Notes under the pieces: model-generated | Told to the model about the DNA's origin: nothing | Seen by the model: the letters and a program-made list of their open reading frames with translations, nothing else | Database searches by the model: none | Assembly: GCA_023259355.1 (NCBI GenBank) | Contig: JAHFQI010000004.1 | Location: 18,268-51,713, forward strand | Length of the DNA stretch: 33,446 nucleotides | Direction of reading: 5' to 3' | Origin: Comamonadaceae bacterium | Lineage (GTDB): Bacteria > Pseudomonadota > Gammaproteobacteria > Burkholderiales > Burkholderiaceae_C | Position numbers and translations under genes: made by a program | In this document: positions 1 through 33,446 of the stretch, piece by piece | Numbering within the stretch: the stretch's first letter is position 1 | Layout: each line of letters opens with the position of its first letter

Positions 1-489
1 CCGTACCAGTTCGACACCGCCTGCGCGCCGCACATCGCGGCGGCGCTCGAAGGCCGCGCCATCGAGCGCAGCGTGATCCTGCAGGCCGCGAACCATCTGG
101 CGGCGCATGCCGACGTGCTGGTGGTCGAGGGCGTCGGCGGCTTCTGCGTGCCGCTCGGTCCCGACTGGGACACGGCCGACCTGGCCACCGACCTCGGCCT
201 GCCCGTGGTGCTGGTGGTCGGCCTGCGCCTGGGCTGCATCAACCATGCGCTGCTGACCGCCGAGGCGGTGCGCGCGCGCGGCTTGCGCCTGGTTGGCTGG
301 ATTGGCAACGCCGTTGACGCAGGCATGCCCTGGGTCGATGAGAACATCACCTGTCTGCGCGAGCGCCTGTGGCGCCAGCACCAGGCCCCCTGCCTCGGCC
401 TCGTGCCGCGGCTGTCCGCAACCGACGCGGCCCTTGTCGCCGCACACCTGGACGAAGCGGCGCTGCGCACCGTGTTCGCCGCGCCCTGA
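1..489 (+). CDS. bioD: Dethiobiotin synthetase BioD, C-terminal part
   Basis: Partial gene: the frame is open from base 1 and the true start lies before the window. BioD closes the ureido ring of dethiobiotin from 7,8-diaminopelargonic acid, CO2 and ATP in the cytoplasm. The visible part has the EGVGGF segment (family EGaGG) followed by the conserved switch-like stretch around VPLG, then [20 protein letters not shown], which is typical of BioD after the P-loop half. The P-loop itself is off the left edge. bioB begins 31 bases downstream on the same strand, as expected for a biotin operon. A GTG at base 73 is internal, not a start. Confidence 0.93.
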
Positions 490-520
490 AACGTTTCACC
501 CCCCGCATGAAGGAACTGAC

Positions 521-1561
521 ATGACCACCCTAGCCACCATCGACGTGACCAGCCTGCGCCGCCGTGCGACCCCCACGGACCCCGCGCCCAGCGCGGCGCG
601 CTGGCGCGTCGCCGACGTCGAGGCGCTGTTCGCCCTGCCCTTCATGGACCTGCTGCACCAGGCCCAGCAGGTGCACCGCGAGAACTTCGACCCCAACGAG
701 GTGCAGCTGTCCACCCTGCTGTCGATCAAGACCGGCGGCTGCAGCGAGGACTGCGGCTACTGCCCGCAATCGGCCCATTTCGAGACCGGCGTCGAGGCCA
801 GCAAGCTGATGCCGCTGGCCGAGGTCGTGGAGGCCGCGCAGGCCGCCCGGGCCCAGGGCGCGACCCGCTTCTGCATGGGCGCGGCCTGGCGCAGCCCGAA
901 GGAGCGCGACATGGAGAAGGTGACCGAGATGGTGCGCGAGGTGCGCGCTCTGGGCCTGGAGACCTGCATGACGCTGGGCATGCTCGAAGCGGAGCAGGCG
1001 CAGGCGCTCAAATCGGCCGGGCTGGACTACTACAACCACAACCTGGACAGCGCGCCCGAGTTCTACGGCAACATCATCAGCACCCGCAACTACCAGGACC
1101 GGCTCGACACGCTGGCCCATGTGCGCGATGCCGGCATCAACGTCTGCTGCGGCGGCATCGTCGGCATGGGCGAGAGCCGGACGGAACGCGCCGGACTGAT
1201 CGCGCAGCTGGCCAACCTCGACCCCTACCCCGAGTCGGTGCCGATCAACAACCTGGTCGCCGTGGAAGGCACGCCACTGGCGGGTGCCGAGCCGCTCGAT
1301 CCGTTCGAGTTCGTGCGCACCATCGCGGTGGCCCGCATCACCATGCCGCGCACCATGGTCCGCCTGTCCGCCGGGCGCGAGCAGATGGACGAGGCCCTGC
1401 AGGCGCTGTGCTTCGCGGCCGGCGCCAATTCGATCTTCTACGGCGACAAGCTGCTGACCACCAGCAACCCCCAGGCCGATCGGGACCGCCGGCTGTTCGA
1501 GCGCCTGGGCCTGAAGGCGCAGGGCGAGCGGCCCGCGGTGCGCGACGACCAGCGTCAATGA
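521..1561 (+). CDS. bioB: Biotin synthase BioB
   Basis: Radical-SAM enzyme that inserts sulfur into dethiobiotin to make biotin, the last step of the pathway. The 346-residue protein carries the 4Fe-4S/SAM motif C74-x3-C78-x2-C81 ([13 protein letters not shown]), followed by the typical [13 protein letters not shown] and GGIVGMGE segments and the C-terminal FYGDKLLTT block. The chosen ATG sits just after an AAGGAACTGAC ribosome-binding region. The frame is open further upstream into bioD, but that extension does not look like BioB. The stop codon overlaps the start of the next gene (ATGA), so the P450 is probably translated from the same message. Confidence 0.97.
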
Positions 1562-2796
1562 GCGCCGTCCTGACGCCGCCGCCCCCGACGCTGGGCCGGC
1601 CCATCGTCGACGCCGCGTTTCTGGCCAACCCGTACCCGACCTACCAGGCCTTGCGGGAAGCCGGGCCGATTCACTGGAGCGAGGAGTTCTTCGGCGGCGC
1701 CTGGCTGCTGACGCGCCACGCCGATGTCGAGCTGGTGCTGCGCGACCCGCGCTTTTCCGCGCAGCGCACCGGGGCCTGGGTCAACGACCAGGCGGCCGAC
1801 CCCGGTGAATTGGCCGGCTTCCAGCGGCTGTTCGCCCGCGCCCTGCTGTTTCTGGATGCACCGGACCACCCGCGCATCCGCAAGGTGCTCAACGCGGGTT
1901 TCCGCAGCGACGTGATCCAGCGGCTGGTGCCACACATCGAGCAGGTGATCACCGAGCTGCTGGACCAGGCGGCCTCGGAACCCGGCTTCGACTTCATCGA
2001 GGCCGTGGCCCGGCCGCTGCCGGTGCGCGTGATCACGGCGCTCATGGGCATCGAGCGGCTGCTGCAGGATGACTTCATGGCCTGGTCGGACGACCTGGCA
2101 ACCTTCATCGGAACCCCGCGGCCCACGCGGGAGCAGGCCCGGCGCGCGCAGACCAGCCTGCTGGCCATGGGCCGCTACTTCGAGGCCCTCTTGGCGCACA
2201 AGCGCCAGGCACCCGGCGACGATCTGGCGAGCCGCCTGGTGCAGGCCGAGGCCGCCGGTGAGATTCAGGGCGGCGCCGAACTGCTGGCCCAGTGCGCCAT
2301 GCTGCTGTTTGCCGGCCACGAAACTACGCGCCACCTGCTGGGCAGCGGCCTACACGCGCTGCTGGCCCACCCCGAGCAATGGCAGCGCCTGCGCCGGGAG
2401 CCCGGGCTGCTGCCCGGCGCGGTGCGCGAGTTGCTGCGTTATGACAGCCCCGTGCAATACACGGGACGGCGCGTGGCGACCGACCTGGTGCTCCACGGCC
2501 AGCTGCTGCGCCGGGGCAATCTGGTCCTGCCCCTGATCGGCGCCGCCAACCGGGACCCGGCGCGTTACAGCCGGCCCGACACACTCGACATCACGCGCAA
2601 CGAGGGTTCTTCACTGTCATTTGGTTCGGGGCCGCATGTGTGCATCGGGGCCGCGCTCACGCGCATGGAGGCTGAGATGGTCTTGAGCCAGGTGATGCGG
2701 CGCTGGCCCGATCTCAGCCTGCTGGACGCCACGCCGCGATGGATAGACAAGCCGGTCTACCGCGGGCTGGTGGCGCTGCCGCTTCGGCACGGGTAG
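1558..2796 (+). CDS. Cytochrome P450, coupled to bioB
   Basis: Soluble bacterial P450 of 412 residues, a usual length for the class. Seen in the sequence: the I-helix oxygen-binding motif AGHETT (252-257), the K-helix ExxR (E291-x-x-R294), and the heme loop [10 protein letters not shown] with the thiolate ligand Cys362. No membrane anchor is visible, and no ferredoxin or reductase gene lies nearby. The start ATG overlaps the bioB stop by four bases, so it is the last gene of the biotin operon as seen here. P450 BioI of Bacillus makes a pimeloyl precursor for biotin, so a role in precursor supply is possible, but an unrelated oxidation is equally possible. The substrate is unknown. Confidence 0.93.
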
Positions 2797-2806
2797 CCGA
2801 CAGCGT

Positions 2807-4531
2807 TCAGACCAGCGCAGCGTCAATCCAGCCACGCAGGCTGTTGATGAAGGCCATGCCACGGGCGCGCGGCAGCGCATCCACACGCACCACGGCTTCG
2901 CTGAGCCGCCCCTCGCGCAGGCAGCGGGCACGGCCCACGCCGTCCAGCAGTCCGCAGTGCTGTGGCGGGGTCACCCAGCGCCCGTCCAGCAGTACGGCGA
3001 TGTTGCCGCGCGTGCATTCGGTGAGCTCGCCGTGCCGGTTCCAAAGCAGGGTGTCGAAGACGTCGGGCGCTGTGGGCGCGAAGGCATCGTAATGCGCGCG
3101 CCGCGTGGTCTTGAAGCGCACGAATTCGCTGTCGGCCTGCTCGAAGGGCGCCGTTGCCAGCTGGAGCCGGACCTGCGCCGGCGAGGCCTCCATCGCATGA
3201 GCCTCAGCCTGCGCCCGGCCCTGCGCATCAAGCCGCAGGCGCACCCGCCACAGCCCTTGGGGATGCGCGTCCGCCAACTGCCTCAAGCTGGATTCGACCC
3301 GGGCCGCCGCCCAGGGATAGCCGAAATGCGCGGCGGCGCGGGCCATGCGCGCAAGGTGAGCCGGCGCGTCGCGCAGCGCGCCATCTTCCAGCGCCAGGGT
3401 TTCAAGCAGTTCGAACGGCGCGCTGGCGCGATCCAGGAAGGCGCGCTTGTGGCGCCACTCCTGCCACTCACCGTCGGCTGTGGCATCGGCCGTGATGCCG
3501 CTGCCGATGCCGCAGCGCAGCAGACCGTCCCGCGCCGTCACGGTGCGGATGGCGACATTGAAGGTGGCCGCCCCGCCGGGCCGGACCACGCCGATCGCGC
3601 CACAATAAACGCCGCGCGGCTCGGGCTCCAGCGCACGAATCCTGCGCATCGCCTGCACCTTGGGCGCACCAGTGACCGAGCCGCAGGGAAACAGGGCCGA
3701 GAACACCTCGGCCAGCGTCGTGCCGCCCCGGGTGCTTGCCTCGACGTCCGAGCTCATCTGCCACACGCTGGGCAGCGCCTCGAGCCGGAACAGCTGCGGC
3801 ACGCGCACCGAAAAAGGCCGGGCCAAGCGCGACAGGTCGTTGCGGATCAGGTCGACGATCATCACGTTCTCGGCGCGTTCCTTGGCCGAGGTGCGCAGGC
3901 GCTCGGCCAGCGCCGCATCGCCCTCGGGCGTGGCGCCGCGCGGGGCCGTGCCCTTCATCGGACGCACCAGGATGCGCTCGCCGTCCCAGTCGAAGAACAG
4001 CTCGGGCGAGACCGACAGCAGCTGCTCCTCGCCGCTGTCGATGAAGGCGGCATAGCCGCCCGGCTGCGCCCGCCGCAGCGCCATGAACAGATCGCGCGGG
4101 GCACCGCGCAGCGCCCCATGCAGCTGCGCCGTGTAATTGAGCTGGTAGAGCTCTCCGTCGGCGATAGCGTGGTGGATTTCCGCCATGCCTGCGTCGAAAG
4201 CGGCCCGCGGCAGACCATCGAGCCATTGCGCATCGGCCATGCCTCCTCCCTCGGCTTCGGGCCAGGGCCGTGGGGCGTCGTGAACGCCGAACCAGGCCAG
4301 CGGACCGTCGGCCTGATGCACCGCCAGCGCCGGGTCAAAGGCCGCTGCGGCCTCGTAACGCAGGTAGCCGACACACCAGCGGCCCTGCCGGGCCAGCGCA
4401 TCCACGGCGTCCAGCACAGCACACACATCGTCCACGGCATGCGCCACCAGCACCCGGCTCGGCGCGCCGAAGGTGCAGCGCAGCGGCGCAGCACCTTCCG
4501 ACGGTGCGGCAAAGTCGATCAGCGTTGACAT
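2807..4531 (-). CDS. pabB: Fused aminodeoxychorismate synthase component I / aminodeoxychorismate lyase (PabB-PabC)
   Basis: Bifunctional enzyme for p-aminobenzoate in folate synthesis. Residues about 1-370 form the chorismate-binding PabB part: GELYQLNYT, PMKGTAPRG (191-199), ENVMIVDLIRNDLSR and FPCGSVTGAPK. The K in PMKGT marks aminodeoxychorismate synthase; anthranilate synthases have PIAGT there. Residues about 371-574 form a class IV aminotransferase (PabC-like) domain, with the probable PLP lysine K474 in RFKTTRRAHYD and the LTECTRGNI segment. The glutamine amidotransferase partner PabA is not in the window. The gene lies 37 bases after ubiC and ends 10 bases from the convergent P450 gene. 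Confidence 0.94.
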   Translation of the reverse strand: MSTLIDFAAPSEGAAPLRCTFGAPSRVLVAHAVDDVCAVLDAVDALARQGRWCVGYLRYEAAAAFDPALAVHQADGPLAWFGVHDAPRPWPEAEGGGMADAQWLDGLPRAAFDAGMAEIHHAIADGELYQLNYTAQLHGALRGAPRDLFMALRRAQPGGYAAFIDSGEEQLLSVSPELFFDWDGERILVRPMKGTAPRGATPEGDAALAERLRTSAKERAENVMIVDLIRNDLSRLARPFSVRVPQLFRLEALPSVWQMSSDVEASTRGGTTLAEVFSALFPCGSVTGAPKVQAMRRIRALEPEPRGVYCGAIGVVRPGGAATFNVAIRTVTARDGLLRCGIGSGITADATADGEWQEWRHKRAFLDRASAPFELLETLALEDGALRDAPAHLARMARAAAHFGYPWAAARVESSLRQLADAHPQGLWRVRLRLDAQGRAQAEAHAMEASPAQVRLQLATAPFEQADSEFVRFKTTRRAHYDAFAPTAPDVFDTLLWNRHGELTECTRGNIAVLLDGRWVTPPQHCGLLDGVGRARCLREGRLSEAVVRVDALPRARGMAFINSLRGWIDAALV

Positions 4532-4568
4532 CGCTCAACGCTGATGAAGCGGTTGCGGGTCCGGGCGC

Positions 4569-5138
4569 TCACGCGCGCGCCTGACTCGGAGAACGGCCAC
4601 CCGGGCCGGCGTGCCGGCTGATGGCCGGCAGAAACACCTCCTGCACCATCAGCGCCGGACCGCCCCGGCGCGGGGTGAACAGGGCGCGGCGCATCCAGAG
4701 CGCCCCCAGACGCGGCACCGGCGCAGCCGGTTGGGCCCGCAGCGCGCGCCGGACCCGGCTGTGCCAGGGTGATGCCGGTGGCAGGCGCAGCGGCGGCAGG
4801 ACCTCGCGGTGCGCCGGCCGCGCGCCGAACAGCAGGTCGGCCAGTGGCCGCGTGCCGAGCCGGCGCAACGCCCGCCAGGGCCCCTGCACCGCGCGCGCCG
4901 GCGTGAGGCTGCGCGCAAACACCAGCGGCTGGCCCTCGACGCTGAGCAGGACCTCGCGGCCCCAGTGCCGCCACGCCCGCGCGCGACCCAGGCCGGCGCC
5001 CTCGGCGGGCAGCAGGCGCAGCCCACCCTCGCGCAACGGCCGCACACGGTAGTCCGGGCCGAGCGCCGCAAGGTGCCGGCTCAGCGAGCCCGGCGCGGCC
5101 AACCAACGCCGCTGCGACCGGGGCCGCACAGGTTTCAC
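4569..5138 (-). CDS. ubiC: Chorismate lyase (chorismate-pyruvate lyase) UbiC
   Basis: Converts chorismate to 4-hydroxybenzoate and pyruvate, the entry step to ubiquinone. The family look is clear in REVLLSVEGQPLVFARSLTP (a UbiC hallmark, with the conserved R and VFARS) and the following ARAVQGPWRALRRLGTRPLADLLF. I chose the GTG at 5138 because GAGG lies about 8 bases before it; this gives 189 residues, near the family norm. An earlier in-frame GTG at 5207 would add 23 residues without a clear ribosome-binding site, and a GTG at 5129 is a third option. It lies between nadA and pabB on one strand, so two chorismate-consuming enzymes are side by side. Confidence 0.85.
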   Translation of the reverse strand: MKPVRPRSQRRWLAAPGSLSRHLAALGPDYRVRPLREGGLRLLPAEGAGLGRARAWRHWGREVLLSVEGQPLVFARSLTPARAVQGPWRALRRLGTRPLADLLFGARPAHREVLPPLRLPPASPWHSRVRRALRAQPAAPVPRLGALWMRRALFTPRRGGPALMVQEVFLPAISRHAGPGGRSPSQARA

Positions 5139-5231
5139 AAGGAACCTCAACCCACCGCAGGACCGCCCCAAGGAAGGCTGAACTTCCTCGGGAGGCCGCG
5201 AGGGCACAAAGTACCGAGCCCCGGGGGCATC

Positions 5232-6329
5232 CTAGACGGCACCGATGTTCGGAACCAGCGCGCCTGCCGGCTGGCCGGCCTTGAGGGCCGCCGTGAACGC
5301 CAGCATGCGGTCGATCGGCACGCGCGCGCGCAGGCCCAGGGCCGGGTCCACATGCACTTCGTTGGCGCCGGTCTCCAGCACATGGGCCACCCCCGCCAGG
5401 CTGTTCATGGCCATCCAGGGGCAGTGCGCACAGCTCTTGCAGGTGGCGCTGTTGCCCGCCGTGGGGGCTTCGATGAAGGTCTTGCCGGGGTTCAGCGTGC
5501 GCAGCTTGTGCATCATGCCGCTGTCGGTGGCGACGATGAATTCGCTGGCATCCAGCTCACGCGCCGCCTTGAGGATGGCCGAGGTGGAGCCCACGGCATC
5601 GGCCAGCGCCACCACATCGGCCGGGCTCTCCGGGTGCACCAGCACCTTGGCCTTCGGGTGTTCCTTCTTCAGGGCTTCCAGCTCGAAGGCCTTGAACTCG
5701 TCGTGCACGATACAGGCGCCGTTCCAGAACACCATGTCGGCGCCGGTTTCGCGCTGGATGTAGCCGCCCAGGTGCTTGTCGGGCGCCCACAGGATCTTGT
5801 GGCCCTTGTCTTTCAAGGCGCGCACGATGTCGAGCGCGCAGCTCGACGTGACCAGCCAGTCGGAACGGGCTTTGACCGCCGCACTCGTGTTGGCGTAGAC
5901 CACGACGGTTCGGTCCGGGTGGGCGTCGCAGAATGCGGAAAATTCCTCAATCGGGCAGCCCAGGTCGAGCGAGCAGGTGGCGTCCAGGTCGGGCATCAGC
6001 ACGCGCTTTTCGGGCGAGAGGATTTTGGCCGTCTCGCCCATGAAGCGAACACCCGAGACCACCAGGGTCTGGGCCGCATGGTCGCGGCCGAAGCGCGCCA
6101 TTTCCAGCGAATCGCTGACCAGGCCGCCGGTTTCCTCGGCCAGGTCCTGCAGGTCCGGGTGCACGTAGTAGTGCGACACCATCACCGCGTTGCGTTCCTT
6201 CAGCAGGCGGCGAATCTTGTCCTTGAGCGCGGCGCGCTCGGCGGGACCGGGTTCCTGAGGCACACGCGCCCAGGCATGCCGCGTGCTGCACGCGGGTTGT
6301 TCGTACTCGACATCGATCACGGCGCTCAT
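5232..6329 (-). CDS. nadA: Quinolinate synthase NadA
   Basis: Condenses iminoaspartate with dihydroxyacetone phosphate to quinolinate in NAD synthesis, using an oxygen-sensitive 4Fe-4S cluster. The three cluster cysteines can be placed by offset from E. coli NadA (113, 200, 297): C119 in [12 protein letters not shown]206 in [11 protein letters not shown] and C303 in [13 protein letters not shown]. Substrate-binding SHYYVHPD and [11 protein letters not shown] are present. The length of 365 is normal. nadC follows upstream on the same strand across an 85-base gap that holds a hairpin repeat. nadB was not found in the window. Confidence 0.97.
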
Positions 6330-6364
6330 GATGCCCCCACGTTGGCCGCTATCGCGGCTGCACT

Positions 6365-6379
6365 GCCCCCCAAGGGGGC
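6365..6379. repeat. C-rich/G-rich perfect hairpin in the nadC-nadA gap
   Basis: Six-base perfect stem GCCCCC / GGGGGC with a CAA loop, inside an 85-base intergenic stretch that also contains GGCCGCTATCGCGGC. No T-run follows, so it is not a classic terminator. From memory, similar CCCCCAAGGGGG-type elements recur between genes in Comamonadaceae; only one copy is in this window, so its status as a repeat is inference. Confidence 0.4.
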
Positions 6380-6414
6380 GCGAGTTTGCTTGAAGCGGTT
6401 CTGCGCAGCACTCA

Positions 6415-7290
6415 TCAAATCTCCTTGAAGCGCATGGAAAAATCGGTGGCCTTCACGTCCTTGGTGAGGGCCCCAATGGAGATGCGGTCAACCCCGGTTT
6501 CCGCAAGGGCGCGCACGCTTTCGAGCGTCACGCCACCCGATATTTCCAGTATCGCGCGGCCGGCGTTCAGGCGCACGGCCTCACGCAGAGTAGGGAGATC
6601 CATGTTGTCCAGCAGCACCATGGCCGCGCCGGCGGAAAGTGCCTCGTCGAGCTGGGCCAGCGTTTCCACCTCGATTTCCACGAAGGTGGGCTGGGCTGCA
6701 CCCTCTTTGATCAATTGCGCCGCCGCCTGCAGCACCGGCACCACGCCGCCGGCTGCCGCGATGTGGTTTTCCTTGATCAGCACGGCGTCGTACAGGCCGA
6801 TGCGGTGGTTGGTGCCGCCACCGGTGCGTACCGCGTACTTCTGCGCCAGCCGCAGGCCGGGCAGGGTCTTGCGTGTGTCCACGATCTGCGCGCGCGTGCC
6901 CTTGACCGCTTCCACGTAGACCGCCGTCTTGGTTGCCACGCCGCTGAGCAGCTGCAGGAAGTTCAGCGCCGTGCGCTCGGCGGTCAGCAACGCGCGCGCC
7001 TGGCCCTCGATCTCCACCACCACCTGGTCCGCCGCGCAGCGCTGGCCCTCGGCCACGTGCCAATGGATGCGTGCCTGCGGGTCCATCTGGCGCACCGCTT
7101 CTTCGAGCCAGGGCCTGCCGCACAGCACCGCGCTCTCGCGCGCCAGAATGCGCGCTCGCGCGCGCCGGGCCGGGTCGATCAGGCCGGCGGTCAGGTCGCC
7201 GGCCCCAACGTCTTCCTGCAGTGCGCGTGCCGCGTCCTGACGGGCCAGATCGGCAATGAAATCACCGGAAAGTACAGTCAAATGTGTCAT
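6415..7290 (-). CDS. nadC: Nicotinate-nucleotide pyrophosphorylase (quinolinate phosphoribosyltransferase) NadC
   Basis: Makes nicotinate mononucleotide from quinolinate and PRPP, following NadA in the pathway. Family segments visible: EDVGAGDLT near the N-terminus, [67 protein letters not shown] and ISGGV. The ATG at 7290 gives 291 residues, the normal size. The frame runs open further upstream into panB territory, but that part has no family resemblance. No strong ribosome-binding site is seen before this ATG; another in-frame ATG, at 7311, is possible. Confidence 0.96.
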
Positions 7291-7354
7291 GGGTGTGAAG
7301 CATAGCGGCATCGAATAGACTCCCGGCACCGACTGACTTGAGCTGCCACCCGCC

Positions 7355-8236
7355 ATGAACCCCAGCACAACGGCCTCCACCACGCCGTACGGCACCCTGC
7401 CGCCGGCTTCGCCGCTGCCGCAGCGCCGCCCGATCAGCCTGCCGCGTCTGCAACAGCTGCGCGAAAGTGGCGAAAAAATCACCATGCTGACCGCCTACGA
7501 CGCCACCTTCGCCGCCGTGGCGGATGCCGCCGGCGTCGAATGCCTGCTGGTGGGCGACTCGCTGGGCATGGTCTGCCAGGGCCTGCCCAGCACCGTGGGC
7601 GTGACGTTGGAGACCATGCGTTACCACACTGAAAGTGTCTCGCGCGGCCTGCACCGCGTGCAGGGCACGGCCTGGCTGATCGGCGACCTGCCCTACGGCA
7701 GCTACTCGGAAAGCCGCGAGCAGGCACTGCGCAGCGCCTGCGTGCTGATGCAGGCCGGCGCCCACATGGTCAAGCTCGAAGGCGGCGGCTGGACCGCGCC
7801 CACGGTGGAATTCCTGGTGCAGCGCGGCATTCCGGTCTGCGCGCACCTGGGCCTGACGCCGCAAACCGTGCACGCGCTCGGCGGCTACCGGGTGCAGGGT
7901 AAGACCGACGAGGCGGCGAGGACGCTCAAGCAGCAGGCCCACGAACTGCAGGACGCCGGCGCCGCCATGCTGGTGCTGGAAATGGTGCCGGCGAAGCTGG
8001 CCGCCGAACTCACGGCCGAACTGGCGCACTGCCACACCATCGGCATCGGCGCCGGCCGGGGCACGGCCGGCCAGGTGCTGGTGCTGCACGACATGCTCGG
8101 CATCAACCTGGGCAAGATGCCGAAATTCGTGCACAACTTCATGCAGGACGCCGGCAACGTCAGGGGCGCCCTTGAAGCCTATGTCAGCGCCGTGAAGCAG
8201 GGGCGCTTCCCCGACGACGCCCTGCACGCCTGGTAA
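7355..8236 (+). CDS. panB: 3-methyl-2-oxobutanoate hydroxymethyltransferase PanB
   Basis: First committed step of pantothenate synthesis: transfers a hydroxymethyl group from methylene-tetrahydrofolate to alpha-ketoisovalerate. Recognised by [40 protein letters not shown], the VLEMVP block and IGIGAG. The 293-residue protein has a Pro/Ser/Thr-rich N-terminal extension of about 25-30 residues compared with the 264-residue E. coli enzyme. It diverges from nadC across 64 bases and is followed 34 bases later by panC. Confidence 0.97.
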
Positions 8237-8270
8237 GCCGGGCCCTCCCCATCCTGACCGAGAGACTTCC

Positions 8271-9128
8271 ATGCAGATCGTCCGTACCATCCCCGAACTG
8301 CGCCAGTTGCTGGCCGCGCACGCCAAACCCGCCTTCGTCCCGACCATGGGCAACCTGCACGAGGGCCACCTGGCCCTGGTCAAGCAGGCCAGGCCGCTGG
8401 GCGACGCGACCGTGGTCAGCATCTTCGTGAACCGCCTGCAGTTCCTGCCCCACGAGGATTTCGACAGCTACCCGCGCACCTGGGACGCCGACTGCGCCAA
8501 GCTGCAGGCGGCCGGCTGCGACATCGTGTTCGCCCCGCGCGAGACCGATCTCTACCCAGAACCGCAGACCGTCAAGGTGCAGCCCGACCCGGCGCTGGCC
8601 GACATCCTGGAAGGGCAGTTCCGCCCCGGCTTCTTCACCGGCGTGAGCACGGTGGTCATGAAGCTGTTTTCCGCCGTCTTCGCCGGACAGTCGGCCGGGG
8701 TGGCGGTCTTCGGCAAGAAGGACTACCAGCAGCTCATGGTGATCCGCCAGATGGTGCGGCAGTTCGCGCTGCCCATCGAGATCATCGGCAGCGACACCTG
8801 CCGCGCTGCGGACGGCCTGGCGCTGAGTTCACGCAACGGCTACTTGAGCGAGACCGAGCGCGCCGAAGCGGTGCAGCTCTCGCTGGCGCTGCGCACGCTG
8901 GCCCGCGACGCGCTGGCCGCCGCGAACGCCTTGCCAGCCCAGCTGCCGGGGCTGGAGCAGCGCGCATTGCAGGCGCTGGCCGCGCGCGGCTGGAAGCCGG
9001 ACTACCTCACGGTGCGCCGCCGCGCCGACCTGCAGCCGCCACAGGCCGGGGATGCCGGGACTTCGCTCGTGGTGCTGGGCGCCGCGCGCCTGGGCACGAC
9101 GCGGCTGATCGACAATTTCGAGGTCTGA
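8271..9128 (+). CDS. panC: Pantothenate synthetase PanC
   Basis: ATP-dependent joining of pantoate and beta-alanine in the cytoplasm. The nucleotide-binding [11 protein letters not shown] motif has its HxGH at H30-H33; [10 protein letters not shown] and [12 protein letters not shown] complete the active site. The segments [12 protein letters not shown] and [12 protein letters not shown] differ from the E. coli forms (FVNPMQF-like and RPGHFRGV), which I take as lineage variation. A GAGAG stretch before the ATG can serve as ribosome-binding site. It converges with gpsA. Confidence 0.97.
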
Positions 9129-9160
9129 AGAGAACGCGCCGGAGGCGATGCGCCGCCGCG

Positions 9161-9178
9161 ATCCCGCAGCCCCGGGAT
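9161..9178. terminator. Weak hairpin between convergent panC and gpsA
   Basis: Perfect 6-base stem ATCCCG / CGGGAT with a 6-base loop in the 51-base gap between two convergent stop codons. Position fits a bidirectional terminator, but no T-run follows on either side, so this is a weak call. Confidence 0.25.
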
Positions 9179-9179
9179 G

Positions 9180-10205
9180 TCAGTGGAGTTCGCCCTTGGG
9201 CTCGCGCTCCATCAAGGCCGCCACGGCCTGATCGGGCCGCAACCGGCCGTCCAGCAGCGCCACCACGCCCTCGCTGATCGGCATGTCCACGCCCAGATGA
9301 CGGGCGCGCTGCACCACCGTGCGGGCGCTGTAGACCCCTTCAGCGACGTGGCCGAGCGAATCCACCGCCTGCTGCAAGGTCTTGCCTTGCGCCAGCAACT
9401 GGCCGACCTTGCGGTTGCGGCTCAGGTCGCCGGTGGCCGTCAGCACCAGATCCCCCAGGCCGGACAGGCCCATGAACGTTTCGGCCTTGGCGCCCAGCGC
9501 CACGCCCAGGCGCGTCATTTCCGCCAGGCCGCGGGTGATCAGCGCGGCGCGGGCATTCAGGCCCAGGTTCAGGCCATCGCACAGGCCGGTGGCGATGGCC
9601 AGCACGTTTTTCACCGCGCCGCCCACCTCCACGCCAACGATGTCGTCGTTGCCATAGACACGCAGCGTGGCACTGTGAAAGGCCGCGACCAGCGCTTCGC
9701 GCACACGGGCGTGCTCGCTGGCGGCCACCAGCGCGGTGGGTTGGCCCCGGGCGACTTCCTGCGCGAAACTCGGGCCGCTGAGCACGCCCGCCAGCAAGGC
9801 AGGCGCGACCTGCGCCCGGATTTCATGGCCCAGCAGGCCAAACGCCTGCGCATCCGCCCCAGGCTGCGGCGCCTCGAAACCCTTGCACAGCCAGGCCACC
9901 GGAGCGCGGCAAGCCTGCAGCGCCACGAGCGTGCCGCGCAGGCCCGCCATCGGCGTCGCGACAACCACCAGATCGGCCGCTTCGACCCACGCCATCAGGG
10001 CTTGCGCCGGCCCGAAATGCACCGCCAGGGCGTCGGGCAATGCAATGCCCGGCAGGTAGCGCGCGTTTTCGCGGGTGGCCCGCATGGCCTCGGCCTGGGC
10101 CGGATCTCGCGCCCAGAGCTGCACCGCATGACCGGCAGGGTGGCGGCTGGCGCTGATGGCCAGTGCCGTGCCCCAGGCGCCGGCACCAAAAACCATGATT
10201 TTCAT
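9180..10205 (-). CDS. gpsA: NAD(P)-dependent glycerol-3-phosphate dehydrogenase GpsA
   Basis: Reduces dihydroxyacetone phosphate to sn-glycerol-3-phosphate for phospholipid synthesis. The N-terminal Rossmann motif is [16 protein letters not shown]. Later come [12 protein letters not shown], the catalytic-lysine region [16 protein letters not shown], and the C-terminal [14 protein letters not shown] with SRNRKVG. The ATG at 10205 gives 341 residues, a normal length; the frame is open further upstream but only as an antisense-like extension over secB. It is the last gene of the rhodanese-grxC-secB-gpsA run. Confidence 0.96.
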
Positions 10206-10254
10206 GACATCAAACGACCATCGGGCACGACGAGATGGCCATTTCTCCGGGACA

Positions 10255-10707
10255 TCACTGGGTGACGGCCGATGCGCTTTCAGCCGCCGCAGCTTGCTGC
10301 TGCTCGTACATGGCCTGGAAATTGATCTCGGCCAGGTGCACGGGCGGGAAGCCCGCGCGGGTGACCATGTCGGCCACGTTGCCGCGCAGGTAGGGGTAGA
10401 CAATCTGCGGGCAGGCGATGCCCATGATGGGGCCCATCTGGTCGTCCGGCAGGTTGCGGATCTCGAAGATGCCGGCCTGTTTGCATTCGACGAGGAACAC
10501 CGTGCGATCACCCACCTTGGTCTGCACCGTGGCGGTCACGCAGACCTCAAACACGCCCTCGACCACCGGGGCCGCTTCCACGCCGATCTGGATCTCCACG
10601 CCGGGCTGCTCCTGCTCAAGCAGGATGGCGGGGGAATTGGGCTGTTCCAGGGACGCTTCTTTCAGGTAAACGCGCTGGATCTGGAACACGGGGTCAAGGT
10701 CGGCCAT
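10255..10707 (-). CDS. secB: Protein-export chaperone SecB
   Basis: Cytosolic tetrameric chaperone that holds preproteins unfolded and passes them to SecA. Recognised by [20 protein letters not shown] at the N-terminus, then [13 protein letters not shown] and [20 protein letters not shown], with [18 protein letters not shown] near the end. I chose the ATG at 10707 (MADLDPVFQ, 150 residues) because SecB homologues start there; a TTG at 10743 would only add an unlikely 12-residue leader. The C-terminus is Ala/Ser-rich. It lies between grxC and gpsA. Confidence 0.96.
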
Positions 10708-10802
10708 GGAATATCTCGGTTTGTTGGAGTGGAAAAAGGACAAAAAGAAACCCGCTGCGGGAGCACCGAAGCGGGAGATTTTTCGGAACAGGCCGGATTA
10801 TC

Positions 10803-11069
10803 TCAGGCGCCCTGGAGCAGCGGCATGAGCCCGCCCCGGCCGTCCAGCGCGACGAGTTCATCGTGGCCACCCACGTGGGTGCTGCCGATGAAAATCTGCG
10901 GCACCGTGCGCCGGCCGGTGATTTCCATCATCTTCATGCGCTCGCCGGGGTTCGCATCGACACGGATCTCCTCGATCTGATCGACCCCCTTGGACTTCAG
11001 GATCTGCTTGGCGCGCACGCAGTACGGGCAGACTGCGGTGGTGTACATCTTGACGGTTTGCATTTGCAT
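10803..11069 (-). CDS. grxC: Glutaredoxin 3 (GrxC)
   Basis: Small 88-residue glutathione-dependent thiol reductase. The dithiol active site is C14-P-Y-C17, and the GSH-binding TVPQIFIG (with cis-Pro) and GGHDEL segments are present, matching the glutaredoxin 3 type. GGGGGAG sits just before the ATG at 11069, which supports that start over the ATG two codons later. It lies 15 bases after the rhodanese gene and 95 bases before secB. Confidence 0.95.
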   Translation of the reverse strand: MQMQTVKMYTTAVCPYCVRAKQILKSKGVDQIEEIRVDANPGERMKMMEITGRRTVPQIFIGSTHVGGHDELVALDGRGGLMPLLQGA

Positions 11070-11084
11070 GGAACTCCCCCGCGG

Positions 11085-11495
11085 TCAGGCCTTTTCGATC
11101 GGCAGGTTGGCATCTTTCCAGGCGCGCATGCCGCCGATCAGCGAATGGGCCTGTTCGTAGCCCAGCTTCTTGGCGATCGCCACGGCGCGATTCGAACGCT
11201 TGCCGGAGGCGCACACCAGAATCACCGGCGTGGCCTTGTTCTTGATCGTCCCCGGCAGTTGCTGCTCCAGTTGCCCGAGCGGGATGTGCCTTGCGCCGCC
11301 CACGTGGCCGGCTGCGTATTCAGAGGCCTCGCACACGTCCACGACCACGGCCTTTTCCCGGTTGATCAGCTGTACGGCCCCGCTGGCCGTGAGCGAGCCG
11401 GGCTGCGCCCCGCGCGAAATCACGGGCCACAGGAGCATGCCGCCCGACACCAGCGCCACGGAAATCAACATCCAGTTATCGATCAAAAACTTCAC
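11085..11495 (-). CDS. Membrane-anchored rhodanese-like domain protein
   Basis: Single-domain rhodanese of 136 residues with an N-terminal membrane helix (about residues 8-27, LISVALVSGGMLLWPVI). The catalytic cysteine is C95 in VLVCASGKRS, so it may move sulfane sulfur; the true acceptor is unknown. VVDVCEASEYAAGHVGGARH is the usual first half. Start is GTG with AAAGGTG shortly before it. It leads the grxC-secB-gpsA run, and its promoter is shared with the divergent gpmA. Confidence 0.88.
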   Translation of the reverse strand: MKFLIDNWMLISVALVSGGMLLWPVISRGAQPGSLTASGAVQLINREKAVVVDVCEASEYAAGHVGGARHIPLGQLEQQLPGTIKNKATPVILVCASGKRSNRAVAIAKKLGYEQAHSLIGGMRAWKDANLPIEKA

Positions 11496-11531
11496 TTCGC
11501 ACCTTTCGTGAGCGGCTCTAAAACAACCTGG

Positions 11532-11541
11532 ATTCTAGAAT
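11532..11541. promoter_or_regulatory. Palindromic TAGAAT box between divergent rhodanese and gpmA genes
   Basis: ATTCTAGAAT is a perfect 10-base palindrome that presents the -10-like hexamer TAGAAT on both strands. It lies 36 bases from the rhodanese start and 45 bases from the gpmA start. No good -35 box was found at normal spacing on either side, so the promoter call is tentative. Confidence 0.35.
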
Positions 11542-11586
11542 GGCGGGTTATTTCCGGTTTTTCCTCCGTTTTTTGACCTGTTCACC

Positions 11587-12330
11587 ATGTACAAACTCGT
11601 TCTCATCCGCCACGGCGAATCCACCTGGAATCTTGACAACCGCTTCACCGGCTGGACCGACGTGGACCTCACCCCCACCGGCGCCGAACAGGCCAAGCAG
11701 GCCGGCCGGCTGCTCAAGGCCGAGGGCTACGAGTTCGACCTCTGCTACACCAGCGTGCTCAAGCGCGCCATCCACACGCTGTGGAACGTGCTCGACGAAA
11801 TGGACCGCCAGTGGTTGCCGGTGGTCAACAGCTGGCGGCTGAACGAACGCCACTACGGCGCGCTGCAGGGACTGAACAAGGGCGAAACGGCCAAGAAATA
11901 CGGCGACGACCAGGTGCTGGTCTGGCGCCGCAGCTACGACACACCGCCGCCCGCGCTGGAAGCGAACGACCCGCGCTGCGAACGCGGCGACCTGCGTTAT
12001 GCCGGTCTCAAGCCGGAAGAAGTGCCATTGACGGAATGCCTGAAAGACACGGTGGCACGTGTACTGCCGTTCTGGAACGAGTCCATGGCGCCAGCCATCA
12101 AGGCAGGCCAGCGCGTGATGGTGGCCGCACACGGCAACTCGATCCGCGCACTGGTCAAGTACCTCGACGGTATTTCCGACGACGCCATCGTGGGCCTGAA
12201 CATCCCCAACGGCATTCCGCTGGTCTACGAACTCGATGCGGAACTCAAGCCCATCCGCAGCTATTACCTGGGCGACGCCGAGGCGGCGGCAAAAGCGGCA
12301 GCGGCCGTCGCCAGCCAGGGCAAGGCCTGA
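11587..12330 (+). CDS. gpmA: 2,3-bisphosphoglycerate-dependent phosphoglycerate mutase GpmA
   Basis: Glycolytic/gluconeogenic interconversion of 3- and 2-phosphoglycerate. The phosphohistidine is H9 in [10 protein letters not shown]; the second catalytic histidine is H182 in [22 protein letters not shown] and [13 protein letters not shown] are typical of the cofactor-dependent family. Length 247 is normal, with an Ala-rich tail of about 20 residues. It diverges from the rhodanese-grxC-secB-gpsA run and is followed by a hairpin and then ctpA. Confidence 0.97.
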
Positions 12331-12331
12331 A

Positions 12332-12366
12332 AAGCCGGGACACCCGTGTGGCCGGGGCCCCGGCTT
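12332..12366 (+). terminator. Candidate terminator after gpmA
   Basis: AAGCCGGG (12332-12339) pairs with CCCGGCTT (12359-12366) around a 19-base loop. It starts just after the gpmA stop. Only CTTG follows, with no long T-run, so termination may be weak or Rho-assisted. Confidence 0.4.
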
Positions 12367-12470
12367 GTAACCAGCCTGTTACGACCGCGCCCGCACTTTG
12401 CAGGACTTCACGGAACCCGGTGTGCATTTGACAGTCCTAGGCTGTATATTGCCCGGAGAGGGGTTGAAAC

Positions 12471-13928
12471 ATGGGTCACAAATTGAAGATTGCCGGCTGG
12501 ATTTCGGTGGGCGCACTCGCTGGTGCGCTGACCACGGTGTCACTGCAAACCGTGGCGCGCGGCGGTTTGGCCCCCTTGCCGCTGGAGGAGTTGCAGCAGC
12601 TGGCCGCCGTTTTCGGCATGGTCAAGAGCGACTATGTCGAACCCGTGGACGAGAAGAAGCTGATCACCGACGCCATTTCCGGCATGGTGGCCAGCCTTGA
12701 CCCGCACTCCCAGTACTTCGACAAGAAGTCCTACAAGGAATTCCGCGAGGGCACCACGGGCCGCTTTGTCGGGGTGGGCATCGAAATCACGCAGGAAGAT
12801 GGCCCGGTCAAGGTGGTTTCACCGATCGAGGGTTCACCCGCCGACCGCGCGGGACTCAAGCCCGGCGACCTGATCACGCGCATCGACACCACCGCCGTCA
12901 AGGGACTGGCGCTGAACGACGCGGTCAAGAAGATGCGCGGCGAGCCCAACACCAAGGTCACGATCACGATCTTCCGCAAGGACGAGAACCGCAGCTTCCC
13001 CGTGACCATCACGCGCGAGGAAATCAAGACCCAGTCGGTCAAGTCCAAGCTCATCGAGCCGGGTTATGGCTGGATCCGCCTGTCGCAGTTCCAGGAGCGC
13101 ACGGTCGATGATTTCGTGCGCAAGATCGACGAGATGTACAAACACGACCCCAAGCTCAAGGGGCTGGTGCTTGATCTGCGCAACGACCCGGGCGGCCTGC
13201 TCGACGCGGCGGTGGCGGTGTCGGCCGCATTCCTGCCGGAAAACGTGACCGTGGTGTCCACCAACGGCCAGCTGGCCGAGAGCAAGTTCACCTACAAGGC
13301 GTCGCCGGAGTTTTACGCGCGCCGTGGCAACGACCCGCTCAAGCGCATGGCGGACAGCACCCGCGCCGCGCTCAAGACGGTACCTCTGGTGGTGCTGGTC
13401 AACGAAGGCTCGGCCTCGGCCAGCGAAATCGTGGCCGGCGCGCTGCAGGACCACAAGCGCGGCACGATCATGGGCAACCAGACGTTCGGCAAGGGTTCCG
13501 TGCAGACGGTGCGCTCGCTGGGTCCGGACACCGGCTTGAAGCTCACCACCGCGCGTTACTACACGCCCAGCGGCAAGACGATCCAGGCCAAGGGCATCGT
13601 GCCCGATGTCATGGTTGACGAAACCCCCGAAGGCAACCTTTTCGCGGCGCTGCGCACACGCGAAGCCGACCTGGAAAAACACCTGGGCAACGGCGTGGAT
13701 CCTGAAAAGGTTACACCGCAACAGGAGAAAGCCCGTGAAGACGCCCGCGAGGAAGCCCGCAAGAAGCTGGAGGAAGAATCCAAGAAACCTGCGGCCGATC
13801 GCAAGGTGCCCGAATTCGGCTCCGAGAAAGACTTCCCGCTGATGCAGGCGCTCAACAGCCTCAAGGGCCGGCCGGTGCTGGTCAGCAAGACGCTGGTCGA
13901 GCGCAAGGAAGAGAAAAAGGAAAACTGA
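12471..13928 (+). CDS. ctpA: S41-family C-terminal processing protease (CtpA type)
   Basis: Periplasmic serine protease with a Ser/Lys dyad that trims or degrades proteins from their C-termini. An N-terminal hydrophobic segment (about residues 8-24) targets it to the membrane or periplasm. A PDZ domain covers roughly residues 95-180 (GRFVGVGIEI, SPADRAGLKPGDLI). The catalytic serine is S316 in NEGSASASE and the lysine K341 in FGKGSVQT. The C-terminal part is highly charged (KAREDAREEARKKLEEESKK), probably helical. GGAGAGGGG lies 7 bases before the ATG. moeB-like follows 50 bases later. Confidence 0.95.
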   Translation: MGHKLKIAGWISVGALAGALTTVSLQTVARGGLAPLPLEELQQLAAVFGMVKSDYVEPVDEKKLITDAISGMVASLDPHSQYFDKKSYKEFREGTTGRFVGVGIEITQEDGPVKVVSPIEGSPADRAGLKPGDLITRIDTTAVKGLALNDAVKKMRGEPNTKVTITIFRKDENRSFPVTITREEIKTQSVKSKLIEPGYGWIRLSQFQERTVDDFVRKIDEMYKHDPKLKGLVLDLRNDPGGLLDAAVAVSAAFLPENVTVVSTNGQLAESKFTYKASPEFYARRGNDPLKRMADSTRAALKTVPLVVLVNEGSASASEIVAGALQDHKRGTIMGNQTFGKGSVQTVRSLGPDTGLKLTTARYYTPSGKTIQAKGIVPDVMVDETPEGNLFAALRTREADLEKHLGNGVDPEKVTPQQEKAREDAREEARKKLEEESKKPAADRKVPEFGSEKDFPLMQALNSLKGRPVLVSKTLVERKEEKKEN

Positions 13929-13978
13929 CCCTGCGCCGCCCCCGCGCGAACGATCTCGCGCCGCGCAGGCAAGCGACC

Positions 13979-14749
13979 ATGGAAGACGAACAGCTGCTGC
14001 GCTATTCCCGCCACATTCTGCTCAATGAGCTGGGCGTGGAGGGCCAGGAAAAATTGTTGGCATCGCATGCGCTCGTGATCGGCGCAGGCGGTTTGGGTTC
14101 CCCCGTGGCGCTCTACCTTGGCAGCGCCGGCGTCGGCCATATCACCCTGGTCGATCACGACCACGTGGATGCCACCAACCTGCAACGCCAGATCGCCCAC
14201 ACCATGGCGCGCGTGGGCGAGCCCAAGGCGCATTCGGCGCGCGATGCCATCGCCGAAATCAACCCCGACGTGCAGGTCACGCCCGTGCTCCAACGCGCCG
14301 ACGACGCCCTCCTGGATGGGCTGGTGGCGCAGGCCGATGTGGTGCTGGACTGCACCGACAACTTCGCCACCCGCCACGCCATCAACCGCGCGTGCGTGAC
14401 GCACCGCAAGCCGCTGGTGTCGGGCGCCGCGATCCGCTTTGATGGACAAATCTCGGTCTATGACCCGCGCAGCGGCGCCTCGCCCTGCTATGCCTGCGTG
14501 TTCCCCGAGTCCGCCGAGCACGAGGAAACCCGCTGCGCCACCATGGGCGTGTTCGCGCCGCTGGTGGGCATCATCGGCACCATGCAGGCCGCCGAGGCGC
14601 TCAAGCTGCTGTGCGGCATCGGCACGTCCCTGGCGGGCCGGTTGCTGATGCTGGACGGCCGGGGCATGGAGTTCACGGAAGTGCGTATTGGCCGCCAGAG
14701 CGCCTGCGCGGTTTGCGGCCATGCCAGCGATTCATCCACCACCCACTGA
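13979..14749 (+). CDS. moeB: MoeB/ThiF-family adenylyltransferase (E1-like)
   Basis: Activates the C-terminus of a ubiquitin-like sulfur carrier (MoaD or ThiS) by adenylation. Visible: ATP-binding GAGGLGSP (35-42), the NLQRQ segment with R70, DCTDNFATRH (124-133), and two zinc-binding pairs, C170/C173 (CYAC) and C243/C246 (CAVC). The length of 256 fits MoeB or ThiF without a fused rhodanese domain. No moaD, thiS or molybdopterin genes are adjacent, so the partner cannot be decided from context. The ctpA neighbourhood is not informative. Confidence 0.9.
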   Translation: MEDEQLLRYSRHILLNELGVEGQEKLLASHALVIGAGGLGSPVALYLGSAGVGHITLVDHDHVDATNLQRQIAHTMARVGEPKAHSARDAIAEINPDVQVTPVLQRADDALLDGLVAQADVVLDCTDNFATRHAINRACVTHRKPLVSGAAIRFDGQISVYDPRSGASPCYACVFPESAEHEETRCATMGVFAPLVGIIGTMQAAEALKLLCGIGTSLAGRLLMLDGRGMEFTEVRIGRQSACAVCGHASDSSTTH

Positions 14750-14762
14750 AAGGGGTCTCACC

Positions 14763-15074
14763 ATGAAACACGCCCGTGCTTTTGCTTTCGCCATTCTTGC
14801 CGGCGCCACTCTCGTGACCACCGGCTGCGCCGTGGTGCGCGACCAGGAATCCGTTGGCGCCTATGTGGACGACGCCGGCATCACCACCCTGATCAAGGCC
14901 CGGTTCGTGGACGACAAGACCGTGGACGCCGCCGCCATCAGCGTGGAAACGCTCAATGGCACGGTGCAGCTGTCCGGCTTTGCCAAGTCGGCCGCCGAGA
15001 AAGCCCGCGCCGAGCAGATCGCACGCGGCGTGCGGGGCGTCAAGGACGTCCGCAACACCCTGTCGGTGCGTTAA
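14763..15074 (+). CDS. BON-domain periplasmic lipoprotein (OsmY-like)
   Basis: Protein of 103 residues with a signal peptide and a probable lipidation cysteine C22 (LVTTGC; T at -3 is not ideal for a lipobox). A single BON domain follows: DDAGITTLIKARFVDD, the VETLNGTVQLSGF strand pair and GVKDVRNTL. BON domains are thought to bind membranes and are common in stress-induced envelope proteins. AAAGGGG lies about 6 bases before the ATG. Its stop codon shares the TTAA at 15071-15074 with the stop of the convergent nuclease gene. Confidence 0.88.
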   Translation: MKHARAFAFAILAGATLVTTGCAVVRDQESVGAYVDDAGITTLIKARFVDDKTVDAAAISVETLNGTVQLSGFAKSAAEKARAEQIARGVRGVKDVRNTLSVR

Positions 15075-15586
15075 CGCCGCGCCGGCGCGGCCCGCTCGCA
15101 GGGGCCATGGCGCTGGCGAAAATCCCGCGGCCGCTCGGGTGGATCGGCCGCCGCAAACAGGCCAAGCCGGCGGTTTCGCGCGGCGGCTTCCTCGGCCGCG
15201 TACGGGCCGGGGCTGTGGCGGTAGCGGTAAGACCAGGCAAATCCTTCGCGCACCATCCGGGCACCCAGGTCCTCGCCATCAAGCCGCAGGCGCGCCAGCC
15301 CGCGGCCATAGTCGTCATGGCCGCGCACCCGGGCCTCCACACGCCGGTGCAGCGCCCGGCCCGCCAGCGCGTCCCGTGAAGTCCGGCCAGCGGCCTGGCA
15401 GATTTCGGGGGCATCGATCCCGTCGATGCGCAACTTGCGCGGCGGGCCGCCCTCTTCCGGCTGCACCCACAGGGTGTCCCCGTCCGAGACGTAGGTGACC
15501 GTTCCAGAAAATTCCGTCGTCGCATGGGCACTCGATGCAAGCGCCAGGGCGGCGCAGAGCATCAGGCGAAGCATGGGCAGGGTCAT
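15071..15586 (-). CDS. Secreted thermonuclease-like (SNase) protein
   Basis: Staphylococcal-nuclease fold with a signal peptide (MTLPMLRLMLCAALALASS, likely cut after AHA near residue 22). SDGDTLWV supplies the calcium-site Asp. RIDGIDAPE has the same R-x4-D-x2-E spacing as R35/D40/E43 of the Staphylococcus enzyme, and YGRGLARL supplies the R87 equivalent, so it looks catalytically complete. The last 25 residues are Arg/Pro-rich. The ATG at 15586 overlaps the upstream marR-type stop (ATGA), which decides this start over a longer GTG/ATG-less extension. It is likely translated with the regulator. Confidence 0.88.
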   Translation of the reverse strand: MTLPMLRLMLCAALALASSAHATTEFSGTVTYVSDGDTLWVQPEEGGPPRKLRIDGIDAPEICQAAGRTSRDALAGRALHRRVEARVRGHDDYGRGLARLRLDGEDLGARMVREGFAWSYRYRHSPGPYAAEEAAARNRRLGLFAAADPPERPRDFRQRHGPCERAAPARR

Positions 15587-16098
15587 TCCAGGGTGCGCCG
15601 GTGGCGGTGGCCCCGGCGGCGGTCGGCCTTGGGCGCATCGCCGCCCTCCCACGCCTGCGCCATGGCGTCCGCCTGCACCTGCAGACGCGCCAGCATGCCG
15701 TCCAGCGCAGTCACTTCAGACGCACTGAGCACCGACACCAACGCCCGGTTGATGGCCGCCACGCGGGGAAACAGGGCTTCGTACAACGCGCGCCCCGCGG
15801 CGGTGAGTGCCAGCGTCACGGCGCGCCGGTCTCCAGGACGCGGCACGCGCGACACCAGTTTTTTGGCGACCAGGCCCGTGACGGCGCGCGAGGTGCGCGC
15901 CCGGTCCAGCTGGGCCCGGACCGCCAGTTCGGACGACAGGATGCCTTCCGCCTGCCCCAGTTGCGCCAGGATGCGCCATTCGCGCCGCGTGATGCCGAAC
16001 TCCCCTTCGCACAGGCGGGTCACCTGCCCGCCCGCCGTGGCCAGCAGACGTGACACCCCATACAGGAACAGATCGTCCGGCGTCTTGGGTTGGCTCAA
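15583..16098 (-). CDS. MarR-family transcriptional regulator
   Basis: Winged-helix regulator of 171 residues. The MarR core is clear: FGITRREWRILAQLG, the recognition-helix region LDRARTSRAVTGLVAKKLVSR, and the wing PRPGDRRAVTLALTAAGRALYE. The C-terminus is Arg/His-rich (DRRRGHRHRRT). The start is TTG; no ATG or GTG lies upstream before the in-frame stop near 16146, and homologues begin around here. It is divergent from the aldehyde dehydrogenase operon, with a palindrome 37 bases before its start, so local control of that operon and of itself is likely. The ligand is unknown. Confidence 0.9.
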   Translation of the reverse strand: MSQPKTPDDLFLYGVSRLLATAGGQVTRLCEGEFGITRREWRILAQLGQAEGILSSELAVRAQLDRARTSRAVTGLVAKKLVSRVPRPGDRRAVTLALTAAGRALYEALFPRVAAINRALVSVLSASEVTALDGMLARLQVQADAMAQAWEGGDAPKADRRRGHRHRRTLE

Positions 16099-16134
16099 GC
16101 GAAGGTGCGGTATCAGGGTAATTCCCGAGGATGG

Positions 16135-16150
16135 TTGATTAGATCAATCA
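16135..16150. promoter_or_regulatory. Palindromic operator candidate for the MarR regulator
   Basis: TTGAT-TAG-ATCAA is a perfect inverted repeat, nested with a second one, TGATT-N5-AATCA. The AT-rich 16 bases stand out from GC-rich surroundings and lie in the 183-base divergent region between the marR-type gene and the aldehyde dehydrogenase. Size and symmetry fit a MarR dimer site. Confidence 0.55.
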
Positions 16151-16242
16151 TAGGTCCACGGCCTACAGTGGCGCCAAGACAGGAGGCGAGGCATCCCGAC
16201 CACCGGAGTCCTCGACCTCGACGTGGACAGGGACGGCCGACG

Positions 16243-16248
16243 TAATAT
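16243..16248 (+). promoter_or_regulatory. Possible -10 box of the aldehyde dehydrogenase operon
   Basis: TAATAT lies 33 bases before the ATG of the aldehyde dehydrogenase. No convincing -35 hexamer was found at 16-18 bases upstream, so this may need an activator or may be wrong. Confidence 0.25.
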
Positions 16249-16281
16249 CTGAGCCCCGCCACTGACCACGAACATTCCGCC

Positions 16282-17718
16282 ATGACCTACCCCAACACCC
16301 AGCTCCTGATCGACAACCAGTGGTGCGACGCCGCCAACGGCCGCACCATGCCGGTGTTCAACCCCGCCACCGGCCTGGAGATCGGCCGCCTCGCGCATGC
16401 CGGCGTGGCCGACCTGGACCGCGCCCTGGCCGCCGCCCAGCGCGGCTTCGAGACCTGGCGCAACGTGCCCGCCGCCGAACGCTGCGCCGTGATGCGCAAG
16501 GCCGCAGCGCTGATGCGCGAGCGCGCCACGGACATCGCCGCGCTGCTGACCCAGGAACAGGGCAAGCCGCTGGCCGAGGCCCGGGGCGAGACCTTGATGT
16601 CCGCCGACATCATCGAGTGGTTCGCCGAGGAAGGCCGGCGCGTTTACGGCCGCATCGTGCCGGCCCGCAACCTCGCCGGGCAACAAATGGTGCTGAAGGA
16701 CCCGGTCGGCCCGGTGGCGGCGTTCACGCCCTGGAATTTCCCGATCAACCAGGCGGTGCGCAAGGTGTCGGCGGCGCTGGCCACGGGCTGCTCCATCATC
16801 GTCAAGGCGCCCGAAGAAACACCTGCCGCGCCGGCCGCGCTGATCCGCGCCTTTGTCGATGCCGGCGTGCCGGCCGGCGTGATCGGGCTGGTGTTCGGCG
16901 CACCCGCCGAAATATCGAGCTACCTGATCGCCCACCCCGTCATCCGCAAGATCACGTTCACCGGCTCCACGCCCGTGGGCAAGCAACTGGCCGCGCTGGC
17001 GGGCGCCCACATGAAGCGCGTGACCATGGAGCTGGGCGGCCATGCGCCGGTGATCGTGGCGGAAGACGCCGACATCGACGTTGCCATCAAGGCCGCCGGG
17101 TCCGCCAAGTTCCGCAATGCGGGCCAGGTCTGCATCGCCCCCACACGTTTTCTGGTGCACAACAGCATCAAGGGCGATTTCGCGCAGGCCCTGGCACGCC
17201 ATGCCGAGTCACTCACCGTGGGAGATGGCCTGACCAAGGGCACGACCATGGGCCCGCTGGCCAACGACCGGCGGCTGGCCGCCATGCAGCAGCTCACCGA
17301 GGACGCGGTGGCCAAGGGCGCCACGGTGGCGGCCGGCGGCGCGCGCATCGGCACCACCGGCAACTTCTTCGCGCCCACGGTGCTGACCGATGTGCCGCTG
17401 CACGCCGATGTGTTCAACAACGAGCCCTTCGGCCCGATGGCGGCCATCCGCGGTTTTGACCACCTGGAAGAAGCCATCGCCGAGGCCAACCGCCTGCCGT
17501 TTGGCCTGGCCGGCTACGCCTTCACGAAATCGCTGAAGAACGCGCACCTGCTGTCGCAGCGGCTGGAGCTGGGCCTGCTGTGGATCAACCAGCCGGCGCT
17601 GGCCTGGCCCGAAATGCCCTTCGGCGGCGTCAAGGACTCCGGCTATGGCTCGGAGGGCGGCCCCGAGGCGCTGGAGGCCTACCTCACCACCAAATCTGTT
17701 TCGATACTCTGCAACTGA
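16282..17718 (+). CDS. NAD(P)-dependent aldehyde dehydrogenase, succinate-semialdehyde dehydrogenase-like
   Basis: Oxidises an aldehyde to its acid. Complete 478-residue [18 protein letters not shown], Rossmann segment FTGSTPVGK, catalytic glutamate E250 in MELGGHAP, nucleophile C284 in [10 protein letters not shown] (34 residues apart, as is usual), and NNEPFGPM, then [12 protein letters not shown]. The overall pattern resembles GabD-type enzymes, but substrate cannot be assigned. It is the first gene of a plus-strand run with a Bug/TctC protein, sulfatase and SulP transporter, divergent from a MarR regulator. Confidence 0.93.
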
Positions 17719-17729
17719 AAGGAACCCCG

Positions 17730-18716
17730 ATGCGCGATGATCTTCTGACACTTCAACGCCGCCAGATGCTCGCCGCGCTGGGCGGTCTGGCACTGCCCTC
17801 GCTGGCTGGCGCGCAGGCCTTTCCGTCCAAACCCATCCGCGTGCTCATCGGCGTGCCGGCCGGCGGCACCCAGGACATCCTGACCCGGGCGATTGCCGAC
17901 CACGTGCGCCAGTCGCTCGGCCCCATCATCATCGACAACAAATCGGGCGCGGCGGGCCGCATTGCCGCCGAGACCGTCAAGAACGCCGAGCCCGACGGCC
18001 ACACGCTGCTGCTGGGCCCGGCCAGCTTGATGTCGATTTTCCCCAGCGCCTACGGCAAGCTCAACTACGACCCGATCAACGATTTCGCGCCCATCGTCAA
18101 CGCCGCCAGTTTCGAGCTGGCCATGGTGGTGCACCAGGGCGTGCCGGCCAACACCTTGCCGGAGTTCATCGCCTGGGCCAGAACGCAGGGCAACCGCGTC
18201 AGCTTTGCGTCTTACGGTGCGGGCACGCCGTCGCACTTCCTGGGTGAAATGCTCAACCGCGCGGCCGGACTGCAAATGGTGCATGTGCCCTACCGCGGCT
18301 CGACCCCGGCGCGCCAGGACGTGATGGGCGGCACCGTGCCCGTTTACTTCGACACCGTCGGCGGCGCCATCAGCATGCAGCCCACGGGACGCATCAAGGT
18401 TCTGGCCACCAGCGGCGTCAAGCGATCGCCGCCGATGCCCGGCGTCCCGACCTTTGCCGAACAGGGCCTCAAGGACGTCGTGGCCTCCGCCTGGTTTGGC
18501 TACTACGCACCGGCCAAAACACCCAGGCCCGTGCTCGACAAGCTGCGCGCCGAATTCACCAAAGCCGTGAATTCGCGCGAAGTCCGCCAGCAACTGCTGG
18601 TCAACGGCATGTACCCGGTGGGCGATGGGCCCGACGCACTGCTCAAGACCATGCGCGAAGACACCGCCCGCTGGGCGCAGGTCATCAAGGCCACCGGTTT
18701 CAAGGCGGCGGACTGA
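17730..18716 (+). CDS. Bug/TctC-family periplasmic solute-binding protein
   Basis: Extracytoplasmic binding protein of 328 residues, of the kind greatly expanded in Burkholderiales. The N-terminus (LQRRQMLAALGGLALPSLAGAQA) looks like a signal peptide with a twin-arginine-like RR. Family marks: FPSKPIRVLIGVPAGGTQDILTR, the IIDNKSGAAGRIAAE loop, VPYRGSTPARQDVMGG and LATSGVKRSPPMPGVPTFAEQG. No TctA/TctB membrane genes lie in the window, so it is an orphan receptor or works with a distant system. AAAGGAA lies 6 bases before the ATG. Its stop overlaps the sulfatase start (TGATG), a strong coupling sign. Confidence 0.93.
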   Translation: MRDDLLTLQRRQMLAALGGLALPSLAGAQAFPSKPIRVLIGVPAGGTQDILTRAIADHVRQSLGPIIIDNKSGAAGRIAAETVKNAEPDGHTLLLGPASLMSIFPSAYGKLNYDPINDFAPIVNAASFELAMVVHQGVPANTLPEFIAWARTQGNRVSFASYGAGTPSHFLGEMLNRAAGLQMVHVPYRGSTPARQDVMGGTVPVYFDTVGGAISMQPTGRIKVLATSGVKRSPPMPGVPTFAEQGLKDVVASAWFGYYAPAKTPRPVLDKLRAEFTKAVNSREVRQQLLVNGMYPVGDGPDALLKTMREDTARWAQVIKATGFKAAD

Positions 18717-20047
18717 TGGCCACCGCACGCCCCAACATCATCTTCATCGTCGCCGACGACCTCGGTTTTGCCGACCTGGGCTGCTACGGCGGCCGCGACG
18801 CCGAATTCGGCCCGGTCTCCCCCGTGCTCGACCGGCTGGCCGCGAATGGCCTGAAATTCACCCAGGGTTATTCCAACTCGCCGGTGTGCTCGCCCACGCG
18901 CTTTGCGCTGATGACGGCGCGCTACCAGTACCGCCTGCGCGGCGCGGCCGAGGAGCCCATCAACAGCAAGAGCCGCGGCAGCACCACGCTGGGCCTGCCG
19001 CCCGAACATCCCACCCTGCCCTCGCTGCTGCGCGCCAGCGGCTACCGCACGGCGCTGATGGGCAAGTGGCACCTGGGCTACCCGCCGGCGTTCGGGCCGC
19101 TGCGCTCGGGCTACGAGGAATTTTTCGGACCCATGGCCGGCGGCGTGGACTACTTCACGCACTGCGACTCGCGCGGCCAGCACGACCTGTGGTTTGGCGA
19201 GGAAGCCCGCACCGAGGAAGGTTACCTGACCGACCTGATCTCTCAGCGCTCGGTGGACTACATCGAACGCATGGCGGACGGCGCCAAGGCCGGCACGCCG
19301 TTCTTTTTGAGCATGCACTACACCGCGCCGCACTGGCCCTGGGAAACGCGCGACGACGAGGCCCTGGCGCAGGAGGTGAAGGACAACCTCTTTCACCTTC
19401 ATGGCGGCAACATCCACACCTACCGCCGCATGATCCACCACATGGACGAAGGCATCGGGCAGGTGGTCGAGGCGCTGCGTGCGCAAGGGCTGCTCGACAA
19501 CACGCTGATCGTTTTCACCAGCGACAACGGCGGCGAGCGTTTCTCCGACAACTGGCCGCTGGTGGGCGGCAAGATGGACCTGACTGAAGGCGGCATCCGC
19601 GTGCCCTGGATCGCGCACTGGCCCGCCGCCATCGCCCCTGGGGGCGTGAGCACGCAGCAATGCATGACGATGGACTGGTCGGCCACGATGCTGGACGCAG
19701 GCCGTGCACCGGCCGACCCCGCCTGCCCGCTGGACGGCATCTCGCTGCTGCCCGTGCTGCGCGATGCGGACCACAGCTTCCGCCGCCCGCTGCACTGGCG
19801 CATGAACCACCGCGGCCAGCGCGCCCTGCGCGACGGCGACTGGAAATACCTGCGCGTGGACGGCAACGACTACCTGTTCAACATCCCGGCCGACGAACGC
19901 GAGCGCGCCAACCTGGGCAGGCGCGAGCCGGTGCGGCTGCAGGCCCTGCGCGAGGCCTGGGAAGCCTGGAACGCCGGCATGCCGCCCATCCCCGAGGACG
20001 CCACGGTCAGCCTGGGCTACTCGGTCAAGGACATGCCGCAGCGTTAG
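18716..20047 (+). CDS. Type I (formylglycine) sulfatase
   Basis: Arylsulfatase-type hydrolase of 443 residues. IVADDLGFADLGCYG gives the metal-binding Asp pair D14-D15; the sulfatase signature is C58-S-P-T-R62, where the cysteine must be converted to formylglycine; MGKWHLGY and FTSDNGGE supply further active-site residues. There is no signal peptide, so the enzyme appears cytoplasmic, unlike many secreted sulfatases. No formylglycine-generating enzyme is in the window. It is tightly coupled to the binding protein upstream and followed 9 bases later by a SulP transporter. It hydrolyses a sulfate ester whose identity is unknown. Confidence 0.93.
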   Translation: MATARPNIIFIVADDLGFADLGCYGGRDAEFGPVSPVLDRLAANGLKFTQGYSNSPVCSPTRFALMTARYQYRLRGAAEEPINSKSRGSTTLGLPPEHPTLPSLLRASGYRTALMGKWHLGYPPAFGPLRSGYEEFFGPMAGGVDYFTHCDSRGQHDLWFGEEARTEEGYLTDLISQRSVDYIERMADGAKAGTPFFLSMHYTAPHWPWETRDDEALAQEVKDNLFHLHGGNIHTYRRMIHHMDEGIGQVVEALRAQGLLDNTLIVFTSDNGGERFSDNWPLVGGKMDLTEGGIRVPWIAHWPAAIAPGGVSTQQCMTMDWSATMLDAGRAPADPACPLDGISLLPVLRDADHSFRRPLHWRMNHRGQRALRDGDWKYLRVDGNDYLFNIPADERERANLGRREPVRLQALREAWEAWNAGMPPIPEDATVSLGYSVKDMPQR

Positions 20048-20056
20048 CATCGGCGT

Positions 20057-21742
20057 ATGGCTTTCGTGCACCGCTGGTTTCCGTTCCTCGCCTGGCCCCG
20101 CCCGGACGCCGCGCTGCTGCGCGGTGAAGTGCTCGCGGGCCTGACCGTCGGGCTCATGGTCATTCCGCAGGGCGTGGCCTACGCGGCGCTGGCCGGCATG
20201 CCGCTGATCACGGGCATCTATGCCTCCATGCTGCCGGCGCTGGTGGCGGCCCTGTTCAGCGCCTCCACGCGGTTGTCGGTCGGCCCCACGGCGCTCTCCT
20301 GCCTATTGGTGGGAAGCTCACTCACCGGCCTGGCCGAGCCCGGCAGTGCGCGCTGGGTCGAACTGGCCGTGTGGCTGGCCCTGCTGACCGGCGCGCTGCA
20401 GGTGGCGCTGGGGTTCCTGCGTTTTGGCTGGCTGCTCAACATCATCAGCTCGCCGGTGCTCATGGGATTCACGCAGGCGGCGGCGCTGCTGATCATTTCG
20501 TCGCAGCTGCCGGCGCTGCTCGGCTTCAAGGCCGGCTGGAGCCAATGGCTGACGCAGCCGGGAATTCACGGCGCCTCGGCGGCGTTTGGGCTGGCCAGCC
20601 TGGCGCTGCTGGTGCTGGTGCGCCGCTGGCGTCCGGCGTTTCCGTCCGTGCTGTTCATCGTTGCGGGTGCCGCTGCCATCAGCGCGGGGATCGGTTTCGA
20701 AGCCGCCGGCGGCAGCGTCGTAGGCACCTTGCCCGCGGGACTGCCTGCGCTGGTTCTGCCGGGCCTGCTGGACTGGCACACCCTAAGCCTGCTGCTGATG
20801 CCCACCCTCGTCATCACGCTCGTGAGTTTCCTGGAAACCGCCTCCAGCGCCAAGGTGGAGAACCAGCGCGAGGGCCAGCGCTGGGACCAGGACCAGGACC
20901 TCGTCGGTCAGGGACTGGCCAAGATCGCCTCGGGGCTGAGCGGGGCTTTTCCCACCAGTTCCTCGTTCTCGCGCTCGGCGCTCAACCTCTATGCGGGCGC
21001 CAGGACCGGCTGGGCCACCGTGGTGTCGGTGGGCGTGGTGCTGATCGCGCTGATGCTGTTCACGCCCACGCTCCGGCATGTGCCGCAGGCCGTGCTGGCC
21101 GCCATCGTGGTGGTGGCGGTGGTCGGGCTGCTGAAACCCGCCGGGCTGGTTCGGCTCTGGCACGTCTCGCGCGTGGAGGCCACGACCGCTGGCGTTACCT
21201 TCCTGATCACGCTGCTGGCATCGCCGCAGCTGTATTGGGGCGTGCTGGCCGGCGTGCTGATGGGCCTGTCGCACTTCCTGTACCAGCGACTGCACCCGCG
21301 CATCATCGAAGTCGGGCTGCACCCCGACGGCAGCCTGCGCGATCGCCACCTGTGGCACCTGCCGCCGCTGGCGCCCCATCTGTACGCGCTTCGCATGGAC
21401 GCCGAACTCGACTTTGCCGCCGCCAGCGACTTCGAGCGCGCGGTCGTGGAACACCTGGGCGCGCACACCAGCATCGCCCATGTGTGCCTGTTCGCCCAGC
21501 CCATCAACCGGATCGACGCCACCGGCGTGGAAACCTTCGGCCAACTGCGCCGGCAGCTGGCCGCGCGCGGCGTCACGCTGCACATCAGCGGCATCAAGCT
21601 GCCCGTGGAACACGTGCTGCGGCGTGCCGGTGAACTGCCCGAGGGACCGCACCTGCGCCTGTACCGCACGGATGCCGACGCGCTGGTGGCGCTGGCGAAG
21701 CTGGAAGCGCTGCCGGCCGACCTGGCCGCGGCGATGATCTGA
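20057..21742 (+). CDS. SulP-family anion transporter with STAS domain
   Basis: Inner-membrane transporter of 561 residues with about 10-14 hydrophobic helices up to residue ~415. The SulP N-terminus is visible ([30 protein letters not shown]), as is the [13 protein letters not shown] segment. The C-terminal STAS domain covers about 420-545 ([32 protein letters not shown]). Members move sulfate, bicarbonate, dicarboxylates or molybdate, so sulfate is suggested mainly by the sulfatase next door. Direction (uptake or release) is open. Confidence 0.93.
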
Positions 21743-21774
21743 GTCTGAATCTGAGGGCGACGCCGGCGGCAGCG

Positions 21775-22281
21775 TTAACCGCCGACCACGCTGGCGCCCG
21801 CCTGGGCAATCCGGCCGTCCTCGGCCGATTGCACCCCCGACACGCCGATGGCGCCGATGATGGCGCCGTCCCGCATCAGGGGAATGCCGCCTTCGAGCGG
21901 GCACAAGCCCTCGATGGACAGCAGCCGCAACCCCGCTCCACCGGCCGCAATCGCATCCTCGAAGACCTTCGTCGGGCGCTTGAAGTTGACGGCCGTCAGG
22001 GCCTTGGCCTGCGCGACCTGAATGCTGGCGTAATGGACATCGTCCATCTTGTGAAGAACCACCAGGTGACCGGAGCTGTCAACCACGGCAATGACCATCT
22101 TCCAGCCCTGTGCGAGCGCCTGGCTCTCGGCGCGCGACACAGCCTGCCTGGCCAGTTCCAGCGTGATGGGAGGCCCGTACGGGGGCGAGGACGGGACAGC
22201 GGTTTTGTTCAAATGAATCTCCGGCAATCGGTTGACCTTGAGACGGCGGGCTTCTTCGACAGCAGCCATGCACATGCACAT
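21775..22281 (-). CDS. GlcG/HbpS-family protein
   Basis: 168-residue protein of the GlcG/HbpS-like (DUF336) family: [50 protein letters not shown] and the Gly-rich [22 protein letters not shown]. Some members bind heme or cobalamin; many sit beside glycolate or other catabolic genes, and the role here is unknown. An N-terminal stretch of about 35 residues precedes the domain. Three in-frame ATGs stand in ATGTGC repeats (22281, 22275, 22269); GGGGA 7 bases before the first favours 22281. It converges with the SulP gene and diverges from thyA. Confidence 0.85.
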
Positions 22282-22416
22282 ACAATTTCCCCATCATTGG
22301 CCCTGGAGGCCGCCATACAGCGGCTGGCCGACGCCCATCACGGCAGCCCGACCCCATTCGGCCCCGCATCCATTGACGAGTCAACACGCATTGGACACCT
22401 TTTCCGGAAGTTATTG

Positions 22417-23247
22417 ATGCCACACCCCATCCGCTCCCAATACGAAGACTTCATGCGCCATGTGGACAGCCATGGCGTGTTCAAGGCCGACCGCACGGGC
22501 ACGGGCACGAAAAGCGTGTTCGGCTACCAGATGCGCTTCGACCTGAACGAAGGTTTTCCGCTGATCACCACCAAGAAGGTGCACCTGCGCTCCATCATCC
22601 AGGAGCTGCTGTGGTTCCTCACCGGTTCGTCGAACAACAACTGGCTCAAGGAGCGCGGCGTCAGCATCTGGGATGAGTGGGCGCGGGAAGATGGCGACCT
22701 GGGTCCGGTCTATGGCGTGCAGTGGCGCAGCTGGCCGACGCCGGATGGCGGCCACATCGACCAGATCGCCGAGGTCATCAAGACCCTCAAGACCAACCCC
22801 GACTCGCGCCGCATCATTGTGAGCGCCTGGAACGTCGCCGAGCTGAACAAGATGGCGCTGATGCCCTGCCACGCCTTCTTCCAGTTCTATGTGGCGCCAT
22901 CGCAGGTGGCGGGCGAGCCGGCCCGCCTCTCCTGCCAGCTCTACCAGCGCAGCGCCGACATTTTCCTGGGCGTGCCCTTCAACATCGCCAGCTACGCGCT
23001 GCTCACACACATGGTGGCGCAGCAGTGCGACCTGGCCGTGGGCGACTTCATCTGGACCGGTGGCGACTGCCACATCTACAGCAACCACGCCGAGCAGGTG
23101 GCGCTGCAGCTGTCGCGCGCGCCACTCGCCTACCCGACCCTGCACATCAAGCGCCGGCCCGATTCGATCTTCGATTACGCCTACGAGGACTTCGAGATGC
23201 GGGGCTACGAATGCCACCCGGCGATCAAGGCACCGGTGGCGGTCTGA
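22417..23247 (+). CDS. thyA: Thymidylate synthase ThyA
   Basis: Methylates dUMP to dTMP with methylene-tetrahydrofolate. Family blocks: [39 protein letters not shown], catalytic C151 in [29 protein letters not shown] and the C-terminal KAPVAV. The 276-residue length is slightly over the 264 of E. coli. GGAAG lies 8 bases before the ATG. The frame is open upstream, but that extension is not ThyA-like. folA follows after 4 bases, the classic thymidylate/folate pair. Confidence 0.97.
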
Positions 23248-23251
23248 TCCG

Positions 23252-23758
23252 ATGCGCCTGAACCTCATTTTTGCCCGCGCCGCCAACGGCGTCATCGGGG
23301 TCGGCAATGCCCTGCCCTGGCACCTGCCGGAAGACCTGGCGCACTTCAAGCGCACCACCTTGGGTTGCCCGGTGATCATGGGCCGCAAGACCTGGGATTC
23401 ATTACCGCCGAAATTCCGTCCCCTGCCCGGACGGATCAACATCGTCGTGACGCGCCAGCCCGCTTGGCAGGCACAGGGGGCGCAGCGCGCGGGCTCGATC
23501 GCCGAGGCCATGGCCTTGTGCCCGGTGGAGGGCGAGGCCTGGGTGATCGGCGGCGCGGAGATCTACGCGCAGGCCCTGCCGCAGGCGAGCAAGGCCGTGG
23601 TGACCGAGATTGACGCACCATTTGAGGGCGATGCATTTGCGCCACAATTCGGGCCGGACTGGGTGGAAATCACCCGCGAGCGCCAGACCTCGGCAACAGG
23701 GCTGGGCTTCAGCTTCGTCACCTACCAACGCAGCCCACAACACCTCCAAGGAGATTGA
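23252..23758 (+). CDS. folA: Dihydrofolate reductase FolA
   Basis: NADPH-dependent reduction of dihydrofolate, restoring the folate that ThyA oxidises. Visible: NGVIGVGNALPWHLPEDLAHFK with the catalytic acid D28, the GCPVIMGRKTWDSLP segment, and WVIGGAEIYAQALP. Length 168 is normal for chromosomal DHFR. It begins 4 bases after the thyA stop and its stop is one base before the ATG of the DUF4337 gene, so all three are probably one message. Confidence 0.96.
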   Translation: MRLNLIFARAANGVIGVGNALPWHLPEDLAHFKRTTLGCPVIMGRKTWDSLPPKFRPLPGRINIVVTRQPAWQAQGAQRAGSIAEAMALCPVEGEAWVIGGAEIYAQALPQASKAVVTEIDAPFEGDAFAPQFGPDWVEITRERQTSATGLGFSFVTYQRSPQHLQGD

Positions 23759-23759
23759 C

Positions 23760-24353
23760 ATGTCAGGACACGGTTTTCACGTTCACGGCCCCCACGACCA
23801 CGAGCTGGAGCACGCCCAGCAGGGGGGTCACGGTGGCGAACATGGCGGCGGCATGATCAACCAGATCGCCATGTTCACCGCGATCATCGCCACCGTCGGC
23901 GCGATCTTCGGCTACATGGGTGGCGCGACGCAGGCCAACGCCGGCCTGTACAAGAATAACGCCGCGATCAAGAAGACGGAAGCGTCCAACCAATGGAATT
24001 ACTTCCAGTCAAAAAGCACCAAGCAGTCCTTGGCCGAGCTGGCGCGTGACCTGGCGGCCGGCGAGTCCGAGAAGGCCAAGTACCAGGCCAAGGTGGACCG
24101 CTACGAGAAGGAAAAGAACGAGATCAAGGTCGTGGCCGACAAGCTGGAAGCCGACGCCACGCAGTGGGACAAGCAAAGCGACGAGCAGATGCACCAGCAC
24201 CATCGCTGGGCCCAATCCACCACCGTGCTGCAGGTCTCCATCGCCCTGGCGGCCATTGCCTTGCTGACGAAGAAAAAGTGGCTGGAGTACGCCATGTTTG
24301 CCGCAGGCGGTGTTGGCGTGGTCATCGGCGCCCTGGCGGCGATGCACGTCTAG
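23760..24353 (+). CDS. DUF4337-type membrane protein with His-rich N-terminus
   Basis: 197 residues, function unknown. The first 28 residues hold eight histidines (HGFHVHGPHDHELEH and so on) followed by a Gly-rich linker, suggesting metal contact. One membrane helix lies at about 34-55 and two more at about 153-170 and 174-195; between them is a charged, likely coiled-coil stretch (about 85-148). SNQWNYFQSKSTKQS is typical of DUF4337. AAGGAG sits 7 bases before the ATG. It follows folA by one base, so it may be cotranscribed, though no functional link to folate is evident. Confidence 0.8.
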   Translation: MSGHGFHVHGPHDHELEHAQQGGHGGEHGGGMINQIAMFTAIIATVGAIFGYMGGATQANAGLYKNNAAIKKTEASNQWNYFQSKSTKQSLAELARDLAAGESEKAKYQAKVDRYEKEKNEIKVVADKLEADATQWDKQSDEQMHQHHRWAQSTTVLQVSIALAAIALLTKKKWLEYAMFAAGGVGVVIGALAAMHV

Positions 24354-24370
24354 CATGCGGTGCATGACGA

Positions 24371-24388
24371 TTCGAAACTGAGTTCGAA
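24371..24388. promoter_or_regulatory. Paired TTCGAA sites upstream of xth
   Basis: Two identical palindromic hexamers TTCGAA, 12 bases start to start, lie 10 bases before the exonuclease III start codon. The spacing of roughly one helical turn could suit a dimeric regulator. It may also be chance. Confidence 0.2.
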
Positions 24389-24397
24389 GCAACGACC

Positions 24398-25174
24398 ATG
24401 GACATCGCCACCTGGAACATCAACTCCCTGACGGTGCGGCTGCCGCAGGTGCTCGACTGGCTGGCCGCCCATCCGGTGGACGTGCTGGCGCTCCAGGAAC
24501 TCAAGCTCACCGACGACAAGTTCCCCACCACCGCGTTCACCGAAGCCGGCTACCACGCCCAGTGGTTCGGCCAGAAGACCTACAACGGCGTCGCGCTGAT
24601 CAGCCGGACGCCCGCGACCGACGTGGTGAAGAACATTCCCGGTTTCACGGACGACATGTCGCGCGTCATTGGCGCCACCATCGGTGGTGTGCGCGTGATC
24701 TGCGCCTACTTTCCCAATGGCCAGGAACCCGGCTCGGACAAGTTCGCCTACAAGATGCGCTGGCTCGACGCCCTGCGCGAATGGGTGCGCGGCGAACTCG
24801 CCAGGCACCCGAAGCTGGTGCTGCTGGGCGACTACAACATCACTTTCGACGATCTCGACGTGTGGGACCCGGTGGCGCTGGCCGGCACCATTCACTGCAC
24901 CGACGAGGAACGGGAAAAACTGGGCGGACTGACCGGCCTGGGTCTGACCGACGCATTCCGCCTGTTCGAACAACCCGAAAAAAGCTACAGCTGGTGGGAC
25001 TACCGCGAGTTCGCATTCCGCCGCAACCGCGGCCTGCGCATCGACCACATCCTGGTGAGCGAAGCGCTGAAGCCCCTGGTCAGCGCCTGCGTGATCGACC
25101 GGGCGCCCCGCAAAAACGAGCGGCCGAGCGACCATGCGCCCGTGGTGGCGACGCTGGACATCCCGGCACCTTGA
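24398..25174 (+). CDS. xth: Exodeoxyribonuclease III (AP endonuclease, XthA type)
   Basis: DNA repair enzyme that cuts at abasic sites and degrades 3' ends. The endonuclease/exonuclease/phosphatase fold is shown by ATWNINSLTVRL, the metal-binding glutamate E34 in LALQELKL, LLGDYNITFDDLDVWDP, the SWWDYREFAFRRNRGLRIDHIL block and the final SDHAPVVATL. Length 258 is normal. It converges on ntrC, 33 bases away. Confidence 0.95.
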   Translation: MDIATWNINSLTVRLPQVLDWLAAHPVDVLALQELKLTDDKFPTTAFTEAGYHAQWFGQKTYNGVALISRTPATDVVKNIPGFTDDMSRVIGATIGGVRVICAYFPNGQEPGSDKFAYKMRWLDALREWVRGELARHPKLVLLGDYNITFDDLDVWDPVALAGTIHCTDEEREKLGGLTGLGLTDAFRLFEQPEKSYSWWDYREFAFRRNRGLRIDHILVSEALKPLVSACVIDRAPRKNERPSDHAPVVATLDIPAP

Positions 25175-25207
25175 CGCGCAGGCCCCGGGGGCCCGGCGGC
25201 CCCGCCC

Positions 25208-26749
25208 TTATTCGAGCCCCAGTTCCTGGATCTTGCGGGTGATGGTGTTGCGGCCGATGCCTAGCTTTTGCGCGGCCTCGATCCGCCGGCCACGCGTGCT
25301 GGCCAGCGCAGTCAGGATCAGCTTCGACTCAAAGCGACGCGTCAGTTCGTCCCACACGTCGTGGCGGCCTGATGCAAGAAGCTCCTGTGCTTCGACCTCA
25401 AGACCGTGCTCCCAGGCCTCTTCGGTCCGCACCGATACCCCATTCGCCAGCGGCGCCAGTTCGTTCAGGCGAATGGGCTGATCGCCTTGCAGGACCGGCA
25501 ATGGAAGGGCCGCCGGCGTATCGTCCATGCCGGCTGCCTCGGCCATCGCGGCCACCGGCATGGGCGCGGCTGCGGCGAACGCGCTGGCGGCCAGCACTTC
25601 GGGCGGCAGATCCTTGGCTTCGATCACCTGCGCTGGCGCCATCACGGTGAGCCAGTGGCAAATGTTTTCGAGCTGGCGCACGTTGCCGGGGAAATTGAAC
25701 GCCCCGAGCTGCGCAACCGCCGCATCCGAGATGCGCTTGGGCTCCACGCCGAGCTGCTTGGCACTTTGCTGCAGGAAATGGCGCGTCAGCATGGGGATGT
25801 CTTCCCGGCGGTCGGTCAGACGCGGCAGGCGCAGCCGGATGACGTTGAGCCGGTGGAACAAGTCCTCGCGGAACCCGCCTTCCTTGACGCGCTGCTCCAG
25901 ATCCTGGTGGGTGGCCGCGATCACGCGGACGTTCGCCTTGACCGCGCTGTGGCCGCCGACGCGGTAGAAGTGACCGTCGGAAAGTACCCGCAGCAGGCGC
26001 GTCTGCAGGTCGAACGGCATGTCGCCGATTTCGTCGAGGAACAGCGTGCCGCCCTCGGCCTGCTCGAAGCGGCCGCGGCGCATGGTCTGCGCGCCCGTGA
26101 ACGCGCCGCGCTCGTGGCCAAACAGTTCGGACTCCAGCAAGTCCTTCGGAATGGCGGCCGTGTTGATGGCCACGAAGGGGCCGCTGGCGCGCGGGGAATG
26201 CTTGTGCAGCGCGCGGGCCACCAGCTCCTTGCCGGACCCCGATTCGCCCGTGATCAACACCGTGACGTTGCTCTGCGAGAGGCGGCCGATGGCACGGAAC
26301 ACGTCCTGCATCGCGGGCGCCTGGCCCAGCATTTCGGGGGCCGCCGTCATGCGCTCCTCGGCCACTTCCTCGCGCTGGCTTTCCTCGACCGCGCGGCGGA
26401 TCAGCTCCACGGCCTTGGGCAGGTCAAACGGCTTGGGCAGGTATTCAAACGCACCGCTCTGAAAGGCCGAAACGGCACTGTCCAGATCGGAAAACGCGGT
26501 CATGATGATGACCGGCAGGCCCGGCAGCTGTTCCTTGACCTTGGTCAGCAGATCCAGGCCCGAGCCGCCCGGCATGCGGATGTCGCTGACCAGCACTTGC
26601 GGGCCACCGTCTTCATCGGCGGCGTCCAGCGCCTGCAGCACCTCCCTGGGGTTGGTGAAGCTGCGGGTGGGAAGGTTCTCGCGGAGCAAGGCCTTCTCCA
26701 GCACGAAGCGGATCGATTGGTCATCATCAACTATCCAGATCGGCTTCAT
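25208..26749 (-). CDS. ntrC: Nitrogen regulation response regulator NtrC (GlnG)
   Basis: Sigma-54-dependent activator of nitrogen-assimilation genes. Receiver domain 1-120 with the phosphoacceptor D56 (VLVSDIRMPGG) and acidic pocket D8-D10. AAA+ domain about 140-375 with Walker A GESGSGKE (168-175), the sigma-54-contacting GAFTGA loop (215-220) and LFLDEIGDMP. C-terminal Fis-type helix-turn-helix RIEAAQKLGIGRNTITRKIQ. Length 513 is slightly long because of an Ala/Pro-rich linker at about 390-425. ntrB is 28 bases upstream. Its sites before glnA lie in this window. Confidence 0.97.
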   Translation of the reverse strand: MKPIWIVDDDQSIRFVLEKALLRENLPTRSFTNPREVLQALDAADEDGGPQVLVSDIRMPGGSGLDLLTKVKEQLPGLPVIIMTAFSDLDSAVSAFQSGAFEYLPKPFDLPKAVELIRRAVEESQREEVAEERMTAAPEMLGQAPAMQDVFRAIGRLSQSNVTVLITGESGSGKELVARALHKHSPRASGPFVAINTAAIPKDLLESELFGHERGAFTGAQTMRRGRFEQAEGGTLFLDEIGDMPFDLQTRLLRVLSDGHFYRVGGHSAVKANVRVIAATHQDLEQRVKEGGFREDLFHRLNVIRLRLPRLTDRREDIPMLTRHFLQQSAKQLGVEPKRISDAAVAQLGAFNFPGNVRQLENICHWLTVMAPAQVIEAKDLPPEVLAASAFAAAAPMPVAAMAEAAGMDDTPAALPLPVLQGDQPIRLNELAPLANGVSVRTEEAWEHGLEVEAQELLASGRHDVWDELTRRFESKLILTALASTRGRRIEAAQKLGIGRNTITRKIQELGLE

Positions 26750-26777
26750 GTTTTTGGGTGTCCCTTAAGTCATGCAG

Positions 26778-27848
26778 TTATGGCAACGGAATCAGGATCT
26801 TGAAATCCGTCCGGCCCGGCACGCTGTCACACTCGATCAGGCCATGGTGCTGCTGGACAAAAGTTTGCGCCAGCGTCAGCCCCAGCCCAGACCCCCCTTC
26901 ACGGCCCGAGATCAGCGGGAAGAAAATGCGGTCCTTGATCGAGTCTGGTACGCCAGGCCCGTTGTCGATGACATGCAATTCCAGTGCCAGTCGGTAACGC
27001 TGTTTGCCAAAAGTGACTTGCCGCGCAATGCGCGTGAGAAAAATGATCTGCGCATCCCCTTCGGCCATGCGATCGGACAAAGCCTGCGCGGCGTTGTGCG
27101 TGATGTTGAGCACGGCCTGGATCAGCTGTTCGCGATCGCCGCGAAACTCGGGGATGGAGGTGTCGTAGTCGCGCACGACGCGCAGGCCCCGCGGAAACTC
27201 CGCCAGGATCAACGAGCGAACCCGCTCGAAGACTTCGTGAATGTTCACGTCGCCCACCACGTGCGGCCGGCGATGCGGGGCCAGCAGGCGGTCCACCAGC
27301 GTCTGCAGGCGATCGGCCTCATGAATGATGACCTGGGTGTATTCGGTCAGCTCCTTGGAGTCCATCTCCATTTCGAGCAGCTGCGCCGCACCGCGAATGC
27401 CGCCCAGCGGGTTCTTGATCTCGTGGGCGAGATTGCGGATCAGTTCCTTGTTGGCCTGCGCCTGGTCAATCAGGCGCTCTTCGCGCTCCTGGCGCGTCTG
27501 CGCCTCCAACGGCAACAACTCGATGATGATTTCGCCGGGACGCTCGGTCTGCGCAACGATCACATGCACCGGCAAGGGATCGTGGTGCTGGCGCTTGAGC
27601 TGGGCGTCGTAGCGCAACGCGGCGAATTCGTTGCTGCGCGCCCCATCAAGTGCGTTGCGCAGGACCTGGGGCTCGGAAAAGCAGTCGGGGAACTGGGCCC
27701 CCTCGATGCTGCGCCGGGACATGCCCATCGCATCCTCCAGCGCCGAGTTGGCAAAAAGAACGATGCCGTCGCTACGCACCACGGCCACCAACGTGGCCAA
27801 CAGATCAAATGCGAGGAACCGGGATGGGTTGGGATAGGGCTGTTTCAA
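26778..27848 (-). CDS. ntrB: Nitrogen regulation sensor kinase NtrB (GlnL)
   Basis: Cytoplasmic histidine kinase/phosphatase that sets NtrC phosphorylation with the PII protein. A PAS domain covers about residues 12-110 (FLAFDLLATLVAVV, VLFANSALEDAMG). The phosphoacceptor is H142 in LAHEIKNPLGGIRGAAQLLE. The ATP-binding boxes are NITHNAAQA, VIDNGPGVPD and GREGGSGLGLTLAQ. No membrane helices, as expected. The best start is a TTG at 27848, preceded by GGCGG at short distance. It begins 5 bases after the stop of the DUF4124 gene. Confidence 0.96.
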   Translation of the reverse strand: MKQPYPNPSRFLAFDLLATLVAVVRSDGIVLFANSALEDAMGMSRRSIEGAQFPDCFSEPQVLRNALDGARSNEFAALRYDAQLKRQHHDPLPVHVIVAQTERPGEIIIELLPLEAQTRQEREERLIDQAQANKELIRNLAHEIKNPLGGIRGAAQLLEMEMDSKELTEYTQVIIHEADRLQTLVDRLLAPHRRPHVVGDVNIHEVFERVRSLILAEFPRGLRVVRDYDTSIPEFRGDREQLIQAVLNITHNAAQALSDRMAEGDAQIIFLTRIARQVTFGKQRYRLALELHVIDNGPGVPDSIKDRIFFPLISGREGGSGLGLTLAQTFVQQHHGLIECDSVPGRTDFKILIPLP

Positions 27849-27853
27849 GCCGC

Positions 27854-28375
27854 CTATTTTGCCCCAGATGCCGCGCCGGCGGTCGTCCCCGACCCGCGGC
27901 CCAGCTCGCGCCGGATGCCGGCAACGTCACTCTCCGTGCGGGCGATGCTGGACTTGAGTTCGGCCACACGGTCCAGGTACTTCTGGTGGTTGCGATGCTC
28001 AGGTCCGAGCTTTTCGGGCTCGCCGTTGTTGTATTCCTTTTGAAGCTCGGCAAGGCGCGCCTCGGAGCGCTTCAGCTCGGCTTCCAGAACGCCGCGTGCA
28101 TCGGCGTCACGGGCACGCTGATCGCCCGCATCCACACGCTGGCCCGCGCCGCCGGAAGCGGACGCTGCCGGGCGCGATGGGCCCGCCGGGGCCGCCTGGA
28201 CGCGCGTGCCCTGCACGACGCTGACGTTGCCACCTTCGACCAGCTTGCAATTCTTCGCCTGGGCTTCGGTCGGCTTGTTGGTGTAGGCGTTGCCGCAACG
28301 GTAAATGCGCTCCTGCGCAAAACAGCCCGTGGCGCCCAGCAAGGCCATGACAGAAATCAGAAAAGCATGTTTCAA
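27854..28375 (-). CDS. DUF4124-like secreted protein between glnA and ntrB
   Basis: 173 residues, function unknown. Signal peptide MKHAFLISVMALLGATGCFA, then RIYRCGNAYTNKPTEAQAKNCKLVEGG, which is the DUF4124 pattern with two cysteines that may form a disulfide. A Pro/Ala linker follows, then a charged helical, probably coiled-coil region at about 95-155 (EAELKRSEARLAELQKEYN). The start is TTG at 28375, with GCGAGGATTC before it; a TTG at 28426 is less likely. ntrB starts 5 bases after its stop, so it is cotranscribed with the nitrogen regulators. C-terminus is Gly/Ala-rich. Confidence 0.82.
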   Translation of the reverse strand: MKHAFLISVMALLGATGCFAQERIYRCGNAYTNKPTEAQAKNCKLVEGGNVSVVQGTRVQAAPAGPSRPAASASGGAGQRVDAGDQRARDADARGVLEAELKRSEARLAELQKEYNNGEPEKLGPEHRNHQKYLDRVAELKSSIARTESDVAGIRRELGRGSGTTAGAASGAK

Positions 28376-28414
28376 GAAGAATCCTCGCCTGCACCGTGGT
28401 TCGGTCAACGACCA

Positions 28415-28442
28415 AGTATCTGACAATCGCCGACGTTGTCAA
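28415..28442 (-). promoter_or_regulatory. Sigma-70-type promoter of the DUF4124-ntrB-ntrC unit
   Basis: On the minus strand, a perfect -35 TTGACA (28442-28437) is 16 bases from a -10 GATACT (28420-28415; four of six consensus bases). A start near 28408 would give a leader of about 33 bases to the TTG start codon. It lies just after the glnA terminator, giving ntrBC their own expression. Confidence 0.6.
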
Positions 28443-28466
28443 AACGCAAGGCAATGCCCCAACGAA

Positions 28467-28492
28467 AAAAGGACGGCTTTCGCCGTCCTTTT
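28467..28492 (-). terminator. Rho-independent terminator of glnA
   Basis: Read on the minus strand, AAAAGGACGGC pairs with GCCGTCC plus T's around a GAAA tetraloop and is followed by TTTTTTCGTT. Stem 28471-28477 with 28482-28488 is perfect and extends by A-T pairs. It begins about 20 bases after the glnA stop. With four T's on the other side it could also act on plus-strand transcripts. Confidence 0.85.
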
Positions 28493-28512
28493 GCAACCGT
28501 TCGCTACAAAAA

Positions 28513-29928
28513 TTACAGCGAGTAATACATGTCGTATTCAACCGGGTGCGGCGCCATGCGGAAACGCGTGACTTCCTGCATCTTGAGTTCGATGTAGGCA
28601 TCGAGCATGGAGTCGGTGAACACGCCGCCCTTGGTCAGGAAGCCGCGGCCCTTGTCCAGATAGTCCAGCGCCTGGTCGAGGCTGTGGCACACGGTCGGCA
28701 CCAGCTTGTCTTCCTCGGGGGGCAGATGGTACAGGTCCTTGGTGGCTGCTTCGCCCGGATGGATCTTGTTTTCCACGCCGTCCAGACCCGCCATCATCAA
28801 GGCCGAGAAGGCCAGGTAGGGGTTGGCGGAAGGATCGGGGAAACGCGCCTCGATGCGGCGGCCCTTCGGGTTGGCCACGTAAGGAATGCGGATCGATGCG
28901 GAACGGTTGCGGGCCGAGTAAGCCAGCTTCACCGGTGCTTCGAAGCCAGGCACCAGACGCTTGTAGCTGTTGGTGCCAGGGTTGGTGATGGCGTTCAGGG
29001 CACGGGCGTGCTTGATGATGCCGCCAACGTAGTACAGCGCGAAATCGGACAGACCGGCATAGCCGTCGCCAGCGAACAGGTTCTTGCCGTCTTTCCAGAT
29101 CGACTGGTGAACGTGCATGCCGGAGCCGTTGTCGCCCGCATAGGGCTTGGGCATGAAGGTCGCGGTCTTGCCATAGGCATTGGCGACGTTCCAGACCACG
29201 TACTTGAGCACCTGGGTCCAGTCAGCGCGTTCGACCAGCGTGCTGAACTTGGTGCCGATTTCGTTCTGGCCAGCACCAGCCACTTCGTGGTGGAACACCT
29301 CAACCGGAATGCCCAGCGATTCGAGGATCAGGGACATTTCAGCGCGCATGTCCTGCGTGCTGTCAACCGGGGGCACGGGGAAGTAGCCGCCCTTGGTGGT
29401 GGGACGGTGGCCACGGTTGCCGCCTTCGAGCTTGGCGCCGGAGTTCCACGGTGCTTCGTACTCTTCAATTTCAAACATCACGCGGCCGGGTTCGTTGGAC
29501 CAGCGCACGCCGTCGAAGATGAAGAATTCGGGTTCCGGTCCGAAGTAGGCGGTATCGCCCAGGCCGGAGGCCTTCAGATAGGCTTCGGCGCGCTTGGCGA
29601 TGGAACGCGGATCGCGGTCATAGGCCTTGCCGTCACCGGGTTCGATCACATCGCACTGCAGGAACAGCGTGCTTTCCTCGAAGAAAGGATCGATGTTGGC
29701 GGTGTTGGGGTCGGGCATGAGCTGCATGTCCGAAGCTTCGATACCTTTCCAGCCGGCAACCGAAGAACCGTCGAACGCATGGCCCGAGCTGAATTTGTCT
29801 TCGTCGAAGTGGGAAACGGGCACGGTCACGTGCTGTTCCTTGCCCCGGGTGTCGGTGAAACGGAAGTCAACAAACTTGACCTCGTTCTCCTTCACCATCT
29901 TCATGACGTCTGCGACGGTCTTTGCCAT
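28513..29928 (-). CDS. glnA: Glutamine synthetase type I GlnA
   Basis: Dodecameric ATP-dependent ligation of ammonia to glutamate, the main entry of nitrogen. Family blocks: [20 protein letters not shown], the ATP/metal region [42 protein letters not shown] and the adenylylation-loop tyrosine Y400 in [10 protein letters not shown], so it is likely controlled by adenylylation (GlnE). Length 471 is normal. The ATG at 29928 is chosen, with CAGGAG 7 bases before it; a TTG one codon earlier is an artefact. Own sigma-54 promoter and terminator. Confidence 0.98.
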
Positions 29929-29978
29929 CAAGTACTCCTGGTTGAAAGGTTGCGAAAAATTATTTCAAATAATTGGAA

Positions 29979-29994
29979 TGCAGTTTTTGTGCCA
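29979..29994 (-). promoter_or_regulatory. Sigma-54 promoter of glnA
   Basis: On the minus strand, TGGCAC-AAAAA-CTGCA matches the -24/-12 consensus TGGCAC-N5-TTGCA with one mismatch. GG and GC are exactly 10 bases apart. Start would be near 29968, leaving a leader of about 40 bases to the ATG. A promoter of this class needs an activator, and NtrC sites lie upstream. Confidence 0.8.
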
Positions 29995-30096
29995 AACCGG
30001 AAGACCTGACGCCGCTGCACCACCCGTTATTTTGCCCTGAGTTCGACCGCCGCTGATCGACGATCGAACATCGATGTCGGATTTATGTCTGCATTG

Positions 30097-30113
30097 AGCA
30101 CCATTAAGGTGCA
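30097..30113 (-). promoter_or_regulatory. NtrC-binding site proximal to glnA
   Basis: Minus-strand TGCACCTTAATGGTGCT is a 17-base near-perfect match to the NtrC palindrome TGCAC-N7-GTGCA (last base differs). Its centre is about 137 bases before the predicted transcription start, typical of an enhancer-like site. Confidence 0.75.
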
Positions 30114-30121
30114 AACCAGAT

Positions 30122-30138
30122 TGCACCACCAGAGTGCA
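30122..30138 (-). promoter_or_regulatory. NtrC-binding site distal to glnA
   Basis: TGCAC-N7-GTGCA, with both arms perfect. Its centre lies 25 bases from the first site. Two such sites allow NtrC oligomerisation. It lies 7 bases beyond the stop codon of the upstream CinA-type gene. Confidence 0.75.
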
Positions 30139-30144
30139 AAAAAT

Positions 30145-31020
30145 CTATCGCACCAACTCGGGGCCCATCTTGAGATCGAATGGCTTCAGGCCCAACAGAA
30201 GCGCCGGCCAGGCCTGTGCAACCCGTTCGGGAGCCCCCTTGATGCCGAGTTCGATATGGCGCCCGTACTGGGGATGATCGACGCTGGGCAGACTGAAGAC
30301 CTTGACTTCAGGATGCTCGCGCTCGATGGTTTCCATGAGCGGTGTCAGCGCCGCTTCCATGGAGCCAAACAGAATGACCGATTTTTCCACCCAGGCGCCC
30401 ATCCTGAACCGGTGCGGGTAAACGGTGTCGAGCACCCACTCGATCATCGGCCAGGCCATCACAGGAAAGCCGGGCACGAAATGCACCGAGCCGCCACCCG
30501 GCCCGGCGCAGCTGAACCCGGCGATCTTGTTGTAGGGATTGGGAATAATGCTCGCGCCCACCGGAAACACCCCCATGTTCAGCCGATGGATGTTGTCCGG
30601 CCGGTCAGGCTCGTAGGGCGTGCCCTGCTCCCGTGCAACGTCCTGCATGCGCTCGCGGATCAGGGCTTCGGCCTCGCGGTGCAGCACCAGATCCACCCCG
30701 AGCGCACGGGCCGCGCACTGGCGGGTGTGGTCGTCCGGCGTGGCACCAATGCCGCCGCAGGAAAAAACCGCGTCGCCCGAAGCGAAGGCTCGCGCCAGAG
30801 TGGCCGTGATGCGTGCGGGCGAGTCCCCCACGTAGTCGGCCCAGCCCAGCGACAGGCCGCGCGCCTCCATCAATTCGATCACCTTGGGAAGGTGCTTGTC
30901 GGCGCGTTTGCCGGAAAGAATTTCGTCCCCAATGATGATGAGGCCGAAGGCGGTCCCGGTTTCAGGGCGCAGGGGGGGCGGCTGATGCGGCTGCAGGGGG
31001 TCGTTGGGAGCTGGATTCAT
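30145..31020 (-). CDS. CinA/MoaB-type molybdopterin-binding-domain protein
   Basis: 291 residues. The MoCF-biosynthesis fold is shown by FGLIIIGDEILSG and FSCGGIGATPDDHTRQ, then PGFPVMAWPMIEWVLD. This is the N-terminal domain of CinA-like proteins; the C-terminal nicotinamide-nucleotide amidase domain is absent, so it is a stand-alone form. Some such domains are annotated as competence/damage-inducible protein A or pyrophosphatases, but the true activity here is unclear. The Pro-rich start (MNPAPNDPLQPHQPPP) overlaps the end of the EI24 gene by 59 bases in another frame. Confidence 0.88.
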   Translation of the reverse strand: MNPAPNDPLQPHQPPPLRPETGTAFGLIIIGDEILSGKRADKHLPKVIELMEARGLSLGWADYVGDSPARITATLARAFASGDAVFSCGGIGATPDDHTRQCAARALGVDLVLHREAEALIRERMQDVAREQGTPYEPDRPDNIHRLNMGVFPVGASIIPNPYNKIAGFSCAGPGGGSVHFVPGFPVMAWPMIEWVLDTVYPHRFRMGAWVEKSVILFGSMEAALTPLMETIEREHPEVKVFSLPSVDHPQYGRHIELGIKGAPERVAQAWPALLLGLKPFDLKMGPELVR

Positions 31021-31867
31021 CCCTCAATGCTAGCGGCTCCAGAACTTCTTGCGGGGGCGACACTGTCGCAACGGTTTCCGCGCGCAGCCGCTCCAGCGCG
31101 GCCAGGCCGTAATGCGCAAACCACAAAGAGGAAAAGGCGAACACCAGCGTGTAGATCCAGATGGCCAGCGGCACCAGAATCACGAACGCCGCCGCAAACA
31201 GCGCGCCCGACGCCCAGACCACGCTGGGCGCGGCGCCCAGGTAGCCGCTCAGGATGCCGATGCCGAGCAACCAGCCCCGGTGCCGCCGAAAAATCTCCAC
31301 CCGCTCGGCCTTGCTGGCGTGCCCGGCCAGCACATCGAACGTCATGACGCGGTAGGTCAGCCAACCCCAGATCAGCGGCGGCAGCACGAGGATCAACGGC
31401 GGCACCAGCCACAGCGGCAGTGAAACCACCAGCGCGACCAAGGCCAGCAGCGTGGAGCCCAGTGACCAGATCACGCTCACGACCAACGAGCCGCCCTGCT
31501 TGCGCTCCAGCTGCGGGAAGCGGCGCTCCGCCACCAGGTTGACGAGGGAGGGCGTCATCATCACCGCCACCCCGAGCAGCGACAGCACCACGATCACCGG
31601 TGTGACCGCAAAAATCACGATCAAGGGCGCGAGCACGGTCTTGAGGTTGCCGACGCCCACCCCCTCCAGCCACCCCCAGAGCCGGGTGATCCAGGCGGAG
31701 GACTCCAGCGCGGCGCGCACCCAGTCGAGGGTCGGCGCCCAGTAGAAATAGCCCAGACCGAGCGACAGCGTCACCATGATCACCAACGGCAGGAACGAGA
31801 GCGCGATGACGCGTGGGTGCATGCAGTACGCGACCGCGCGCCAGAAAGAATCAAGCAGCAGGCTCAT
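30962..31867 (-). CDS. EI24-domain (CysZ-like) membrane protein
   Basis: 301-residue inner-membrane protein with about five or six hydrophobic segments (about 18-42, 76-103, 128-165, 195-245). The N-terminus MSLLLDSFWRAVAYCMHPRVIALSFLPL and the long hydrophobic pairs resemble the EI24 family, which includes the sulfate-related CysZ. No motif proves sulfate transport. The last 40 residues are soluble and Ser/Pro/Ala-rich and overlap the start of the CinA-type gene. No clear ribosome-binding site before its ATG. Confidence 0.8.
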   Translation of the reverse strand: MSLLLDSFWRAVAYCMHPRVIALSFLPLVIMVTLSLGLGYFYWAPTLDWVRAALESSAWITRLWGWLEGVGVGNLKTVLAPLIVIFAVTPVIVVLSLLGVAVMMTPSLVNLVAERRFPQLERKQGGSLVVSVIWSLGSTLLALVALVVSLPLWLVPPLILVLPPLIWGWLTYRVMTFDVLAGHASKAERVEIFRRHRGWLLGIGILSGYLGAAPSVVWASGALFAAAFVILVPLAIWIYTLVFAFSSLWFAHYGLAALERLRAETVATVSPPQEVLEPLALRDESSSQRPPAAASAAPPAP

Positions 31868-31936
31868 GGCGGGAGCATAACCCGCGCGTCCATCCGCGCC
31901 AAAGCGGGCACCCGCGGGTCCCGCGCAAACCGGTGA

Positions 31937-32893
31937 TCAGCCCCGCCCCAGCAGCCGCTTGAGCCCCAGGATCTGCTGCGCCCAGAAGCCGCCGCCGTAG
32001 TCACGGCCCTGCTCCACCTGGTCGCGCACGCCGGTGGCGTCGTAGCGCAGTTCGAAGTTGGCGGTACCAAACAACATGTCCCACCAGGGCAGCAGCACGC
32101 CGAAGTTGACACCCCCGAGCGAGCCTTTGCCGGCGGTTTCATGCCCGATGCCGACGCTGTGGTGCAGACGGTGAAAACGCGGACTCACCCACAGACGCTC
32201 ACCGACCCGCCCGAGCCAGACGCGCAGATTGGCATGCTGAAAGTTCTCGCTGAGCTGGCTGATGGCCACCAGCGCCACGAACTGCCCCGGCGCCACACCA
32301 ATGGCAAGCGCGAGCACCACGAAAATCAGGTCGCGCAGCACGTCATCGAGCAAGTGGTTGCGGTTGTCGGTCCACATCGTCATGTGCCGCTGCGAGTGAT
32401 GCAGCGAATGCAGGGCCCACCACCAGTTGAACCGGTGCTGTGCGCGATGCAGCCAGTAGTTCGCAAAATCAAAAACCACGAGGTAAATGACGAAACTGGC
32501 CAGGGCCCCGTCCGTCACGCCGGGCCAGAGTTGATCGAGGTGGAAGGTGCCCATGCCGCGCACGCGCAACTCGCCGAGTGCCAGCTCAAGCCAGTTCTCG
32601 AAGGTAAAGAACATCGCCAGCTTGAAAAGCCCAAGGCGGTGAATCAAGGTGTAGATCATGTCCACCACGACGGCGCGCCGGTCTGTGACGGACTCCACCG
32701 GCCACAGGCGCTGCAGCGGGCCGATGACCAGCAGCATCACGGCGATCTGCAGCACACCGACGACCAGCCAACCCGTGCCGTCATAGGCCAGTTCCAGCAG
32801 GTTGCCCGCGCCCGATGCAAATGCCAGAGGCTGCACGACGGTCTCGAACAACCACTGCTGCACCGCGGAAAAGCCGTCAGTAAACCAATCCAT
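31937..32893 (-). CDS. Fatty acid hydroxylase / sterol desaturase family protein
   Basis: Membrane-bound di-iron oxygenase family, 318 residues. The histidine boxes are H149-x3-H153 (HRAQH), H162-x2-H165-H166 (HSLHH), H220, and H241-x2-H244-H245 (HRLHH), with hydrophobic helices at about 42-62, 80-105, 130-147 and 188-212. The substrate (fatty acid, hopanoid or other lipid) cannot be read from sequence. I prefer the ATG at 32893, which has GAGGGGG about 9 bases before it, over a TTG at 32911. It starts 14 bases after the deacetylase stop. Confidence 0.9.
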   Translation of the reverse strand: MDWFTDGFSAVQQWLFETVVQPLAFASGAGNLLELAYDGTGWLVVGVLQIAVMLLVIGPLQRLWPVESVTDRRAVVVDMIYTLIHRLGLFKLAMFFTFENWLELALGELRVRGMGTFHLDQLWPGVTDGALASFVIYLVVFDFANYWLHRAQHRFNWWWALHSLHHSQRHMTMWTDNRNHLLDDVLRDLIFVVLALAIGVAPGQFVALVAISQLSENFQHANLRVWLGRVGERLWVSPRFHRLHHSVGIGHETAGKGSLGGVNFGVLLPWWDMLFGTANFELRYDATGVRDQVEQGRDYGGGFWAQQILGLKRLLGRG

Positions 32894-32907
32894 CGCGCCC
32901 CGCCCCC

Positions 32908-33446
32908 TCAACCACCGTGCGCGGCAATCCAGTCCTTGTATCCCGGATGCTCGCGCAATGTTTCAAAACAGAAGCCACGCTCTTTCAGCCCCACGATCAG
33001 CGGCTCCAACACAGCCGGCGCCCATGGATCCTTGCGTGACCAAATACCCAGGTGCGCCACCAGAATGTCGCCTGGACGGATGCCATTGAGCGCCTTTTTC
33101 AGCAACACCTCGTTGGGTGAGGTTTCACTCGGCAGCTCATCGCCCAGAAAACCGGCTGGCGACCAGCCCACATGCGCGTATCCGCAGGCTTTGGCAGCGG
33201 CCAGCAGCTTGGTTGAGGTCTTGCCGCCCGGCGCGCGAAACAGCGGCAAGGGCTTCCTGCCGGTGAAATCCTGCAGCCGCTCGGCGGCGTAAGCGATGTT
33301 GGCGCAGTACTTCTTCGCATCCCAGGTGAACTCCCGCCCCGCGAAGGCGCCCGACGTGGGGCGAATGCGGAACTGGGGCTCCACGCCGCGCAAGTCACCA
33401 CGCCAGTAAGCGTGATCGTAGGTGTGCGAGGCAAACTCGTGGCCCT
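32908..33446 (-). CDS. Polysaccharide deacetylase (NodB homology), C-terminal part
   Basis: Partial: the frame stays open to the right edge, and the start is outside. Visible NodB motifs: GHEFASHTYDH at the edge (metal-binding H-x3-H), FRAPGGKT (motif 3, R-x-P-x-G) and DILVAHLGIW near the end (motif with the catalytic-site His). Such enzymes remove N- or O-acetyl groups from sugars in the envelope or capsule. The Asp-Asp motif 1 lies off the window. It is followed by the desaturase-family gene on the same strand, suggesting one message. Confidence 0.92.
   Translation of the reverse strand, partial: GHEFASHTYDHAYWRGDLRGVEPQFRIRPTSGAFAGREFTWDAKKYCANIAYAAERLQDFTGRKPLPLFRAPGGKTSTKLLAAAKACGYAHVGWSPAGFLGDELPSETSPNEVLLKKALNGIRPGDILVAHLGIWSRKDPWAPAVLEPLIVGLKERGFCFETLREHPGYKDWIAAHGG

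What the first reader, a model, noticed from the sequence alone, without database searches (positions are those of the whole stretch)
15583..21742. Possible organosulfate-use locus: MarR, nuclease / ALDH, Bug receptor, sulfatase, SulP
A divergent MarR regulator faces a tight plus-strand run: aldehyde dehydrogenase, Bug/TctC receptor, sulfatase (overlapping start), SulP. One reading is capture of a sulfate ester by the receptor, intracellular sulfate cleavage, oxidation of the aldehyde from the released alcohol, and sulfate movement by SulP. No alcohol dehydrogenase or formylglycine-generating enzyme is present, and I know no described system with this set.
Basis: inference. Interest (0 to 1): 0.65.

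Follow-up and report, generated by a model that had tools for sequence, protein, structure and literature searches.

The report
Receptor-linked sulfatase operon without known maturase
A regulated bacterial gene set that appears to take up a small sulfate-carrying compound and cut off its sulfate inside the cell is common in related freshwater and soil bacteria, and most of the related genomes checked show neither of the two known helper enzymes that normally switch on this kind of sulfatase.

Summary
The genes are real and at the stated coordinates: divergent MarR, then ALDH, Bug/TctC receptor, sulfatase and SulP, tightly packed. The set is not local. In the 80 closest named relatives (those with enough flank), Bug lies directly upstream of the sulfatase in 72 of 77, SulP downstream in 46 of 72, divergent MarR in 47 of 70; ALDH is an accessory (4 of 70). 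A palindrome, TTGATTNGATCAA, marks the MarR intergenic region: 25 of 51 exact, 46 of 51 with at most two mismatches. The sulfatase keeps the type I catalytic residues and C-S-P-T-R, has no leader, and is nearest in fold to S1_19 carbohydrate sulfatases. The ALDH is nearest to alpha-ketoglutaric semialdehyde dehydrogenase. I read it as a substrate-inducible organosulfate uptake and cytosolic desulfation operon; substrate and activity are untested. The unexpected point: the missing formylglycine-generating enzyme is missing genome-wide. Of 139 same-family genomes with this sulfatase, 118 showed neither FGE nor anSME, and FGE genes in this family mostly sit beside other sulfatases. So the enzyme is either matured by an unidentified system, as proposed for E. 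coli, or works unmodified. The operon is a new variant of a known kind; the maturation question is old and here becomes testable.

The parts
15583..16098 (-). MarR-family regulator (TTG start), divergent from the operon
   Evidence: Pfam MarR_2 5.1e-15; best NCBIfam model HpaR at 44 bits, far below its cut-off of 121; divergent MarR in 47 of 70 named loci
16135..16147 (.). Palindrome TTGATTAGATCAA, probable MarR operator
   Evidence: Only site in the window at up to 1 mismatch, 0.05 expected; 25 of 51 MarR intergenic regions exact, 41 with at most 1 and 46 with at most 2 mismatches; letter shuffles reached 2 mismatches in 0.35 of 51 and never fewer
16282..17718 (+). Aldehyde dehydrogenase, KGSADH type; accessory gene
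   Evidence: 9zh8 (aldehyde dehydrogenase) 831 bits and 5x5t (alpha-ketoglutaric semialdehyde dehydrogenase) 827 bits, next hit 514; ALDH upstream in 4 of 70 named loci
17730..18716 (+). Bug/TctC periplasmic receptor with an export leader (by eye)
   Evidence: Pfam TctC 9.5e-60; AlphaFold2 pLDDT 90.5; nearest folds are terephthalate-binding proteins 8hka, 7nds; a Bug directly upstream of the sulfatase in 72 of 77 named loci
18716..20047 (+). Type I (alkaline-phosphatase-fold) sulfatase, Cys type, no leader, so probably cytosolic
   Evidence: Pfam Sulfatase 196 bits; D14, D15, C58, R62, K117, H119, H206, D270, N271, K286 invariant in 48 chosen sequences at 52-91% identity (roles recalled); nearest PDB folds S1_19 and S1_16
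18887..18901 (+). C-S-P-T-R signature (Cys58)
   Evidence: CSPTR in 80 of 80 sulfatases of the named loci; C58, S59 and R62 invariant, P60 and T61 at least 90% in 48 sequences
20057..21742 (+). SulP anion transporter with STAS domain
   Evidence: Pfam Sulfate_transp 264 bits and STAS 44 bits; same-strand SulP downstream in 46 of 72 named loci, 41 of them within 250 bp
15071..15652 (-). SNase-type nuclease ORF, frequent neighbour on the MarR side; functional link not shown
   Evidence: Pfam SNase 45 bits; SNase upstream on the minus strand in 25 of 70 named loci

Best explanation
A MarR-controlled operon for taking up a small organosulfate and removing its sulfate in the cytosol. Bug captures the sulfated compound in the periplasm and hands it to a membrane carrier encoded elsewhere (inferred). 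The leaderless type I sulfatase hydrolyses the ester in the cytosol (fold, catalytic residues and lack of a leader shown by sequence; activity inferred). SulP moves the sulfate set free, most likely outward when the compound is used for carbon (inferred). MarR represses from TTGATTNGATCAA and is released by the compound or its product (site conservation shown; repression inferred). In this genome a KGSADH-type ALDH has joined the operon, which would fit a sugar-acid-like product here (inferred). If Cys58 works as formylglycine, it must be made without a recognised FGE or anSME in most carriers, so an unidentified maturation route is likely (inferred).
For: Gene packing. Bug-sulfatase-SulP with divergent MarR recurs across genera. 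Operator-like palindrome; the only other exact copy in the held genome lies inside the start of another reading frame. Intact catalytic set and fold. Bug fold close to carboxylate receptors. Distant relatives swap partners but keep the kinds: an NMT1/SsuA-like binding protein directly upstream (L078), a chromate-transporter-family protein plus SDR and Gfo/Idh genes (L296), an SDR (L298), GntR and MFS genes (L074). Maturation: 118 of 139 carriers, 106 of 123 at least 90% complete and at most 5% contaminated, and 87 of 96 at least 99% complete and at most 3% contaminated, show neither FGE nor anSME.
Against: No substrate, expression or activity data. The membrane partner of Bug (TctAB) was not searched for. 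SulP is missing downstream in 26 of 72 loci and MarR in 23 of 70, and all three together occur in only 23 of 62, so SulP and MarR are not indispensable. In a more divergent set (L291-L304, 52-65% identity) Bug is directly upstream in only 5 of 14 loci. 21 of 139 carriers do have FGE or anSME, as do 3 of 12 carriers outside the family for FGE. SulP could as well import.
Confidence: 0.68

Rival explanations
1. Sulfur scavenging rather than carbon use: the sulfatase frees sulfate for assimilation and SulP imports sulfate, all serving sulfur supply.
For: Sulfatase with a sulfate-permease-family protein downstream in 46 of 72 loci; sulfate esters are described as a major form of soil organic sulfur (PMC4267179, start of abstract in the listing).
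Against: The regulator is a MarR, with a LysR (L066) and a GntR (L074) in two relatives scanned, not one of the sulfur-starvation regulators I know (recalled); Bug receptors are mostly tied to carboxylate uptake (recalled). A LysR can be a sulfur regulator, so this is not decisive.
Confidence: 0.25
2. The enzyme works with an unmodified cysteine, so no maturation system is needed.
For: 118 of 139 carriers show neither known maturase; unmodified Ensifer choline sulfatase turns over, slowly (PMC6189696, abstract and passages).
Against: CSPTR followed by [MI]T[AGMV]R, close to the modification signature, is kept in 80 of 80 sulfatases of the named loci; PMC6189696 expects formylglycine to raise activity 5 to 2500-fold (passage).
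Confidence: 0.22
3. A divergent or unsequenced FGE or anSME escaped the searches.
For: The FGE protein search scored only the top four candidates per genome; many genomes are drafts and the window's own is 87.8% complete; the PF03781 scan covered 79 of 139 carriers; hits below those fetched were not read.
Against: In those 79 genomes all candidates were scored. The motif GGSx[LMIV]CxxxxC was found in 29 of 30 FGE loci but in only 4 of the 30 loci returned (L079-L082), 0 of 20 weaker hits and 0 of 5 stretches of the window's genome (aligned positions). G263, G358 and G018 have no PF03781 hit at all and no anSME over the cut-off, at 99-100% completeness.
Confidence: 0.12
4. The substrate is a sulfated sugar or sugar acid, with KGSADH finishing its breakdown.
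For: ALDH is close to KGSADH; nearest sulfatase structures are S1_19 and S1_16 carbohydrate sulfatases; Gfo/Idh and SDR genes upstream of one distant homologue, L296, with an IlvD/EDD-type dehydratase on the other strand.
Against: ALDH is in only 4 of 70 loci; about 30% identity to carrageenan sulfatases does not transfer specificity; the Bug fold is nearest to aromatic dicarboxylate receptors.
Confidence: 0.3
5. The substrate is a sulfated aromatic acid.
For: Bug is nearest in fold to terephthalate receptors TBP and TphC at 33-36% identity; MarR regulators often sense aromatic acids (recalled).
Against: Bug specificity changes easily (recalled); the sulfatase is nearest to carbohydrate sulfatases.
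Confidence: 0.3

Closest known systems
S1_19 and S1_16 carbohydrate sulfatases (ZgCgsA 9hh2, PsS1_19B 6psm, Ps i-CgsB 6b0j, 9fo1)
   Same: Type I sulfatase fold; 30-33% identity; catalytic positions align in the two pairs printed
   Different: No leader here; paired with a Bug receptor and SulP; substrate unknown
Pseudomonas aeruginosa arylsulfatase PAS (1hdh)
   Same: Same fold; Cys-type and cytosolic (recalled)
   Different: 25% identity over the aligned region; different operon partners (recalled)
slf operon of Psychrobacter plasmid pP62BP1 (PMC3346939, passages read)
   Same: Divergent regulator facing a predicted organic-sulfate operon with an NAD-dependent aldehyde dehydrogenase
   Different: Metallo-beta-lactamase-related (type 3) alkyl sulfatase, AraC regulator, GMC oxidoreductase and CoA ligase; no Bug or SulP among the five genes
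Acesulfame sulfatase cluster of Shinella (PMC11500405, passages read)
   Same: Formylglycine-type sulfatase gene in a small-molecule catabolic setting with an export protein (TauE/SafE)
   Different: LysR, amidase and another exporter family; that host carries FGE genes
Choline sulfatase BetC (PMC6189696, abstract and passages)
   Same: Type I sulfatase for a small sulfate ester
   Different: The choline-sulfatase model scores 112 bits against a cut-off of 433
Alpha-ketoglutaric semialdehyde dehydrogenase 5x5t (Azospirillum; organism recalled)
   Same: 827-bit match over the whole length
   Different: Placed with a sulfatase operon here

Membership tests
Type I (formylglycine) sulfatase | C/S-x-P/A-x-R signature and metal/catalytic residues | tested here: met
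   C58 and R62 plus D14, D15, K117, H119, H206, D270, N271, K286 invariant in 48 sequences; residue roles recalled
Type I (formylglycine) sulfatase | Alkaline-phosphatase-type sulfatase fold | tested here: met
   AlphaFold2 pLDDT 88.6 and Foldseek E 8.8e-38 to 9hh2
Type I (formylglycine) sulfatase | A known maturase (FGE or anSME) in the genome | tested here: not met
   None found in G000; neither in 118 of 139 carriers. An absent maturase gene is not the same as absent formylglycine.
Type I (formylglycine) sulfatase | Formylglycine at Cys58; sulfatase activity | not testable with these tools
   Needs mass spectrometry and assays
SulfAtlas S1_19 / S1_16 | Subfamily membership and carrageenan activity | tested here: inconclusive
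   30-33% identity to solved members; SulfAtlas models not available here; activity untested
Choline sulfatase (TIGR03417) | Score above the curated cut-off | tested here: not met
   112 bits against 433
Bug/TctC receptor | PF03401 domain and Bug fold | tested here: met
   202.9 bits against a cut-off of 27; 7nds, 2f5x, 2qpq matched
Tripartite tricarboxylate transporter | TctA and TctB membrane subunits alongside | tested here: not met
   Not among the seven proteins scanned between 15071 and 22281; the rest of the window and genome was not searched for them
Alpha-ketoglutaric semialdehyde dehydrogenase | Close similarity to a named enzyme over the whole length | tested here: met
   827 bits to 5x5t; the NCBIfam KGSADH model NF042993 is below cut-off, 346 against 770 bits; activity not tested
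SulP | Sulfate_transp plus STAS domains | tested here: met
   TIGR00815 at 314 bits is below its cut-off of 380

The most novel reading that the evidence does not exclude
Comamonadaceae-type Burkholderiales carry an unidentified, third formylglycine-generating system that serves cytosolic Cys-type sulfatases. This Bug-linked sulfatase would be its conserved client, while FGE in the same bacteria serves a separate set of sulfatases, at least half of which look exported.
Probability: 0.5. Interest if true: 0.8.

Novelty: new variant of a known kind. Interest (0 to 1): 0.56.

Why it matters
It describes a widespread candidate organosulfate-use operon of freshwater and soil bacteria with a defined candidate operator, so its inducer can be sought directly. 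More important, it offers a family of bacteria, with named isolates, in which most carriers of a conserved Cys-type sulfatase show neither FGE nor anSME. That makes the question raised for E. coli (a third sulfatase maturation system; Benjdia 2007, seen only as cited in PMC6189696) open to comparative genomics and genetics. If the enzyme is active, it also shows that maturase genes are an unsafe guide to sulfatase activity in this family, in contrast to the guideline in PMC3920027 (passage read).

Tried and rejected
ALDH as a core step was rejected (4 of 70 loci). PF03781 hits of about 195-216 bits looked like FGE by score; nearly all of those returned carry RGGSWHTW or a near variant in place of the Cys pair and were not counted as FGE; NirV-like is a name recalled. 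The FGE-family genes of the window's genome are EgtB-like by length and sequence, L006 beside an EgtD-like frame (names recalled), and lack the Cys-pair motif. A sigma-70 promoter scan found none (shuffles 0.6) and one terminator-like site inside a gene, fewer than shuffles. An acesulfame-type cluster was considered because of PMC11500405 and set aside (no amidase or LysR beside the sulfatase here). Literature: ten full-text searches; three returned nothing, two listings were capped (15 of 90; 12 of 24). No listed paper was recognised from title and abstract start as describing this operon; the library lacks most subscription papers. Limits: neighbour names rest on a crude ORF caller that missed the sulfatase in L054 and L077 and miscalled SulP in some, so counts come from the tblastn census, which used one query per gene and covers the 80 closest named loci of a capped scan. 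Shuffles keep letters only, and related genomes are not independent. Outside the family 3 of 12 carriers have a Cys-pair FGE (L311-L313); anSME was not tested there. Of the six anSME-bearing carriers one (G101) is below the curated cut-off. Leaders of FGE-linked sulfatases were judged by eye in stretches from 19 of the 33 FGE genomes, 16 of which held a readable sulfatase hit: clear leader in 8, hydrophobic stretch in 4, none in 2, frame unreadable in 2.
Full report
Observation. MarR (15583-16098, minus) diverges from ALDH (16282-17718), Bug (17730-18716), sulfatase (18716-20047) and SulP (20057-21742). On the plus strand the junctions are an 11-base gap, a 1-base overlap and a 9-base gap, so co-transcription is likely (inferred). 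The window is part of contig C219 of a 3.8 Mb, 236-contig genome, 87.8% complete.

Conservation. The sulfatase was found at E <= 1e-60 in 139 of 399 same-family genomes. At E <= 1e-100 it was in 20 of 300 order-level genomes, 8 of the same family and 12 of others, and in 3 of 274 class-level ones, all three of the same family. A capped scan of named genomes kept the 80 closest loci, including Polaromonas, Variovorax, Ramlibacter, Limnohabitans, Curvibacter, Ottowia and Acidovorax. Among those with enough flank, Bug is directly upstream on the same strand in 72 of 77, MarR divergent upstream in 47 of 70, SulP downstream in 46 of 72 (41 within 250 bp), SNase in 25 of 70, ALDH in 4 of 70, and MarR, Bug and SulP together in 23 of 62. 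Other Bug genes in the flanks number 30 in 723 kb; 39 of 80 loci have two or more Bugs upstream. In more distant homologues the Bug link thins: 5 of 14 among L291-L304. In some distant loci other partners appear: an NMT1/SsuA-like binding protein directly upstream (L078), a chromate-transporter-family protein with SDR and Gfo/Idh oxidoreductases (L296), an SDR (L298), GntR and MFS genes (L074), while others gave no Pfam hit (L303).

Regulation. The window has one site TTGATTAGATCAA at 16135-16147, between MarR and ALDH. In 51 MarR intergenic regions (the window and 50 named loci with a detected MarR), 25 have TTGATTNGATCAA exactly, 41 with at most one and 46 with at most two mismatches. In letter shuffles two mismatches were reached in 0.35 of 51 regions and fewer never. 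A looser form gave 26 of 51 against a shuffle mean of 0.015. The only other exact copy in the held genome lies inside the start of a reading frame on C124. MarR binding is inferred.

Proteins. In 48 chosen sulfatases at 52-91% identity the expected catalytic residues are invariant, and CSPTR is in 80 of 80 sulfatases of the named loci. The window protein starts MATARPNIIFIVADD, with no leader; in L194 the Bug match ends two bases before the first aligned sulfatase residue, leaving no room for one. AlphaFold2 gives pLDDT 88.6, and the nearest PDB folds are S1_19 and S1_16 carbohydrate sulfatases at 30-33% identity. The ALDH matches 9zh8 and the alpha-ketoglutaric semialdehyde dehydrogenase 5x5t at 831 and 827 bits, the next chain at 514. 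The Bug model (pLDDT 90.5) is nearest to terephthalate-binding proteins. These clues point two ways, to sugar acids and to aromatic acids, and I do not name the substrate.

Maturation. The window's genome has three FGE-family genes above the Pfam cut-off, EgtB-like by eye and without the Cys-pair motif, and no anSME. Over the same 399 genomes a Cys-pair FGE query matched 33 and the anSME model 16 at E <= 1e-40, 14 of them over its cut-off. Of the 30 FGE loci returned, 29 show the Cys pair and one (L134) does not cover it. Among the 139 carriers 15 have FGE and 6 anSME, none both, leaving 118 with neither; 106 of 123 at least 90% complete and at most 5% contaminated, and 87 of 96 at least 99% complete and at most 3% contaminated. 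Carriage of this sulfatase is not associated with FGE (15 of 139 against 18 of 260, Fisher p = 0.19) or anSME (6 of 139 against 10 of 260, p = 0.79). A PF03781 scan of 79 of the 139 carriers, all candidates scored, gave hits in 75. Of the 30 loci it returned, 4 have the Cys-pair motif, and of 20 weaker hits fetched none has it. Four genomes had no hit at all: G263, G358, G018 and G128; G128 has an anSME, the other three none over the cut-off. Of 30 FGE loci, 24 have another sulfatase within about 1.5 kb, at profile scores of 267 bits or less where the window's sulfatase scores 900. Of 16 such loci read in longer stretches, 8 have a clear export leader by eye, 4 a hydrophobic stretch, 2 none, 2 unreadable. 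Outside the family 3 of 12 carriers have a Cys-pair FGE, so the separation is not absolute.

Interpretation. The best account is a substrate-inducible organosulfate uptake and cytosolic desulfation operon. Shown by sequence: gene set, order, conservation, operator-like site, catalytic residues, lack of leader. Inferred: uptake by Bug through a carrier encoded elsewhere, hydrolysis, sulfate movement by SulP, repression by MarR. The lack of recognised maturases in most carriers leaves an unidentified maturation route or an unmodified cysteine; the kept signature favours the first. The E. coli precedent is Benjdia 2007, seen only as cited in PMC6189696, whose passages say the E. coli machinery is unidentified and describe slow turnover by an unmodified choline sulfatase.

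Novelty. The sulfatase, Bug, MarR and SulP families are known; the conserved combination was not found in ten full-text searches of an open-access library (listed under Tried and rejected), which cannot exclude print elsewhere. I rate the operon a new variant of a known kind. The maturation pattern extends a known open question to a family with named isolates.

Noticed in passing
L083-L104 and L106-L108, related genomes: A uniform group of FGE-family (PF03781) proteins at about 195-216 bits carries RGGSWHTW or near variants in place of the Cys pair; such genes risk being named formylglycine-generating enzymes.
   Followed up: partly
window 21775-22281 (-): HbpS-like (PF03928) gene just after SulP on the opposite strand; thymidylate synthase-like and dihydrofolate reductase-like frames follow (names recalled from sequence).
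   Followed up: no
L217 (CALQKH020000003.1): A contig filed under an Akkermansia muciniphila MAG carries Bug, sulfatase (81% identity) and SulP as in Comamonadaceae; probable misbinning or mislabelling.
   Followed up: no
L310:5009-6526 (-), same genome as the window: A second sulfatase with CVPAR, choline-sulfatase-like but below the curated cut-off, 274 against 433 bits, in a genome where no FGE was found.
   Followed up: partly
L309:5215-6810 (-), same genome as the window: Phosphoethanolamine-lipid A transferase (NF028537 at 589 bits, cut-off 500), the best PF00884 hit of the genome but not a sulfatase.
   Followed up: no
L080:1480-2622 (-): An FGE with an N-terminal RRRLLGGG stretch resembling a twin-arginine leader; its sulfatase-like neighbour also has a leader by eye (L268). 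FGE may act outside the cytosol in some Burkholderiales.
   Followed up: no
L075 and L076: More distant sulfatase copies (62% identity) share a neighbourhood of a Gcw_chp protein and an ammonium transporter.
   Followed up: no
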